In this document: piece by piece, positions 1 through 64,000 of the stretch | Numbering within the stretch: the first letter of the stretch is position 1 | How the letters are laid out: the number at the start of each line of letters is the position of its first letter | Origin: Trichocoleus desertorum NBK24 | GTDB taxonomy: Bacteria > Cyanobacteriota > Cyanobacteriia > FACHB-46 | Assembly (NCBI RefSeq): GCF_030409055.1 | Contig: NZ_CP116619.1 | Location: 3,325,628 to 3,389,627, forward strand | Direction of reading: 5' to 3' | DNA length: 64,000 bases | Made by a program: the position numbers and the translations under genes | Notes under the pieces: model-generated | Told to the model about the DNA's origin: nothing | Database searches by the model: none | Seen by the model: the letters and a program-made list of their open reading frames with translations, nothing else

Positions 1-1465
1 TAGCCGAGAGTACTAATCCATCAGTGTTGATGGGAATCAACGCGCCGAGCGGCAAGGTGAAGGGCAACGCAATCACGTTTTCCCCTGGCAAACTGGCATG
101 TCCTGGCTCGTCGTTACCATGCAGATCAAGATAGTGATACTGACCAACACCGACACTATCGTCAAAGCTTTTGGCCCGCGCTTGCCCAGGAAAAAAAGGT
201 TTGGCAACATCTTCATGGCGAATGGTGGTGGCAGCAATACCCCGTCTCGCTTCGCGGATGTAAGGTTCTAGGGCAATGCCATCGCGAGTCCAAGTGAGGT
301 CACCACGCGGCTTTAGGTCTGGGACTCCGTTGGTTTGCAAAAAGTGGACATAGGCACGGGCGCGATCGCGGGCTTGTTGAGTGTGACGCTGCCGATCTTC
401 TCGGCTCACACCCACCAAAACCCCGACTCGATAGTCATTGCCACAGCACCAAGGGCCGTTTTCTCCATGTTGGTGCTGACCCCAGTTGATGACGGTGACA
501 TCACCAAGGCTAATCGTTTTCTCCTCTTCGGCCACCCGCAGAATTCGTCGATAACGAAAAATACCAAAGGGATTAAAAAACTCACGGGGTTGGGGTTCCC
601 ACTGCCCTCGGCTTTTGTGCCAGAAAGAAGTGCGAAATTCCTTACTGTTTAACCAGGAAGTGCTGTTGTATCCGGGTGGAGCACCAATGGCAACACCACG
701 ACCCGGAGCCGTTCGCTCGATCACCGCACCAAAGGTAAAAGATTGCTGACATTGGGGTAATGCTCTTTCGGGTAAAGCTTGCTCTCCGGTTTCACTGCGG
801 GCTTCTTGGCCCACCCGCGATTCGATGTTGCCTACCTCTAGTAAGTCACCCAAATCGGTCGCTTCCAGAATGACTCTGCTGTTAATCGTGAAGGTGTGAT
901 TGTTCTGGCGGTTTTGGAAGACTACCCCTGTAATGCGCCGCCGCTGACCTGGATTTTCGGTGGCGACGACGCTAATGGGTTCGGAAAAAGGAATCAGAAT
1001 CAGCTTGCCTTGAGCAATGTAGGGCGCGATCGCTTCGTTCATTGCTGTGGCGGCGACAATAGGGGTGGTGGCTAGGGGGCTGACCCAACCTCCGCCTGGA
1101 TTCGCAACTTTTCTGCCGTTGAGCTTTTGTAATTCCCGTTGGCGATCGCGGAAGGTGCGTTGGGTTTTAGAAATGGCAAACCGCTCACCTTCAACTTGGA
1201 AGGGAGTGGCTGGTTGCCGCAAAAGATCACCATCATCAGAGGCGGGGAGGGCTTGAGCGGTAAATTGCCCACCCACTATCGCTTGGGGTTGGACTAAGCA
1301 AACAGTAACGCCACTCCTTAAGGCCGCTAAGGCGGCAGCATAGGCAGCGGTGGAGCCTCCCACAATCAGGATGGGGTAATCCAGCGATCGCCCATTCTCA
1401 GGTCGAACGAAGGCGTTGTCATCAAACACTCCTCCTTGCTGGCGGATCGGCTGTGGTGTCTGCAT
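1..1465 (-). CDS. FAD-dependent oxidoreductase, C-terminus beyond the window
   Basis: An open frame runs from an ATG at 1465 to the left edge without a stop, so about 488 codons are visible and the C-terminus is missing. Residues 32-45 (ILIVGGSTAAYAA) form a beta-strand and glycine-rich loop of a Rossmann FAD-binding fold, followed about 20 residues later by a short hydrophobic strand as expected for a dinucleotide site. The rest resembles the FAD_oxidored family (PF12831-like), whose substrates are usually unknown. No signal peptide is apparent. No good ribosome site precedes the ATG; a GTG at codon 13 directly follows GGAGGA, but the spacing is too short to favour it. The flavoprotein assignment is firm, the substrate is not known. 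Confidence 0.8.
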   Translation of the reverse strand, partial: MQTPQPIRQQGGVFDDNAFVRPENGRSLDYPILIVGGSTAAYAAALAALRSGVTVCLVQPQAIVGGQFTAQALPASDDGDLLRQPATPFQVEGERFAISKTQRTFRDRQRELQKLNGRKVANPGGGWVSPLATTPIVAATAMNEAIAPYIAQGKLILIPFSEPISVVATENPGQRRRITGVVFQNRQNNHTFTINSRVILEATDLGDLLEVGNIESRVGQEARSETGEQALPERALPQCQQSFTFGAVIERTAPGRGVAIGAPPGYNSTSWLNSKEFRTSFWHKSRGQWEPQPREFFNPFGIFRYRRILRVAEEEKTISLGDVTVINWGQHQHGENGPWCCGNDYRVGVLVGVSREDRQRHTQQARDRARAYVHFLQTNGVPDLKPRGDLTWTRDGIALEPYIREARRGIAATTIRHEDVAKPFFPGQARAKSFDDSVGVGQYHYLDLHGNDEPGHASLPGENVIALPFTLPLGALIPINTDGLVLSA

Positions 1466-1585
1466 GGCTTGAGTTGGTGGTTGAGGATGGTTGGATGCGG
1501 AAAAGCCTGATTTATGAATTTTAAGCAGAGTCAGAGGTTGTGCAAGATTCGTACAGCTTGATTTAAACTCTGGGCAAATCCAAGC

Positions 1586-1654
1586 CTTGGGGGCACTCGC
1601 CCCCAAACCCCCGCTGAAGGACGGCTGCGTCCTCCAGACCTCCTCCAGACGAGT
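1586..1654 (+). repeat. Interspersed two-hairpin repeat, copy 1
   Basis: About 69 bp with two adjacent inverted repeats. The first pairs TTGGGGGC with GCCCCCAA across a short loop. The second pairs AGGACG with CGTCCT around a GCTG loop. Close copies lie at 15607-15670, 29495-29564 and, inverted, 33287-33349. In this copy the sixth pair of hairpin 2 is A-T where other copies have G-C, so both sides changed together. It lies downstream of tyrA. Confidence 0.85.
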
Positions 1655-1752
1655 CTAAAGGTGGTGTTTCGAGATTTTGTGTTTGGACTTTTATTAAGCC
1701 TTTTTAGTGATCCACCTTCGCAAGCTTCGATTCCTGGCTCCTGTGGTTGAAT

Positions 1753-1782
1753 CTGGTGTAGTTAAACCTGGTGTAGTTAAAC
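1753..1782. repeat. 15-bp tandem duplication after the tyrA stop
   Basis: The unit CTGGTGTAGTTAAAC occurs twice back to back, and a third, partial unit runs into the tyrA stop codon. It is one of several 10-16-bp tandem duplications in this window. Confidence 0.9.
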
Positions 1783-1786
1783 CTGG

Positions 1787-2626
1787 TTAGTTCACAAACT
1801 GCGATCGCGCTTGCTGCGTCTGGTGCAATTGGTCTGCTACGCCTTCCCAGTTTTCTTGCTCAATATTGGCAATGATTTGATCGAGTTGGTTGCGGTAGGC
1901 ACTGAGCGATCGCAAAAGAGCGGAGCGGTTGTATCGGGCCATCATCAACCCCAATTCTGGATTTCCTCCGCCTACGCGACTCGTATCCTTAAATCCAGAG
2001 CTTGCTAAAGCTTGAGCGAGTTCTAGGGTGGTGGGGTCTGTCTCGCTCATGCAAGCTGCAATGAGGCTGGAACTAGCCATCACAGGTAAATGAGAGATCC
2101 AAGCGACAGCTCGGTCATGATCTTCAGGACGGCAGTGGTATAGGTGAGCGTTCAGCGATCGCACCAAGGTTTCTACTGTTTCGATGCAGACAGGAGGGGT
2201 TGTGGTGGTAGGAGTGAGGACGTAAGGCTTACTGGCAAACAGATTGGCTTGGGCGGCCTCAATGCCATTTTCTGCGGTTCCTGCCATCGGATGCCCGCCG
2301 ACAAAGTTGGGCCAGAGCGGAGTGATGCTCTCTACAACGGAAGTTTTGACTGAGCCAACATCCGTTAAAATCGTGGTCGCAGCTAGGTGTGGGATCAGCT
2401 GGATGACGGTTGATTCAATGGCAGAGAGAGGGGTACAAATAAAGACCACATCGGCAGCAGCCAAGAGCGTTAAGTTGACACTGGCATCATCGACGGCTCC
2501 TCTGGCAATGGCCCGCTGGCAAGTGTGCTCCTGACGACTCACTCCCAAAACTTGGTACCCGCGCGATCGCAGATCCAGCCCCAATGAGCCACCGATTAAG
2601 CCCAGTCCAACAATCCCAATATTCAT
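1787..2626 (-). CDS. tyrA: Prephenate/arogenate dehydrogenase
   Basis: Tyrosine biosynthesis enzyme of 279 residues. It starts with the NAD(P)-binding loop GLGLIGGSLG at residues 7-16 and contains the family's GGHPMAGTAENG motif near residue 110, followed by the helical dimerisation domain typical of TyrA. Known cyanobacterial TyrA enzymes are mainly NADP-dependent arogenate dehydrogenases, so arogenate to tyrosine is the likely reaction, but this is inferred. The length matches the single-domain form without chorismate mutase. The start codon lies inside a local direct repeat that also creates an 11-codon upstream frame overlapping it (2623-2658). It is transcribed away from the pentapeptide gene. 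Confidence 0.92.
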   Translation of the reverse strand: MNIGIVGLGLIGGSLGLDLRSRGYQVLGVSRQEHTCQRAIARGAVDDASVNLTLLAAADVVFICTPLSAIESTVIQLIPHLAATTILTDVGSVKTSVVESITPLWPNFVGGHPMAGTAENGIEAAQANLFASKPYVLTPTTTTPPVCIETVETLVRSLNAHLYHCRPEDHDRAVAWISHLPVMASSSLIAACMSETDPTTLELAQALASSGFKDTSRVGGGNPELGLMMARYNRSALLRSLSAYRNQLDQIIANIEQENWEGVADQLHQTQQARSQFVN

Positions 2627-2658
2627 CTGTTATTCTGCGTTATTCTGCCAATATTCAT
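2623..2658 (-). promoter_or_regulatory. Possible 11-codon upstream frame overlapping the tyrA start
   Basis: The 11-bp string covering the tyrA start (2616-2626) is repeated at 2648-2658, giving a second ATG 32 bp upstream. From that ATG a frame of 11 codons ends in a TGA that overlaps the tyrA ATG (ATGA arrangement). No clear ribosome site precedes it. It could couple or dampen tyrA translation, or be a by-product of the duplication. Confidence 0.35.
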
Positions 2659-2756
2659 TGTTGACTGACTCAACTAGCTACTCAGGCTTCCGTAGCTCGA
2701 CCATGACTAGATGCCGCCTATCTCTATCATTTTTGGATCTCTAAAGGGAAATCTTG

Positions 2757-4346
2757 ATGAACGCTGAGGAACTCCTGAAAAAATACGCAGCGGGGACTAG
2801 AGAATTTATAGCGGCTGACTTGCGCGAGGCTAATCTCAGTGGCGTCAACCTGAGCAAAGCAAACTTGAGTCAAGCGAACTTGAGTGTATCAAATCTCAGT
2901 GGTGCTAATTTGAGCGAAGCTGATTTGAGTCGAACCAAACTAAATGTCGCTAGGTTGAGTGGCGCTAATTTGAGCAAAGCCAATCTCACTGGCGCTAATC
3001 TTAACGTTGCTAACTTGATTCGGGCTGACTTGAGCGGTGCTAACTTAACGCAAGCGGCGCTGGTGCGGGCAGAATTGGTGTTGGCTGATTTAAGCGGAGT
3101 CAACTTTAGTCGCGCTAATCTGAGCGAAGCAAATCTGCGCGAGTCTAAGCTGCGCCAAGCGAACTTGATGCGGGCTAATCTGAGTGCTGCTGATCTAAGA
3201 GGGGCTTCGCTTACGGGTGCCACGCTAGAGCAGGCAAATTTGCAAGGTGCAGATTTGAGCAAGGCTGACCTAAGTGGGGCTAATTTGAGTGGAGCTGAGC
3301 TGAGGCAAGCCAACCTCAACCAAGCTAACCTGAGTGGGGCTGATCTGAGCGGAGCCAATTTGCGCTGGGCTGATTTAAGCGGCGCTAAGTTGCATGGTGC
3401 AGACTTGAGCGGCGCTAAGTTGAGTGGGGCTGACCTCAGCCGTGCGGACTTGAGCAACACCAATTTGATGAATACCAGCTTGGTCTACGCTGACCTGAGC
3501 CAAGTGAACTTAATTCGAGCGGATTGGGTCGGAGCAGACTTAACGGGAGCGACTTTGACCGGAGCCAAGGTACATGCAGTATCTCGCTTTGGAATTAAGA
3601 CGGAAGGGATTACCTGCGACTGGATTGACCTCAGCCCTAGCGGCGATCAAAGCCAGATTCATCGTTTTGCGGCGGAAGAGCATAAGAAATTCTTTAAATC
3701 CACGCCGCCGACGGTTCAGATTATTATTGATGCGCCGTTGGAACCTGCATCCCACTCAGCGATCGCGGCTGCCTATCACCAAATTGCTCGGCAGTGCCCA
3801 ACCCTGAGTTATCCACCCAGTATTGAAGTCGGTCGGCGGCGCACGACCCTCACCTTTGGCCTCAATGGTGATGAGCAGTTGTTTGCGATCGCTTATGTAG
3901 CAATTTTGCCGTTTCAGGATGCAAAAACGGTGCAGCAGCAAATGATGGGATTGCTGCATATGGTGCGATCGCAGGGTACGCAAGAACTCAGTGTTAGAGA
4001 GCTAGAGCGGTTGGATCAACTGAGCGCAGCTTTAAGTCAAATTAGCCAACAAGTCACAAAAATCCGCCTTGCTCTCCCGCCGCCTCCGGTGGAACCTGCC
4101 AACCCAGAAAAGCCAGTTCAAGTAAAAGAACCCAACTTTTTTGTCGCTCCAACCCAAACGATTCTGACTAATTCCAGCGATCGCACCCTGACGGTTTATT
4201 ACCATCCCATGTTTGGCAAACGCTTTATGAGTGCGTCGAGCTTTGCCAAAGCTGGCTTAGATAGTTCTACTTCAGCTAAGCCCGTGCTCCTACCCGTCAG
4301 CTTGGTAATTGATTTTGTTCGAGGATTTTACTACCTAGATCTTTAG
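2757..4346 (+). CDS. Pentapeptide-repeat protein with a distinct C-terminal domain
   Basis: A 529-residue protein. Residues about 20-285 are nearly uninterrupted A(N/D)LSX pentapeptides, predicted to fold as a right-handed quadrilateral beta-helix. After that, about 245 residues have no repeats: a globular stretch (residues 290-430), a proline-rich linker (PPPPVEPANPEKP) and a final segment ending in FVRGFYYLDL. I do not recognise the C-terminal part. The ATG at 2757 is preferred because AAGGGAA lies seven bases upstream; a TTG codon sits just before it. There is no signal peptide, so it is probably cytoplasmic. Pentapeptide proteins are abundant in cyanobacteria and mostly of unknown role, so no function is proposed. 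Confidence 0.9.
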   Translation: MNAEELLKKYAAGTREFIAADLREANLSGVNLSKANLSQANLSVSNLSGANLSEADLSRTKLNVARLSGANLSKANLTGANLNVANLIRADLSGANLTQAALVRAELVLADLSGVNFSRANLSEANLRESKLRQANLMRANLSAADLRGASLTGATLEQANLQGADLSKADLSGANLSGAELRQANLNQANLSGADLSGANLRWADLSGAKLHGADLSGAKLSGADLSRADLSNTNLMNTSLVYADLSQVNLIRADWVGADLTGATLTGAKVHAVSRFGIKTEGITCDWIDLSPSGDQSQIHRFAAEEHKKFFKSTPPTVQIIIDAPLEPASHSAIAAAYHQIARQCPTLSYPPSIEVGRRRTTLTFGLNGDEQLFAIAYVAILPFQDAKTVQQQMMGLLHMVRSQGTQELSVRELERLDQLSAALSQISQQVTKIRLALPPPPVEPANPEKPVQVKEPNFFVAPTQTILTNSSDRTLTVYYHPMFGKRFMSASSFAKAGLDSSTSAKPVLLPVSLVIDFVRGFYYLDL

Positions 4347-4506
4347 GTTAGATCTCTAGCGCTTAGACCTTTGGTGCTTAAGCTTCTAAACCTCGCTGCT
4401 GCCCTTAAGCCACCTTAAGATAGAGCGTTCAGAAACCGAAGACTACTACAGTAGGCGGTAGACAGGCTGTAACCTGTACTAGTTGTATTGAGCAGCGAGG
4501 TCAGCA

Positions 4507-5106
4507 ATGAATTCTTGGCGCGATCGCTTTAACCAAATGAGTGGGCGCACCCGATTTGTGGTTTGTCGCCTAATGTTGCATCTGGCAGGGCAAGAAGTTG
4601 CCCCTATTTTAGGTGTGCTAAATCGGGCGGGCCGACAGGCCGTTGACTCAGATGGTGATTTAAAGGTTTTGGGAGAAGGACTGGTCGAAATCTGCCAAAC
4701 TCTATTGCAAAACGACCTTTACTGGCAGTCTGCCGCCAACGAAGGTGATGTGTTTTGGAATGAAGGCGAAGCGGGAGACTTTGTGACCGACTTGTTTACA
4801 GACTCCGCTCAGCGTTATCTGAGTGAACCAGATTTTAGTCAATCGCCAGAAAACGAACCATTGTCCCTGCCTGTCACGCACAACTTGGTAGTCATGCTGA
4901 CAGTCGCGTTTGAAGGAGAGGTTCCTGAATTGGAAACGGATCTCGCTAGTATGGAAGCAATGGCGGCAGGTTTAAGAGCATTGATCAATCTGCACTACCA
5001 GGGCAACCTACGGGCCGTTCAGGTGCATTTCTCTCCCGCTCAGTTGGGTGACGAATTAACCTCAGATCAGCTATTACTCAACTTTGCAGAGTTAGTACCG
5101 CTGTAG
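4507..5106 (+). CDS. Conserved protein, DUF1517-like
   Basis: A 199-residue soluble protein without signal peptide or membrane segment. It has an acidic middle section, a conserved-looking strand (VVMLTVAFEGEVPEL) and a C-terminus that ends with a short LLLNFAELVPL segment. This order (helical start, hydrophobic strand, 'seq-P-x-L' segment, short C-terminal helix) resembles DUF1517 proteins of cyanobacteria and plants, but I assign that only moderately. It sits alone between the pentapeptide gene and a lipoprotein-like gene in the same direction, with gaps of 160 and about 50-100 bp. Function unknown. Confidence 0.75.
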   Translation: MNSWRDRFNQMSGRTRFVVCRLMLHLAGQEVAPILGVLNRAGRQAVDSDGDLKVLGEGLVEICQTLLQNDLYWQSAANEGDVFWNEGEAGDFVTDLFTDSAQRYLSEPDFSQSPENEPLSLPVTHNLVVMLTVAFEGEVPELETDLASMEAMAAGLRALINLHYQGNLRAVQVHFSPAQLGDELTSDQLLLNFAELVPL

Positions 5107-5202
5107 AGGCGTCAAGCTGGTTCTTGACTTCCCAATCTTGAGAAACCATGCCGAATGGTTCATAAAATCAGTTTTGAAATGAATACAATAATTCACCCGC
5201 CT

Positions 5203-6078
5203 ATGTTTCGTCGATTTGTAATTTTAGTCACGGCTCTAGCATTATGTTGGACTACGTTGGCTTGTGGCGAGGCTCCATCAGTCCAGTCTCAAGCTCCTAA
5301 TGCTAATGCCAGGGTCTCAACAGCACCCGCCCAGCAGAACATACCAAGCGGCCAGTACCCCGTACAGCAGGCCACTTACAACGACGGGAATGGCGAGTAT
5401 AGCTTGATGTTGTTGAACACGCCGCCTGGAGTGCCAGCTGTGTTTCGGACTTCTGATTTGCAAATGGCTCGCCTCACCGATGACGAACTGGCTGCCAAAC
5501 AGCAAAACTATCTAAAAGTCGATGGCGGGAAAGCCTCTCTCCATGTGGCGGAAGATTTCAAAATTGAGTACGTTCACAACGTCGTTGAAACTCAAACTGA
5601 TCCTCAAACGGGTCGCCAAGAAACGGTCGTTGTGCGCCAACAATCCAGCTTCTGGACTCCCTTTGCAGGAGCGATCGCAGGCCAAGTAGTAGGCAATCTC
5701 TTGTTTACGCCACGCTACTATGTACCCCCTGTCTATCAACCAGGCGGTTTAAGAGGGTTTGGTGGTTATGGTGATACTTACGGCCAAGCTGTGAACCGCT
5801 ACCAATCCCGTTATCAAGCCCCACCTGCGGCAGTTCGCAATCGCCAAACTCTGCGTACCACGGGTCGCTTAAGAACGCCCACGTCTAGCAGCCGCCCCAC
5901 CACCGTGCGACGACCTTCTACCTCTGGCAATCGTTCTACTGGTTCCGGGTTTGGCTCCAGTACTCTCCGCCAATCTGGGCGATCGCAGCCTAGCAGAGTC
6001 AATCGGAGTTCTGGTGGTTTTGGCAGCAGCCGCTCTGGTGGAGTTCGGCGATCGCCTGCTCGCGGCCGACGGCGCTAA
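5203..6078 (+). CDS. Probable secreted or lipid-anchored protein, Arg/Ser/Gly-rich tail
   Basis: Starting at the ATG at 5203 the protein has 291 residues and begins MFRRFVILVTALALC, a good export signal. A cysteine in TTLACGEAP could be a lipobox, but threonine at -3 makes this weak. In-frame ATGs at 5155 and 5179 would add a polar leader before the signal, so I prefer 5203. The middle contains a short hydrophobic, glycine-rich piece (FAGAIAGQVVGNLLF). The last 100 residues are rich in Arg, Ser, Gly and Thr with RRSP-like motifs ending in RGRRR, probably disordered and strongly basic. A terminator hairpin follows at 6150-6189. Function unknown. Confidence 0.75.
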   Translation: MFRRFVILVTALALCWTTLACGEAPSVQSQAPNANARVSTAPAQQNIPSGQYPVQQATYNDGNGEYSLMLLNTPPGVPAVFRTSDLQMARLTDDELAAKQQNYLKVDGGKASLHVAEDFKIEYVHNVVETQTDPQTGRQETVVVRQQSSFWTPFAGAIAGQVVGNLLFTPRYYVPPVYQPGGLRGFGGYGDTYGQAVNRYQSRYQAPPAAVRNRQTLRTTGRLRTPTSSSRPTTVRRPSTSGNRSTGSGFGSSTLRQSGRSQPSRVNRSSGGFGSSRSGGVRRSPARGRRR

Positions 6079-6149
6079 TTTAGATCCAAAGCCGATTGAA
6101 AGCCCCTGTCTTGTCTGACAGTTGTCATAATTGATCAAGAATCAGTTGC

Positions 6150-6189
6150 AAAAATCCCTGCGGTAAATTTAGAGCCAGCAGGGATTTTT
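6150..6189 (+). terminator. Intrinsic terminator
   Basis: AAAAATCCCTGC pairs perfectly with GCAGGGATTTTT across a 16-base loop, and the right arm ends in a T run. It lies 72 bp after the stop of the secreted-protein gene and may work in both directions. Confidence 0.85.
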
Positions 6190-6231
6190 AGCGCCTGTGT
6201 CAGAATAAGGTCACGCGGTAATCAAACGCTC

Positions 6232-6263
6232 CTCGCCTGTGATTGAACTCGCCTGTGATTGAA
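6232..6263. repeat. 16-bp tandem duplication over a start codon
   Basis: CTCGCCTGTGATTGAA is present twice without a gap. The second copy carries the GTG (6255) that probably starts the DinG-like gene; the first GTG is out of frame. Confidence 0.95.
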
Positions 6264-7856
6264 GTAGAAGTCCACCAGCAACTCCGTGCTTTCCTACGAG
6301 AACAGGGTGAGCCTTACTGGCCCCATCACTTGACGATGGGACGCTTGGTGGCGCGAGCTTTAAGACTCGGCCGTAGTGCCTTGATTCAAGCAGGTGCTCC
6401 TTCTGGTAGCCACGCTCGCTATCGCCTGAGCTACTTAGTACCACTGCTGATTTGGCCCGGTGCAGCCGTATTGGCGGTACCCGAAGAAGTGCAGCAGCGC
6501 CTCCTCATGGTTGAGATTCCTAGACTCCGCCAGTGGATTCAAACCCCTAAGCCCATTCGAACGGGCGATCGCTGGCCTGGGCCAGATTTTCAAGGATTGC
6601 TCTTAACCACACCCGAACAATGGCTGAGCGATCGCTTGGGTGACCAAAGCCGTTTTCCCGAAAAAATTCCGACCATTTTGGATGGAGTGGATGACCTAGA
6701 AGCTTGGGCACAGCAACAACTGACAGCTCAGTTAGAGCCGAGTCATTGGAATGACTTAATGCTGGCTCGCCCTGACTTAGCCGAAACCATTCGAGATGTG
6801 CGAGTGCAACTGACGCGAGCCATCTTTCAGCATCCCGCCAATCCTTACGAGTGTTACTTAATTGAGTCCGAAGAAAGAGAAATCTTAGAGACTCTGTTTC
6901 AGCCGCTGAGCGCAGGTCAGGTGGCAGATCCTGACGCATCCTTTCAGCCACTGCCAGCCCCAGAGGCACCAAATACCACACCCCGATTACCTGGCTTGCC
7001 GGATGCTTGGAGCTACTTCTGGGAGCGCTTACAGAACCCCGATCAACTGGTGTGGGCGACGATCGATCGCCAGCATGGTCAATTCTCTGTGTACTGTGGC
7101 CCCATTGATGTTGCGCCTGCGCTGGAGAAGATCTGGCCTCAGCAGCCTGTAGTCTTAATTGGTGGGGCACTGGATTTAGAGCCAGAAGCCCCAATCTATC
7201 GGCAACGGTTGGGGCTCAAAGATTTGACTTGCCTCAAATTTGCACCCGATCGCCAAAGCGAACTCATCCAGCTCTATTTACCCGATGGGCTACCGATGCC
7301 CAACACACCTCAGTTCCAGGCCGCTTTGGTACAGGAAGTGCGGGCTTTGTTAAATGTCAGCCTCACTGCTCCAGGGCTAGCCGTCTTGTTGGTGGGAGAT
7401 GTGCCGCTAAAGGCTCAGATTGGTTCTATTTTGGCAGGTGAGTTTGGCTCTAGAGTCCAGGTTGAAAAAACTTGCCTGGACGACAACGGCATTCTCGTCA
7501 CCGGATGGGAGTTTTGGCGGCAGTACCAGCATGTTTTACCTGCGCCCCATCTATTAGCGATCGCCACCCTACCCATCCCTTCTCTAGAGCATCCCCTCGT
7601 AGCAGGTCGAGTTGCTTACTATAAACGGCTGCGCCAAGACTGGTTTCGGCTCTATCTATTGCCCACTGCACTGAGCGAGTTGCAACGTGCGATCGCCCCA
7701 GTCAGAGAGCGTCAAGGAGTTGTGGCACTATTAGATAACCGAGTTTTGCATCGCAGCTACGGACATCAAGTATTAGCAGCCTTAAGCCCCTTAGCCCGAA
7801 TCAACTATCTCGATCCAACCTTATTCAACCAGTCTGACTATTCGGTTTTAGATTGA
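6255..7856 (+). CDS. DinG/XPD-like helicase relative lacking recognisable ATP-binding motifs
   Basis: A 533-residue protein with the overall order of a DinG-type superfamily 2 helicase. In DinG the N-terminus has a Walker A loop (GTGTGKT) and a DEAH box. Here the matching places read QAGAPSGSHARY (about residues 45-56) with no lysine, and ILDGVDDLEAW (about 141-151) in place of DEAH. Near the C-terminus (about 496-518) ALLDNRVLHRSYGHQVL matches the last helicase motif region of DinG/XPD proteins, where LD-R and YG are typical. It is therefore probably a non-catalytic relative. The start could be GTG 6255 or TTG 6243; a 16-bp tandem duplication covers this spot and no ribosome site is visible. 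Confidence 0.75.
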   Translation: MIEVEVHQQLRAFLREQGEPYWPHHLTMGRLVARALRLGRSALIQAGAPSGSHARYRLSYLVPLLIWPGAAVLAVPEEVQQRLLMVEIPRLRQWIQTPKPIRTGDRWPGPDFQGLLLTTPEQWLSDRLGDQSRFPEKIPTILDGVDDLEAWAQQQLTAQLEPSHWNDLMLARPDLAETIRDVRVQLTRAIFQHPANPYECYLIESEEREILETLFQPLSAGQVADPDASFQPLPAPEAPNTTPRLPGLPDAWSYFWERLQNPDQLVWATIDRQHGQFSVYCGPIDVAPALEKIWPQQPVVLIGGALDLEPEAPIYRQRLGLKDLTCLKFAPDRQSELIQLYLPDGLPMPNTPQFQAALVQEVRALLNVSLTAPGLAVLLVGDVPLKAQIGSILAGEFGSRVQVEKTCLDDNGILVTGWEFWRQYQHVLPAPHLLAIATLPIPSLEHPLVAGRVAYYKRLRQDWFRLYLLPTALSELQRAIAPVRERQGVVALLDNRVLHRSYGHQVLAALSPLARINYLDPTLFNQSDYSVLD

Positions 7857-7977
7857 GGCCAAAAACCCATAAGAAGATTTGTAGCTCTGCTAAACTGACA
7901 GCCCTCAGCCAGTCGTATTCTAAATGTAAAGACTACGATCAAATTACTCGTCTTATTCGTCAACATTTACTAGAGTC

Positions 7978-8190
7978 ATGGGTGAAGCAAAACGTCGTAA
8001 AGAGGCCTTAGGGGAAAAATACGGTCAAGAACCCAGTATTCTCTCTAAACTAACCCTTACCAAGAAGCAGTCCGGGCAATTTGTCAAATGGAGTACTCAA
8101 GGAGCCTGGATTGGTATTGGGTTGCTTGTAGCTTACTGGGTAACCGTCCGTTTCGTTGGCCCTAGTTTGGGTTGGTGGCAAGTTAACTAA
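7978..8190 (+). CDS. DUF2839 family small membrane protein
   Basis: A 70-residue protein starting MGEAKRRKEALGEKYG, which is the hallmark N-terminus of the cyanobacterial DUF2839 family. A basic, hydrophilic first half is followed by one transmembrane segment (about residues 41-60, WIGIGLLVAYWVTVRF). It stands alone, 121 bp after the DinG-like gene. The role of the family is not known; the single helix suggests a small membrane-associated partner. Confidence 0.85.
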   Translation: MGEAKRRKEALGEKYGQEPSILSKLTLTKKQSGQFVKWSTQGAWIGIGLLVAYWVTVRFVGPSLGWWQVN

Positions 8191-8607
8191 AAAACGTTAA
8201 TAGTGCTTGAGTTAATGTGTTGCTGAGCACAATTTTTCTCATTGATACAGATTGCAAATCAGACTCATATGAATCTCAAATTAGTAGTTGAGATTCTCTT
8301 CAAATCGCAAGCTTTGTATACGTTCCGTCTTAAAACTACTTGTGATTCAAGTCAGTCTAAAGACGGAACCTTATTGTGTGCAGCTGATTCAATATTAAGA
8401 AGTTCATTGAACTGTTGTACTGGATACTTCCTCAGATGAAGCTGTCCATTAACCTGAGCAGGTGATGTTGGGAGTGACTTTTGAAAAGAACTGGGCATTC
8501 TGAATAGTAAAGATCCCAACACCTGAAGGCTGATTTCTTAAGAGAAGGAAAATTCTTAAGAAAGTATAAAAAGGTCTAGAATGAGGTGTGGTGATTGGAG
8601 GAAGATC
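8191..8607 (+). other. Structured gene-free gap, possible small RNA or leader
   Basis: No convincing coding frame. It holds several inverted repeats: a perfect 10-bp pair GTTCCGTCTT (8322-8331) and AAGACGGAAC (8360-8369), with a smaller hairpin (ACTTG/CAAGT) in its loop; an 11-bp pair with a bulge, 8460-8473 with 8514-8524; and TTTCTTAAG (8534-8542) with CTTAAGAAA (8555-8563), just before TATAAA and the next gene. The density of hairpins suggests a small RNA or a regulated leader for the DUF1815 gene. Confidence 0.4.
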
Positions 8608-8952
8608 GTGTTTTTAAGACTTGCAGAACAGCACCGTCAATTTGTCCAGGACTTGGTTATGAGCTTACAAGCCCTGGCTACTGTGTTAGAAAATCGAGGG
8701 TATTTAGCTTCTTGCTACACTTGCGGCGGCCAAATGAACAGTGCCTCTTTTATGGTGAGCTTGGGAGACAACCACTTAATCCGGTTTCTAGTCTCTGATT
8801 ACGGGATTACCTGGACTGAGATGCGAGATGACCGCGAATTGATGAAGCTAGAGGGCGCTGAAGCCATTAGTCAGTTGCAAGAGCTAGCAAATTTGGTCAA
8901 GTACCAGATCAAACCCGCAGAATATCGTCCTGCTGTAGCTCACCCAGCTTAA
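8608..8952 (+). CDS. DUF1815 family protein
   Basis: A 114-residue protein starting from the GTG at 8608, which follows GGAGGA with a five-base spacer, by far the best ribosome site here; an ATG at 8581 would add nine poorly conserved residues. The sequence FLRLAEQHRQFVQDLV, a CYTCGG motif and VSDYGITWTEM match what I recall of the cyanobacterial DUF1815 family. The two cysteines of CYTC could bind metal or form a disulphide, but that is a guess. No signal or membrane segment. Function unknown. The upstream gap is rich in hairpins. Confidence 0.85.
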   Translation: MFLRLAEQHRQFVQDLVMSLQALATVLENRGYLASCYTCGGQMNSASFMVSLGDNHLIRFLVSDYGITWTEMRDDRELMKLEGAEAISQLQELANLVKYQIKPAEYRPAVAHPA

Positions 8953-9094
8953 TGCTCCGCGATCGCTCAAACCTAGATTCTGTCAGGAACCTTTAGTCGT
9001 CAGTGAATTGCCACGCCTAATTAGAGGGATAATTCAGAGTGGCTCCTCACTCTAGGGTTAGCCTAGAGGCATGTGAAAAAGGCACTGGCTTGAC

Positions 9095-9970
9095 ATGACA
9101 ATTGGGAATTCTAGTTGGCATCACCGTTTTGTGGAGACAAACCACATCCGATTGCACTGTGTGATGCAAGGAGAAGGAGACCTAGTAGTGTTACTACATG
9201 GTTTTCCTGAATTCTGGTATTCTTGGCGCTACCAAATTCCAGTGTTGGCCCGTCATTTCAAAGTTGTTGTGCCTGACTTGAGAGGCTATAACGATTCGGA
9301 CAAACCAGAGCATGGCTATGACCTAAATACTCTAAGTGCCGATGTCCGGGGTCTGATAGAAGGTCTGGGTTATGCCAAAGCGCATGTAGTGGGCCATGAT
9401 TGGGGCGGCGTAATTGCTTGGCATTTAGCGCAACGATTTCCTCACTATCTCAATCGTTTAGCGATTTTGAACGCTCCGCATCCGCAACGATTTGTTCAAG
9501 AGTTAGCCAGTAATTGGGATCAGATTCGGCGTAGCTGGTATTTTCTCGCGTTTCAGGTACCAGGCTTGCCAGAGTGGCTGATTCAGCAGAATTTGAAAAG
9601 TTTTGTACAAGATTTTTTTCGGGGGCAGGCAATCCGCAAAGGAGCCTTTACGGCTGAAGATGCCCAAATGTATGAAGCGGCATTGAGAAAGCCTGGTGTG
9701 TTGTCGGCTGCTATAAACTACCATCGGCAACTGTTTTCGTTCCAGAACTTGCTGCGCCAGTGGCAGCGATCGCCAGAACCGATTACGGTGCCTACCCTAG
9801 TTCTTTGGGGCGAGGAGGATGCGCTGTTGAGCCCAAAGCTCACCGAAGGACTCGAACAGTTTATGGCAGCACCGTTTAAGCTGAAGTTTGTGCCGCATTG
9901 TGGGCATTGGACTCAGCAAGAAGCGCCCCAAACGGTCAATCGTGAACTGTTAAACTTTCTCCAGCAATAG
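9095..9970 (+). CDS. Alpha/beta hydrolase, epoxide hydrolase-like
   Basis: A 291-residue alpha/beta-hydrolase fold enzyme. The oxyanion-hole motif HGFPEFWYSW is at residues 35-44, the nucleophile is Asp102 in GHDWGG, the acid is probably Asp242 in GEEDAL, and the catalytic histidine is His271 in CGHW. An aspartate nucleophile and the HGFPE motif fit the soluble epoxide hydrolase / haloalkane dehalogenase branch; the substrate cannot be told. No signal peptide. It is a single-gene unit with no linked catabolic genes. Confidence 0.88.
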   Translation: MTIGNSSWHHRFVETNHIRLHCVMQGEGDLVVLLHGFPEFWYSWRYQIPVLARHFKVVVPDLRGYNDSDKPEHGYDLNTLSADVRGLIEGLGYAKAHVVGHDWGGVIAWHLAQRFPHYLNRLAILNAPHPQRFVQELASNWDQIRRSWYFLAFQVPGLPEWLIQQNLKSFVQDFFRGQAIRKGAFTAEDAQMYEAALRKPGVLSAAINYHRQLFSFQNLLRQWQRSPEPITVPTLVLWGEEDALLSPKLTEGLEQFMAAPFKLKFVPHCGHWTQQEAPQTVNRELLNFLQQ

Positions 9971-10466
9971 ACCTCTGGCAGATTGCAGCAGGTTTTGCAA
10001 CTGCCCACTTTCCCCTTATCCGAGAAGGGCACCCACCAGAAGTATCTCTGCCGATGTCAAAAAATCTAAAAAATCTAATTTGCAAAAAGTTCAGCCCTAG
10101 CTCAGCCCTATAAGCCCTGGTTGGGGCTGTGCTTGACCGTAAAAGTGCCCCTGCATAAGTCATCTTTCAGACTTCCAAAACAAAAACTAAGTAATACTGC
10201 GGTTATCTGGTATCTGCAAGCGTTCTACTCTAGAGTCTGAAGTGTGATTCTTAGTAGGGGCTGATTCAGCCGCGAGGACAGTTTTATAAAGCGCATCTCT
10301 GATTCGAAATTTTACTGCTACCAGTATTGGTGTCAAACGGTTAGACGGATCTGATACAACTTTTCAGCCGAGTCGCATTTTGATGGGTCACATTTCGAAT
10401 ACAACACTGCGAGCCTATGAGCTAGCAGGCTACGTTGTGTGCTGTCTAAATTTCCACGGCTAAATT
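9971..10466. other. Gene-free gap of 496 bp
   Basis: I find no plausible gene. The motif AGCCCT recurs three times near 10092-10118, and CAGCCC (10103-10108) can pair with GGGCTG (10124-10129), a possible weak terminator for the hydrolase gene. The right part should hold the promoter of the FHA gene, but I cannot place it. Confidence 0.5.
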
Positions 10467-11282
10467 ATGATTGATCCACGCTCTTGGGCTGCACAATCTT
10501 TAGGAATGATGACTCCCTTTACGGAGGCAGAGGTAGAACAACGCTTGGGCCTGTACCGCGTTTTTCTAAGACTCTATGAGCACCATCGTGACTTGCTTAA
10601 TGAGATTTTAGAGCTAGAGGACTCTGGCAAGAGCTATCCCTACAAAGTAGCATTGCCCTATGTTCAGGGTGTGGTGAGTGAAGAGCGAATTCACTTGTCA
10701 ACTAATTTAATTGAAGGAAGTACTCAAACTTTATTGCAACCTCAGCAAATTTGGGTGTTTGGTCGCGATCGCCAAGCTGCCATTTCAATTCGAGATGAGC
10801 GTTTGTCTCGGCGTCATGCAGCCATTCGATATGTAGCAGGGCAAGGCTTTTATCTTGTTGACCTCGACAGCACGAATGGTTCTTTTATTAATGGTGAGCG
10901 GGTGTGGCGCTGTTCTCTCCTCAAAGAAGGCGATCGCGTCCGTTTGGGCAGTTTGACCTTTACATTCTTTATCTGCCACACATATCAGACAGTAAAAGCT
11001 GTACCGCCCTCAGTCCTAGAGCAGCTGAGTGCAAGCTGTGCCTACGATGGTTCTGACGCTTGTGGGGCAATTGGTACCGAACCAGAAGCAGAAGTTGCCT
11101 CCCATCCGTGGGATAAACCTTTACCCCCGGAAGCGCGTGAAACCTCAGGATTTCTACAATCCCACCTGTCTGAGTACGAGCCGACAAAAATCGATCCAAA
11201 ACCTTTACGGACTCCCCCGCTGTCTTCGAGCCTTTTAGAGCAGTTGCTGAACCAAGAGCAAAAGCTCAGCGACTGTAACTAG
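10467..11282 (+). CDS. FHA-domain protein
   Basis: A 271-residue soluble protein. Residues about 95-170 form a forkhead-associated domain, a phosphothreonine-binding module: the core residues are visible as FGRD (Gly99, Arg100), LSRRHA (Ser114, His117) and DLDSTNGSF (Asn137-Gly138). The first 90 residues are helical, and the last 90 are Pro/Glu/Ser-rich and probably disordered. No kinase or phosphatase gene lies beside it, so the partner is unknown. It converges with the thioredoxin gene 41 bp away. Confidence 0.9.
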   Translation: MIDPRSWAAQSLGMMTPFTEAEVEQRLGLYRVFLRLYEHHRDLLNEILELEDSGKSYPYKVALPYVQGVVSEERIHLSTNLIEGSTQTLLQPQQIWVFGRDRQAAISIRDERLSRRHAAIRYVAGQGFYLVDLDSTNGSFINGERVWRCSLLKEGDRVRLGSLTFTFFICHTYQTVKAVPPSVLEQLSASCAYDGSDACGAIGTEPEAEVASHPWDKPLPPEARETSGFLQSHLSEYEPTKIDPKPLRTPPLSSSLLEQLLNQEQKLSDCN

Positions 11283-11323
11283 AGGCGCAAGAGCAAATCA
11301 GTTTAGGCTTGGACTCTAGCAAT

Positions 11324-11926
11324 TTAGTTCACCACCTGACTGCTATGACTGCGAGGATCATCGTTGGCAGGTTTGGTTGGTTTAACCGCTGTGCTAAAAG
11401 CTGAAACTTGACCCGTCGCTTGGGCATAGGGCAGTGAAGAGCCTGCAACTAACGCTTCTAAGTTGGCTGCCATAATGGTTTTTGGCTGCTCGCCAATCGT
11501 GTTGGCAATGGCTTCGCCTTTCTGATTGAGAAACACGAAATGGGGAATGCCATCGACTCGGTAGTGCAAAACTTCTGGCAACCACTTAGTGTTATCGACA
11601 TTGAGCATGACGAAGTTAATTCGGTCCTGATATTGCTGCTCTAAGGCATCCATTTCTGGTGCCATTGCTTGGCAACTCGTGCACCAATTGGCGTAAAACT
11701 CCATTAGGGTTGGCTTGCCGTTTTGGAGGGCTACTTCTAGTGGGGTTGCTTCTTCAGCCAGAGTGTTGAGCGAGACTGAATTCGTTTGGGTTTGTAGACC
11801 GAAGAACACAGCAACGCTAAGGGCGATCGCTACTAAAACGATGAGTAGGTTCCGCATGCGGGTACCGACTGTGGAGTTCGGCTTTGCTGGGGAAGTACCA
11901 GTTGGATCAGGTAAATTCGCCGCCAT
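11324..11926 (-). CDS. txlA: Membrane-anchored thioredoxin of the TxlA/HCF164 type
   Basis: A 200-residue protein with one N-terminal transmembrane segment (about residues 25-44) and a thioredoxin fold with the active site WCTSC (Cys82, Cys85). The cis-proline appears in DGIPHFVF. In plants HCF164 and in cyanobacteria TxlA are thylakoid-anchored thioredoxins facing the lumen, which receive electrons from CcdA and serve cytochrome b6f assembly. The anchor and length fit that group. The C-terminal 40 residues are polar and probably disordered. No ccdA or ccs gene is nearby. Symbol given by family resemblance. Confidence 0.85.
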   Translation of the reverse strand: MAANLPDPTGTSPAKPNSTVGTRMRNLLIVLVAIALSVAVFFGLQTQTNSVSLNTLAEEATPLEVALQNGKPTLMEFYANWCTSCQAMAPEMDALEQQYQDRINFVMLNVDNTKWLPEVLHYRVDGIPHFVFLNQKGEAIANTIGEQPKTIMAANLEALVAGSSLPYAQATGQVSAFSTAVKPTKPANDDPRSHSSQVVN

Positions 11927-12237
11927 TGCAAGATATTTATAGTTAAGGATTGCGAGATGTTTTTAGTGTAACTGAACTGGGAGAAGCAATTGGGCTACTA
12001 AACTCTGGGCAGGCTTACCGAGCTGCTACCGTAGTAACCCTCGATAGTGAGCAATTGTACGGTCGTCTAGAGAGCGCTAAATTTTGTAACCTAGGTTTAG
12101 GTGTTAAGCGTAGAGATAACTTAACCTTGCTTCCCTAACAAGCCCAACCGCCACGGCTCGATTAAGGGGCATCCTGGAATTGTTACTGCTAATGGTGTCT
12201 TTCAGTTTCAGCCACCGATTGCCCAAGTGAGTTTTTT
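11927..12237. other. Divergent intergenic region, 311 bp
   Basis: Lies between the thioredoxin gene (leftward) and the Roadblock-like gene (rightward), so it should hold both promoters. A 62-codon frame at 11950-12138 starts with TTG and has no ribosome site, so I do not call it. No repeat stands out. Confidence 0.5.
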
Positions 12238-12645
12238 ATGTCTTTCAATTCTGGTTCTGGGGCCAAGCCCCCCTCGCCTGACCAAAATGAACATGCAGCC
12301 TACAGTAATAGCATTGTTGGAGCCGCAATTTTTGATTTGAATGGGCTCCCCAAGGAGTACTTCACCGCCGGCGAGGGCAGCAATATGAGCTGGGTGCAAA
12401 CAATTTTTCAGGCCCTAGGTTTGCGATCGCTCCTCATGTCTTCGCTGCAACTAGAGGGCTTTCATCACGCAGTCATTCAAGGGCCAGACTGTTGTGCTGT
12501 GGTTGTGAAGCAACCAGCTCGCTACATGGCTTTGTTGATCCAGCAAACTGAGCCCACCAGTGTCATGACAGAAGCCTTTGTCCAGTGGGTACAGCGATTT
12601 GAGCCGAGTGTTTTGAAGACCCATCCCCGCTTTCGAGTTGCTTAA
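12238..12645 (+). CDS. Roadblock/LC7-like small protein
   Basis: A 135-residue protein. After a polar N-terminus of about 25 residues comes a single compact domain with the strand-turn IVGAAIFDLNGLPKEYF and later HHAVIQG, CCAVVVKQ and MALLIQQ strands. This alternating pattern resembles Roadblock/LC7 regulators, which in bacteria usually serve small GTPases such as MglA. No such GTPase gene is adjacent. It is a cyanobacterial conserved protein by appearance; the fold assignment is an inference and the function is unknown. Confidence 0.65.
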   Translation: MSFNSGSGAKPPSPDQNEHAAYSNSIVGAAIFDLNGLPKEYFTAGEGSNMSWVQTIFQALGLRSLLMSSLQLEGFHHAVIQGPDCCAVVVKQPARYMALLIQQTEPTSVMTEAFVQWVQRFEPSVLKTHPRFRVA

Positions 12646-12666
12646 AGCGTTAGCAGGTCAATGAGT

Positions 12667-12693
12667 TTAGTGCAGGCTGGTTAGTGCAGGCTG
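12667..12693. repeat. 14-bp tandem duplication in a convergent gap
   Basis: TTAGTGCAGGCTG occurs twice, one extra G making a 14-bp period. It lies between two converging genes. Confidence 0.9.
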
Positions 12694-12753
12694 AAGCAGC
12701 AGGAGTCAAAAGTTAGAGTTTATCTAATTGTCTTGACTTCTGCCTTCTAGCTT

Positions 12754-13077
12754 CTAACTCTCTTCACGAGAATCGCCACTATTGCTGCTACCAGGAGAAG
12801 AGTCGTAAAGCGCATCTAAGTGCTCACGGGCATCTTCCACAGACATAGAACGCATCACCAGTAGAGGCTCGTTGATCACGTTGCCAGCATCATCCAAGAA
12901 CTCTGGATGGGGCACGGGTCGGGGCCGCGAAGTCGCCGCACCATTGCCAGCAGACCATCCGGTGGGGGCATAACTCCGTTGAGATTCCATTCCTAAGGTC
13001 AGCATGTTGCGAATTAGATTCGCGATCGCTAAAAACGCCAGAATGGTAAAAGCAAGAACGTAAAGCAGGTGCAACAT
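12754..13077 (-). CDS. DUF2973 family small membrane protein
   Basis: A 107-residue protein starting MLHLLYVLAFTILAFLAIANLI, one N-terminal transmembrane segment, followed by a Pro/Arg-rich linker and the conserved-looking piece HPEFLDDAGNVINEPLLVMRS. This arrangement fits the cyanobacterial DUF2973 family. The C-terminus is acidic and Ser-rich. A strong ribosome site (GGGAGGA, seven-base spacer) precedes the ATG at 13077. It lies 156 bp downstream of the DUF2605 gene in the same direction, a pairing I recall from other cyanobacteria. Function unknown. Confidence 0.85.
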   Translation of the reverse strand: MLHLLYVLAFTILAFLAIANLIRNMLTLGMESQRSYAPTGWSAGNGAATSRPRPVPHPEFLDDAGNVINEPLLVMRSMSVEDAREHLDALYDSSPGSSNSGDSREES

Positions 13078-13233
13078 AATTTTGTCCTCCCAGCCGAATA
13101 GCTCACCAGCAAGTTCGCAATTGTGCTCGAAATGGAACCAAGCTTAAAACTGGAGCAGGCAGCAACTGGTTCCAGGCAATGCTGAGCTTCATTGCCATAG
13201 TGTCTCAGATTTGTTGTGACTTAATCTACTCTC

Positions 13234-13554
13234 TTAGCTAGCAGAGCGTTCCAGGCGGAAACGAATGGTTGTTTGCCAACATTCAGTGACAAGCTGATGC
13301 CACGGCATCAAGACCGTTGTTTCTACGCCCACCTGCCCACCTGTCGCTTCAAGCAGCATTTGGGTGGTGCGGACTTCCTGTTGCGCCTGTTTAACCCTTA
13401 CAAGCAAGTCAGCTTGCTTTTCTGCGCCTAAGAATCGAATTTCTTCTGTTTCAAGCAAAATGCGCGATCGCTCAAACCAATATTGAAAGTCTTCCAATAG
13501 CGGTTGCAGAACAGTTTTTAATAAATTCGGCTCAGGCAAGTTGGAACTAAACAT
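13234..13554 (-). CDS. DUF2605 family protein
   Basis: A 106-residue helical soluble protein with the pattern NLLKTVLQPLLEDFQYWF and, near the end, LMPWHQLVTECW, which match the DUF2605 family of cyanobacteria. It has no cysteine cluster, signal peptide or membrane segment. The DUF2973 gene follows in the same direction, suggesting a shared transcript. It is divergent from thrS across a 191-bp AT-rich gap. Function unknown. Confidence 0.85.
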   Translation of the reverse strand: MFSSNLPEPNLLKTVLQPLLEDFQYWFERSRILLETEEIRFLGAEKQADLLVRVKQAQQEVRTTQMLLEATGGQVGVETTVLMPWHQLVTECWQTTIRFRLERSAS

Positions 13555-13745
13555 GCATCAAAATGAGTTTCTATCTTACTAATCATAATAATCTTAATTT
13601 CATTTACGTTTTGTAATATTTTCTGGAATTTCTTTTCGCTAACTTAGGGTGACGAGGAGGTAAGGGCGATCGGTAAGATAGAGGCTATAGGGGATGATTT
13701 CCCTCTGATCCCAATCGAACCCTTGCAAGTCAAGATATTTCTCGA

Positions 13746-15584
13746 ATGATTCAGCAGCAGATGCCTTCTTCAGAATCTCCTTCTTCAGGACCAGTCGAAA
13801 AAATAGATTTACCTCGAACCAGCGAATCTGAAGCATTGAAGAAGATTCGTCATACCACGTCCCATGTAATGGCGATGGCGGTGCAGAAGCTGTTTCCCAA
13901 GGCGCAGGTGACGATTGGTCCTTGGATTGATAATGGGTTCTATTACGACTTTGACAGTCCCGAACCTTTTACCGAGAAAGATCTCAAAGCCATCAAAAAA
14001 GAGATGGTGAAAATCATTAATCGCAAATTGCCTGTGGTTCGCGAAGAAGTCAGTCGCGAAGAAGCAGAACGGCGCATCAAAGCCATTAATGAACCCTACA
14101 AATTAGAAATTCTGGAAGGGTTAGAAGAGCCGATTACGATCTACCACTTGGGCGATCATTGGTGGGATTTGTGCGCGGGCCCCCACGTTGACAACACCAG
14201 TGAACTCAAGCCAGACGCGATCGAACTAGAAAGTGTAGCGGGTGCTTACTGGCGCGGCGACGAAACCAAAGCTCAATTGCAACGAATTTATGGCACCGCC
14301 TGGGAGTCTCCAGAGCAGTTGACCGAATACAAGCGTCGCAAAGAAGAAGCTCTTAGACGCGACCACCGCAAACTGGGCAAAGATCTCGGTCTGTTTATCT
14401 TCTCCGATATTGTGGGTCCTGGTTTACCTTTGTGGACTCCCAAGGGCACACTTTTGCGCTTCACCCTAGAAGATTTTCTCAAACAGGAGCAATTAAAGCG
14501 GGGCTATTTGCCTGTTGTCACTCCCCACATTGCCAGAGTTGATTTGTTCAAAACTTCGGGGCACTGGCAGAAGTACAAGGAAGATATGTTCCCCATGATG
14601 GCGGACGATGAGCAAGCGAAAGCTGAAGAACAAGGCTTTGTGCTCAAGCCAATGAACTGTCCCTTCCACATTCAGCTCTATAAGAACGAATTGCGCTCCT
14701 ACCGTACCTTACCGATGCGTTTGGCTGAGTTTGGCACAGTCTACCGCTATGAGCAATCGGGTGAGTTGGGTGGCTTGACTCGTGTGCGTGGCTTCACGGT
14801 AGATGATTCGCACCTGTTCGTCACTCCAGAACAACTGGATGCAGAATTTTTGAGTGTGGTGGATTTAATTCTGTCTGTGTTCAAGAGTTTGAAGCTACAA
14901 AACTTTAAGGCTCGGCTCAGTTTCCGTGACCCCTCATCTGACAAGTACATGGGTTCGGATGAGGTGTGGGATAAAGCCGAAGGCGCGATTCGGCGAGCAG
15001 TCGAAACTCTGGGGATGAACTACTTCGAGGGAATCGGGGAAGCAGCGTTCTACGGACCGAAGCTCGATTTTATTTTTCAAGATGCCCTCGATCGCGAATG
15101 GCAACTCGGAACGGTCCAGGTGGACTACAACTTGCCGGAGCGCTTTGACTTGGAATATGTGGCAGAAGATGGCACTCGTCAGCGTCCGGTGATGATCCAC
15201 CGGGCTCCGTTTGGTTCCTTGGAGCGCTTGATTGGGATTCTGATTGAGGAATACGCTGGGGATTTCCCGTTGTGGTTAGCACCGGAGCAGGTTCGCTTGT
15301 TGCCTGTGAGCCAAGACCAGGTGGAGTTTTCTCAGAATGTGGTGAATCAGATGCGATCGCTCGGTATTCGAGCAGAAGTGGATCTGAGTGGTGAGCGTCT
15401 CGGTAAGCTAATCCGCAATGCTGAGAAGGAGAAAATGCCGGTGATGGCGGTTGTGGGTGCTAAGGAAGTGGAGGCGAATAGTCTTAGTATTCGGACGCGG
15501 GCGAATGGGGAGTTGGGTTCGATCGCGGTGGCTGAGGTTTTGGAGAAGCTGAAGGCTGCTTTGGCGAATCACGATAACTTCTAA
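13746..15584 (+). CDS. thrS: Threonyl-tRNA synthetase
   Basis: Class II synthetase of 612 residues that charges tRNA-Thr. The editing domain is seen in HTTSHVMAMA (zinc/editing His pair) and WWDLCAGPH. The catalytic core has motif 2 around FGTVYRYEQSGELGGLTRVRGF and motif 3 near HRAPFGSLERLIGIL, and a C-terminal anticodon-binding domain follows. The N-terminal TGS domain of the E. coli enzyme is absent, as is usual in cyanobacteria. An ATG at 13761 is an alternative start; the codons after it encode a 15-bp tandem repeat (PSSES-PSSGP). A tRNA-Thr(GGT) gene lies elsewhere in this window at 46001. Confidence 0.97.
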   Translation: MIQQQMPSSESPSSGPVEKIDLPRTSESEALKKIRHTTSHVMAMAVQKLFPKAQVTIGPWIDNGFYYDFDSPEPFTEKDLKAIKKEMVKIINRKLPVVREEVSREEAERRIKAINEPYKLEILEGLEEPITIYHLGDHWWDLCAGPHVDNTSELKPDAIELESVAGAYWRGDETKAQLQRIYGTAWESPEQLTEYKRRKEEALRRDHRKLGKDLGLFIFSDIVGPGLPLWTPKGTLLRFTLEDFLKQEQLKRGYLPVVTPHIARVDLFKTSGHWQKYKEDMFPMMADDEQAKAEEQGFVLKPMNCPFHIQLYKNELRSYRTLPMRLAEFGTVYRYEQSGELGGLTRVRGFTVDDSHLFVTPEQLDAEFLSVVDLILSVFKSLKLQNFKARLSFRDPSSDKYMGSDEVWDKAEGAIRRAVETLGMNYFEGIGEAAFYGPKLDFIFQDALDREWQLGTVQVDYNLPERFDLEYVAEDGTRQRPVMIHRAPFGSLERLIGILIEEYAGDFPLWLAPEQVRLLPVSQDQVEFSQNVVNQMRSLGIRAEVDLSGERLGKLIRNAEKEKMPVMAVVGAKEVEANSLSIRTRANGELGSIAVAEVLEKLKAALANHDNF

Positions 15585-15606
15585 TTTTTGGCAACAGAAC
15601 CAAGAG

Positions 15607-15670
15607 CTTGGGGGCACCTGCCCCCAAACCCCCGCTGGGGGACGCTACCGTCCCTCAGACCCCCTCCAAA
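15607..15670 (+). repeat. Interspersed two-hairpin repeat, copy 2
   Basis: Same element as at 1586-1654, here between the converging thrS and mannosidase genes. Hairpin 1 (TTGGGGGCA / TGCCCCCAA) is perfect. In hairpin 2 the loop is altered (GGGAC, GCTACC, GTCCC) but the stem still pairs. It may act as a shared terminator. Confidence 0.85.
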
Positions 15671-15677
15671 AGTGGTT

Positions 15678-18600
15678 TTATGGTGGGGAGGTGGCGATTT
15701 TGAGGGTAGTGATTTTCCAAGGAGCAATTTGAACTGTCGCAACACCTTCAACTTGACCAAGAGAAGCAGTTGCTTGTTCTAGAAGATTTACGGGATGGGC
15801 GATCGCTAAGTCTAGGTCGCTGTGTAGGGTGAGTTCGGCAGGCTGACCATTGCATTCGTAGCACCGCAAGATCCACTGTTGGGGGTCGTCTTCGGATTGT
15901 TTGAAGGCGCTTAAAATTAGGTTTTTGGCTGAGAGGTTGAGGAGTTGGCTTTGAGGGGGAAGTGTGGCTCGTGAGTGGGAGGGCGATCGCTGGGTATCTA
16001 GCAGGACTGTTTGTAAGGGAAGGTTGAGTTCGTAGCCTTTACGGACGGTTTGAGCAGTTTGCCAGTTGCCTATATGAGGGTAGAGGGCGTAGGTGAATTG
16101 ATGTTGGCCGCGATCGGCTTCGGGGTCAGGCCAGGTTGCTCCTCGTAGGAGGGTGAGGCGAAGCTGATTTGGTTGGGCATCGTAGCCGTATTTGCAATCG
16201 TTCAGCAGGCTGACGCCGTAGTCTTCAGTGCTTAGATCGGCCCAGTGGAGGGTGGGAACTTCCCACTTGGCTTTGTCTCTCGGTTCGGTAGGGTTGGTGG
16301 GGCGGGCGATCGCGCCGTATGGAATTTCATAAGCGGCTTGCTCTGCTTCCACGGTCAACGGAAAGGCGGCTTTCACCATCACATGCCGTTCTTGCCAGTT
16401 AACTTGAGTGACAATTTTGAGGACTGGATCATCAGCTTGCAGCACATAATCTTGGCAGAATTCTGATTGGCCCAGTTGCCGTACAACGCGCACTCGCTGC
16501 AATAGTTCACCGCGATCTAGCCACTGAATTGACTTGAGTTTGGTTGGGGGTAAGGGATGTTGGGCGTAGTTAGGATCGATGTTCCAAGCGTCCCAATACT
16601 GTCCTTGGTCTTGAAAGGCTTGGATTTGATTGCCTGCACCACTCAATACTTCGCGCTGCTGAGTTTTGTCCCAAACACTGTTCAAGTCCCCTGTTGAAGG
16701 ATCAATGGTTACTTGTAAGGCAGCATTTTCTAAAATCCATTCTTCATGGCGTAAGGCAGTGGTAGGTGGCTCCGCGGTTGCTTGCGGACACAACCAGAAA
16801 ACGCGATAGCCTACTCCAGGAATTTGCTCTGCCCAAAACAGCAGAGTGGGAATTGGCTGGCCTTGCTCATCGTAGTTTGTAGTTTGGCTAGCAACTGGTT
16901 CACCAACTGAGTTATAGACTTGCCAGGTAGTTTCGGATGGCAAAGGGATTGAAACGACCTGCGATCGCGTCCAATTCAAGGGATTAAATACCACAATCGG
17001 CTGGGCATTAGGATGAGGGGATTCAGGCAGTTGGATATGAGAGGCGATCGCTTGCAAGCTTGCCTGTAGTAGCACTTGCCCAGTTTGCTCTGCTTCCTGC
17101 CAAAGCTGATTCGCATCGACAAATACTTCTGGAATCGATGACCCTGGCAGAATGTCGTGGAATTGATTAAACAGCATTTTCTTCCACGCTGCTTCTAGCT
17201 CTGCTTTGGGGTACGCAGCACCCGTCGTCAATGTGGCAAATGAGGCAAATAATTCTGCCTGGTAAAGCAACTGCTCACATCGACGGTTCCAGCATTTTTG
17301 CTCGGCGTGCGTGGTGTAACAGCCTCGGTGGAATTCGAGGTAGAGTTCGTCGTTCCAAATAGGGAAGGGTGAGGAGAGAGGAGTGAGGGGTGAGGGGTGA
17401 AGTGAAGAATGAGAGAGATTTAGCCCTGCCGTTTTTGAAGCATAGGATGAAGGATGAGGAATGGCTTCGTCACTTCCTTCCGGTTCCTGACTCCCGACTT
17501 CTAGCTCCTCACTCCACCCTTCGGGAACGCTTTCAGCGAACACTCCTCTCCCCTCACTCCTCACCTTCCCCAAATACTCCTCTGCTGTTGTAAATCTCAA
17601 TTGTGGGAAGAAAGGCGAGGTGTGCCAGCGTCTTGCCATTTCTAGCATGTCTCTTGTAGGGCCACCGCCATGATCTCCGACACCGGGTAGCCAGAGGGTT
17701 TCGAGGTTGCCTGTCTTGGTTTCCCACATTGAGGCGTGCTGGGTCATTTTGATCGGGTCAATGCTTTCGCCAATCGGGGCAGACATGACGCTAAAGATTT
17801 CGCTACCGTCTGGCGATCGCCACCAAAAGGCTTCGTAGGGAAAATGGGTGGTGTCGTTCCAGCACAGCTTTTGGGTAACGAAATACTCGATGCCGCCTTG
17901 CTTGAGGATTTGGGGCAACTGCCAGCAGAAGCCAAAGGTATCGGGGAGCCAAGCGATCGCACTGGTATGACCAAACTTCGCTTGGGTGTAGCGCTGCCCG
18001 TACAGCACTTGGCGCACAATCGATTCACCGCTGACCAGGTTCAGTTCTGGCTCAACCCACAAACCTCCCACGACTTCCCAGTTACCTGCTGTCACTTGGG
18101 CTTGAACGGCGGCAAACAAAGCGGGACGGTTGGCTTCAATCCAAGCGTAGAGAGCAGGGGTGGAGTGACAAAAAATCAGTTCTGGAAAGTCTTGTTGCAG
18201 TTGCAGGGCTGACTTGAAGGTACGCTCGGCGGCTTCCCAGGTTTCGCTCACAGGCCATAACCAAGCTAGATCCAGGTGGGCATGACCCAACAAACAAATT
18301 TGGCGCTGCTTGATCCAATCGCTAAACGGTTGCAGAGTTTGGCGTAGTTGCTGCAAGGACTGATCAAACTTGACGGGAGAGCGATCGCCTGCGTTGAGAG
18401 CATTCCAATCGAGATGCGCGATCGCGGCTGCCAAGTCTGCTAATTTTTCTGGGGCAAAGGTGTTGAGGTATTGCTGGAGCACGGCTAGCTCATCGGCGAC
18501 AAATCCTGGCTCGACGCGATCGCCCAAAGTTACTGTGTTAGAGGCAACTTCGTAGAGGCACAGCGATCGCACCAAGGCTCCATCGTCATGTCCGGGGCTT

Positions 18601-19031
18601 ACTAGGCGCAAAGCTACAGCGATCGTTTCTCCGGGTTTAGCTGCTGCACTGAGCAAGATGCGGGTGGAGCAGTCGAACAAATCGCCTTCCTGAACTAGTT
18701 GCCCGTTGACAAAAATTTGAGCGGATTCGGCCCACCAAGTTAGAGCTAAGCGCAGAACTAACCCCTCCAGCGGATAGCCTCGCAAATCGTTAGGGGTTAC
18801 CAACTGCTGCCCCAGCCACAACACCTGCTGTCCCTTATCCCAGGCAATATGTTCTCTGGCGTTCAGCTCTACGGTAGACCAGGTTTGCCATTGCTCTGGT
18901 TGAGTTGCCTCAACAAGGGGCAGATCTCCTAGGTGCATCTGCCAGCGACTTTGTATATTGAGCTGTGTGAGTTGGCGCAACTGAGTGATTGCTTCAGAAA
19001 TTTCAGCCTGGAGTTTCGCTGGGTCAGCCAT
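15678..19031 (-). CDS. Alpha-mannosidase, glycoside hydrolase family 38
   Basis: A 1,117-residue GH38 enzyme, which removes alpha-mannose residues. The zinc-site motif GHAHLDLAWLWP, the nucleophile in WLPDTFGF (Asp near residue 364) and GDHGGGPT are all present, followed by the long beta-sandwich C-terminal region. About 70 residues (roughly 488-557) between LGKV and FPIWNDELYL are low-complexity, Ser/Pro/Glu-rich and encoded by an inverted-repeat element (17361-17570); this stretch is absent from what I know of the family. No signal peptide, so it is probably cytoplasmic, perhaps for glycan recycling. The gene stands alone and is divergent from the 19146 gene. Confidence 0.93.
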   Translation of the reverse strand: MADPAKLQAEISEAITQLRQLTQLNIQSRWQMHLGDLPLVEATQPEQWQTWSTVELNAREHIAWDKGQQVLWLGQQLVTPNDLRGYPLEGLVLRLALTWWAESAQIFVNGQLVQEGDLFDCSTRILLSAAAKPGETIAVALRLVSPGHDDGALVRSLCLYEVASNTVTLGDRVEPGFVADELAVLQQYLNTFAPEKLADLAAAIAHLDWNALNAGDRSPVKFDQSLQQLRQTLQPFSDWIKQRQICLLGHAHLDLAWLWPVSETWEAAERTFKSALQLQQDFPELIFCHSTPALYAWIEANRPALFAAVQAQVTAGNWEVVGGLWVEPELNLVSGESIVRQVLYGQRYTQAKFGHTSAIAWLPDTFGFCWQLPQILKQGGIEYFVTQKLCWNDTTHFPYEAFWWRSPDGSEIFSVMSAPIGESIDPIKMTQHASMWETKTGNLETLWLPGVGDHGGGPTRDMLEMARRWHTSPFFPQLRFTTAEEYLGKVRSEGRGVFAESVPEGWSEELEVGSQEPEGSDEAIPHPSSYASKTAGLNLSHSSLHPSPLTPLSSPFPIWNDELYLEFHRGCYTTHAEQKCWNRRCEQLLYQAELFASFATLTTGAAYPKAELEAAWKKMLFNQFHDILPGSSIPEVFVDANQLWQEAEQTGQVLLQASLQAIASHIQLPESPHPNAQPIVVFNPLNWTRSQVVSIPLPSETTWQVYNSVGEPVASQTTNYDEQGQPIPTLLFWAEQIPGVGYRVFWLCPQATAEPPTTALRHEEWILENAALQVTIDPSTGDLNSVWDKTQQREVLSGAGNQIQAFQDQGQYWDAWNIDPNYAQHPLPPTKLKSIQWLDRGELLQRVRVVRQLGQSEFCQDYVLQADDPVLKIVTQVNWQERHVMVKAAFPLTVEAEQAAYEIPYGAIARPTNPTEPRDKAKWEVPTLHWADLSTEDYGVSLLNDCKYGYDAQPNQLRLTLLRGATWPDPEADRGQHQFTYALYPHIGNWQTAQTVRKGYELNLPLQTVLLDTQRSPSHSRATLPPQSQLLNLSAKNLILSAFKQSEDDPQQWILRCYECNGQPAELTLHSDLDLAIAHPVNLLEQATASLGQVEGVATVQIAPWKITTLKIATSPP
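17361..17570. mobile_element. MITE-like inverted-repeat element read through in frame
   Basis: About 210 bp with imperfect terminal inverted repeats: the left end (17362-17385) reads GGGAAGGGTGAGGAG and the right end (17541-17570) in reverse complement reads GGGAAGGTGAGGAG, both continuing to AGAGGAGTG. CAAAT flanks both sides (17356-17360 and 17571-17575), like a 5-bp target duplication. The inside carries typical cyanobacterial repeat strings such as TTCGGGAACGC. The element plus one flank is 215 bp, not a multiple of three, so later small changes must have kept the frame open if it inserted whole. Confidence 0.6.
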
Positions 19032-19145
19032 CTTTAGATAGAATCAGGTCACTAGCTGTACAGCCTGATTCACGCTGAAGTCGCTACGCCGTGGCAGCCT
19101 GTACACCATCCTCACTTTACAGCAGCCGCCCCGCTGACAACTGCC

Positions 19146-20909
19146 ATGTCTTCTGCTTCTTCTGGTCGCTATCAAAGTCGGTTGTTCAACTTTTTTTCTC
19201 GGCGATCGCGTGAGTTTGTAGACCAGTGCGATCGCGCCCTCCGCCATGCCAAAGTGGCGACGGTTTGGGGAGCGCAGGTTTTGCTCTACCCCTTCTATGC
19301 CATATTTCAAACCACGTGCTTGGTGGGCAGACAGATCCAAACCACGATTGAGACTGGGCAACCCTCGCTAAATTCGGCTCAGGCAGCGACGAGTGAGCCA
19401 AGTTCCGAACCTCTTTCTAAAGCTGATCAGGTCGTTCACAACGTTTTACAGGCAGTTGAAACGTTGGCCCTCCCAGAAGGAGTTGCAGTTCCAGCCCTGG
19501 CAGGCAGTGGCAGTTTAGCGATCGCGGCACCCAAGGAAGTCACCGCTGCCTCTAAACCATCATTGCTCTCACGATTCTTTAAGACCACCATCGCAGCACA
19601 AGCGCCAACTGGAGAAGTTGCAGCAGAACAAACGTCAGCGATCGCCATTCAAGGGGTCGCGACAGATCTAGAAGCTCGAACCTTAGTTTTGGTCACGGTT
19701 CAGAATCAGATTCTGAACATCTTAACACCAGCTCAGCAACAGCAGCTTTACCAGCGCATTGTTTGGGAAGTCAGCCACTATCAACGTTATTTACAGGTTT
19801 TGGCTCGGCAGCAATCTCAGGCTCCGCTCCAGTTGCCCAGCGACAACCCCAACCTCTTACCCCCCGTTCGTTTCGTGCGGCAGCTCATGGCTTGGGTGCA
19901 GACTGGTCCTGTGGCGATCGCGCTCAATTGGTTTCAAGAATCAAGGGTGGCGGCTCAACTATCCAGCAATTCAACAGCCCAGGCAGAAGAACTTTACCTC
20001 ACCAGTCACTCCACTTTAGCGGCTGGGATTTTGCCCATTCCTCCCATTCTCTACGAAGCGATCGCCCCTCTCGATCGTGCGATCGCCCAGCTAGAAGCTC
20101 GCCCCTTACCGCCAGCTCTCACAGAGCTTTCCACGGTACTAGAGCAACGAGGACAATCACTGGTTAGCCTATTGCGGGCAGCGGTTGACTATTTCTTTGG
20201 TGGTCGTCGTTTGGGTTTAACTGGGAAAATTGATCAATCTCACTCTGCTCAAATCCCTGGGGATCAAGTCATCAGCGATCCCCTGTTAACAGGGGATTAT
20301 GACTGGCACCCCGATCCTTGGTTGAGTTATGAAGATGTTTTCGGTCAAACCGGAAACGTTAATGGCGATCGCACCTCCTCTATCCCAGCGCTATCAGAAC
20401 CAACCGTCGCTTCCCCTACAGCTTTGCCCCCAGCGCTACAAGTGCCTATTTCTACCGCTAAAAATTGGTGGGCACGATTAGTCGGACGATTCTGGCAGCG
20501 AGATGCAAATGCCAATTCAAGCGCGATCGTTTCTACCCATGAAACTGCCGCTAATCTTGCTACTCAACAGGTTCAGCCTACAGCCATCTCTACGTCAGGG
20601 AGCACGGGCGTTAAAGCCATTCGCACCAATCCCCTGACTAAGCGATCGCAGAGTTCAAAATCTGCTGTCGCAAGTAATGCCGACCCCGTCATCGCAGCCA
20701 ACGTAGGAAGGTCAGGTGCAAACTTGGCTGCAACCTCCGAGAACTATGGCGATCTCAGCAACACTTGGATCGAAGCAGAAGCGACTAGTTTGGGCTATGT
20801 GAAGCATCCCTTGGAACGAGTTCTCGGTTGGCTCGATCGCGCCATGCTTTGGCTAGAAGAAGTGATTGTCTCGGCAGGGCAATGGTTACAGCGATTGTGG
20901 GGAAAGTAG
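19146..20909 (+). CDS. Conserved hypothetical protein, 587 residues
   Basis: Not recognised. The N-terminus (residues 1-60) is basic and amphipathic, with a hydrophobic stretch VWGAQVLLYPFYAIF. The middle is long, Ala/Gln/Pro-rich and probably partly disordered, with helical segments around residues 185-330. The last 50 residues look conserved: WIEAEATSLGYVKHPLERVL followed by WLDRAMLWLEEVI and ending WLQRLWGK, a Trp-rich helix pair. This tail may be the functional part, perhaps membrane-peripheral. It is divergent from the mannosidase gene and followed 213 bp later by psbI. Confidence 0.75.
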   Translation: MSSASSGRYQSRLFNFFSRRSREFVDQCDRALRHAKVATVWGAQVLLYPFYAIFQTTCLVGRQIQTTIETGQPSLNSAQAATSEPSSEPLSKADQVVHNVLQAVETLALPEGVAVPALAGSGSLAIAAPKEVTAASKPSLLSRFFKTTIAAQAPTGEVAAEQTSAIAIQGVATDLEARTLVLVTVQNQILNILTPAQQQQLYQRIVWEVSHYQRYLQVLARQQSQAPLQLPSDNPNLLPPVRFVRQLMAWVQTGPVAIALNWFQESRVAAQLSSNSTAQAEELYLTSHSTLAAGILPIPPILYEAIAPLDRAIAQLEARPLPPALTELSTVLEQRGQSLVSLLRAAVDYFFGGRRLGLTGKIDQSHSAQIPGDQVISDPLLTGDYDWHPDPWLSYEDVFGQTGNVNGDRTSSIPALSEPTVASPTALPPALQVPISTAKNWWARLVGRFWQRDANANSSAIVSTHETAANLATQQVQPTAISTSGSTGVKAIRTNPLTKRSQSSKSAVASNADPVIAANVGRSGANLAATSENYGDLSNTWIEAEATSLGYVKHPLERVLGWLDRAMLWLEEVIVSAGQWLQRLWGK

Positions 20910-21122
20910 TTGTAGAGAAACCCCAAAAAGACTTAATGTAACCAAGCAGCCCCTGCTGTAAATCGGTTAGCCTCAACCGATGGGAACGTCTCATAAGGAA
21001 TGGCGTCAAAGCTGACTGAAGCCTGGAGCCAGACTGAGGATTATATAAGACGGCTAGGTGAGACTCAAAATTGAGGCAGCATTCCGATATGATTAGAGAG
21101 ACTTGTCTCTTGAGATCCTGGT

Positions 21123-21239
21123 ATGGTAACCCTCAAAATTGCGGTCTACATTGTTGTCGCACTCTTTATCAGCTTATTCGTGTTTGGATTTCTATCCAAC
21201 GATCCTACTCGCAACCCTGGTCGGCGGGATTTGGAATAA
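21123..21239 (+). CDS. psbI: Photosystem II reaction centre protein I
   Basis: A 38-residue protein that matches PsbI along its full length: one transmembrane helix ([18 protein letters not shown]) followed by the conserved stromal tail [13 protein letters not shown]. PsbI is a small subunit near D1 in the photosystem II core and helps the early assembly of the complex. Length and C-terminus fit the family exactly. It precedes the LptD-like gene by 94 bp in the same direction; whether they share a transcript is unclear. Upstream, TATATAAG at 21042-21049 could be part of a promoter, but no matching -35 element is clear. Confidence 0.95.
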
Positions 21240-21333
21240 GCGGCTACTGAGTCATTCCTCAGGCCGTAGAATTGCCTCTGAGACGGTTGAGGTAACGTGT
21301 CCGGGCTGTTTGTCGGAACCATTCTGCTAAAGT

Positions 21334-24135
21334 ATGCCCTACCCGGTCCTACCACCTGAACCGCCTGCGATTATCAATTCCTTGCCGCCTGAGGAGCACC
21401 ACTCCTCAGTTGCGGTTGCAGCAACGACCATTGAGCCCGTATCTAACCAAGATATTTCTCAGTCTGTCGTAGTAGGAACACTCACAACCCCTACCCCTCC
21501 TGAAGCCTTCGCCCCAGAGGACTCGTTCTCTGACCAGTCAACTGAGCCAGCTTTGCCTGTTGCCTTGGAAGAGCCTCAACTGGCAAGCAGTCCTCAAGGA
21601 TTGTCTCCTTCTGAAATAGAAAATCAGGCTATAGAAAGCAACGCTGAGTCTGCTGCGGCCTTGGGTTCACCGTTGGTGGTGAATGTTTCAGAGACAGAGA
21701 TTTTACAGACATCGGCGGAAACCGAACCTGATGGTGCTTCCGAACAAACAACTGAACAGATCTCCAGGCATCGTCAGCCCAACGTTCATATCAATGCTAC
21801 GGCTCCAGCGCTGCCACCTCGCTACGTTTCCAGCGTCATAGCCAGCCCCAGCACTTCTACTAAAAATTATCCGGTTGCAAGTCAAGTTCAACCTGCGATC
21901 GCCCCACCCGCTCCTTCGGGGTGGTCCATTGTAGCGACTCCTCCTGCGGGTACTAACAATTCTACTTCTAGCCCAAACTTGCCCTCCTTGCGTCCGGCGA
22001 CGCCCCCTACTCCCTCATCGCCTCCCGCTAGACAGCCCGCCGATTCACCAGATGAAGCACAGCCGATTCCACAGCGAATTCCCCAGCCAATCTTAGAAAC
22101 GGCTCCTGCTCGCCCTCCAATCGCCCCGGAAGCTAATCCTGACTCTCGGCCCACTTCTTCTCCGCAGGCAGCACCGACTCTGGTGATTCCAGAGGCACCC
22201 TCTCCAGCCGCATCGCCCTCAAATTCAGTGCCAGTTGTCGTGCCGACCCGCCCTGTGACGCTGCCTAGTAACGACCCTGCCAGCAGTGGAGTGATTGAAC
22301 TCAGTGCCGATCGCCAGGAATACGATGAACAACGGCGAGTCTTTACGGCGGAAGGTAATGTCTTGATGCGCTTTCGGGGTGCAGTTCTCGATACAGAGCG
22401 CTTGCAAGTCAATATTCCCAATCGCTTTGCAGTCGCAGAAGGTAACGTGGCGCTGACCCGTGGTGAGCAGGTGCTACGGGGCGATCGCTTTGAATACAAT
22501 TTTGTCCAAAACACAGGCACGATCGCAGGGGCAAGGGGTGAGATTTTCTTGCCGACCGCTAGCACCGATTTCGCTCCCACCTTGCCAACTGATGTTAGTG
22601 CTGGAGTCACCTACGATCGCCCATTAAGCGATCGCATTACGGCGACTCAGCCCACTCAAAATGTTGTCAGCCCTGGAGGAGTCAACATTGGTGTAGGGGC
22701 AGGACAAGATGCTCCCTCCTCAACTCAGGGTGGCTCTGTACGACGCTTGCGATTTGAGGCAGGTCAGATCGCCTTCAATCCCAGGGGTTGGCAAGCTCAG
22801 AATATTCGCATTACCAATGACCCGTTCTCACCACCAGAACTAGAATTACGTGCGGATGAAGCCACGCTCACCAACCTTTCTCCGCTCCGGGATGAAGTTA
22901 GAGCTAAGCGCCCCCGCCTCGTTTTTGACCAACGGTTCTCTCTCCCGCTGCTGCGATCGCGGGTGATTCTCGACCGTCGGGAACGTGACCCTGCTTTATT
23001 GCAGTTTGGCTTTGACCAGGAAGATCGGGGCGGCTTGTTTGTGCAAAGCACGTTTGAACCGATTTCCACCGAGAAGATCCGCTTTAGCGTCACGCCCCAG
23101 TTCTTTATTCAAAAAGCCCTAACGGATAGTAATGGGGCCATCTTCGACCCTTCGGTGTACGGCTTAAAAACTAAATTAACGGCTAATCTCAGTCCTCGCA
23201 CCACGCTGACTAGCTCGGTAACGCTGAATAGCTTAGATCCCGGCGACTTTGATGAGGAAGCACGGGCCAATGTTCGTTTGCGCCAGCTACAAGTAGCAGG
23301 CAACCACACCTTAGCGGTTGACTATAGCTATCGCGATCGCTTGTTCAACGGCTCTTTGGGTTATCAAGATGTGCAGAGCAGTTTGGGTGCTTTCTTGATT
23401 TCTCCGGTGGTGCCTTTAGGAGATACAGGCATCAGCTTGAGCTACCAAGCGGGGGCACAATTTGTCACGGCTAACAGCGATCGCCTAGATTTACTCGATG
23501 CCAATCGCACTAACAACCGCATCAGTTTAGGTCGTGCTGAAGCGAGTGCTGCCCTCAATAAAGGTTTTACCCTCTGGCAAGGCAAGCCTTTACCGCCCAC
23601 TGCAACTGAAGGCTTGCGCTATACCCCCGCTCCGGTCGTGCCTTATTTACAGTTGTTTACGGGAGTCAGGGGTGTGGCGAATGGTTATACCAACGGTGAC
23701 AGCCAAACCACCCTCACGGGTACGGTGGGGATACAAGGGCAAGTCGGTCATTTTTCACGACGCTTTTTTGACTACACAGGTTACAACCTCAGCTATTCTC
23801 AAAGCGCGATCGGGGGGCAATCCCCATTTCTGTTCGACCGAGTGGTGGATGACAAAGTTGTCTCCGGCGGGATTTTGCAGCAAATCTATGGCCCCATTCG
23901 CTTTGGGTTTCAAACCGCGATCAACATAGATACGGGGAATGAAATTAGTACAGACTACATTTTGGAGTACAGCCGCCGAACTTATGGTGTGACCTTGCGC
24001 TACAACCCAGTTTTGGCGATCGGTTCCCTTGGTTTACGCATCAGCGATTTCAACTGGAGTGGGGGAGCAGAGCCGTTCGGTGGCTCCGGTATTCGTCCCG
24101 TTGAGGGTGGTGTAGTTCGGCCTACCAATGACTAA
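21334..24135 (+). CDS. LptD/OstA-like outer-membrane protein (DUF3769 type)
   Basis: A 933-residue protein. Residues 1-320 are Pro/Ser/Ala/Glu-rich and probably disordered. Residues about 325-405 (IELSADRQEYDEQRRVFTAEG, then VAEGNVALTRGEQVLRGDRFEY) show the repeated beta-strand pattern of the OstA/LptA domain. The remaining part is rich in alternating strands like a beta-barrel, as in the DUF3769 family taken to be the cyanobacterial counterpart of LptD, which inserts lipopolysaccharide in the outer membrane. No signal peptide is visible after the start MPYPVLPPEPP, and a stop codon just upstream at 21328-21330 closes the frame. The transport role is inferred from the family. Confidence 0.85.
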   Translation: MPYPVLPPEPPAIINSLPPEEHHSSVAVAATTIEPVSNQDISQSVVVGTLTTPTPPEAFAPEDSFSDQSTEPALPVALEEPQLASSPQGLSPSEIENQAIESNAESAAALGSPLVVNVSETEILQTSAETEPDGASEQTTEQISRHRQPNVHINATAPALPPRYVSSVIASPSTSTKNYPVASQVQPAIAPPAPSGWSIVATPPAGTNNSTSSPNLPSLRPATPPTPSSPPARQPADSPDEAQPIPQRIPQPILETAPARPPIAPEANPDSRPTSSPQAAPTLVIPEAPSPAASPSNSVPVVVPTRPVTLPSNDPASSGVIELSADRQEYDEQRRVFTAEGNVLMRFRGAVLDTERLQVNIPNRFAVAEGNVALTRGEQVLRGDRFEYNFVQNTGTIAGARGEIFLPTASTDFAPTLPTDVSAGVTYDRPLSDRITATQPTQNVVSPGGVNIGVGAGQDAPSSTQGGSVRRLRFEAGQIAFNPRGWQAQNIRITNDPFSPPELELRADEATLTNLSPLRDEVRAKRPRLVFDQRFSLPLLRSRVILDRRERDPALLQFGFDQEDRGGLFVQSTFEPISTEKIRFSVTPQFFIQKALTDSNGAIFDPSVYGLKTKLTANLSPRTTLTSSVTLNSLDPGDFDEEARANVRLRQLQVAGNHTLAVDYSYRDRLFNGSLGYQDVQSSLGAFLISPVVPLGDTGISLSYQAGAQFVTANSDRLDLLDANRTNNRISLGRAEASAALNKGFTLWQGKPLPPTATEGLRYTPAPVVPYLQLFTGVRGVANGYTNGDSQTTLTGTVGIQGQVGHFSRRFFDYTGYNLSYSQSAIGGQSPFLFDRVVDDKVVSGGILQQIYGPIRFGFQTAINIDTGNEISTDYILEYSRRTYGVTLRYNPVLAIGSLGLRISDFNWSGGAEPFGGSGIRPVEGGVVRPTND

Positions 24136-24338
24136 TCATCCTGAGGCTGTTTGAATCCCCGGACAATTTGCGCTTTAATGTCAAAATCCGTCGCTGTTTC
24201 AATCTGCTTTTTGTAGACGACAGAGATGGATCAAGATCTGGTGTCAATCAGCTTAGGAATCGGTCACACTCTCCTGCTCTCGCTTTTCGCGGCTCACCTA
24301 AGCTAACTTGAAAGGGAGATGCAGTTAAACAGTTGAGC

Positions 24339-25358
24339 ATGACAGAATCAGTAAAAGACTCTGTGAGCGCTAATGCAGCGGCTCTGCTGATTCACTACAG
24401 CTTTGACCTCAATGGCTGCACTGTTGATGAATTAGTAACCTCTTGGTCGAGTACCTACCAACCGCTTTGGGTGCGCTCAGCTGTAATTGAAGCTTTGTAT
24501 CAAGGACGTTACAAGGCTATTTCTGTTGAGCAAATTTTGGCGTTATGGCGACGGCGGGGACAACCGCTGTATCACTTCAACCACGAATTTGAGCGAATTG
24601 TGTGCAGCAAGTTTCCTCAGGTGTTTGTATCTAAGGCTCCTGCTGTTGGGGAAGCCGTTTCTTTACCGCCTCCTAAGTTTCCACCCCAGTCTCACTGGCG
24701 CTACTTGTTGCCAGCAGCGGCTAGGACTGATCGCCTTCCGGCTGCCCCTGTAAAGGGTTCTGCTTCCCCTGCTACTTCGCTCTTTGCCAGCGCTGAGGAA
24801 TTGAGCATCCCCTTTTATCCGATGGATGAGCGATCGCGCCCAGAAAACATTCCCTCCTCCACAGCAGCCGAACTGACTACGGCATCAAATTCAGCTCCAT
24901 TATCACCAGACTCAAATCCAGAGTCATTGCCAGAACCAGTCCCAGAATCAGTCCCAGTGGATACATCTCCAGAAACCATTACTTCTGAAGTGGTGGCTGA
25001 GTTTTCCCCTGCAACCGCACCCATCTTGCCTCAAACGCCTCGTTCCATCAACACTAACCTGGTTTCATCTGAATCAGACCTTGCTGCCGATGCCTCTCTA
25101 GAAGATGTTTCTCTAGAATCTGTACTGGCAGAAGCCGATCGCCTGCTAGCAGGTTTACCTCCGATGGACAGTGAACCCGTCAGCACAGAATGTGCCCTAG
25201 CCAACCAAGCGAAGACAGAACCCATTCACCAGTTTGTCCCCATCCCAGAATCCTCTGAGTTTTACACTAAGCTCAAGGCAGTGGCTCAAACCCCAGAAGA
25301 TGAACTGGCTGTATCCGAAACTCTGAGCCCCAGCGAGTCTAATAGCCAGCGGGCCTAG
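24339..25358 (+). CDS. Conserved hypothetical protein, 339 residues
   Basis: Not recognised by name. Residues about 12-95 are a compact, helical and probably globular domain (LLIHYSFDLNG, LWVRSAVIEALYQGRYK, ILALWRRRGQPLYHFNHEFE). The rest is Pro/Ser/Glu/Thr-rich and acidic, with a few repeated PEPVPESVPV-like motifs, and looks disordered apart from a helical piece (LAADASLEDVSLESVLAEADRLL). A cytoplasmic adaptor is a plausible guess only. The ATG at 24339 is preferred to a TTG six bases upstream; GGGAG lies rather far (about 20 bases) ahead. A cpcS-type gene converges on it. Confidence 0.75.
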   Translation: MTESVKDSVSANAAALLIHYSFDLNGCTVDELVTSWSSTYQPLWVRSAVIEALYQGRYKAISVEQILALWRRRGQPLYHFNHEFERIVCSKFPQVFVSKAPAVGEAVSLPPPKFPPQSHWRYLLPAAARTDRLPAAPVKGSASPATSLFASAEELSIPFYPMDERSRPENIPSSTAAELTTASNSAPLSPDSNPESLPEPVPESVPVDTSPETITSEVVAEFSPATAPILPQTPRSINTNLVSSESDLAADASLEDVSLESVLAEADRLLAGLPPMDSEPVSTECALANQAKTEPIHQFVPIPESSEFYTKLKAVAQTPEDELAVSETLSPSESNSQRA

Positions 25359-25412
25359 CAACAGCAACGGGCATGGGCTTTTTCTCGAACGCCTTCACTC
25401 GGTGGCACTTGC

Positions 25413-25973
25413 TTAGGCGTTAGCTGTGGTGTCGGCTGTTTGAGCTTGGGGTTGGGTGCCGCCCATACGAATTTCTGAGCAAAACGTAGCCATACTGAAG
25501 CCACCGAAGCGTTTCAAGATGCTAGTCCGCAAGCGTAAATTGGGACTGGCAAACCATAAGCGCTCCTCGGAGTACATGGATTCATACTCGGTAATTAGCG
25601 TCAGGGCTTCGTCGTCTCCCATTCTGTAGCGTCCTGCAACGGGAGCCTTTTCGGCATAGCCCATTTCGCGCAACAATTTACCTTCATTAGGGTTTTCTGG
25701 GTCGGCGACAGGAACTAGCACCGTGGAACCAGTGTGTTTTTCTTCGTCCCATTCCATCGTGCCGTTCCAGGTGACACGAGCACCGCAGAGCGCTAGGGCG
25801 GGGTCAATTTCATACTGTTCGCACAGCTTCACCACTTCTGGATCGTTGCTGGGCAGCATTTCAATGACAATATCTGATTTACCGCTTTCGGATTGCTTGA
25901 ATGCCAAGTGGTGACTGGTGCGCTGGGAAAACCATTTGCCAGCACTCTGCTGGAAAAAATCCACAATATTCAT
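25413..25973 (-). CDS. cpcS: Phycobiliprotein lyase of the CpcS/CpeS family
   Basis: A 186-residue protein that attaches bilin chromophores to cysteines of phycobiliproteins such as phycocyanin or allophycocyanin. The sequence starts [25 protein letters not shown] and contains [17 protein letters not shown], both characteristic of the lipocalin-like CpcS/CpeS fold. Length is typical. The family has subtypes for different subunits, and the exact target cannot be told from this sequence alone. No phycobilisome structural gene lies in the window. Its start is next to an AT-rich gap shared with the 26080-27066 gene. Confidence 0.9.
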
Positions 25974-26079
25974 GAATTAAACGATCCTATGCCCACAATT
26001 TCTAATCGTAATCTTTACTAAGTTTAAGACGCAAAACGCAGAAATTTTATGAACTCCAGCGCTGCAAAATGATCTCCGC

Positions 26080-27066
26080 TTAGAGGAGCATTCCACCGTC
26101 CGCAGATCGGATTACTAGAGTGCCACCAGCCTGAAAAATCACTTGTAACCGCGCCAAAGATTTCTGTTGAGAAGCTTCTGTCTGAGGTGATTTCGCCACC
26201 GACCACAGATTGGGAAGAGGAGTTCGATCCACGTAGTCAAAGGCGGCTTGATTCACAGGCTGATACATTGCGATCGCGCCATCTTCGGTCACATCTACGA
26301 GGTAAATAAGATCCTGGTCTTCCGCTATCTCACCAACAGTCGTTTGATGCAACTGGGCCTGTAGCTGTTGAGCCAGCGATCGCAATTGCTCTAAGTTGGT
26401 GATTTCAGGAGTGATAGAGGAGTCTGGTTTGGAGCCGCGCTGAGAATTGCTTCTCCCTCGCTGACGCAGGGTACAGAGAGCGATCGCTTGCACAGCCCCC
26501 AAAACGGTGAACTGACTGGCAATGGGTAGGAGAAGTGAGCCTAGTCCTCCGGTTGTGCTTGCCAATGTCTGAAATAGGAGCGACACAACAAAACTGCCCA
26601 AACTGGCTACGCAAGGCAGCAAGATCCAAAACCAGGCAGGCTTAGCAAATTGTCGCAGCACCAACCACTGGGCGAAACCTAGCCACACGAAAGCAAGATT
26701 ACTAAGAAATGCATCTGAGTTGTCCAGAAAGGAGGCAGCTACGGCATTGGCAACAATCCAACCCAGAGCCGTCGCCCCAATCCAGAGCTGACTTGGAATG
26801 TAGCGACGCAAGATTAACCATTGGCCCATGCCAACCGCTCCCCCTACCAAAATCCATTCCAGCCATTGTCGTCCGATCCCGACCACCCAGTTGCCATAGA
26901 GTACCAAGGGTATTCCCCACGACAGCGCTACAGCAGCCAAGCCACTCAGCAGCGTCAAAAGCGCAAACAGCAGGGCAAACCGTAACCGCTGAGGAGGCTC
27001 GATCAAAAAAGGTTTTGGGGGTGATGCAATAAAGGCGAGCGGATCGGGGGATAGGTCAGATGGCAT
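26080..27066 (-). CDS. Polytopic membrane protein of unknown function
   Basis: A 328-residue protein with about six transmembrane segments in residues 25-200 (for example LRFALLFALLTLLSGLAAVA and WILLPCVASLGSFVVSLLF), including a WLVLRQF/WLILRRY motif seen twice, which suggests an internal repeat. The last 120 residues are soluble, with DLIYLVDVTEDGAIAMYQP and a short beta-rich end (GGTLVIRSADG). Not recognised. It lies upstream of cpcS in the same direction, 106 bp apart, and is divergent from hemE. I give no function. Confidence 0.75.
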   Translation of the reverse strand: MPSDLSPDPLAFIASPPKPFLIEPPQRLRFALLFALLTLLSGLAAVALSWGIPLVLYGNWVVGIGRQWLEWILVGGAVGMGQWLILRRYIPSQLWIGATALGWIVANAVAASFLDNSDAFLSNLAFVWLGFAQWLVLRQFAKPAWFWILLPCVASLGSFVVSLLFQTLASTTGGLGSLLLPIASQFTVLGAVQAIALCTLRQRGRSNSQRGSKPDSSITPEITNLEQLRSLAQQLQAQLHQTTVGEIAEDQDLIYLVDVTEDGAIAMYQPVNQAAFDYVDRTPLPNLWSVAKSPQTEASQQKSLARLQVIFQAGGTLVIRSADGGMLL

Positions 27067-27238
27067 GAGCTTGAAGCAATAGAGAAAATTGGCTATTCAG
27101 AGAAAATAAAAAGAGAGGAAATAAAAAACGATCGCCCTTGATCAACGAATCTGATTTCTTGATCGGCGATCGACAAACAAGGGGAACACGGAATGGTAAG
27201 CTAGCAAATGCATTTAAGAAATAATTGGTGAATCTTCA

Positions 27239-28303
27239 ATGGCCGGATCGACCCAAATTCCTTATCTGTTACGGGCTGCGCGCGGTGAAGCTGTTGATCG
27301 ACCACCCGTGTGGATGATGCGGCAGGCGGGTCGATACATGAAAGTCTATCGGGATTTGCGCGACAAATATCCCTCTTTCCGGGAGCGCTCCGAAAATCCT
27401 GAGCTAGCAATTGAGATCTCCCTGCAACCCTTCCGGGCGTTTCGTCCCGATGGTGTCATCCTGTTTTCCGATATTCTGACGCCGCTACCCGGAATTGGGA
27501 TTCCCTTTGACATCGTAGAAAGCCGAGGACCGATTATTGATCCTCCGATCCGCACTTTAGAGCAGATCAATAACTTGCATCCGATTGACCCCGAAGGCTC
27601 AATGCCGTTCATTCGCACGATTCTGCAAACGTTGCGTCAAGAAGTTGGCAACGAAGCAGCAGTGCTTGGTTTCATTGGTGCGCCTTGGACACTCGCAGCT
27701 TATGCGATCGAAGGCAAGAGTTCCAAAGACTACACGATCATCAAGGGCATGGCGTTCAGCGAGCCAGAAATGCTCCACAAGTTCTTGGGTAAGATAGCAG
27801 ACGCGATCGCTGATTATGCGTGCTACCAGATTGACTCTGGGGCTCAGGTGATCCAAATGTTCGATTCTTGGGCAGGGCATCTCAGCCCCCAAGATTTTGA
27901 AACCTTTGCCCAGCCTTACCAAAAGCAAGTCTTTGCCAAGATTAAAGCGGCCCATCCTGACGTGCCCTTAATCCTCTACATCAACGGTAGCGCGGGCGTT
28001 CTGGAGCGGATGGCACAATCTGGCTCTGATTTCGTCAGTGTGGACTGGACTGTTGATATGGCCGAAGCTCGTCAGCGTCTGGGCGCTAACATGGGCGTAC
28101 AAGGCAATATTGACCCTTGCGTTTTGTTTGGTTCCAAAGACTTCATCCGCGATCGCATTCTGGATACAGTGCGGAAAGCAGGTAACCGTCGCCACATCCT
28201 CAACCTCGGTCACGGAGTTCTGCAAGGCACTCCTGAGGAAAATGTGGCTCATTTCTTTGAAACTGCAAAGCAAGTTGACAAACTCTTAGCAGTTCATGCG
28301 TAG
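27239..28303 (+). CDS. hemE: Uroporphyrinogen decarboxylase
   Basis: A 354-residue enzyme that converts uroporphyrinogen III to coproporphyrinogen III, on the shared path to heme, chlorophyll and phycobilins. The signature [13 protein letters not shown] near the N-terminus, [14 protein letters not shown] and [13 protein letters not shown] are all present, and the length is standard. It is a single-gene unit with a long perfect hairpin at 28318-28362 as a likely terminator. The cpcS gene 1.3 kb away uses bilins from the same pathway, but there is no operon link. Confidence 0.97.
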
Positions 28304-28317
28304 GTGGTGATATAGAG

Positions 28318-28362
28318 GTAGTGGTTTTGAGTGGGGTGCGAAACATCACTCAAAACCACTAC
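28318..28362 (+). terminator. Strong 16-bp hairpin after hemE
   Basis: GTAGTGGTTTTGAGTG pairs perfectly with CACTCAAAACCACTAC across a 13-base loop. A T run is missing, so it may end transcription in a factor-dependent way or protect the 3' end of the mRNA. A G-rich/C-rich hairpin (GGGG, CCCC) follows near 28392. Confidence 0.7.
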
Positions 28363-28440
28363 AAATCTAAAAGCACCCATGCGTAATGGGGGCTGGGGTT
28401 ACGGCCCCGCTCCCTCAGCTCTCTATTTATTCATACCTCC

Positions 28441-29442
28441 ATGCCTCCCAAGCGGATTTTCATGACGGGTTCGAGTGGCTGCATTGGTCACTACATCGCG
28501 GAAGCTTTGATTCAGTCTACTGAGCACGAATTACATCTGCTGGTTAGAGACCCTGCAAAGCTGAAGTTTGACTACCAAGCTCGTTCTGGGATTCACATCA
28601 TTAAGGCTAATATGCGGGAGATTGACCGCATGGAAGACTTATTGGCATCAATGGATGTGGCGATTTTGGTGGCGACCGCTTGGGGGAATGCTCAAGAAAC
28701 CTATGATGTGAACGTTTTAAAGACGTTGCGGTTGATGAGTTTGCTTGATCCAAACCGTTGCGAACAAGTAATTTACTTCTCAACCGCCAGTATTCTCGAT
28801 CGCAAAAACCACTTGCTTAAAGAAGCAGGGCAACTGGGAACCGACTATATTAGCTCGAAGTACTCTTGTTTTCAGCAGTTATCAAAGCTGGCGATCGCTC
28901 CTAAAGTGACTACATTGTTCCCTACCTTGGTGTTTGGTGGGGATGAGCATAAGCCTTACTCAGCCGTAACATCTGGGATTCCAGAGGTCGTCAAGTGGAT
29001 TGATTTAATTCGCTTCCTCAAAGCTGATGGTAGTTTCCACTTCGTTCACGGGCGTGATATTGCCCAAGTGGTGCAGCATCTAGTAGAGCATCCACCAGAA
29101 CTAGGCCAACCACGGCAGCTGGTGTTGGGAAATGCGCGGGTGACGGTGAACGAAGCGATAGAGACGGTTTGTGATTATCTAGGGAAGAAAATTCAGTTCC
29201 AGATTCCGCTGTCGCCTGTGCTGGCTGATGTGCTGATTGCAGTATTTCGGATTCAGATGGCAGCTTGGGATCGCTTCTGTTTGAAGTATCGGCATTTCAC
29301 CTACGAGAATGTGGTGAATCCAGCTACGTTCAATTTGCCGACTTATTGCGCCACATTTCGAGATGTGTTGAAGGTCAGTGGGGTGCCTGGGCAGGGTGGG
29401 GTGATGGCTGCTGAGGCTAAAGAGCGGGCGATCGCTGAATAA
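28441..29442 (+). CDS. NAD-dependent epimerase/dehydratase family protein
   Basis: A 333-residue extended short-chain dehydrogenase. The NAD-binding loop GSSGCIG is at residues 10-16 and the catalytic Tyr136-x3-Lys140 pair is in YISSK. The fold and catalytic pair are clear; the substrate is not. No sugar-nucleotide or lipid operon surrounds it, so a role in sugar, terpene or lipid metabolism is all open. A copy of the two-hairpin repeat follows 53 bp downstream. Confidence 0.88.
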   Translation: MPPKRIFMTGSSGCIGHYIAEALIQSTEHELHLLVRDPAKLKFDYQARSGIHIIKANMREIDRMEDLLASMDVAILVATAWGNAQETYDVNVLKTLRLMSLLDPNRCEQVIYFSTASILDRKNHLLKEAGQLGTDYISSKYSCFQQLSKLAIAPKVTTLFPTLVFGGDEHKPYSAVTSGIPEVVKWIDLIRFLKADGSFHFVHGRDIAQVVQHLVEHPPELGQPRQLVLGNARVTVNEAIETVCDYLGKKIQFQIPLSPVLADVLIAVFRIQMAAWDRFCLKYRHFTYENVVNPATFNLPTYCATFRDVLKVSGVPGQGGVMAAEAKERAIAE

Positions 29443-29494
29443 CCATGTCTTTGGAATTTCGCTGAATTACATCCTTGGAGCTAAAACCCGAACC

Positions 29495-29564
29495 CTTGGG
29501 GGCAACTCGCCCCCAAACCCCCGCTGAGGGACGGCTGCGTCCCCCAGACCCCCTCCAGACGAGT
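29495..29564 (+). repeat. Interspersed two-hairpin repeat, copy 3
   Basis: The most regular copy: hairpin 1 TTGGGGGC / GCCCCCAA, then hairpin 2 GGGACG, GCTG loop, CGTCCC. It lies downstream of the epimerase gene in the same sense. The tail (CCAGACCCCCTCCAGACGAG) is shared with copy 1. Confidence 0.88.
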
Positions 29565-29795
29565 TTTCGGGTGGGCGTTTTGATGCTGTGCTGCCTCGTT
29601 TTTTAATGCTATCCATCGATCCGGGATTACCCAAAGCATACGGTTTAGGTTTGCGTCTGTTAAACTCCAGTACAAGTGATACTGAAAGTTCCTTGATTTC
29701 TGAGCGAAGGAATACACTTTTTATTGAGAAGATTGGCCCTCTTCACGTCAAGTTGATTCAGTTACTCTCTATTTATTAACTGAAAAATTCATTGA

Positions 29796-29824
29796 CTGAA
29801 AACTTTTATCGTGAGAGTTTTCAG
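29796..29824. promoter_or_regulatory. Inverted repeat upstream of the radical SAM gene
   Basis: CTGAAAACT and AGTTTTCAG are perfect 9-bp arms with an 11-base spacer, 65 bp before the start codon. CTGAAAAC occurs again near 29854. It could be an operator or a leader hairpin. Confidence 0.4.
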
Positions 29825-29888
29825 GATAGACAGACACATCAATATATCTGAAAACGGGCCGTTATTTTAGATAAGAGGCTAACAATCA

Positions 29889-31493
29889 ATGCGAGTTTTA
29901 CTCCTCTATCCCCTTTTTCCTCGGTCGTTCTGGTCTTTTGATAAGGCTCTGGAACTGATTGGGCGTAAGGTTTCGCTTCCTCCCCTAGGACTGATTACGG
30001 TTGCCGCGATTCTGCCTCAAACGTGGGAGTTTCGTCTGGTAGACCGCAATGTGCGGCTGGAGACCGAAGCTGATTGGAATTGGGCAGAGCTGGTGATTAT
30101 CTCTGGCATGATTGTCCAAAAGCCAGATATGTTGCATTTGATTCAGCAGGCTAAGCAACGGGGCAAATTAGTGGCTGTGGGTGGCCCTTATGTCACCTCT
30201 GTGCCAGATGCAGCTCAGGCCGCAGGAGCTGATTTTCTGGTGTTGGATGAAGGTGAAATTACGCTTCCTATGCTGGTTGAGGCGATCGCCCAAGGTAAAA
30301 CTTCTGGTGTTTTCCGCGCTGGAGAAGAAAAGCCAGATGTCAGCACTTCGCCCATTCCGCGTTATGACCTACTGGATTTCAAGGCTTATAACGAGATGTC
30401 GGTGCAATTCTCGCGTGGGTGTCCGTTCCAGTGCGAGTTTTGCGACATCATTGTGCTGTATGGACGCAAGCCTCGTACCAAAACTCCAGCCCAGCTGATT
30501 GCTGAAGTGCAAACCCTCTATGACCTAGGCTGGCGGCGAGCGATCTTTATGGTCGATGACAACTTCATTGGCAACAAGCGCAATGTCAAGCTGCTGCTAC
30601 GTGAACTTGGCTCTTGGATGGCAGCCCACAACTATCCGTTCCGTCTCGCCACTGAAGCCTCGATCGATCTAGCTCAAGACCAAGAGCTACTGGATTTGAT
30701 GATTGATGCCAATTTTGGTTCTGTGTTTATTGGCATTGAAACGCCAGATACAGATAGTTTGGCACTGACTCACAAATTTCAAAATACCCGCAACTCGTTG
30801 GTGGAGTCTGTACAAACCATTAACCGAGCGGGTTTAAATGTGATGGCTGGGTTTATCCTCGGCTTTGATGGTGAGAAGCCAGGGGCGGGGCAGCGCATCA
30901 TCGATTTTGTCGAGGCTACCGCGATTCCGAAGGCGATGTTTGGGTTGCTCCAGGCACTTCCTAACACAGCCCTCTGGAACCGACTAGAAAAAGAAGGTCG
31001 GATGCTAGAGGCCAACAAAGAAACCCAGGGCCACCAAATGGCGCTGACCAACTTTATCCCCACCCGTCCGGTAGAAGAGTTGGCGCGTGAGTACCTGAGT
31101 TGTTTTTGGGAGCTGTACGAACCCAGTCGCTATCTATCGCGGGTCTATCGCAACTTCATCCAGCAAAAGCCATCGCCCCACAAGGTGCCATTTCGCATGT
31201 TAGAACTGGTGGAAATCCGGGCTGTGTTCACCATTTTCTGGAGGCAGGGCATCAAACGCAGCACTCGTTGGCAGTTTTGGCGGCAGCTCTTTGCGATTCT
31301 GCGGCACAATCCCAGCGTCTTTGTCCCATATATGAGCAATTGTGCTCTGAGTGAGCATTTCTTGGAGTACCGTCAAACGGTGCGGGACGAAATCGAAGCT
31401 CAATTAGCAGAGTACTTAGCTGCTGAGTCAAAGTTGCAGGCTCAAAATGCAAAATCAGCCGTCACCGCTAACATGAACGCGATCGCCAGCTAA
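29889..31493 (+). CDS. B12-domain radical SAM protein (DUF4070 type), first of a pair
   Basis: A 534-residue protein. Residues 1-140 form a cobalamin-binding-like Rossmann domain (VAVGGPYVTSVPDA), but the DxHxxG motif that ligates B12 in many enzymes is missing. The radical SAM cluster motif is Cys178-x3-Cys182-x2-Cys185 in GCPFQCEFC, followed by the VDDNFIGNKRN strand. The C-terminal 150 residues resemble DUF4070. The group is common in cyanobacteria, and the substrate is unknown to me. A close paralogue begins 130 bp downstream, so this is a tandem duplication that may be one transcript. Confidence 0.88.
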   Translation: MRVLLLYPLFPRSFWSFDKALELIGRKVSLPPLGLITVAAILPQTWEFRLVDRNVRLETEADWNWAELVIISGMIVQKPDMLHLIQQAKQRGKLVAVGGPYVTSVPDAAQAAGADFLVLDEGEITLPMLVEAIAQGKTSGVFRAGEEKPDVSTSPIPRYDLLDFKAYNEMSVQFSRGCPFQCEFCDIIVLYGRKPRTKTPAQLIAEVQTLYDLGWRRAIFMVDDNFIGNKRNVKLLLRELGSWMAAHNYPFRLATEASIDLAQDQELLDLMIDANFGSVFIGIETPDTDSLALTHKFQNTRNSLVESVQTINRAGLNVMAGFILGFDGEKPGAGQRIIDFVEATAIPKAMFGLLQALPNTALWNRLEKEGRMLEANKETQGHQMALTNFIPTRPVEELAREYLSCFWELYEPSRYLSRVYRNFIQQKPSPHKVPFRMLELVEIRAVFTIFWRQGIKRSTRWQFWRQLFAILRHNPSVFVPYMSNCALSEHFLEYRQTVRDEIEAQLAEYLAAESKLQAQNAKSAVTANMNAIAS

Positions 31494-31523
31494 ATCGCCA
31501 GCCAACCTTAACTCTCCACTTTC

Positions 31524-31597
31524 GCCCGGTTTCTGAAAGCTTTTCTGGAAAAAGTAAATAATCGTCCAGCAGTTCGCCCAAGCTTTTCTGACCGGGC
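31524..31597. promoter_or_regulatory. Long-range inverted repeat before the second radical SAM gene
   Basis: GCCCGGT (31524-31530) and ACCGGGC (31591-31597) face each other, and AAGCTTTTCTG-like segments adjoin both, so a larger imperfect stem can form. It ends 26 bp before the start codon. Its role as an attenuator or leader is a guess. Confidence 0.35.
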
Positions 31598-31622
31598 ACT
31601 TAACTTGTGAGGCTAAATTTAA

Positions 31623-33209
31623 ATGCGAGTTTTACTCCTCTATCCGCTGTTCCCCAAAAGCTTTTGGTCGTTTGAAAAAACTCTAGAACTCGTCGATCGC
31701 AAAGTCTTGCTGCCACCTTTAGGGTTAGTGACCGTAGCAGCCATTTTGCCTCAAGAATGGGAATATAAGCTGGTCGATCGCAATGTCCGCGCTGTCACAG
31801 AAGACGAATGGGCTTGGGCTGACTTGGTAATTCTCTCCGCCATGATTGTGCAGAAAGAGGATTTCTTGGTCCAAATTCAAGAAGCCAAACGCCGAGGTAA
31901 ACCAGTGGCTGTGGGTGGCCCTTACCCAACTGCCTTGCCGGAAGAGGCCCAAGCGGCTGATTACTTGATCTTGGATGAAGGCGAGATTACCTTGCCACTC
32001 TTTATTGAGGCGATCGCGCGTGGCGAAACCAAAGGGGTGTTCCGTTCGGACGGCATCAAACCCGATGTCACCACAACGCCAGTGCCTCGATTTGAACTGC
32101 TCGACTTCAGCGCCTACGACAGCATGGCAGTGCAGTTCTCGCGTGGTTGCCCGTTCCAGTGCGAATTTTGCGACATCATTGTCCTTTACGGACGCAAACC
32201 CCGCACCAAGGCACCGCAACAACTCCTAGCCGAGCTGAACTACCTCTACGAACTCGGCTGGGATCGCAGCATCTTCATGGTGGATGACAACTTCATTGGT
32301 AACAAACGCAATGTGAAGTTGTTTCTCAAAGAATTGAAGACTTGGATGGAGGAGCACCAGTATCCCTTCTCCTTCTTTACGGAAGCTTCGGTAGACTTGG
32401 CCCAAGACCCAGAAATGATGGAGTTGATGGTGGAGTGCAACTTCACCGCCGTCTTCCTCGGCATCGAGACCCCAGACGAAGACAGCCTAGCCCTGACCCA
32501 GAAATTTCAAAACACCCGCGACTCTCTCAGCGAGGCAGTTGAATCCATCACCAGAGTGGGTCTGCGCGTCATGGCTGGATTTATTATCGGCTTTGACAAC
32601 GAAAAACCGGGTGCAGGCGATCGCATCGTCCAATTCGTCGAGAAAACTGCCATCCCCACTGCGTTGTTTAGTATGTTGCAAGTCCTACCCGACACGGCCC
32701 TGTGGCATCGCTTGAAAAAAGAAGGGCGTTTAGGAGATGAAACAGGCAACATCAACCAAACCACGTTGATGAACTTCGTTCCTACTCGTCCCTTAGAAGA
32801 CATTGCTCGCGAATACATGCATGCCTTTTCCGAGCTTTACGAACCGCACAAATTCCTCGATCGCGTGTACCGCCACCACTTGATCATGGGATCGCCCAAA
32901 TTTAAGGCTCCCAGCAAAATGCCAAGTTGGGTAGATGTTCGCGCTTTACTCACCGTCTGCTGGCAACAAGGCGTTGTCCGGAGTACCCGCTTCCAGTTCT
33001 GGCGCAACCTTTGGAATATTTTCAAACATAATCCCAAAGTTTGGGATCGCTACCTAACCGTCTGTGCCCACAACGAACACTTTAGCGAATACCGCCAAAT
33101 TGTTTGCGACGAAATCGAAGCCCAACTCACCGAATATCTGGCTGCTAAAGCAGAGACACAAAAAACTGCCCAAACTGTTGCGCCTAAAGTTAACGCGATC
33201 GCTGGCTAG
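31623..33209 (+). CDS. B12-domain radical SAM protein (DUF4070 type), second of a pair
   Basis: A 528-residue paralogue of the preceding protein, with the same domain order. The first ten residues are identical (MRVLLLYPLF), and the cluster motif is Cys176-x3-Cys180-x2-Cys183, again followed by VDDNFIGNKRN. As in its neighbour, no DxHxxG motif is seen. The two differ most in residues 50-160 and at the C-terminus, so they are old duplicates that may act on different substrates. Copy 4 of the two-hairpin repeat lies downstream. Confidence 0.88.
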   Translation: MRVLLLYPLFPKSFWSFEKTLELVDRKVLLPPLGLVTVAAILPQEWEYKLVDRNVRAVTEDEWAWADLVILSAMIVQKEDFLVQIQEAKRRGKPVAVGGPYPTALPEEAQAADYLILDEGEITLPLFIEAIARGETKGVFRSDGIKPDVTTTPVPRFELLDFSAYDSMAVQFSRGCPFQCEFCDIIVLYGRKPRTKAPQQLLAELNYLYELGWDRSIFMVDDNFIGNKRNVKLFLKELKTWMEEHQYPFSFFTEASVDLAQDPEMMELMVECNFTAVFLGIETPDEDSLALTQKFQNTRDSLSEAVESITRVGLRVMAGFIIGFDNEKPGAGDRIVQFVEKTAIPTALFSMLQVLPDTALWHRLKKEGRLGDETGNINQTTLMNFVPTRPLEDIAREYMHAFSELYEPHKFLDRVYRHHLIMGSPKFKAPSKMPSWVDVRALLTVCWQQGVVRSTRFQFWRNLWNIFKHNPKVWDRYLTVCAHNEHFSEYRQIVCDEIEAQLTEYLAAKAETQKTAQTVAPKVNAIAG

Positions 33210-33286
33210 AAGGAGGGGTGAGGGATGAAGGATGAAAGGGAAAGGATAAAAAAATCCAAGTCTCGAAACCCTTACATTTAAACTTT

Positions 33287-33349
33287 CTGGAGTGGGTCTG
33301 GGGGATGCAGCCGTCCCTCAGCGGGGGTTTGGGGGCAGGTGCCCCCAAG
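33287..33349 (-). repeat. Interspersed two-hairpin repeat, copy 4 (inverted)
   Basis: Reverse-strand copy between the converging radical SAM and petL genes. Hairpin 1 is perfect. Hairpin 2 has one mismatch (GGGACG against CATCCC). In the minus sense it would lie 8 bp past the petL stop. Confidence 0.85.
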
Positions 33350-33357
33350 GCTCGTCT

Positions 33358-33453
33358 CTAGATCAACTTGACAGCCTTCAAGCCAAAAAACAAACCAAGA
33401 GCCGCAGCATAAAACAAACCGACCACTACCACGTAAGAAATCACACCAGACAT
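33358..33453 (-). CDS. petL: Cytochrome b6f complex small subunit VI (PetL-like)
   Basis: A 31-residue protein that is one transmembrane helix: [20 protein letters not shown] followed by [11 protein letters not shown]. Length, single helix and the C-terminal GL-xx-(K/R)LI ending agree with PetL, a peripheral subunit that stabilises the cytochrome b6f complex, also in chloroplasts. GGAG is present eight bases before the ATG. It is divergent from aroB and converges with the radical SAM genes; no other pet gene is near. At this length the assignment rests on few residues, so another small photosynthetic subunit is possible but less likely. Confidence 0.72.
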
Positions 33454-33550
33454 TGACAATTCTCCACAAAAGCCCAACAAAACTATTGAATCATTTAGTG
33501 GAGTAGAATACAGCCCACGGGCATTTGTTAATCGGGGCAGAACGAAACCA

Positions 33551-34660
33551 ATGAAGTCTGTAATTCCTGTCGAATTACCACAACAGTCTTATGATATTGC
33601 GATCGCATCCGGTGGTCTGGAGCAGCTAGGAAACTGGCTCATCGGGCATGGCGCACAGCCACTCAAATTAGGCAAAAAAATTCTCCTCGTTTCTAGCCCC
33701 CCGATTTTTAAGCATTACGGAACCCAAGCGATCGCCTCCCTCCAGCAAGCAGGCTTTACCGTTGCTCAGTGCATCTTGCCAGCCGGAGAACGCTACAAAA
33801 CTCCCGCATCTCTACAAAAAATCTACGACGTAGCCCTAGAAAACCGTCTAGAACGCTCCTCTACCATTCTCGCTTTAGGAGGGGGCGTCATTGGTGATAT
33901 GGCGGGATTTGCCGCTGCGACTTGGCTCCGAGGCATCAACTTTGTGCAAGTCCCCACAACCCTACTCGCAATGGTCGATGCTTCCATTGGTGGCAAAACT
34001 GGCGTCAACCATCCCCACGGCAAAAACCTAATCGGCGCGTTCCATCAACCCAAATTAGTCTTAATCGATCCTCAAGTGCTCAAAACTCTGCCAGCCAGAG
34101 AATTTCGAGCAGGGATGGCCGAGGTAATCAAATACGGCATTATTTGGGATGCCGAGCTGTTTGAAAAACTAGAGCAAAGCCAACGGCTCGATCAACTGCG
34201 CTACATCAGCGACGAACTACTGCAAGAAATCTTGATTCGCTCCTGCCAAGCTAAAGCCCACGTCGTGAGCAAAGACGAAAAAGAAGCAGGCCTACGAGCT
34301 ATCCTCAACTATGGTCACACCATCGGCCATGCAGTCGAGAGTTTAACCGGGTACAAAGTGGTTAATCATGGCGAAGCAGTCGCGATCGGGATGGTGGCAG
34401 CAGGCCAAATCGCGGTGACGTTAGGCATGTGGGATTCAGCTTCAAGCGATCGCCAACTCGCCTTAATTGAGAAAACTGGCCTCCCTACCAAACTGCCAGA
34501 GGGATTGGATATTGAGGCGATCGCGGATAGCCTGCAAAGCGATAAGAAAGTCCAAGACGGTCGGGTGCGGTTCATTTTGCCCACCCAAATCGGCTCTGTT
34601 ACCATTACTGACTCAGTCCCAGCGGACGTGATTCGGCAAGTCCTCCGCGACATGCAATAG
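33551..34660 (+). CDS. aroB: 3-Dehydroquinate synthase
   Basis: Second step of the shikimate pathway, 369 residues, NAD- and metal-dependent. The NAD loop region [19 protein letters not shown], the active-site segment [15 protein letters not shown] and the metal-binding histidine motif GHTIGHAVE are all present, and the length is standard. hisC follows only 19 bp downstream in the same direction, so the two are probably co-transcribed; both serve amino-acid synthesis. Confidence 0.97.
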
Positions 34661-34679
34661 ACCTAACCCATACAGAACA

Positions 34680-35729
34680 ATGAGTTACTTCCGTCCTAGC
34701 GTTGATGCGATGACTGGCTACCAACCTGGTGAACAGCCAGCCGCAGGCGTCAAAGTTATTAAGCTCAACACCAACGAAAATCCCTATCCTCCCTCTGAAG
34801 CTGCCCTGCAAGTTTTGCGTGGCTTTGATGGTGAGTTGTTGCGGCGCTACCCTCACCCCATGGCCGATTCGTTCCGTCACGCGGCTAGCCAGGTGTTAGG
34901 CGTTCCCCACGATTGGATTTTGGCAGGCAACGGCAGTGATGACATTCTGAACTTGCTAGTGCGGGCTTGTACCGAAGGCGATCGCACAATCGTCTACCCC
35001 ACCCCCACCTATGTTTTGTACGAAACGTTAGCGGAAATTCAAGACACGAAGGTGCTTGAGGTTCCCTACGATGACGATTACAACCTCCCCGTCAAAAAAC
35101 TGATTGAGGCAAACGGGGCGATCACGTTTATCGCTTCGCCCAATAGCCCCTCTGGAACGTTGGTTCCTTTAGATTCGCTCAGCAAGTTAGCCAGCCATCT
35201 GTCTGGAGTGCTGGCGATCGATGAAGCCTATGTCGATTTTGCCGGCTACAGTGCTTTAGAGCTGGTGAAAGAGCACGACAACGTGATTGTGCTACGAACC
35301 TTCTCTAAGGGCTATTCCTTGGCAGGTTTGCGGCTAGGTTTTGGAGTTGCCAATCCAGAATTACTATCGGGGCTGATTAAGGTCAAAGATAGCTACAACG
35401 TGGATGCAGTGGCCTGTGCAGTGGGAGCAGCCGCGATCGCCGACCAAGCGCACAAAAACGCCAGTGCCGAACGAGTAAAAGCCTCTCGCGCTAAACTCAC
35501 CGCTGACCTCACCCAACTAGGCTTTAAAGTCGGGCCTTCCCAAGCCAATTTTGTTCTAGCTCAAGCTCCCGACAACAAAGCAGGCGCTCTCTATCAAGCC
35601 CTGAAAGAACGGGGTATTCTAGTGCGCTACTTTAATCAACCTCGCCTCGACGACAAACTGCGGATCACTGTCGGCACCGAAGAACAAAACCAAGCCCTTA
35701 TTTCTGCTCTCACCGAATTGTTTGCCTAG
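34680..35729 (+). CDS. hisC: Histidinol-phosphate aminotransferase
   Basis: A 349-residue class I/II PLP-dependent aminotransferase. The lysine that binds PLP is in RTFSKGYSLAGLRLG, and NTNENPYPPS and NGSDDILNL are typical of HisC. Some HisC-like proteins in bacteria also act on aromatic amino acids, which would suit the aroB neighbour, but the substrate cannot be separated by eye. Length normal. Ends 47 bp before the converging ADP-ribosylglycohydrolase gene. Confidence 0.93.
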   Translation: MSYFRPSVDAMTGYQPGEQPAAGVKVIKLNTNENPYPPSEAALQVLRGFDGELLRRYPHPMADSFRHAASQVLGVPHDWILAGNGSDDILNLLVRACTEGDRTIVYPTPTYVLYETLAEIQDTKVLEVPYDDDYNLPVKKLIEANGAITFIASPNSPSGTLVPLDSLSKLASHLSGVLAIDEAYVDFAGYSALELVKEHDNVIVLRTFSKGYSLAGLRLGFGVANPELLSGLIKVKDSYNVDAVACAVGAAAIADQAHKNASAERVKASRAKLTADLTQLGFKVGPSQANFVLAQAPDNKAGALYQALKERGILVRYFNQPRLDDKLRITVGTEEQNQALISALTELFA

Positions 35730-35776
35730 AGTATCTTTGTAGGGGCGGCGATCGCCCTTCTGTCATTAATTGGAAG

Positions 35777-36709
35777 CTACCCAAGCGATCGCGAAAGAGC
35801 CAGCAGCTTCTCGGCCAAGGACTCAATTAATTCTCGGTACGCCAAGCGCGATCGCCACTCTGCCGGAATTCCTGCCTCCCCGTAGAACGCACCTGCAAGC
35901 TGTCCATAAACAGCTCCAGTGGTGTCGGCATCATCGCCCAGGTTTACCGCCAACAAACAACCTTCCCGAAAAGAATTGCTATTGTAGAACGCCCAAAGCG
36001 CTGCTTCTAAGGAGCGCACCACATAGCCGGAACCTTGAATTTCGGGCGGTTGGCGCTGCTTGAAAGAACCTTTGGCGATCGCAGCAATTTCTGGCACTAA
36101 AGGATGCTGATTCCAGTAGTCAGGAACGGGGCTGTAGTGGTCTGAAAGCAATTCTGCTTTGTTGATTCCTTGCAAAGCCCCAACGATGAGTGCGCCTAAA
36201 TAACGGCAGGCATCAATCGTCGTGGGAGCTGCATGAGTGGTGCGAGAACTTTCAGCAGATTTAGCGATCGCTTCTTCCGGCTGCTCAGCATAGAACAACG
36301 GCACTGGAGCCAGCCGCATGATTGAGCCATTGCCCGCAGCACGAGGATCGATAGAGCCGCAGTATGGCTCTCCAGTGGCTTCAAACTTTAATAAAGCAGC
36401 ATGGGTGGCGTTGCCAATGTCAAAACACTGTCCAGTGCTGCTGAGGTAGCCTTGACGATACCAACGGTCATATTTTTCTAGTTGATGCTTTGGGTCAAAG
36501 CCTGGGCACTCGATCAAGCTTTCGGCTAAGCAAAGCGCCATCGAGGTGTCATCGGTCCATTGCCCTGGCTGGAGGTTAAAGGGGCCACCACCGACCATAT
36601 CCGTGATGGGAGTAAATGACCCTGGCGGCTCAAACTCTAGCGTCGTGCCAACCGCATCACCCGTGGCTAGTCCTAGCAAGGCTCCTCGATAACGCTCAAT
36701 TAACTCCAC
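35777..36709 (-). CDS. ADP-ribosylglycohydrolase family protein
   Basis: A 310-residue hydrolase of the DraG/ARH family, which removes ADP-ribose from proteins or cleaves related bonds. The two metal-site motifs are clear: [12 protein letters not shown] near the N-terminus and [18 protein letters not shown] near the C-terminus. I choose GTG at 36709 as start: it shares one base with the era stop (TAGTG) and follows GGAGGA; the longer frame back to 36763 would overlap era and add non-conserved residues. The one-base overlap implies translational coupling with era. Confidence 0.88.
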
Positions 36710-37644
36710 TATTCCTCCACCCGATAGCCTAATTCTGCAAGGCGAGTGCGCGATTGCCGCCACTTCGGTTGCACTTTCACAAACAACTCTAGGTACACCT
36801 TACCTGCAATTAATTTCTGCATTTGCTCACGGGCCGCACTGCCGATCGCCTTCAGCATGCTGCCACCTTTACCAATGACGATACCTTTTTGCGATTGCCG
36901 CTCTACATGAATGGTTGCCAGCAAGCGAGTAATGGTTGGTTCTTCTTCGACTCGGTCAATCGAGATCGCGACTGAGTGGGGCACTTCCTCGCGAGTCAGA
37001 AGCAAAATTTGCTCCCGGATCAGTTCGCCCATGATGAAGCGTTCTGGCTGGTCTGTGACGAGATCGGGTGGGTAGTAGTAGGGGCCAGGTTCCAGGCGAT
37101 CGCCCAATAAAGTTTGTAGCGGTTCTAAGCCTTCACCCGTCAGAGCTGAGAATTTAGCGATCGGCCAACCGTAAGGTTCTGCCAAGGCGCGATAACTGGC
37201 ATCTAGCACTTCTGTCTCAGCAGGCTGTTGGTCACTTTTGTTCAAGCCCAAAATCACTGGAGTTTCGGTTTTGCTCATTAACTCAGCAATGTAGCGATCG
37301 CCTCCACCCGCATCGACGGAGCTATCAACCACAAACAGCACCACATCGACCGAGTGAATGGCAATCTGAGCATTCTTGACCAAAACTTCCCCTAGTTGGT
37401 GGTGGGGTTTGTGAATGCCGGGAGTATCCACAAAAATAAACTGACTATCTGGCGTAGTCAAAATTCCTAAAAGCCGATTACGGGTCGTTTGGGCTACAGG
37501 CGATGTAATGGCAATCTTTTGTCCCACTAAATAATTCATCAAGGTTGACTTGCCGACATTGGGACGGCCAATGATGCCCACAAAGCCTGATTTAAAGCCT
37601 TCTGGCGCAACTGGAATGCTCCACTGATCTGATAGCTCTGACAT
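36709..37644 (-). CDS. era: GTPase Era
   Basis: A 311-residue GTPase that binds 16S rRNA and assists assembly of the small ribosomal subunit. G1 is GRPNVGKS (residues 26-33), G3 DTPG and G4 NKSD, and the C-terminal KH domain shows [15 protein letters not shown]. Length is slightly longer than E. coli Era owing to an N-terminal extension of about 20 residues. The stop overlaps the start of the ADP-ribosylglycohydrolase gene by one base. Confidence 0.96.
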
Positions 37645-37936
37645 AGTTATTGTTCTCGCCTGCGCCTGTTCATCGTTTGCTGATTTGCCAAAAAGCGCAA
37701 TATTGTCATAGTAGCGTTGCTAGCGATAGTCCTATCAGAAGTCTGATCACACCTAGTTTCAGACCTAGTTTGACGGAGCGATCGCACTGTATCCAGAGCA
37801 AATAGGCAACTTGGCCATCAGTCCATGAAGCTCAGCCAAGCAAACCTAAAGCCAACCTGGAATTCTATAAAAACGCTACCGCTTAGCAGTACTGTACAGC
37901 CTGACCTTATTTGTCGTTTAGGCGACGGCGGGCAAT

Positions 37937-39016
37937 ATGGGACAGAAGCGGATTGGAATTCTGACGAGTGGAGGCGATTGTGCTGGACTCAATGCTGCCA
38001 TCCGAGCGGTGGTGTGTAGAGCAGCAGGTACTTACGGTTGGGAGGTGCTAGGGATTCGGCAAGCGACCCAAGGGCTGATGCACAGCCCACCCCAGGCAAT
38101 TTGCTTAGAACTAGACAAGGTTGACTCTCTGCGAGTTGCGGGTGGCACGATGCTCGGCACCACCAATCAAGGCGATCCCTTTGCCTTTCCCATGCCCGAC
38201 GGCACCCTTTGCGATCGCTCGCAAGACATTATTGCTGGCTACCATCAGCTCGGTCTAGATGCCATCATCGGCATTGGGGGTGATGGGAGTATGGCAATTC
38301 TGCGGCGCATTGCCGAACAAGGCAACCTGAACCTGGTGGCGATCCCCAAAACTATTGACAACGATGTGGGTGTGACCGAGCACTCAATTGGCTTTGACAC
38401 TGCCGTCAATACCGCGACCGAAGCTCTCGATCGCCTGCATTTTACAGCCGCTAGTCATAGCCGCGTCATGATTCTAGAAGTGATGGGTCGTGATGCAGGC
38501 CATATTGCCATTACCGCAGGCATTGCGGGTGGTGCCGACGTGATCTTGATTCCCGAAATTCCCTACACCATCGCTAACATCTGCCACAAAATTAAGGAGC
38601 GCCAAGAGCAAGGTAAAAACTATTCGCTGGTGATCGTCTCGGAAGCGGTGCGGACGGAGGCAGGAGACCCAGTCGTGATCACCAATCGCCTGGGCCAGTG
38701 CCGTTACGGGGGAATTGGTGACTACTTAGCCGATCGCATTTGTGACTGTAGTGGGGCTGAAACTCGTGTGACAGTGCTGGGTCATGTGCAGCGGGGAGGA
38801 ACACCTTCGCCACTCGATCGCCTGGTCGCATCAGCCTTTGGTGTAGCTGCGGTCGATCTGATTGCTGAGGAGAAATATGATCACATGGTCACTTGGCAGA
38901 ACCGTCAGGTCGTCAGTGTTCCCATTAGTGAGGCGATCGCGCACTACCAAGCCGTAAACCCTAGCGGCACCTTAGTCAAAACTGCGCGGGGCTTAGGCAT
39001 TTACCTGGGCGATTAA
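37937..39016 (+). CDS. pfkA: 6-Phosphofructokinase
   Basis: A 359-residue glycolytic kinase. GGDCAGLNAAIRAVV begins the nucleotide site, GGDGS (residues 114-118) carries glycine at the position that in E. coli (Gly104) favours ATP, and PKTIDND (137-143) carries lysine where E. coli has Gly124. That Gly/Lys mix marks the subgroup between classical ATP and pyrophosphate enzymes, so ATP use is likely but not certain. A hairpin terminator follows 13 bp after the stop. Confidence 0.94.
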   Translation: MGQKRIGILTSGGDCAGLNAAIRAVVCRAAGTYGWEVLGIRQATQGLMHSPPQAICLELDKVDSLRVAGGTMLGTTNQGDPFAFPMPDGTLCDRSQDIIAGYHQLGLDAIIGIGGDGSMAILRRIAEQGNLNLVAIPKTIDNDVGVTEHSIGFDTAVNTATEALDRLHFTAASHSRVMILEVMGRDAGHIAITAGIAGGADVILIPEIPYTIANICHKIKERQEQGKNYSLVIVSEAVRTEAGDPVVITNRLGQCRYGGIGDYLADRICDCSGAETRVTVLGHVQRGGTPSPLDRLVASAFGVAAVDLIAEEKYDHMVTWQNRQVVSVPISEAIAHYQAVNPSGTLVKTARGLGIYLGD

Positions 39017-39029
39017 AAAGAGATCAAAA

Positions 39030-39061
39030 AAAGCCCTCATTCCAAGGCGGAGAAGGGCTTT
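39030..39061. terminator. Terminator hairpin after pfkA
   Basis: AAAGCCCT and AGGGCTTT pair across a 16-base loop, close after the pfkA stop. The symmetric A and T ends allow it to serve both converging genes. Confidence 0.75.
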
Positions 39062-39070
39062 AATCTCTCT

Positions 39071-39092
39071 CCCCTTCCCTACAGGGAAGGGG
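39071..39092. repeat. Perfect palindromic hairpin CCCCTTCCCT-AC-AGGGAAGGGG
   Basis: Ten perfect pairs around a two-base centre, followed by GGGGGTTAGG-like sequence. I recall the same string from intergenic regions of other cyanobacteria. A related hairpin lies at 56822-56847. Here it sits between converging genes. Confidence 0.75.
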
Positions 39093-39110
39093 CTGGGGGT
39101 TAGGTCATGA

Positions 39111-40889
39111 TTAGCGTTTTGACTTGAACGAGTCTAACCATTCTCTGGTTTGTTGGGCCGCGATTTCTCGACCACCCAAGCCGAAGGCCAACGCGATCGC
39201 TACGGCAATAGCGCCTAGCAACAGACCAAACGCCAAATTGACGATATTCGGCGCGATACCCATTTGCTGGAGTGCCATTGCTGAAACGAAAGCGATAATG
39301 GCAATTCGTGCCGTCTGGCCCAAAATTCTAGCTTGGGAGTTGCCAGAGCTAGTAATGAGGTTGAACGCGAGATTTGCCAAATACAAACCGATCGCAAACA
39401 CTACCAAACCAGACAGAATCCGCCCAAATACCAACAGTAACCCAGCCACGATCGCAGTTAGAGCTGCGAAATTCAGCACATTCGTAGCGGCTACAGTCGC
39501 AAATAGGAGAATCCCAACCAAGGTGATGATGCCAGCCACCTCAGAAGGAGTGCGAGTTCTGGGAGTCGTGGGGCTAACCTGACCCAGCTCCTGAATCACA
39601 GGGGACTCACCCGCTAGAGGCGCAGGGGGAGCCGAGTAGGGAGTTGATTGTAGACCCAACCAGTAGAAAATATTGTTGAAGCCCAGACTGGTCAAAATAT
39701 TCGTGACCAAGTCAGCTACAAATTTTCCAATTGCATAAGCGATCGCCAGAATCAAGGCTGCCGTAAAAATCTGCGGGATGGCATTGAGGATCTGAGTCAG
39801 CATCGAAATTGCTGGCTGAGAAATCGCATCAATCCGCAGCGCATTCAAAGCCGCGATCGCCGTTGGAATCAGAATTAAAACATAGACAATCGTGCCAATA
39901 ATCCAAGAGAGAGATTGGCCGCCTGCTGTACCCCTTAGCCCAAAGCGGGTACCAACGCGATCAGTCCCTGCGGCGGCGAGCAAGTTGGTCACGATGCGAC
40001 GCACCACTTGAGCAATCAGCCAACCTGCCGCTCCGATCAACACTGCTGCCAAGATATTCGGCAGAACTGCCAAAATCTCATTCAGTAGCTGTTGTACGGG
40101 TTGCAGCGTTCCCTGTAACTCCAGCGTATTTAGGATCGCTGGGAGGAACAGCAGAAAAATAAACCAATACAGCGCATTGCCAATCGTTTCACTTAACGAA
40201 AATGGCGGGTCTGTCGGTGGCGGTGCAATGGGTCGAGTTGTACTAGAGGCTTCTAGTGGATCAGGGTCATTCGGCGGTTCATTGATTTGCTCACCCAACC
40301 GTGCATCTAAGCCAAATGCATGGAGCCCCTGCGTCACAATCAGCTTGACTACTGTGGCAATGGCCCAGGCGATCGCTAACAAAATCCCAGCCCCTGCCAG
40401 TTTAGGCAAGAAGCGCAGAATTTGGTCGAGGAACGTGTTGAGAGGTTGAGAAACCGCAGTTAGGTTGAGCGCCTGTAAAAAGGCCACCACCGTGAAAATG
40501 GTAATTAGCCAAAAAACGGCATCCCCCACCCATTTTTCCACCCTCGGTGGCCGCGTTCCCGCTTGGTGACGAGTGATGCGCTCGGCTAACTTATTGTCTA
40601 TATCTGTCCGGTTCAATATACCTCGGACTACCGCTGCGACCAATGCCGCAATGAGTAGCCCCACCACCAAAATAATCAGAGCTTTAATTAAGCTCGGAAT
40701 CGCAGTGCCCAAACTGAGGCCGATTCCTTGCAGAAAACCATCTGCCCCGGTCGAATAAGCTCCTGGGGCTGCTTGTGGTGCTGTAGTTGTAGGAGAATTT
40801 GCTGGAGCCTGTGCCAACAGCCAGTTAAGTTGCGGTATGGGCACAGACGCGCTGACGATTTGTGTAATTTCTTGCCAAGTTCTATCCAT
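39111..40889 (-). CDS. Mechanosensitive-channel-like protein with repeated TM modules
   Basis: A 592-residue membrane protein. After a short polar start and an Ala/Pro stretch it has at least four copies of a module with a helix pair, of the type ILAxLPNILAAxLIxxxGWxIAxVV then Vxxxx(L/G)FN. These match the 'conserved TM helix' repeat (PF05552) found next to MscS channels. No MscS beta-domain follows: the C-terminus is a further membrane bundle ending in GLGGREIAAQQTREWLD. It could act in osmotic release or as a scaffold. It converges with pfkA. Confidence 0.82.
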   Translation of the reverse strand: MDRTWQEITQIVSASVPIPQLNWLLAQAPANSPTTTAPQAAPGAYSTGADGFLQGIGLSLGTAIPSLIKALIILVVGLLIAALVAAVVRGILNRTDIDNKLAERITRHQAGTRPPRVEKWVGDAVFWLITIFTVVAFLQALNLTAVSQPLNTFLDQILRFLPKLAGAGILLAIAWAIATVVKLIVTQGLHAFGLDARLGEQINEPPNDPDPLEASSTTRPIAPPPTDPPFSLSETIGNALYWFIFLLFLPAILNTLELQGTLQPVQQLLNEILAVLPNILAAVLIGAAGWLIAQVVRRIVTNLLAAAGTDRVGTRFGLRGTAGGQSLSWIIGTIVYVLILIPTAIAALNALRIDAISQPAISMLTQILNAIPQIFTAALILAIAYAIGKFVADLVTNILTSLGFNNIFYWLGLQSTPYSAPPAPLAGESPVIQELGQVSPTTPRTRTPSEVAGIITLVGILLFATVAATNVLNFAALTAIVAGLLLVFGRILSGLVVFAIGLYLANLAFNLITSSGNSQARILGQTARIAIIAFVSAMALQQMGIAPNIVNLAFGLLLGAIAVAIALAFGLGGREIAAQQTREWLDSFKSKR

Positions 40890-41435
40890 AATTCCTGAGC
40901 TAGCTTTAGCCCCTCAGTCCCGTAAGAACACGACTTTTGCTTGAGATAGATTGATTTGTGAGAAATAGCTTACTTAGCACCCCACATCTCTACTGTCATC
41001 CTGCTTGCAAAGCACAAGACATGGCGACGTAGAACTAAACATTGATAACGTAAGCTCGAATTCTAGGTTTTACATCTATCTATATGGAGAATTAAGACGT
41101 AAAAAGCTAGGATTCGCTAATTTTTAACGTTTATTCAAGACTTTACCTGCCCGAATCAAAATAGTCAGACCGAGATTGACCTAATATTCGGTAGACCAGC
41201 GTCAATCAACTGGATGTATCGTGGGTATTGAGTTCTAGGCAGGGGGTAAGCCAACTGTACAGCTACCCTGCTGAAGGCGACTGGTTCTCGCTAGAGTAGA
41301 CGAGTGAGGAGTTTTGTGGCCGCTTGCTTGGCTGTCTCCTCTGTGATGTTTATGCCACCCCGCATTAACAGTAGGATGCGTTCTATCTCCACCTCAAAAA
41401 AAACCAACTCACAAAAGACAAACCCGCGCAGCAGA
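40890..41435. other. Gene-free or weakly coding stretch of 546 bp
   Basis: Divergent region between the channel-like gene and the SRPBCC gene. GCAGGG (41239-41244) can pair with CCCTGC (41266-41271), an imperfect hairpin with a bulge. The SRPBCC frame is open from 41304, but the first 44 codons look non-conserved. No promoter stands out. Confidence 0.5.
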
Positions 41436-41897
41436 ATGCCATTGCAGCAGAGTTTCGAGCAGTCTATTCAAATCAATGCTAGTGCCACCGCTGTAGAGCG
41501 CTGCATTACAGACCTAAACTTAATGCATCGTTGGTTAAATCCAGCTTTGCGGTGCGAATCTGTAGGCGAGTGGAGTACCGATGTGGGTAGTCGCAGCCGT
41601 TTTATTATTCAGATTCCGTTTTTGCAGCCTGCGTTGAATAGTGTAGTGGCCGCCAGAGAACCAGGCTTGGTGGTTTGGGAGTTCGATGGCTTCTTTCACG
41701 GGCGCGATCGCTGGGAGTGCAACCCCAATGATCGAGGCACCTACCTGCTCAACCGCTTTGAGTTCGAAATCCCTAACTCCCTCATCCGCTTCGGGTTCAA
41801 TACCTTCGCTGCTAGCTGGACGCAAGAAGATATGCAAGCTCAGCTACGCCGCCTGAAGCGAGTCGCAGAGGAACTGCACCGAAAACTGCACACTTGA
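41436..41897 (+). CDS. SRPBCC (START-like) domain protein
   Basis: A 153-residue protein starting MPLQQSFEQSIQINASATAVERCI, the typical first strand and helix of a START/Bet v1-like lipid or polyketide binding pocket, then HRWLNPALRCE and a strand pattern ending in a long C-terminal helix (WTQEDMQAQLRRLKRVAEEL). The frame continues upstream to 41304, but those residues are basic and not helical-strand like, so I prefer the ATG at 41436, although no strong ribosome site precedes it. Ligand unknown. Confidence 0.8.
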   Translation: MPLQQSFEQSIQINASATAVERCITDLNLMHRWLNPALRCESVGEWSTDVGSRSRFIIQIPFLQPALNSVVAAREPGLVVWEFDGFFHGRDRWECNPNDRGTYLLNRFEFEIPNSLIRFGFNTFAASWTQEDMQAQLRRLKRVAEELHRKLHT

Positions 41898-41981
41898 GTT
41901 TGCCTCGGTGGAAGGTAACTAAGTGTGAGGTGATCAGTGTGAGCTAGTAGGTGCGGCGCAAAATGCCAAACTCGAAGCGGG

Positions 41982-43217
41982 TTAGAGGGAGTACACCTGC
42001 CCATCAATCAGCAAACGAGTAATCCCCTTTGCTTGCAAGTAGCCACTCACTTTCGGCAACATTCTGCCATCGGGAACCTTGATCACCCGCTGATTGCGCT
42101 TGGAGAAGCGACGAGCCACACGATGATTGTCAAAAATTGGCAAAGTTTTGGCTTGAATATCTTCGCTAGGAATTTGTCCTAGATCCCCAAACTCCCGGAG
42201 TGGCCGAGTAATTAGCTCTGCCATCCGATCCACCACTAGGTAAAACGTTTTAGGAATTGAGGCTTCTGCTAGGGGCAAAACTCGGACAAAGGCTCTGTTT
42301 TGCAGTTGACCATCCATGAAGGAGCCAGCATCATCAAAGTCTCCTTCCTCGTCGTCATCTTCGTCTTCTAGATCATCTAGGTCGTCATCATCTAGGTCGT
42401 CGTCATCCAGGTCGTCGTCTTCATCCTCTAAATCCATCAACTCTGCTGCTTGCGCTTGCAGATTTTCTGACAAAACCTCTTTGGCAATTTCAGCACCTAC
42501 CCCATCAATGGGTGGAGCAATAGCCGCTCTGACGACGGGAAGTATTTTAATTTGCTTTTTCTCAACTTCGGGAGCCGCAGAAGGAATATCCAAGAGCTGC
42601 AACTGCGATTCCATGACCTCCGGTTCTTCAGGAGACTCAGCAGATATCGCCTCATCATCCGCAGAAGAACGTTTACGCTGTCGTCGCTTAATGGGTGGCG
42701 CGATCGCAGGCTTGGTGACGGGAGTTGCAACAGGTTCTACGGAGACTGCCTCAACGGGAACTGCCTCTACAGGAACCGTTTCGATCGCATCTTCAGCAGC
42801 GTTCAACTCCGCGATCGCCGCTTCACTCGCGTCAGCAGACTGATCTTCTATCTCTGCAACCACTTCTGGGGCTGGTTCTGCAACCACTTCTGGAGTTGGT
42901 TCTGCAACTACTTCTGCAACAGCGTCGAATTCTGCAATTGGAGCGGTGGGCTGAGCAACTTCACTTGCTTCCATAGGCTCATCTTCAAACGCCAGCTCAG
43001 CAGTGAATTCGGCAAACCCTGCTTGGGGACGAGCTGCCCGCTTCTGTTGCACAAGGGCTTCATACTCTCGCTCAGGCAGCAAACTCTTTAACACACGGCT
43101 AATAGTTGTGTTGCTGACTCCATAGCGCTCCGCCAGGGTCGAAGTTGTCTCTCCTGGATGCCGATACAGATGCAAGATATTTTGTTTATCCGACTCAGAC
43201 AGTTTTCTTGGAGTCAT
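41982..43217 (-). CDS. HTH protein with acidic repeats and conserved C-terminal domain
   Basis: A 411-residue protein. Residues 5-50 (LSESDKQNILHLYRHPGETTSTLAERYGVSNTTISRVLKSL, split here in description) form a helix-turn-helix like those of transposases and sigma-like regulators. Then come a Val/Pro/Glu repeat region (VAEPTPEVVAEPAPEVVAE), a very acidic Asp/Glu stretch around residues 265-300, and a well-conserved-looking C-terminal domain of 110 residues ending GITRLLIDGQVYSL. I do not recognise the latter. A perfect palindrome is found 27 bp before the start (43244-43262), so self-regulation is possible. Confidence 0.8.
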   Translation of the reverse strand: MTPRKLSESDKQNILHLYRHPGETTSTLAERYGVSNTTISRVLKSLLPEREYEALVQQKRAARPQAGFAEFTAELAFEDEPMEASEVAQPTAPIAEFDAVAEVVAEPTPEVVAEPAPEVVAEIEDQSADASEAAIAELNAAEDAIETVPVEAVPVEAVSVEPVATPVTKPAIAPPIKRRQRKRSSADDEAISAESPEEPEVMESQLQLLDIPSAAPEVEKKQIKILPVVRAAIAPPIDGVGAEIAKEVLSENLQAQAAELMDLEDEDDDLDDDDLDDDDLDDLEDEDDDEEGDFDDAGSFMDGQLQNRAFVRVLPLAEASIPKTFYLVVDRMAELITRPLREFGDLGQIPSEDIQAKTLPIFDNHRVARRFSKRNQRVIKVPDGRMLPKVSGYLQAKGITRLLIDGQVYSL

Positions 43218-43243
43218 GCCACCGCTTCAGAAAGAAAAACCAC

Positions 43244-43262
43244 TGGCTAAATCATTTAGCCA
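43244..43262. promoter_or_regulatory. Palindrome upstream of the HTH gene, candidate operator
   Basis: TGGCTAAAT-C-ATTTAGCCA: nine perfect pairs around one centre base. It lies 27-45 bp before the start codon of the HTH gene, where an operator for that same protein would sit. It does not have the T run of a terminator and no gene ends just before it. Confidence 0.45.
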
Positions 43263-43492
43263 TCCACAGCAAGAAAGTGATTACTAATATTTAGCGCTTC
43301 AACCGAGCGATCGCTCCGCTAAAAAGTATCCGCCCTATTGGTGCCCAGCTACCGAGGTTGAATGTGCTGTTCATTACAGAGCTATCTTCATCTATTCTAT
43401 GTCGTACCTTGCCGACAGGATGACATAAATTCTAGACGCGATCGCTATCAGGTTAGCCCAGGGCCAGTTCCGTCTGCACTTAAGGTTCTCGA

Positions 43493-44542
43493 CTAAGCTC
43501 GTCTCCGTCCACCCGGTCGCCGCGATCGCGTTGACAAGTCAAATTCTAGCGCTGCTCCAATGCCAAACAGCACACCGCTAAATATCCAAAAGACTTCTGG
43601 CAAGCTGCCCGTTTGGTAATCTGGGATATTTTTCTGTGCATACTGGAACCAAATATCAGCGATGTAGAGCGAAAAAGCGGCGGCTGCAATCATCCGCCAA
43701 GACTGCGAAAATCGCCCACCCCAAAAAGCTAACAGCAAAACGGTGGCAATAATCAGCAAAGCCAGATCACTGACGACATAGAACCAAGCCAAAATAGGTT
43801 CTAGAGGGGCCAGGGTTTGCTCTAGACTCGTTGCCCAAGCGGGGGGAGCTTTTTGCTCAGTAGCCGCTGGCGTTGTCGTTGAGGGAGTCGCAAGTGGGCT
43901 TGACGCTGGGGCTACTGGTTTAGCAGGTTTAACGGGTGGGGCTTTCACCGCTCTGGGTTGTGTAGTCGTTCGGGGGGATGGCGCGGTTTGAGCGATCGCA
44001 GGCGGCATCAGAAGCGACTGAGCATCCTGAAGTGGGGCGGCAACTAGCCAAGCCAATAGCCCACCAATAATTGCGATCGCCCCGACAACTACCCACTGCC
44101 AATTCTCTAAGTTCAAGCGTCTGGAGAGCACCGCTAGCAGCATGCCCCAACCCAGAAAGAGGTAAGTTGCTACGAAAAACAAGTCACCCGGTGATACCGC
44201 AGGCTCTTGGTTCAAGCCCAATTCCCAATAGCCCAACACCAAGTTGCCTAGGAAATAAGACAGCATCCCTAACCCAATCCCCAACCAAACATTGCGACCA
44301 CTGACAATTTGTGGACTTCGCCAATTTCTTAAGCACAGCACAGCGGCTCCGATATAGGCGACTTGCTCAAAAATATAAGTCCCAATAACATACCAAGCAG
44401 GCCGAGGTTCTCCGGGTGCCGAAACACTGAATAGTAAGAAGAAGAGAAGGGCTAACACAGCCCAGCTGGTTGCACCAAGAACAATCGTTTGTACTGACAG
44501 AACAGATTTAGGACTAACTGACTTATTTGAAGGGCTGCTCAT
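43493..44542 (-). CDS. Polytopic membrane protein of unknown function
   Basis: A 349-residue membrane protein with about eight hydrophobic segments: four or five in residues 15-170 and three in residues 250-345. Between them lies a Pro/Ala/Thr-rich, disordered loop (residues about 185-240). The N-terminus is polar (SPSNKSVSPK), and the C-terminus ends STRSRRPGGRRRA, basic and probably cytoplasmic. No family recognised. It stands between the HTH gene and a soluble unknown gene, all in the same direction, but gaps of 275 and 121 bp make an operon uncertain. Confidence 0.75.
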   Translation of the reverse strand: MSSPSNKSVSPKSVLSVQTIVLGATSWAVLALLFFLLFSVSAPGEPRPAWYVIGTYIFEQVAYIGAAVLCLRNWRSPQIVSGRNVWLGIGLGMLSYFLGNLVLGYWELGLNQEPAVSPGDLFFVATYLFLGWGMLLAVLSRRLNLENWQWVVVGAIAIIGGLLAWLVAAPLQDAQSLLMPPAIAQTAPSPRTTTQPRAVKAPPVKPAKPVAPASSPLATPSTTTPAATEQKAPPAWATSLEQTLAPLEPILAWFYVVSDLALLIIATVLLLAFWGGRFSQSWRMIAAAAFSLYIADIWFQYAQKNIPDYQTGSLPEVFWIFSGVLFGIGAALEFDLSTRSRRPGGRRRA

Positions 44543-44663
44543 GGAAGGTCAAAACCGGGTAACTGGCAATCAGACAGATAGAACAAAGGCAGCGAGACTA
44601 AGATTTTATGCAAGCGTCGCATATCCCCATCGGTTATGGGCTTGTTATCAAACATTCTTAAGG

Positions 44664-45329
44664 CTACCGCCACAATTTTCCGACTGGAGACTGCTCTAGC
44701 CATTGGAGAAATTGGTTGCGGTCTCCGCTGGGCATATCTTGAAGCGCATCTAGGGCACGCTCTGTAAAATTGGCATTACCAAAGTATGCCTTGCCGATAC
44801 GATGAAGTTCCTGCATCAGCGTGTTGAGGTGATGCTCTTGCCAAGGCGGAAGTTGCAGGGCCGTCACAGGGTCCATTGTCAGCAAATAATTAATTGCTTC
44901 TGGAGACTCCGCTTGGGGAAACCGCCACTGCCGTAACACTTCTGCCAGATCTTTCTGAAATAGACCTGCCTGCCGACTGCCCAGCAAGTCTTCAACATCA
45001 ATATACAGAGCCTGCAAAATCAACAGGCCTGCCTGGGTAAAGAAAGCAGCAGTTGCATCCCCTGCCCCAGCCCCCTCATTGGCTAGCTGATCTATCCGAA
45101 CTTTGCCCCAGACACTGTAGCGTTCTGGTTCTTCTAAGAGCACACAAGCTTTCCCACGGTTATCAGTCAGATCTCGCCAAAAGGCTTTTGCCTCTTCTTC
45201 TTGAGTCGCGTTAAAAACACTGATCAAGCGAAAGGTCTGCCCCTGATAGTGGAGAATCAGAATCTGTTGATCCCGTTTGGGATGCTGAATGCTGGAGATG
45301 TCAACATCCTGCCTTTTTAGAATAAACAT
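44664..45329 (-). CDS. Conserved cyanobacterial protein, 221 residues
   Basis: A soluble, helical protein that I recognise only loosely as a conserved cyanobacterial family (reminiscent of the Npun_F0813 group; not certain). The N-terminal 70 residues have alternating strands (ILILHYQGQTFRLISVF). A central GAGAGDATAAFFTQAGLLILQALYIDVEDLLG segment, described here in part, is hydrophobic but short for a membrane helix. The C-terminal half is helical and ends LEQSPVGKLWR. No catalytic motif seen. Function unknown. Confidence 0.75.
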   Translation of the reverse strand: MFILKRQDVDISSIQHPKRDQQILILHYQGQTFRLISVFNATQEEEAKAFWRDLTDNRGKACVLLEEPERYSVWGKVRIDQLANEGAGAGDATAAFFTQAGLLILQALYIDVEDLLGSRQAGLFQKDLAEVLRQWRFPQAESPEAINYLLTMDPVTALQLPPWQEHHLNTLMQELHRIGKAYFGNANFTERALDALQDMPSGDRNQFLQWLEQSPVGKLWR

Positions 45330-45792
45330 GACACTGCCAATTGACTCCTATCCGGGTCGAGGATGCTGCGCGTGCAATAATCGAGCAACTTTTTTGATAT
45401 ACAGCATACTAGTGCAGAAATGATGGCTTAGAGACAATGCATTTCTGGGTGACGACATCGTACTATGCAAAGGTCACAGGTGGCGATCGTGCTGCTTAAC
45501 ACACTATCTCAGTCAACGCTTCATTATCTGGTTTTTAGCGTACATTTACTATCTAATCGGCTCCAGGGGTTGCCCAGTTGAGCGATCGCGCGGCTCGACT
45601 ATAGCTTTCCCCAAAACCGATGAAATTTACTTAGGTTTAGTGGGTCGAAATCGATCTTGGTTCTAACCCATTAAATCTGGGCTTTACGAGAGCTACGACA
45701 GCTCAAGAGCAGCACCTTCTGATACTATTAGCTTAGGGCTGTGAGTAACTTACAGTCTTGCGTTGTGTTGAATACCAACTCAGCGGCTACTC
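45330..45792. other. Gene-free gap of 463 bp before tRNA-Arg
   Basis: No plausible gene. TTTAGTGGGT (45636-45645) can pair with ACCCATTAAA (45666-45675) with one G-U pair, a moderate hairpin of unknown role. The tRNA-Arg promoter should be in the last 100 bp. Confidence 0.5.
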
Positions 45793-45865
45793 GCTCCAGT
45801 AGCTCAGTGGATAGAGCATCTGCCTTCTAAGCAGACGGCCGTAGGTTCGAGTCCTACCTGGGGCG
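45793..45865 (+). tRNA. tRNA-Arg (anticodon TCT)
   Basis: Complete cloverleaf of 73 bases. Acceptor GCTCCAG pairs with CTGGGGC (one G-T); the anticodon stem TCTGC/GCAGA encloses loop CTTCTAA, giving anticodon TCT; the T arm reads GGTTCGAGTCC. It faces tRNA-Thr and tRNA-Tyr, which lie on the other strand, with a bidirectional terminator between. CCA is not encoded. Confidence 0.95.
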
Positions 45866-45946
45866 CTTTTTGAATTTCGCTGGTTTGAGGGCTGTTATAG
45901 ATTGACCCCGCAGGCGAGATGCCTAAACTACGACCTGCTGACAAAC

Positions 45947-45982
45947 AAAAACCGACAGAGAAAATTAATTCTGTCGGTTTTT
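45947..45982. terminator. Bidirectional terminator between converging tRNA genes
   Basis: AAAAACCGACAGA pairs perfectly with TCTGTCGGTTTTT over 13 bp and a 10-base loop, with T runs on either strand. It can end both the tRNA-Arg transcript and the tRNA-Tyr/tRNA-Thr transcript. Confidence 0.92.
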
Positions 45983-46000
45983 GCTAATATTTTATTAAAG

Positions 46001-46072
46001 AGCCCGTGACGAGGATTGAACTCGTGACCTCACCCTTACCAAGGGTGTGCTCTACCACTGAGCCACACGGGC
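46001..46072 (-). tRNA. tRNA-Thr (anticodon GGT)
   Basis: Cloverleaf of 72 bases. The acceptor GCCCGTG pairs with CACGGGC, and the anticodon stem CACCC/GGGTG holds loop TTGGTAA with anticodon GGT. The T arm reads GAGTTCAATCC. It follows tRNA-Tyr by 45 bp in the same direction. Confidence 0.95.
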
Positions 46073-46080
46073 ATAGTTTG

Positions 46081-46110
46081 AACGCATAAAACAAAAATGC
46101 TTTATGCGTT
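46081..46110. other. Perfect inverted repeat in the tRNA-Tyr/tRNA-Thr spacer
   Basis: AACGCATAAA and TTTATGCGTT form a 10-bp stem with a 10-base loop, filling most of the spacer between two co-oriented tRNA genes. It may guide processing of the joint precursor. Confidence 0.6.
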
Positions 46111-46117
46111 CCGTGGA

Positions 46118-46199
46118 TGGGCCGGGCTGGATTTGAACCAGCGTAGGCGTAGCCAGCGGATTTACAGTCCGCCCCCATTAACCACTCGGGCACCGACCC
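46118..46199 (-). tRNA. tRNA-Tyr (anticodon GTA)
   Basis: Class II tRNA of 82 bases with a long variable arm (GGCTACGCC-like). Acceptor GGGTCGG pairs with CCGGCCC (one T-G), the anticodon stem GCGGA/TCCGC holds CTGTAAA with anticodon GTA, and the T arm reads GGTTCAAATCC. Probably co-transcribed with tRNA-Thr. Confidence 0.95.
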
Positions 46200-46294
46200 G
46201 CTCACCCACGGAAAACTATATTAGCATAACGAATTGGAAAATCAAGAGCTTTTTGAAAAAATCTTGTAGTTGCCGCCGAAGGGTAATTACAGGC

Positions 46295-47455
<1,161 letters not shown>

Positions 47456-47597
47456 TTAATGAAGGATTTAAAGCAAGGGAGAGGCTATTTAGTTGATGAT
47501 AACCTCCCCCTTTCTCTTCACTCTATTAAAAGTGCTAGGTGGCAATTTGCGATCGCCTATGATCTCTCATGAGTTGGTTCAATCCTCCTTGACTAGG

Positions 47598-49409
47598 CTA
47601 AATTAGCTCTCCAGTTTCTTGTAGAGAGTGCAAGCGGCGGTAAATTCCTGCTTGGCGCAAGAGTTCAGCATGGTTGCCCATTTCCACAATCTGACCTTGA
47701 TCGAGCACCACAATCTGATCGGCTTCTCGCACGGTGCTTAAGCGGTGGGCAATGATGATCGTGGTGCGGGTGCCCAAAATCGATCGCATGGCTAGTTGAA
47801 TGGCACGTTCCGATTCGTAATCGAGGCTGGAGGTGGCTTCGTCAAAAATCAAGACATCTGGTTCTGCTAAAAGGGCGCGGGCAATGCCTACTCGCTGTCG
47901 TTGCCCTCCCGATAGCCGCATTCCTCGCTCTCCGACAATGGTTTTGTAGCCTTGCGGTAAGTGGTGAATAAATTCCTCGCACTGAGCAATGCGACAAGCT
48001 TCTTGTACCTGCTCAAAACTTGCTTGGGGGTTGCCGTAAAGCAGGTTATCTAGCAAGGTGCCATTAAAAATATCGACTTCTTGGTGCACGATCGCCAGCC
48101 GTTTCCGATATTGAGTCACATCTAGGGTGGTAATGTCTTCTCCATCCATCAACACATGGCCTTGAGTCGGCTCGAAGTAGCGAAACAGCAGCTTGACTAA
48201 GGTTGATTTCCCCGAACCAGAACGCCCAACTAGAGCTACGGTTTGGTAGGGTTTAATCAACAAGTTAATGTTTTGTAGAACGGGGCGATCGCGGTCATAG
48301 CCAAAGGCCAGCTGTGAAAACTCCACCTTGCCTGTAAAAGAGTAAGCAGCGTGCTCCCCAGAAGTCGTCAAACTGCCCGCATCGGCCCCGGTTGGCAACT
48401 GCACAAACTCATGGAAGCGCAGCATAGAGGCATAACGGCGGGCAAAAGTCTCTGCAAGGTTGCTAATCGGCTCTAACTCCGAGTAAGCCATGCTAGAAAT
48501 CGTCAGTGTGGTGACAAAATGACCCAGAGAAATCTTGCCGCTGACGGTGGCCACAAGCGTAAAAGCCAGGATGAAGAACACGCAGCTTTGCACGACTAAG
48601 CGCTGCCAGGTTCCTAAGTGAATATAGCCTCGATGAATGCGGTAATCTACCACCTTTAGCTCCCGGTCTAAGCGTTGCGATTGCCGCTTAAGTTCGGTTG
48701 CTTCTGTGGCGAATGCCTTCACCGTTTTGATGTTGGTGATGATTTCCGAGGTTCGGCTCTCAGTATTCTCTTGATAGCGATCGAGAATGGCTTCGCGCTG
48801 AATCAAGCGCTTCAAGTGAGCAAAGGTGAAGCTGAGAATAAAGATGAAGGAAATTAAGAAGGCGATCGCGATCCGCCACTCAATCAGCCAAATCATCACG
48901 AAAATGCCCAGCACACGAAAGAGCTTGGGAATCAGTTGGCCTGCAATTTCGGGGTAGCTCCAAGTATGGTTCGCCAACCCTCTCGCCACCCGACCTGCAA
49001 TTCGACCTGGGTTGTTTTCGTCATAAAACTCCAATGGCAGTGTCAGAATTTTTCGCAGCACCTGCTTGGAGTGGTCGCGACGGCTACGGAGGGCAATGTC
49101 CCAATGAAACCAAGATGCAGCCCAGGGCTGAATCGGGGCTCTAAGCACTGTGACCGCAAAGATGATACCCAATAGCACGCTCAGCGCTAAGAATTGGTTG
49201 TTGGGAAAAGGCCCCAAACCCGCTATCACTGCGACAAGATCCTGCATGAAGTTGTCCAGTGGTTGCTTTGAGAGCACATTCAAAATTTGGCCGATCGCAT
49301 AAGGTACTGCGAGGTCAATAATTTCAAAGGTGCTGGAAGCGGCAATACTGAAGGCGGACAGCGGCCAATAGTGACGGTAATAGCCCAGGACATCCTGAAA
49401 GGTGGCCAT
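47598..49409 (-). CDS. ABC exporter, fused membrane and ATPase half-transporter
   Basis: A 603-residue type I exporter subunit. Six transmembrane helices (residues about 15-310) are followed by an ATPase domain with Walker A GRSGSGKS (395-402), signature LSGGQ (499-503), Walker B VLIFDE (519-524) and an H-loop in IIAHRLS. Such half-transporters function as dimers, for lipids, peptides or drugs. The substrate is unknown; no partner gene lies beside it, so a homodimer is likely. Length and motifs are all standard and it should be active. Confidence 0.93.
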   Translation of the reverse strand: MATFQDVLGYYRHYWPLSAFSIAASSTFEIIDLAVPYAIGQILNVLSKQPLDNFMQDLVAVIAGLGPFPNNQFLALSVLLGIIFAVTVLRAPIQPWAASWFHWDIALRSRRDHSKQVLRKILTLPLEFYDENNPGRIAGRVARGLANHTWSYPEIAGQLIPKLFRVLGIFVMIWLIEWRIAIAFLISFIFILSFTFAHLKRLIQREAILDRYQENTESRTSEIITNIKTVKAFATEATELKRQSQRLDRELKVVDYRIHRGYIHLGTWQRLVVQSCVFFILAFTLVATVSGKISLGHFVTTLTISSMAYSELEPISNLAETFARRYASMLRFHEFVQLPTGADAGSLTTSGEHAAYSFTGKVEFSQLAFGYDRDRPVLQNINLLIKPYQTVALVGRSGSGKSTLVKLLFRYFEPTQGHVLMDGEDITTLDVTQYRKRLAIVHQEVDIFNGTLLDNLLYGNPQASFEQVQEACRIAQCEEFIHHLPQGYKTIVGERGMRLSGGQRQRVGIARALLAEPDVLIFDEATSSLDYESERAIQLAMRSILGTRTTIIIAHRLSTVREADQIVVLDQGQIVEMGNHAELLRQAGIYRRLHSLQETGELI

Positions 49410-49807
49410 GACTTTTCCTAGAAAAACAGCAAAATAACTGGTTCAGGGCTCAATTTCACTAATGGCCCCGAAAAATTCGCTCAAGTTACCTGAGCAAATG
49501 ACTAATTAGTCCGAACGCTTGAAACAGCCTAAGTATTCAAAAACTCTGGAGCTAGTAACTGGGGGCTAATAAACAGAGCGACGAGCAGACGATCAAAATG
49601 AATTTACAGATTGTAGCACGATATGTAGTATGCCGTAATTCCTAAATATTGACCTTACACACTCAAACAAAAACTTTCAGAACTTAACGCCTAGAAGCCT
49701 GCATTGCTGAGTCCAAGCGATCGCAAATCGATCTTATCCAGGTAGACGTTGAGGCAGCTCAAGATTTTCTGGTTTATGCTGGGTCTGGTTAGGCTTGGCT
49801 CACCTAC
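49410..49807. other. Gene-free divergent gap of 398 bp
   Basis: Between the exporter and the SGNH hydrolase genes. It holds ACTAATTAGT (near 49501), a perfect 10-bp palindrome, and a small hairpin GCTCA/TGAGC just before. The right end carries a 13-bp tandem duplication. No gene found. Confidence 0.5.
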
Positions 49808-49819
49808 TTGGCTCACCTA
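49794..49819. repeat. 13-bp tandem duplication over a start codon
   Basis: CTTGGCTCACCTA occurs twice in direct succession; the second copy contains the TTG at 49808 that opens the SGNH hydrolase frame. Confidence 0.95.
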
Positions 49820-50851
49820 CAATCATTCGTGTTGCAAATAGAACTTTCCACCGTGAACATTGCAGGACTGCTTTTGGCAGGGCTCGTGGGGCTGCCAATT
49901 CTATTGGAACTTGGCTTGCGCTTCCTTTTTGGCTTTGGCAACCCTTTGATTTATGTCGCTGACTCAGATATTGGTTATCTGCTGGCACCGAACCAAAAAA
50001 CTCGTCGCTTTGGCAATCGCATCGCGATTAACCAATATTCCATGCGGAGTCCGGCGATCGCTCCTACGCCTGCGCCCGCCACGTTGCGGATCTTGCTACT
50101 GGGGGATTCGGTGGCGAATGGGGGTTGGTGGACTGACCAAACTGGCATTATCTCTGAAATGTTGCAGCAGCAATTACAGCCAGACTTGCAGGGCACCCGT
50201 TGGCAGCAGGTAGAAGTGTTGAATGCTTCAGCTAACTCTTGGGGACCACGCAATGAATTGGCCTATTTGCAGCGTTTTGGCAGTTTTGAGTCCCAAGTCG
50301 TGGTTTTGTTGCTGAACACGGATGATCTGTTTGCCACGGCTCCTAGTTCACTGCAAGTGGGCAATGATATTAATTATCCAGATCGCAAACCGCCTTTAGC
50401 CTTGGCAGAAGTCTTGGGGCGCTACCTGTTTCCACCTGCTCCCAATCCAGATTTCAAAGCCAAGTTCAAAGCTGTGCAAGCCGAATCTGGCGATCGCGTG
50501 GGCTTTAACTTAGCGGCCCTCCAGCAGATTCATAGCTTCGTTCAAAGTCAGGGTGGACAACTGTTACTGGCGATGACACCTTTATTACGAGAAACCAGTG
50601 CCAAAGATGGCCCTCGTGATTATGAGCAAAAGGCTCGGCAACGGCTAGTAGACCTCACCGAGCGCGAACAGATTATCTACATTGATTTTCTCCCCAGTTT
50701 TAATGCGGTGGCTGAGCCAGAAACCCTCTATCGGGATCACATCCATCTCAGCCCTCCTGGCAATCAACTGGTGAGTGAAACCATTCAGCGATCGCTCCAA
50801 ACCAACTTCCTGGGGCGATCGACATCACAAACTTCCAGCCACCCAGAATAG
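49808..50851 (+). CDS. SGNH/GDSL-family hydrolase with an N-terminal membrane anchor
   Basis: Up to 347 residues. One transmembrane segment (residues about 17-42) is followed by an SGNH hydrolase domain: block I is LLLGDSVANGG with Ser101 as nucleophile, an Asn appears in ASANSWGPRNE, and the catalytic Asp310/His313 are in DHIHLSPPGN. This is an esterase or acyltransferase-type fold; its place at the membrane suggests a cell-envelope glycan or lipid substrate, which is an inference. TTG at 49808 is the first start; a GTG at 49832 is another candidate and would keep the anchor. Confidence 0.85.
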   Translation: MAHLQSFVLQIELSTVNIAGLLLAGLVGLPILLELGLRFLFGFGNPLIYVADSDIGYLLAPNQKTRRFGNRIAINQYSMRSPAIAPTPAPATLRILLLGDSVANGGWWTDQTGIISEMLQQQLQPDLQGTRWQQVEVLNASANSWGPRNELAYLQRFGSFESQVVVLLLNTDDLFATAPSSLQVGNDINYPDRKPPLALAEVLGRYLFPPAPNPDFKAKFKAVQAESGDRVGFNLAALQQIHSFVQSQGGQLLLAMTPLLRETSAKDGPRDYEQKARQRLVDLTEREQIIYIDFLPSFNAVAEPETLYRDHIHLSPPGNQLVSETIQRSLQTNFLGRSTSQTSSHPE

Positions 50852-50867
50852 CTAAAACCCGTTGCAA

Positions 50868-51935
50868 CTAGATAGCGACAGCGGAAGAACTCACACAATT
50901 TAGTTCTAGTTCTTTTGACTGCCACACTTGCCCATCTAAGGCCATTTGTTCAATCAAGCTAGCTAATCGCAGGGCTTTTAGCGCTTGCTCTCCACCCACA
51001 GAAGGCTGGTTGCCACCCCGCACACAAGCCACAAAATGCTCTAGCTCAGCGTGCAGCGGCTCAATATTGCTGGTGTAAACCTTCTCAATCAGGCCATCCT
51101 GTCGATACAGCACCTGACCGTAGTCGGTCATGTAGTCGGCGGTAGTTTGGCGATGAATGGAAATATCGTTGCCCAAGAAATCGGCTTCGGTGAGAGAGTT
51201 TTTGCAATGAGCGGCAATGCGACGGATTTTGCGGTGAGTTACCTTGCTGGAGGTAAGAGTTGCCACAATGCCATTGGCAAAGCCCAAAGTTGCAGTCACG
51301 TAATCCAGGTAGCCAGAGTCAGAGGCGCGACTACCACTGGCCGTCAGCTTCACCACTGGAGAACCTGCCAACTCAAGCAGTAAGTCAATGTCATGGATCA
51401 TGAGATCCAACACCACAGACACATCGTTGGCTCGATTTGAGTACGGACTCATGCGGTGTGCTTCTAGGGCCAGCAACTCTTCGGTTTTTAGCACCTTACT
51501 GAGTTCTTGGAAGGCTGGGTTAAAGCGCTCAATATGTCCCACTTGCAAGATGCAATGAGAGTCTGCCGCCGCATTTACTAAAGACTCGGCTTCGGCAATA
51601 CTGGCTGCGATCGGCTTTTCGATCAGCACATGTACGCCTGCCTGTAAACAGGCCATTCCCACGGCATGGTGTAATCGGGTTGGCACTGCCACACAAACTG
51701 CATCCACATGCTGAAGCAAGTCGTGGTAGTCCTCGAAAAATCGGACTCGATATTTACTAGCTGTATCTAAACCACGCTCCACATTGACATCGGACACACC
51801 AATCAGTTCGACATCTTTTAGCAAACTCAAGACGCGGGTGTGATGCTGTCCCATGTTGCCAACCCCAATCACCCCCACGCGAATGGGTTCTGGTTGGTTG
51901 CGTTGCGAACTGACATTCGAATGCGTCGATGACAT
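50868..51935 (-). CDS. Gfo/Idh/MocA-family oxidoreductase
   Basis: About 355 residues from the ATG at 51935. The N-terminal Rossmann domain reads RVGVIGVGNMGQHH, and EKPIAASIAEAE, with the conserved EKP motif, follows at the usual distance. The C-terminal alpha/beta domain contains IHDIDLLLEL with the expected catalytic His/Asp. These are sugar or polyol dehydrogenases; here the substrate is unknown. GGAGTG is found about ten bases ahead of the ATG, whereas a GTG at 51947 also has GGAGG upstream, so the start is open to one of these two. It converges with the SGNH hydrolase gene 16 bp away. Confidence 0.88.
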   Translation of the reverse strand: MSSTHSNVSSQRNQPEPIRVGVIGVGNMGQHHTRVLSLLKDVELIGVSDVNVERGLDTASKYRVRFFEDYHDLLQHVDAVCVAVPTRLHHAVGMACLQAGVHVLIEKPIAASIAEAESLVNAAADSHCILQVGHIERFNPAFQELSKVLKTEELLALEAHRMSPYSNRANDVSVVLDLMIHDIDLLLELAGSPVVKLTASGSRASDSGYLDYVTATLGFANGIVATLTSSKVTHRKIRRIAAHCKNSLTEADFLGNDISIHRQTTADYMTDYGQVLYRQDGLIEKVYTSNIEPLHAELEHFVACVRGGNQPSVGGEQALKALRLASLIEQMALDGQVWQSKELELNCVSSSAVAI

Positions 51936-52167
51936 GTTGTTCTGCACTCCTATACCTCCACCACCACAGGGATCAAGCAGATTGGCTACACTAAGCCGCT
52001 TCAAACCATCCAGATAGTAGCACAGCGGCTCTCTTTATGAAGAATTCCAAAGTTTAATCTAGGTTCCTGAAACTCAAGCAAAGTTTTGTGCAGATTGTGC
52101 TTTTTTATCTGTCCTTGTCTCTGTCGTAGTAGAATCTGGCAGTCTCTGGCTATGTCTAAAGGTACGA

Positions 52168-53556
52168 ATGCATTCTTTTTTCCTGTCACAGTGGCTGTGT
52201 CGAGTGAAACAACGATCGCTCCTCATGGCCTGGGTTATGCTTTGGAGCTGGTTGGCTGGAGTTAGCGCGATCGCCCCTGCCAATATTGCTTCTGCTAACC
52301 CAGTCCCCAAAGCCACTGCCGCTGCCAGGGTAGAGCAACGCCAAAAGCAAGTTCGCTTAGTTCAGCCAGAAAACTACGACCTCAATCGCTATCCTGTAAC
52401 CGATGCCAATGAGCGGCATTGGCGCACAGTGCTTTGGGCTGCTGCTCTCAGGGAACCGCAACTAGTCGAGGTCGCGCAAGCGTTGCAGGGGATTTTGGCC
52501 CTAACTCGTAGCCCTAAACTCTCGCAGCCACAGATGCGGACGGTGGATATGGCGATGCAGGTAGGGACGCAGCTTTATCTGCACTTTCCGACTCGCTATG
52601 GCAGCTTAGAGTCGTCCTTTCGCCAAACGATCGAGCGCAGTTCCGATCCGCAGTGGGTGGCGATGGCTTTGTCTGTCCTAGCGCAAGGAGGCTTGCCTCC
52701 AGCAGAGTTGCAATCACTCGGCGATCGCGTGCGGCAGCGTTTTCCCCGTTGGTCGCAGAATGTGTTTTTGCAAACTACTTTGCGAGACGTAGCAGAGCGC
52801 GTGAATCCTCCTGCCATGCCGCCGTTAAGAGATTTGTTGCAGTGGTCGATCGCGCCCCAACAACCTCATCTCTATGTGCTATGTCCTCGCGATCGCGGCT
52901 TACTCTGTCGCGCAGTTTTGAAAGATGCTTCTGGGCAATTTGTGCGGCAAGATGGGCAACTGTGGTCGGTGCCTCTGTTGTCGCGATCGCTCCATGATTT
53001 GGCTTGGAACTTTGAACGAGGGGAAACGCCGCAAGGAATTTACCGGATTGAAGGCGTGGTACCGCAACCAGATTTTGATTTTTTTGGCGCTTATGGTCAG
53101 TTTGCCTTAGTCAAACTATTTGTGCCCTTTGAATCAGGCGTGCGATCGTTTCTCCCTGCTCAAAAAGGTCGATTTGTGGGCAACCTAGCTGCTTATCAAG
53201 CCCTCCTGCCTCCTGCTTGGCGAAATTATGGGCCAATCCAGCAAACTTATTGGGCTGGGAAAGCGGGGCGATCGCTGTTTCGCATTCATGGCAGTGGGGA
53301 GGCAACTAATTTCTTCAGTGGCAAGGAGCGCTACCCAGCCAGCGCCAATTGGAACCCCACCATTGGTTGTCTCTCTGCTTTAGAGCTTTATGACGATACA
53401 GGCCGCTTGCAACAAGCCGATATGCCCAAGATTTTGGATGCCTTAACAAGGGCAGGTGGCAAGAATTTCTCTGGTTATATGATTGTGGTAGAGGTTCCTG
53501 ACGCTACACCAACCTCTATTTCAACTGCCACGATCGAAGCCGCCCTAGTTCCTTAA
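52168..53556 (+). CDS. Secreted protein with a YkuD (L,D-transpeptidase)-like C-terminal motif
   Basis: A 462-residue protein starting with an export signal (MAWVMLWSWLAGVSAIAPAN, given in part, residues about 20-45). The first 260 residues are helical and not recognised. Near the C-terminus, IHGSGEATNFF (His374, Gly375) and TIGCLSALELYD (Cys401) are spaced like the HG and S-x-GC motifs of YkuD L,D-transpeptidases, which cross-link peptidoglycan. Several surrounding residues differ from the family norm, so it may be a divergent enzyme or a binding protein. It is divergent from the oxidoreductase gene. Confidence 0.75.
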   Translation: MHSFFLSQWLCRVKQRSLLMAWVMLWSWLAGVSAIAPANIASANPVPKATAAARVEQRQKQVRLVQPENYDLNRYPVTDANERHWRTVLWAAALREPQLVEVAQALQGILALTRSPKLSQPQMRTVDMAMQVGTQLYLHFPTRYGSLESSFRQTIERSSDPQWVAMALSVLAQGGLPPAELQSLGDRVRQRFPRWSQNVFLQTTLRDVAERVNPPAMPPLRDLLQWSIAPQQPHLYVLCPRDRGLLCRAVLKDASGQFVRQDGQLWSVPLLSRSLHDLAWNFERGETPQGIYRIEGVVPQPDFDFFGAYGQFALVKLFVPFESGVRSFLPAQKGRFVGNLAAYQALLPPAWRNYGPIQQTYWAGKAGRSLFRIHGSGEATNFFSGKERYPASANWNPTIGCLSALELYDDTGRLQQADMPKILDALTRAGGKNFSGYMIVVEVPDATPTSISTATIEAALVP

Positions 53557-53605
53557 ACTCTGTGAATGCTGAATGATGGAAAGTGGCATTCAACGTGAGG
53601 TGTAG

Positions 53606-54292
53606 GTGGTGGCAGTCAAAGCGGTCATTTTGTTGTCCGGCGGATTAGATTCGTCTACGGTGCTCTATCAAGCTAAAGCGGATGGCTGTGATGTTTATGC
53701 CATTTCGTTTGACTACCAACAACGACATCGTCGGGAGTTAGAGTCGGCAGCGGCGATCGCTCAGGTGGCAGGCGTCATCCAACATCAAGTCGTGAGTTTT
53801 GACCTGCGCCTTTGGGGTGGCTCTGCCCTCACAGACGACAGCATTGCGGTACCGAGCGATCGCTTTTTGGGAGAGATGGCCTCTCACATTCCGGTTACCT
53901 ATGTCCCTGCCCGCAACACTATTTTTTTAAGTTTCGCGCTTGGCTATGCCGAAGCCATAGAAGCAGAACGAGTTTATCTAGGGGTGAATAGCCTCGACTA
54001 CTCCGGCTATCCGGATTGCCGCCCTGACTATATGCAAGCAATGCAAGAAGTTTTTCGCCTAGGCACAAAGCAAGGCCGCGAAGGACAACCCATTCAAATC
54101 GTTGCTCCCCTAATGGAGTTGAAGAAAACTGAAATTATTCAATTAGGCGATCGCTTAGGAGTCCCTTGGCAGCAAACTTGGTCTTGCTATACGGGCGAAG
54201 CAGTCGCTTGCGGTGTCTGTGACTCTTGCCGCTTGCGTCTAGCCGCTTTTGCCGAACTGGAGCAAGTTGATCCGCTACCCTACAGAACTTGA
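53606..54292 (+). CDS. queC: 7-Cyano-7-deazaguanine synthase
   Basis: A 228-residue ATP-dependent enzyme that makes preQ0, the precursor of queuosine in tRNA. The PP-loop LSGGLDSS is at residues 9-16, and four C-terminal cysteines (about 194, 202, 205 and 208 in CYTGEAVACGVCDSC) bind zinc as in the family. Length normal. The 3' end overlaps the end of the converging CNNM gene by 13 bp. GTG at 53606 is preferred; a second GTG follows at once. Confidence 0.95.
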   Translation: MVAVKAVILLSGGLDSSTVLYQAKADGCDVYAISFDYQQRHRRELESAAAIAQVAGVIQHQVVSFDLRLWGGSALTDDSIAVPSDRFLGEMASHIPVTYVPARNTIFLSFALGYAEAIEAERVYLGVNSLDYSGYPDCRPDYMQAMQEVFRLGTKQGREGQPIQIVAPLMELKKTEIIQLGDRLGVPWQQTWSCYTGEAVACGVCDSCRLRLAAFAELEQVDPLPYRT

Positions 54293-55824
54293 TTGTCTGG
54301 ATCGAACCCAAACTCTTGATTGGAATGCTCTGAAGGCGATTCATCTAGTTCATTATCAGCATCGGAGGCTTCAGCTCTGTTTATAGCCGCTTCAGAAGCA
54401 ATTATTACCTCATTGAGTTCTTCCAAGAACTGCTCCGTTTCTGGTTCTTCTAAACGTTGAATCCGAATTTGGTCGAGGCGGGGGCCTTCAGCAGACACCA
54501 CCGACAACTCCAGATTTTTATAGAGCAGCACCTCGCCTTCGGCTGGAATCTTCTGCAATTGGTCAATCAGAAAGCCGCCCAGCGTTTGGTAATCATCCGT
54601 CAGTGGCAAGCTTAGATTTAGCAATTCATTGACTTCTTCAATGTCTATCTGGGCTTGAACTAAGAAGGTGCGGTCATCCAAGGCTTGTACGGTTAAATCC
54701 TCACTACTCTCAGACTCCGGCGTTTCCCCAATAATTTCAGCCACTAAATCTGTCAGCGTCACTAGACCGGAGGTGCCACCAAATTCGTCTACTACCATCA
54801 CCATGGCTTGGCGCGATCGCTGCATCAGCGGCAACAGCTCATTTAATGGCATGTACTCTGGTACAAACCGAGCTGGACGAATCCAGGTCTCAATCGGAGT
54901 TTCAGGCGTGAGCAACCCTTGCGCTAAAGGTTCGGCTAACTCCTTGAACGAAATAATGCCGCGAATATCATCCAAAGACTCTCCCATCAACGGGTAATAA
55001 GAATGCCCAGATGCCGCTACTTCTTCTAATAGCGTTTGAAAGGTGGCATCGTAGGGAATAGCAGCGATACTCGTTCGTGGGATCATGGCCTCTTCTGCCA
55101 AAACTTCCCCAAACTCAAACACGTTATTGAGTAGTTCTCGTTCTTCTGCCTCCAGCCCAGTGGACTCTGTAGAGGTGGCAATAATTAGTTGCAGTTCCTC
55201 TGGAGTAACTTGGTTATACCAGCCGTGTCCGGTGTATTGAATTCCGACTAGTTGAAGTAGCCAGCGAGTCGATTGGTTTAAAACCCAAATAAAAGGATTA
55301 AAGAAACGAGCGATCGCTAAACTCGGTGGGCCTAAAAATCGTGATAGTTGCTCTGAGTACAACAACGCCACAGACTTCGGGCACAACTCCCCCAGCACAA
55401 TTTGCAAATAAGCAATGAGAAAAAAAGCTATTGGCACCGCAAAAGAATGAGCCAGCGTTTGCCGTAAAGCAGAAGATACGGGTAACTGACCTAGCCAAGC
55501 TGCCATGAGAACAGCCATAGTGCTTTCGCCAATCCAACCCAACGCCAAGCTAGATAAAGTGATGCCTAATTGGGTTGTAGAGAGTAGGCGATCAATACTT
55601 CTTTGTAAATCTTGTACGGTCTTGGCCTGCACATCCCCTGCGCCCACCAACTGATTAATGCGCGATCGCCGCACTGAGACAATTGAAAACTCAGCAGTGA
55701 CAAAAAAAGCATTAATGGCGATCAGCAGTAGCACTGACAGCAAGCGCACTAGGGCCTCTCGCCCTGTGACAGGTAAAGAATCACTCGTCGCCAGCGCAAA
55801 GACAATGGGGGCAATCATCTGCAA
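54280..55824 (-). CDS. CNNM/CBS/CorC-domain membrane protein
   Basis: A 514-residue protein of the HlyC/CorC family. N-terminal CNNM region with about four membrane segments (residues 20-200), two CBS motifs (about 225-355; RQAMVMVVDEFGGTSGLVTL, in part), and a complete CorC_HlyC C-terminal domain with DDYQTLGGFLIDQLQKIP. The family is linked to divalent cation export. It shares its first three domains with the 46295 protein, but only this one has the last domain. Convergent with queC, overlapping by 13 bp. Confidence 0.92.
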   Translation of the reverse strand: MQMIAPIVFALATSDSLPVTGREALVRLLSVLLLIAINAFFVTAEFSIVSVRRSRINQLVGAGDVQAKTVQDLQRSIDRLLSTTQLGITLSSLALGWIGESTMAVLMAAWLGQLPVSSALRQTLAHSFAVPIAFFLIAYLQIVLGELCPKSVALLYSEQLSRFLGPPSLAIARFFNPFIWVLNQSTRWLLQLVGIQYTGHGWYNQVTPEELQLIIATSTESTGLEAEERELLNNVFEFGEVLAEEAMIPRTSIAAIPYDATFQTLLEEVAASGHSYYPLMGESLDDIRGIISFKELAEPLAQGLLTPETPIETWIRPARFVPEYMPLNELLPLMQRSRQAMVMVVDEFGGTSGLVTLTDLVAEIIGETPESESSEDLTVQALDDRTFLVQAQIDIEEVNELLNLSLPLTDDYQTLGGFLIDQLQKIPAEGEVLLYKNLELSVVSAEGPRLDQIRIQRLEEPETEQFLEELNEVIIASEAAINRAEASDADNELDESPSEHSNQEFGFDPDNQVL

Positions 55825-55857
55825 AACAGGATCAACAGGCTACAGAGCCTCCAGAAC

Positions 55858-56550
55858 TCACCTGGGGATGGGGATGCTGGATAGCTTTAGCTGTAGCTTT
55901 TGGTCTGGATAGTCCGTCAAAGTCAACGAAAGCTTATCAGCTCCGTCTAACAAAGACATGGGGATACTTACAGTACCAGAAAAAGGCCCACTGGTGGGTG
56001 GCAACTCTTCTGGCAACCCTTCCGCCGTAGCGCTTAAGGCTCGGCCCCGCTGATCTGTGACATCCAGAAAGCTGTAAAGAAATCGTACGTTTTGCTTACC
56101 TTGGTTCCGCATCTTGACGTTTAGCAGCAGCGAACCCCCTTGGGTCTGCACCGTATTGACTTCCATGCGGATATCTTGGTCTTGACCCACCACTGGCAAT
56201 CCGGGCTGAGCGATCGCCACCTTGGATTTTGCTTCGGCTGCTGCCTCTTCATCTAACGCCTTATTCCCATCTTTTTTTGCAGGCGCATCATTGTCTTTAA
56301 TCGTGCCTTCAATACGGCCTTTAACCCGCTTTAAGATGTCTTCTTCCTTCAGAATCATCACCTCTTCCCGACGCAGCGGCTTCTTCTGGTCTCGCCCAAT
56401 TAATTTACTGGTAGGTCGGACATCGGGTTGAGTAATGCCCTTCAAAGCTTGACGACCGAGAGCAAATCCCCACGCAGCACTGACTAACCCTGCGCCAAAC
56501 ATCAAGGTCAGCAGAACTAAGGTAAGTGCCACATTCACATTTAATTTCAT
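55858..56550 (-). CDS. Membrane-anchored protein of unknown function
   Basis: A 230-residue protein with one N-terminal transmembrane segment (NVALTLVLLTLMFGAGLVSAA). A charged linker (residues 35-115) rich in Lys, Glu and Asp precedes a beta-rich domain at the C-terminus (VNTVQTQGGSLLLNVKMRNQ). The order resembles cyanobacterial proteins exposed to the periplasm or lumen, but I do not recognise the family. It ends 33 bp upstream of the start region of the CNNM gene and may share a transcript with it. Function unknown. Confidence 0.78.
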   Translation of the reverse strand: MKLNVNVALTLVLLTLMFGAGLVSAAWGFALGRQALKGITQPDVRPTSKLIGRDQKKPLRREEVMILKEEDILKRVKGRIEGTIKDNDAPAKKDGNKALDEEAAAEAKSKVAIAQPGLPVVGQDQDIRMEVNTVQTQGGSLLLNVKMRNQGKQNVRFLYSFLDVTDQRGRALSATAEGLPEELPPTSGPFSGTVSIPMSLLDGADKLSLTLTDYPDQKLQLKLSSIPIPR

Positions 56551-56719
56551 TGCTGGTAATCGGGGTATGCAATTACAAAGATTTAGGCCACGGAAAAATT
56601 TTTCAGAAGAAGCTAAAACAGATGTGAATAGAGGCGAAGATTATTCCATAATATGAATAGAAGATACTAGATGCTTCCGTATGGCAAGCTAGGTATCAGG
56701 ATACAATCAAAAAGCTTCA

Positions 56720-56792
56720 CCAGGGTTGGCCGATCGGTTGAGGCAGCGAACTCATAATTCGCGTTAGGCAGGTTCAACTCCTGCACCCTGGA
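56720..56792 (+). tRNA. tRNA with CAT anticodon, most like tRNA-Ile (lysidine type)
   Basis: Cloverleaf of 73 bases: CCAGGGT pairs with ACCCTGG, the anticodon stem GCGAA/TTCGC holds CTCATAA with anticodon CAT, and the T arm reads GGTTCAACTCC. It lacks the G-C-rich anticodon stem of initiator tRNA-Met. Its D arm (TGGCCGATCGGTTGAGG) and general plan are close to plastid trnI-CAU, so tRNA-Ile read by lysidine modification (TilS) is preferred over elongator tRNA-Met. Confidence 0.85.
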
Positions 56793-56821
56793 TTACTTCA
56801 CCAACTATTAAAGTTTGGCTC

Positions 56822-56847
56822 TCCCCCACTTAAAGGGAAGTGGGGGA
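56822..56847. repeat. Palindromic hairpin after the tRNA gene
   Basis: TCCCCCACTT and AAGTGGGGGA form ten perfect pairs around AAAGGG. Similar in kind to 39071-39092, and perhaps the terminator of the tRNA gene. Confidence 0.7.
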
Positions 56848-56926
56848 CTAGGCTTTGATTTAAGTGAGCGAATTTGGAAACTCATCATCTCCTAAACCTC
56901 AGCTATTGTCCCCTCAAGGCTATAGC

Positions 56927-57403
56927 TTAACGAGGAGGTAAGGTTTCAAACTGAAACTCGCCCGCTGTAGGCAGTGCATCAGAGGTCAGGCGGTTGACAT
57001 AAATGCTGGGGTTTACTAGTACGGATGTATTATAGGGAGTTGGCAAATCCGGAGTCCGAATTACCGGACCGCTAGAGACTTGCTGCTCTAGGGCATCTCG
57101 ATACAGAATATTCAAGAGCCGAGCGTCACGTGCAATACGGTTCTCAGCAAACGAGTTACGAACGATTGACCCTTGCCCTAGAATCGTATTGGCCTGGTTG
57201 AGTAATCCTTGTTCTCTAAAGAAGTTGCCTGAGTTCGTGTAAAGCACACGATTAAAAGCTTCATTCAACGATTCAGTACTGATGCGATCGCTAACTGTTA
57301 CCTGCTCTTGCGCCGCTTCTTGCGCCATTGCGGCAGAGGTAAAGACTGTTGACGCGGTAGTAAGCACGAATAGACTAACTAGACCTTTAAACCTCATACC
57401 CAT
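56927..57403 (-). CDS. Exported protein of unknown function
   Basis: A 158-residue protein with a clear signal peptide: MGMRFKGLVSLFVLTTASTV, cleaved probably after AMA (about residue 27). The mature part is helical with many Asn and Arg (SFAENRIARDARLLNILYRDAL, in part) and ends FQFETLPPR; no cysteine pair. ATG at 57403 is chosen because GAGGAG precedes it by 8 bases; the frame also runs back to a GTG at 57418 that is part of that ribosome site. Divergent from pyrE. Function unknown. Confidence 0.8.
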   Translation of the reverse strand: MGMRFKGLVSLFVLTTASTVFTSAAMAQEAAQEQVTVSDRISTESLNEAFNRVLYTNSGNFFREQGLLNQANTILGQGSIVRNSFAENRIARDARLLNILYRDALEQQVSSGPVIRTPDLPTPYNTSVLVNPSIYVNRLTSDALPTAGEFQFETLPPR

Positions 57404-57521
57404 AGCAGTACTCCTCACTTTTTCGGTTAAATACTAACTCACCCTTGAGTTTAAGATCATTAGCTGCAGACCCTGGTGATCTGCTACATCTTACGGTTCT
57501 TCAACTTTACCTGCTCTTACC

Positions 57522-58142
57522 ATGACTGACGGAATTCTAGTCCAAACTGGTTCACTTTCTTCCATCATCAATGCTGATTTACAAACAGTACGTCAGCAGT
57601 TGCTAGATTTATTTTGTGAAGGTGCCTATAAAGAAGGCGACTTTGTTCTCTCTTCGGGACAGCGAAGTTCGTACTACATCAACGGTAAGCAGGTGACGCT
57701 CCACCCCGCAGGAGCCGTAGCAGTGGGTCGCATTTTACTACCATTGCTACCACAGAATACCCAAGCTGTCGCTGGTTTGACGCTAGGGGCAGACCCAATT
57801 GTGACGGCGGTGAGTGTGGTGGCCGCCTACGAGGGACGGGCGATCGCACCGCTGATTATTCGCAAAGAAGCCAAAGGCCACGGCACTCAAGCTTATATTG
57901 AAGGCTTAACCTTACCTGCTAATAGCTCTGTCGTAGTTTTAGAAGATGTAGTGACGACGGGAGGCTCTGCGATGAAAGCTGTAGAGCGACTGCGGGATGC
58001 AGGTTATTCAGTTGAGCAGGTGATCTCTCTAGTCGATCGCCAGCAAGGGGGAGCGGAACTATATGAGCGAGAAGGCCTGAAGTTTCAATCAGTATTTACA
58101 ATTCAAGACCTCCAAACCCACTGGAAACAATTGCAACGATAG
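57522..58142 (+). CDS. pyrE: Orotate phosphoribosyltransferase
   Basis: A 206-residue enzyme that joins orotate and PRPP to form OMP in pyrimidine synthesis. The PRPP motif VVVLEDVVTTGGS is at residues 137-149, the flexible-loop lysine region is IIRKEAKGHG, and FVLSSGQRSSYYING is the N-terminal family motif. The first 20 residues are extra relative to E. coli. It stands alone, followed by a 159-bp gap before the converging ffh gene. Confidence 0.95.
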   Translation: MTDGILVQTGSLSSIINADLQTVRQQLLDLFCEGAYKEGDFVLSSGQRSSYYINGKQVTLHPAGAVAVGRILLPLLPQNTQAVAGLTLGADPIVTAVSVVAAYEGRAIAPLIIRKEAKGHGTQAYIEGLTLPANSSVVVLEDVVTTGGSAMKAVERLRDAGYSVEQVISLVDRQQGGAELYEREGLKFQSVFTIQDLQTHWKQLQR

Positions 58143-58301
58143 AAGTGTAGAGGTACTCCTTGTAGGTACCTTCTCCTGCAAGGAGGCTGCGAGGATTGAT
58201 GGCGAAAAAAGGCAGGCATAAGACCTGCCTCTATAGAGATGGTGTAGTTACAACGACCGAAAATTGCTGTAATCGCTAAGCGCCAAATACTACCGCAATT
58301 A

Positions 58302-59756
58302 CTACAGATTGCCGAAGCCCTTCTTCTTTTTCTCCTTCTTTTTCTTACTGGGGGCACCGCCTGGATAACCACGCCAACCGGGTTGAGGTGGTTGATTGCC
58401 ACCATAGCCCGGAGCACCGCCAAATGGACCCCCACCAAACATACCGGGCATGGGAAGTTGGCCTTGTCCCATCTGTTGCATCAAGGTTCGCATCTTTTGG
58501 AAATCGGCTACTAACTTGGCCACATCTGACTCCGCATAACCAGCACCACGGGCAATGCGACGGCGACGGCTAGGAGAACCAGCTAGCAAGTCAGGGTCTT
58601 TGCGCTCTGCCACAGTCATGGAATTGATCATGGATTCAGCTCGCTTGAGTTGGGCTTCCCCTTGTTGCAGTTGGTCGCTGCTCAGCTTGTTCATGCCAGG
58701 GATGAGCTTCATGATGCCACCCAAGGAACCCATATTCTTCAGCAAGCGAGTTTGCTTCAGGAAGTCTGTGAAGTCAAACTTAGCCGAGAGGATTTTCTCC
58801 TGCATTTTCTCGGCATCGGCCAGATCTACTGCTTCTTGGGCTTTTTCTACCAGGGTCAGCACGTCCCCCATGCCCAAGATCCGGGAAGCCATCCGGTCGG
58901 GGTAGAAGGGTTGTAGGGCATCAACTTTTTCCCCGACCCCAATAAATTTGATGGGTTGACCAGAGATGCGCCGCACGGAGAGGGCTGCCCCACCCCGGGT
59001 GTCGCCATCCATTTTGGTGAGGATTGCACCTGTAATCCCAATTTGGTCGTGGAAGGTGCGGGTTAAGTTGGCAGCTTCTTGCCCTGTCATGGCATCCACG
59101 ACTAGCAAGGTTTCGTGAGGCTGAATGGTCTCTTTAATGCGAGCCAACTCTGCCATCATGTTTTGGTCGATTTGCAGACGACCTGCGGTGTCAATAATGA
59201 CGGTGTTGATACCTTCTGCTCTGGCTCTTTCGACCCCTTGTCGCGCAATTTCAACCGGGTCGGCATCTTTGCCTAGCTCAAACACGGGTACGTCAATCTG
59301 TTTGCCTAGGGTTACGAGCTGGTCGATCGCGGCAGGGCGGTAAATGTCTGTAGCGACTAGGAGAGTGCTGCGGTTCTCTTTGCGTAGATGTAGCGCTAGT
59401 TTGGCAGTTGCGGTGGTTTTACCCGTTCCCTGCAAACCTGCCATTAGAATTACGGTGGGGGCTGGGTCTACTTCTGCTAGGGGAATATTGGTTTCCCCCA
59501 TGACGGACACCAACTCGTCGTAAACCAGTTTGATGAATTGCTGGTCAGGTCTTACCCCAGTCACTACTTCTGCGCCTAGGGCTTTGGTTTGCACCTCTGC
59601 CACAAAATCTTTCACGACTTGGAGGTTGACATCTGCCTCCAGCAGGGCACGACGAACTTCTCGCAGGGCTTCCTGGACGTTCGATTCAGAAATTTTGTCC
59701 TGACCCCGCAGTGTCTTCCAAGCAGATTCTAAGCGTTCAGCGAGCGCGTCAAACAT
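58302..59756 (-). CDS. ffh: Signal recognition particle protein Ffh (SRP54)
   Basis: A 484-residue GTPase that binds 4.5S RNA and signal sequences during protein targeting to membranes. The helical N domain is followed by the GTPase with G1 GLQGTGKT (residues 107-114), DTAGR and TKMDGD, then the M domain with GIMKLIPGMNKL. The C-terminus is a Gly/Pro-rich tail followed by a lysine run (KKKKEKKKKGFGNL). Start and length are standard for the family. It faces pyrE. Confidence 0.97.
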   Translation of the reverse strand: MFDALAERLESAWKTLRGQDKISESNVQEALREVRRALLEADVNLQVVKDFVAEVQTKALGAEVVTGVRPDQQFIKLVYDELVSVMGETNIPLAEVDPAPTVILMAGLQGTGKTTATAKLALHLRKENRSTLLVATDIYRPAAIDQLVTLGKQIDVPVFELGKDADPVEIARQGVERARAEGINTVIIDTAGRLQIDQNMMAELARIKETIQPHETLLVVDAMTGQEAANLTRTFHDQIGITGAILTKMDGDTRGGAALSVRRISGQPIKFIGVGEKVDALQPFYPDRMASRILGMGDVLTLVEKAQEAVDLADAEKMQEKILSAKFDFTDFLKQTRLLKNMGSLGGIMKLIPGMNKLSSDQLQQGEAQLKRAESMINSMTVAERKDPDLLAGSPSRRRRIARGAGYAESDVAKLVADFQKMRTLMQQMGQGQLPMPGMFGGGPFGGAPGYGGNQPPQPGWRGYPGGAPSKKKKEKKKKGFGNL

Positions 59757-59929
59757 AACTTAATGGCTGTCAGATAATGAGTCTTCAATCCAGAGGTGCG
59801 CTTGTGAGCAAGCTGCTGCTTCCCCATCTATCCAGATTAATCGTTTTCGTTCCAGGTAGGTTGGAGAATTCGGTGGGAAGACTCTAGTCGCAGTCTAGGA
59901 AGTGACAGTCTAGGGCTGCGATTTTCATC

Positions 59930-59955
59930 TTTGTATGACAAATTTGTATGACAAA
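59930..59955. repeat. 13-bp tandem duplication upstream of the GAF gene
   Basis: TTTGTATGACAAA is repeated twice. Each unit is itself nearly palindromic (TTTGT-ATG-ACAAA), so it could be a pair of protein-binding sites in the shared promoter of ffh and the GAF gene. Confidence 0.85.
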
Positions 59956-60037
59956 AAATGTGACCCGTTGGATTCTTGTCACAGTTATTTGAGAGGGAAA
60001 GTGCTAAATAATCTGTAGCGCTCAGTTTTGTAAGCCT

Positions 60038-62254
60038 ATGCAACCTCCTGAATCCGTCATCAATCTGGAGCCTAGTCAGACTGCGATCGCCCCGACTCAG
60101 GATGATGGGTTTTGGGAGGAAGAGCTATCTAGGGCAGAACAAGAGTCTCAACCAGCATTGGGAGATCTGGTTAATCACAGCCAGTTCTTGATGGCAGCGA
60201 TCGCGCCTCAGACCTTTGCTCTTAGCTATGCTAACGAGTCTTTCTGGAAATTGCTAGGGGCGAAAACCCCTCAAATGGAGCAGGGTCAGGCATGGTTGCA
60301 ATGCCTAGCCCCAGAGGATGTGACTGCGTTGCAACAGTTATATCGGGGGCATTTACTCCGGCTGATTTTGTCTCAGCATCACCAAACTCACTTGCCAGAG
60401 CTGAGATTTTTGGATCAGCCAATCAGGGTGACTTGGCAAACTACCCCCAATTCAACGCCGAGATATTTATCGCTCTGGTTGCGATCGCAAGGTCTCCGAG
60501 TCGCTCAATTGGAGGCTGAATCCAATAAATTTGCTGACTTGAATCACTTGTCGCCTGAAGCTTTGAAGGCCAAACTACTCGACGAGGAGCAATTGCGCCA
60601 ACTAGAGCAGCGATTGGACTTAAGTCTATATCCAGTGGAAGGGCAGTTGTTGCTAGAAGGACTCGATATTACCGCTCAAGAAGCAGTCCGGCGTTTGACT
60701 TATTTGTTGATCGATCGCGATTCAATTCTGCGTCCAGAGAAGTTTCAGCAAGTGAATCAAGGGTTGCGATCGCTATTTCGAGCAGACAACAGCATTATTC
60801 TGAGTGCGGAAGGTGAGCAAGCAAGGCTGTTTATTGGCACTGAGTACGAAGAGCTAAATGTCAGCGCTTATTCAATGGCTTCTCTGCAAGGTTCTCACTT
60901 TCTCAAAGCGGCTGAGGTGAACCAAGTTTACACCGTGCCAGATTTGCACCTCCACTGTCAGACTGAGTGTGAGCGCAACTTGCAGGAGTTGGGCATTCGC
61001 TCGTTGTTGCTGATTCCCTTAGTGGTTAAAGCGACGGCAACGGGGAAAGGATCGCGGCAGTTGGCAGGCTTGGTGGGTTTAACCAGCGATCGCCCTCACC
61101 ACTTTGATTCGGTCGATTGCCAATACGCCACAGAACTGATTGCTCCCTTGACAGTGGCCTTGCGACAGGCAGCGCAACAGCAACTAACCACGATTCATAA
61201 CATCCATCCCGCTGTGGAATGGCGGTTTCTTCAAGAAGCGGAGCGGCAAAGTTGGGGGTTGCCACCGGAGCCTGTGGTGTTTGCTAATGTCTATCCTCTT
61301 TATGGCATCTCGGATATTCGTGGATCTTCCGATGAGCGCAACCGAGCAATCCAAGCTGATTTGTTAGAACAGTTTCGGCTGGGGTTGGCTGTGGTCGATG
61401 CGGTCTGCCAGTACCAGGAGACAGCTCTAGGCGAACAGTTGCGGCTCGATCTGCTGGAGCATATTGAGCGCTTGCAAGCAGAAATTACAGTTGATGCTGA
61501 AATGACAGCCCTGAAGTACCTGAGCGATCGCTTGGAGGTTCACTTTGACTCCTTCGCTCAATGCGGGCCTGCAGCTCAAGCAGCGGTTGCAGCCTATCGT
61601 ACCGCTTGCAGCAACGAGCAGAAAAGTGTGTATGTGGCTCGTAGTCAATATGACCAAGTGATCACTCAAATCAACACATTACTGCGGGCTACCTGGGAGC
61701 GTTGGCAAGTTCGCATGCAGGAGATTACAGCCCATTATTGTGATATTGAATGTACCGATGGCATTGATCACATGATTTATGCTGGAGCCTCAATTGATGC
61801 CAAGTTTGGCCTCTTTCACTTGCACAGCCTGCGCTACGAACAACTACGAGCGGTTTGCGATTGTGCCCGAACCGCATTAAGTCTAGAAAGCCAATACAAC
61901 ACCAAGATGCAGGTAACTCATCTGGTACTAGTGCAGGACTCCACCGTAGATATTTTTCACGAGCCCAGCACAGAGCGATTGTTTGATGTCAGAGGCACCC
62001 GTGACACCCGCTACGAAATTGTGAAAAAGCGGATTGATAAAGCCCTCGATCAAAAGACCAAAGCGCGAATCACTCAGCCAGGAATGTTGACACTTGTCTA
62101 TTCCACTGAAGAAGAATGGGCTGAATATCAACAATATTGGCGCTACTTAATGCGAGAAGGTTGGATCGGCACAGAAATTGCAACTGGAAATGTAGAACCG
62201 TTGCAAGGGGTGAATGGCCTCAAGTTTGTGCAAGTGCAAGTGCTGCCTGCTTAA
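60038..62254 (+). CDS. Large GAF-domain protein without an output domain
   Basis: A 738-residue soluble protein. Residues about 45-130 resemble a PAS fold (FALSYANESFWKLLGA), and residues about 225-375 a GAF domain (LTYLLIDRDSILRPEKFQQV, then IRSLLLIPLVV). The last 350 residues are helical and not recognised, ending with a predicted strand-rich piece (MLTLVYSTEEEWAEYQQYWRY, in part). No histidine kinase, GGDEF, HD or DNA-binding motif is seen, and no chromophore-binding Cys pattern. A signal-responsive regulatory protein, with unknown partner, is likely. Confidence 0.8.
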   Translation: MQPPESVINLEPSQTAIAPTQDDGFWEEELSRAEQESQPALGDLVNHSQFLMAAIAPQTFALSYANESFWKLLGAKTPQMEQGQAWLQCLAPEDVTALQQLYRGHLLRLILSQHHQTHLPELRFLDQPIRVTWQTTPNSTPRYLSLWLRSQGLRVAQLEAESNKFADLNHLSPEALKAKLLDEEQLRQLEQRLDLSLYPVEGQLLLEGLDITAQEAVRRLTYLLIDRDSILRPEKFQQVNQGLRSLFRADNSIILSAEGEQARLFIGTEYEELNVSAYSMASLQGSHFLKAAEVNQVYTVPDLHLHCQTECERNLQELGIRSLLLIPLVVKATATGKGSRQLAGLVGLTSDRPHHFDSVDCQYATELIAPLTVALRQAAQQQLTTIHNIHPAVEWRFLQEAERQSWGLPPEPVVFANVYPLYGISDIRGSSDERNRAIQADLLEQFRLGLAVVDAVCQYQETALGEQLRLDLLEHIERLQAEITVDAEMTALKYLSDRLEVHFDSFAQCGPAAQAAVAAYRTACSNEQKSVYVARSQYDQVITQINTLLRATWERWQVRMQEITAHYCDIECTDGIDHMIYAGASIDAKFGLFHLHSLRYEQLRAVCDCARTALSLESQYNTKMQVTHLVLVQDSTVDIFHEPSTERLFDVRGTRDTRYEIVKKRIDKALDQKTKARITQPGMLTLVYSTEEEWAEYQQYWRYLMREGWIGTEIATGNVEPLQGVNGLKFVQVQVLPA

Positions 62255-62515
62255 GTTGTCATAGTTTGCAGACCTCAAGGTTGAAGGTTGCTGCTTAAGT
62301 GTGGCTTGGGCGTGGATCGAGAGCGCTCAGCGTGGACTCGGAAAACCAGTAAAATGGCCGAGAGATTTCCGCTGCCTGTGCTTTGGATCACAGCTAGGAA
62401 ATGGGAAACACTAAGTGTTAGGTCATCTCCAAGTTTGAGTGGCACTGATGGGATGGCGATCGCTAATTGTGTTTTCTATTCATCCCACGGGCATCAACCC
62501 AGTAGCACGGTCAAC

Positions 62516-63523
62516 ATGCAATCCCGATTTCTCCGCCTGTTCTGTTTGGCTCTCTTGAGTCTTTTCCTGATTGTTGCCTGTCATCGCGTCACCACCGTAG
62601 CTTCACGGCCAGAGCCACAACCCCTCAAGGTGGGTTGCTATAGCTTGTGGCCAGGTTTTTTTCCTATGATTCTGGCTCAAGAAAAAGGGTTCTTTGCCCA
62701 GCAGGGAGTGCAAGTTGAACCGATTTATTCCAGCAATTATTTAGAGCCTGTGTCCAACTTTAGTGCTGGCTACTCCGATGGAGTCACTTCAGCCTTGGGC
62801 AGCCTTATGAGCCTGGTTGGACAAGATACGGAGGCCCAGATGGTTTTAGTCAGCGATCAGTCCGCTGGAGCCGATATGTTGGTGGTGGCAGCGGGCATTC
62901 AAGACGTGAGTGACTTGAAGGGCAAGCGAATTGGGGTCAAACTGGGTGATTTTGGAGAGTTATTCGTTACGACTCTGCTAAAGTCCCAAAACTTGACCAC
63001 GGCTGATGTGACTTTAGTCAACACTGAGGGAGAGCTGGTACCAGACCGCATCGCGAAGGGTGATATTCAATCTGGGCATACTTGGGCACCTCATACCTCA
63101 GAGGTGATCAATGCAGGAGGCCGAGTTTTGCTCAGTAGCCAGAGCACACCAGGGCTGATTGCGGATGGGATTGTGTTTCACCAAAATGTTGTGCGCGATC
63201 GCCCTGAGCAAGTGCAAGCCTTTGTCCGAGCTTGGTTCCAAGCGGTAGATTATTGGCAAGCTCATCCTCAAGAGAGCAACGCCTTGCTGGCAAAAGCGCT
63301 CAAGTTGAAGCCAGAGGAAATTTCAACTGAGGGAGTTCATTTAGCGACTGTGGCAGACAACTTAAAGGCATTGTCTCCAGGCCAAACAACCGAATCGTTG
63401 TATTACACCGCTAAGCTGTACGCTGACTTTTTTATTCGGGCTGGAGGGCTGAGTGCTGCGCCTGATATCGACCAATTGATTGCTCCCTCTTTTGTCCAAG
63501 CTTTGGCAGAGGAACAGTCGTGA
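62516..63523 (+). CDS. Substrate-binding lipoprotein (NMT1/THI5-like or SsuA-like)
   Basis: A 335-residue periplasmic lipoprotein. The signal MQSRFLRLFCLALLSLFLIVAC ends in a lipobox with Cys22 (given here in parts: SLFLIVAC). The mature part has KVGCYSLWPGFFPMILAQEKGFF, in part, and the two-lobe pattern of SsuA/ThiY-type binding proteins for sulfonates, nitrate or pyrimidines. The longer frame back to 62288 would bury the signal, so 62516 is preferred. No ABC permease or ATPase genes are adjacent; instead its stop overlaps the start of a sensor gene by one base. Confidence 0.88.
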   Translation: MQSRFLRLFCLALLSLFLIVACHRVTTVASRPEPQPLKVGCYSLWPGFFPMILAQEKGFFAQQGVQVEPIYSSNYLEPVSNFSAGYSDGVTSALGSLMSLVGQDTEAQMVLVSDQSAGADMLVVAAGIQDVSDLKGKRIGVKLGDFGELFVTTLLKSQNLTTADVTLVNTEGELVPDRIAKGDIQSGHTWAPHTSEVINAGGRVLLSSQSTPGLIADGIVFHQNVVRDRPEQVQAFVRAWFQAVDYWQAHPQESNALLAKALKLKPEEISTEGVHLATVADNLKALSPGQTTESLYYTAKLYADFFIRAGGLSAAPDIDQLIAPSFVQALAEEQS

Positions 63524-64000
63524 TGAGATTGCAATCCTTAGGTTTACGTAGCAAACTGATTTTGTCTTTTTTGGGTGTGGCGCTCTTGCCGCTCCTGGTT
63601 TTGGCCCTGCTGAATCAGCGAACAACCCAAAAAGCCTTGATTAACAATGCCAATCTGGCTCTTTTAGGTGCTGCCTCCCAAACGGCTCTCAGTCTAGATT
63701 CATTTATCAAAACGAATCTTGATGCGGTTCGGGTGGAAGCCCAATTGCCTATCCTGTCTCAATATCTCGCATTATCGACTCAGAGGCGAACCGCAATTCG
63801 GACTGAAGTCGAAACCACGTTATTGGCACTAGGGCGAAAAGATACGCTGAATATCTTGTCTTATGCCTTGCTCGACCAACAGGGCCAAAATGTTGTGGAC
63901 ACCCACACGGCAAATGTGGGGAACAGTGAAGCCAATTGGAATTATTTTCAGCAGCCGCTCAAAACTGGCTTACCTTACGTTTCGCCTGTGCAATATGCCA
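63523..64000 (+). CDS. Sensor protein, N-terminal part only, cut by the window end
   Basis: The ATG at 63523 shares one base with the preceding stop (TGATG), and 159 codons are visible. It starts RLQSLGLRSKLILSFLGVALLPLLVLALL, described in part, with one transmembrane segment, then an extracellular region (SFIKTNLDAVRVEAQLP, YALLDQQGQNVVDTHTAN) like dCache/CHASE-type sensing domains of histidine kinases, cyclases or chemoreceptors. The output domain is beyond the window. The overlap suggests that the lipoprotein supplies or modulates its signal. Confidence 0.82.
   Translation, partial: MRLQSLGLRSKLILSFLGVALLPLLVLALLNQRTTQKALINNANLALLGAASQTALSLDSFIKTNLDAVRVEAQLPILSQYLALSTQRRTAIRTEVETTLLALGRKDTLNILSYALLDQQGQNVVDTHTANVGNSEANWNYFQQPLKTGLPYVSPVQYA

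Follow-up and report, generated by a model that had tools for sequence, protein, structure and literature searches.

The locus raises the question of how DNA of a dispersed-repeat type came to be read in frame inside an enzyme gene, and of what this says about the enzyme. The window (the whole 64,000-nucleotide stretch of Trichocoleus desertorum NBK24 DNA analysed here) carries, on its minus strand at 15678..19031 (stop codon included), a gene for a 1117-aa protein, P0001. All four GH38 Pfam domains were found in P0001, among them the N-terminal catalytic domain PF01074 (residues 245-492; 17556..18299, minus strand) and the alpha-mannosidase middle domain PF09261 (residues 566-662; 17046..17336, minus strand). 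Alignment revealed columns invariant across 39 orthologues, and the motifs HAHLDLAWLW, PDTFGF, GDHGGGP and FHDILPGS are all there. Judging from this domain set and these motifs, P0001 is a GH38 alpha-mannosidase, whose enzyme activity is predicted. Its nearest solved relatives in sequence and fold include fungal Ams1 and Bl_Man38A, and Ams1-type GH38 proteins (6lz1, 7vqo) and Bl_Man38A (7ufr) have the same domain order and fold as P0001. A dead gene was ruled out, as the motifs are conserved and the predicted fold is intact.

Between residues 488 and 558 (17358..17570, minus strand) lies a repeat-derived inter-domain linker of about 71 residues and 213 nt, delimited by orthologue comparison and own-genome matches. 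The original prediction had described repeat DNA translated within an alpha-mannosidase, as a low-complexity stretch between conserved GH38 segments, and this description was borne out: the frame is open throughout 17358-17570, and the low-complexity, hairpin-forming stretch sits exactly between PF01074, which ends at residue 492, and PF09261, which starts at residue 566. Structure prediction, one of the checks proposed at that time, indicated a disordered insert. In the AlphaFold2 model of P0001 (input of 39 orthologues, mean pLDDT 85.2), residues 497-553 (17373..17543, minus strand) have a pLDDT of about 30 and form the sole long stretch below 50, and the linker is thus predicted to be disordered.

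At the DNA level, the linker has inverted-repeat arms that are imperfect, as had been claimed, and consist of 7-bp strings. The arm at 17362..17401, in the 3' half of the linker, carries GGAGTGA/GGGGTGA 7-bp strings on the plus strand and is pyrimidine-rich on the coding strand, and the opposite arm at 17532..17571, in the 5' half, is purine-rich on the coding strand; the two are 75% complementary over 40 nt and 91% over the inner 22 nt. The 7-bp repeat string GGATGAAGGATGA occurs at 17445..17457 on the plus strand, and a second exact copy, with a chance expectation of 0.08 matches in 64 kb, was found at 33223..33235 (plus strand), in intergenic DNA directly after a stop codon, where the original prediction had placed a repeat string following a gene. 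Nearby, at 33285-33350, downstream of a gene ending near 33209, there is a dispersed element like GGAGGGGGTCTGGGGGACGCAACCGTCCCTCAGCGGG, and near-copies of it lie next to several of the 7-bp repeat strings at other loci of the genome (L009, L013, L016, L023). Within the linker, TTCGCTGAAAGCGTTCCCG (17522..17540, minus strand) is the core of a 24-bp block that genus comparison and genome matches place in this species only within the genus, absent from both sister species, and that has one further exact genome copy, in frame in an acyl-CoA-ligase-like ORF. Short repeat strings, mainly 7-bp GGAGTGA-type units in both orientations, and smaller blocks make up the linker stretch as a patchwork.

Such strings are widespread in this genome. 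BLAST and pattern hits placed GGAGTGA/GGGGTGA-type strings and the related block at about 36 loci, an approximate tally with contexts read by hand and two hits resembling ordinary coding sequence left out; the reversed-pattern control for GGNGTGAGGNGTGAGG was not usable, since the pattern looks like the repeat even when reversed. About 27 of the loci are intergenic, two lie at C-terminal tails and seven are in frame within ORFs: GH38, MetH, HemW, the acyl-CoA-ligase-like ORF (central block only), an NRPS, a NurA-domain protein and one further ORF. The repeat lies between Pfam domains in GH38, MetH, HemW, the ligase-like ORF and the NRPS, and inside the domain in the NurA protein; six ORFs besides GH38 therefore contain in-frame repeats, four of them at domain junctions. 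The encoded peptides differ among GH38, MetH, HemW and the others. A single site in HemW holds a GGAGTGA string, a GGATGAA string or a short linker in three congeners (L173, L174 and L175), and this domain junction, which differs in its repeats between sister species, parallels the GH38 site on a small scale. In MetH (L011 1501-1620; own genome 1021825-1021943), the linker that joins the B12-binding domain to the activation domain contains inverted arms of the same repeats in frame; this linker repeat is common to the same-genus genome G001, and in another family (L156) the MetH linker holds a repeat, SQELGARSQE. In the sister genome G002, a match to the linker peptide (68%) within an 818-aa open frame on contig C1:104888-105007 is possibly another in-frame repeat.

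Comparison with other cyanobacteria indicates that P0001 is one case among many. We extracted the linker site from 102 orthologues; across 108 orthologues, no other segment of the protein varies as much in length (s.d. 23.6 aa, compared to 9.6 aa for the next). The site spans 10 to 144 aa in cyanobacteria, whereas the aligned Ams1 sequences have a short loop there. A one-off event in this gene was rejected on the grounds that this site varies in about 100 orthologues. Among linkers of at least 15 aa, coverage by repeated 8-mers was 0.37, as opposed to 0.05 in same-length pieces of the same genes, and 43 of 85 were repeat-rich at p ≤ 0.01, so that about half of the long linkers miss this threshold. 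The fillings are diverse (GVRSQEL strings, SPASP strings, IQNPKSKIQN, KAEGRRQKAEV, FPIPNSQ and others), and two of them, VETRFIASVSN and DAINRVS, derive from the palindrome GCGATTNATCGC. The original prediction had named the same stretch in unrelated cyanobacteria as counter-evidence; what such genomes carry at this site is different repeats, not the same stretch. With the linker excluded, the gene tree requires at least 24 changes between repeat-rich and other states, a rough figure given that the latter label lumps short and undetermined linkers and that many deep forks are weak. The same site is filled by different repeats across lineages, and its content has changed repeatedly.

In most genomes tested, these fillings are the host's own dispersed repeats. 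Matches to the linkers of L112, L077, L034, L061, L083, L101, L134 and L123 turn up elsewhere in the respective genomes. Control pieces of equal length, taken from eight of the genes, hit nothing but GH38 genes among the matches listed. The 21-bp palindrome GAGACGCGATTNATCGCGTCT is present whole or nearly whole in the linkers of three Nostocales (L074, L134 and L108), with 74, 546 and 46 matches in the respective genomes (both strands, perfect palindromes counting twice), and gave no matches in the genus of the window. The linker of L087 found only itself in its own genome, among the matches listed, and the repeats of L138 and L042 look gene-internal, with none or one other copy among the matches listed.

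Given this composition, we weighed whether the stretch could be a single MITE, mobilised in trans by a transposase, inserted into the gene and then translated. The inverted arms, arm-like pieces at other places in the genome and the inverted-arm copy in MetH fit such an origin, and the CAAAT on both sides of the linker had been taken as its insertion signature. However, we reject a target-site duplication: the match between the flanking TATTTGG and CAAAT arose by chance as codons for conserved residues underwent substitution, the 3'-flank CAAAT belonging to the codons of a conserved P-(T/I)-W and the other copy to those of a conserved Y-L. In the 3' flank, CCCTATTTGGAAC of this genome corresponds to CCCACCTGGAAC in both same-genus species, and the match therefore reflects substitutions in old codons and not duplication. 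The proposed genome search for other copies did recover pieces of the arms, such as one of 37 nt at 97%, but when the whole stretch was searched in this genome no second full-length copy was found, only partial pieces. Nor did the proposed comparison of related strains yield an empty site: none within the genus is truly empty, since the linker of G002 is related to that of this genome yet different, and the short linker of G001 retains some of the 5' arm and may have arisen by deletion. The stretch is moreover composite, with one block missing in the sisters, and other lineages carry different repeats at the same site. With a target-site duplication and multiple near-identical full-length copies, two features that define MITEs, both lacking, the linker is on this evidence not one MITE, and an origin by a single such insertion appears very improbable; of the earlier idea of a MITE-like element turned linker, what stands is that dispersed-type repeat DNA forms an in-frame linker. 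Ordinary drift of a disordered linker, by local slippage and expansion within the gene, would instead make the likeness to genomic repeats convergent low complexity. Linker length varies widely everywhere, and the gene-internal look of the L138 and L042 repeats is what drift would give, but the repeats in linkers are specific ones dispersed in the same genomes, among them the 21-bp palindrome with its tens to hundreds of matches, the 24-bp block is common to the GH38 linker and another gene, and control DNA showed no such repeats among the matches listed. We thus regard drift as an unlikely explanation for the site.

A third possibility concerns the RNA: a stem-loop following the catalytic domain might pause the ribosome, so that this domain folds before the next one is made, and the hairpin itself would be under selection. 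The coding-strand RNA of the P0001 linker folds at -93.4 kcal/mol (z = -4.56), with 0 of 200 shuffles as good, and linker RNA in general folds more strongly than controls (mean z of -1.56 versus -0.30; z < -2 in 24/63 versus 0/63). On the coding strand, a purine-rich part is followed by a pyrimidine-rich one in 59 of 63 linkers, as opposed to 44 of 63 controls, and 26 of 29 spread representatives show the same order. Linkers and controls could not be told apart by the number of stop codons in the other frames. Against a selected hairpin, folding is inherent to palindromic repeats, the linker is short in many orthologues, and the purine-to-pyrimidine order, which may reflect hairpin formation, may equally follow from residue preferences at both ends, through codons for a helix end on one side and for a proline-rich end on the other. 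Selection on the hairpin therefore seems improbable to us. The wider proposal that domain boundaries of cyanobacterial enzymes are lasting capture sites, at which hairpin-forming repeats would be kept as a useful linker or as a translation pause in the mRNA, is a speculative one for which we see only a slim chance.

The account that we consider very probable is that a permissive domain junction repeatedly captures and loses the short repeats of its host, and that the P0001 linker is a disordered spacer built in this way. The junction between the catalytic and middle domains would tolerate extra residues; repeat copies would arrive there, presumably by template switching, slippage or insertion of a small element, and would survive if their length keeps the frame and no stop codon comes along. 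Once captured, they could expand, shrink or be replaced, filtered by frame, stop codons and fold, and we infer the linker to be nearly neutral as regards enzyme function. Several points speak against repeated capture: no true empty site exists within the genus, some linkers (L138, L042) look like gene-internal repeats, that of L087 matched only itself in its own genome among the matches listed, the tree labels group short with undetermined linkers, and about half of the long linkers miss p ≤ 0.01 for internal repeats.

Several known systems resemble this site in part. Very small mobile repeated elements of cyanobacteria (Elhai 2008) are reportedly dispersed short palindromic elements, and GAGACGCGATTNATCGCGTCT, likened to them by description, behaves like one. 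The short tandemly repeated heptamers of cyanobacteria (STRR, including the G-rich heptamers of Nostoc) are dispersed, mostly intergenic strings of 7-bp units (PMC4692102, PMC4679880). Dispersed and mostly intergenic strings of 7-bp units occur in this genome too, although the likeness is one of description and not of unit sequence, the units here being of GGAGTGA/GGGGTGA/GGATGAA type, in both orientations, with a minority in frame in genes. Rickettsia palindromic elements (RPEs) are small genomic palindromic repeats found in frame in unrelated metabolic genes and apparently tolerated by the protein; they belong to defined families, are about 150 bp long and encode a conserved peptide (PMC10969869). 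In-frame repeats in unrelated genes, here seven ORFs of this genome, are the point of likeness, whereas no fixed element or peptide is involved in the present case and different repeat families fill one protein site across lineages. The GH38 linker thus works like RPEs while falling outside their definition as a family with a conserved peptide.

We found no report of this GH38 site in the literature searched, which lacked most subscription papers. The site is one protein position at which the entry of small repeats into coding sequence recurred in related species, and it allows the rate, frame filter, orientation and tolerance of such entry to be measured. It extends to cyanobacteria, and without a dedicated element, a phenomenon known from the Rickettsia palindromic elements, and constitutes a natural record of small repeats entering working proteins.
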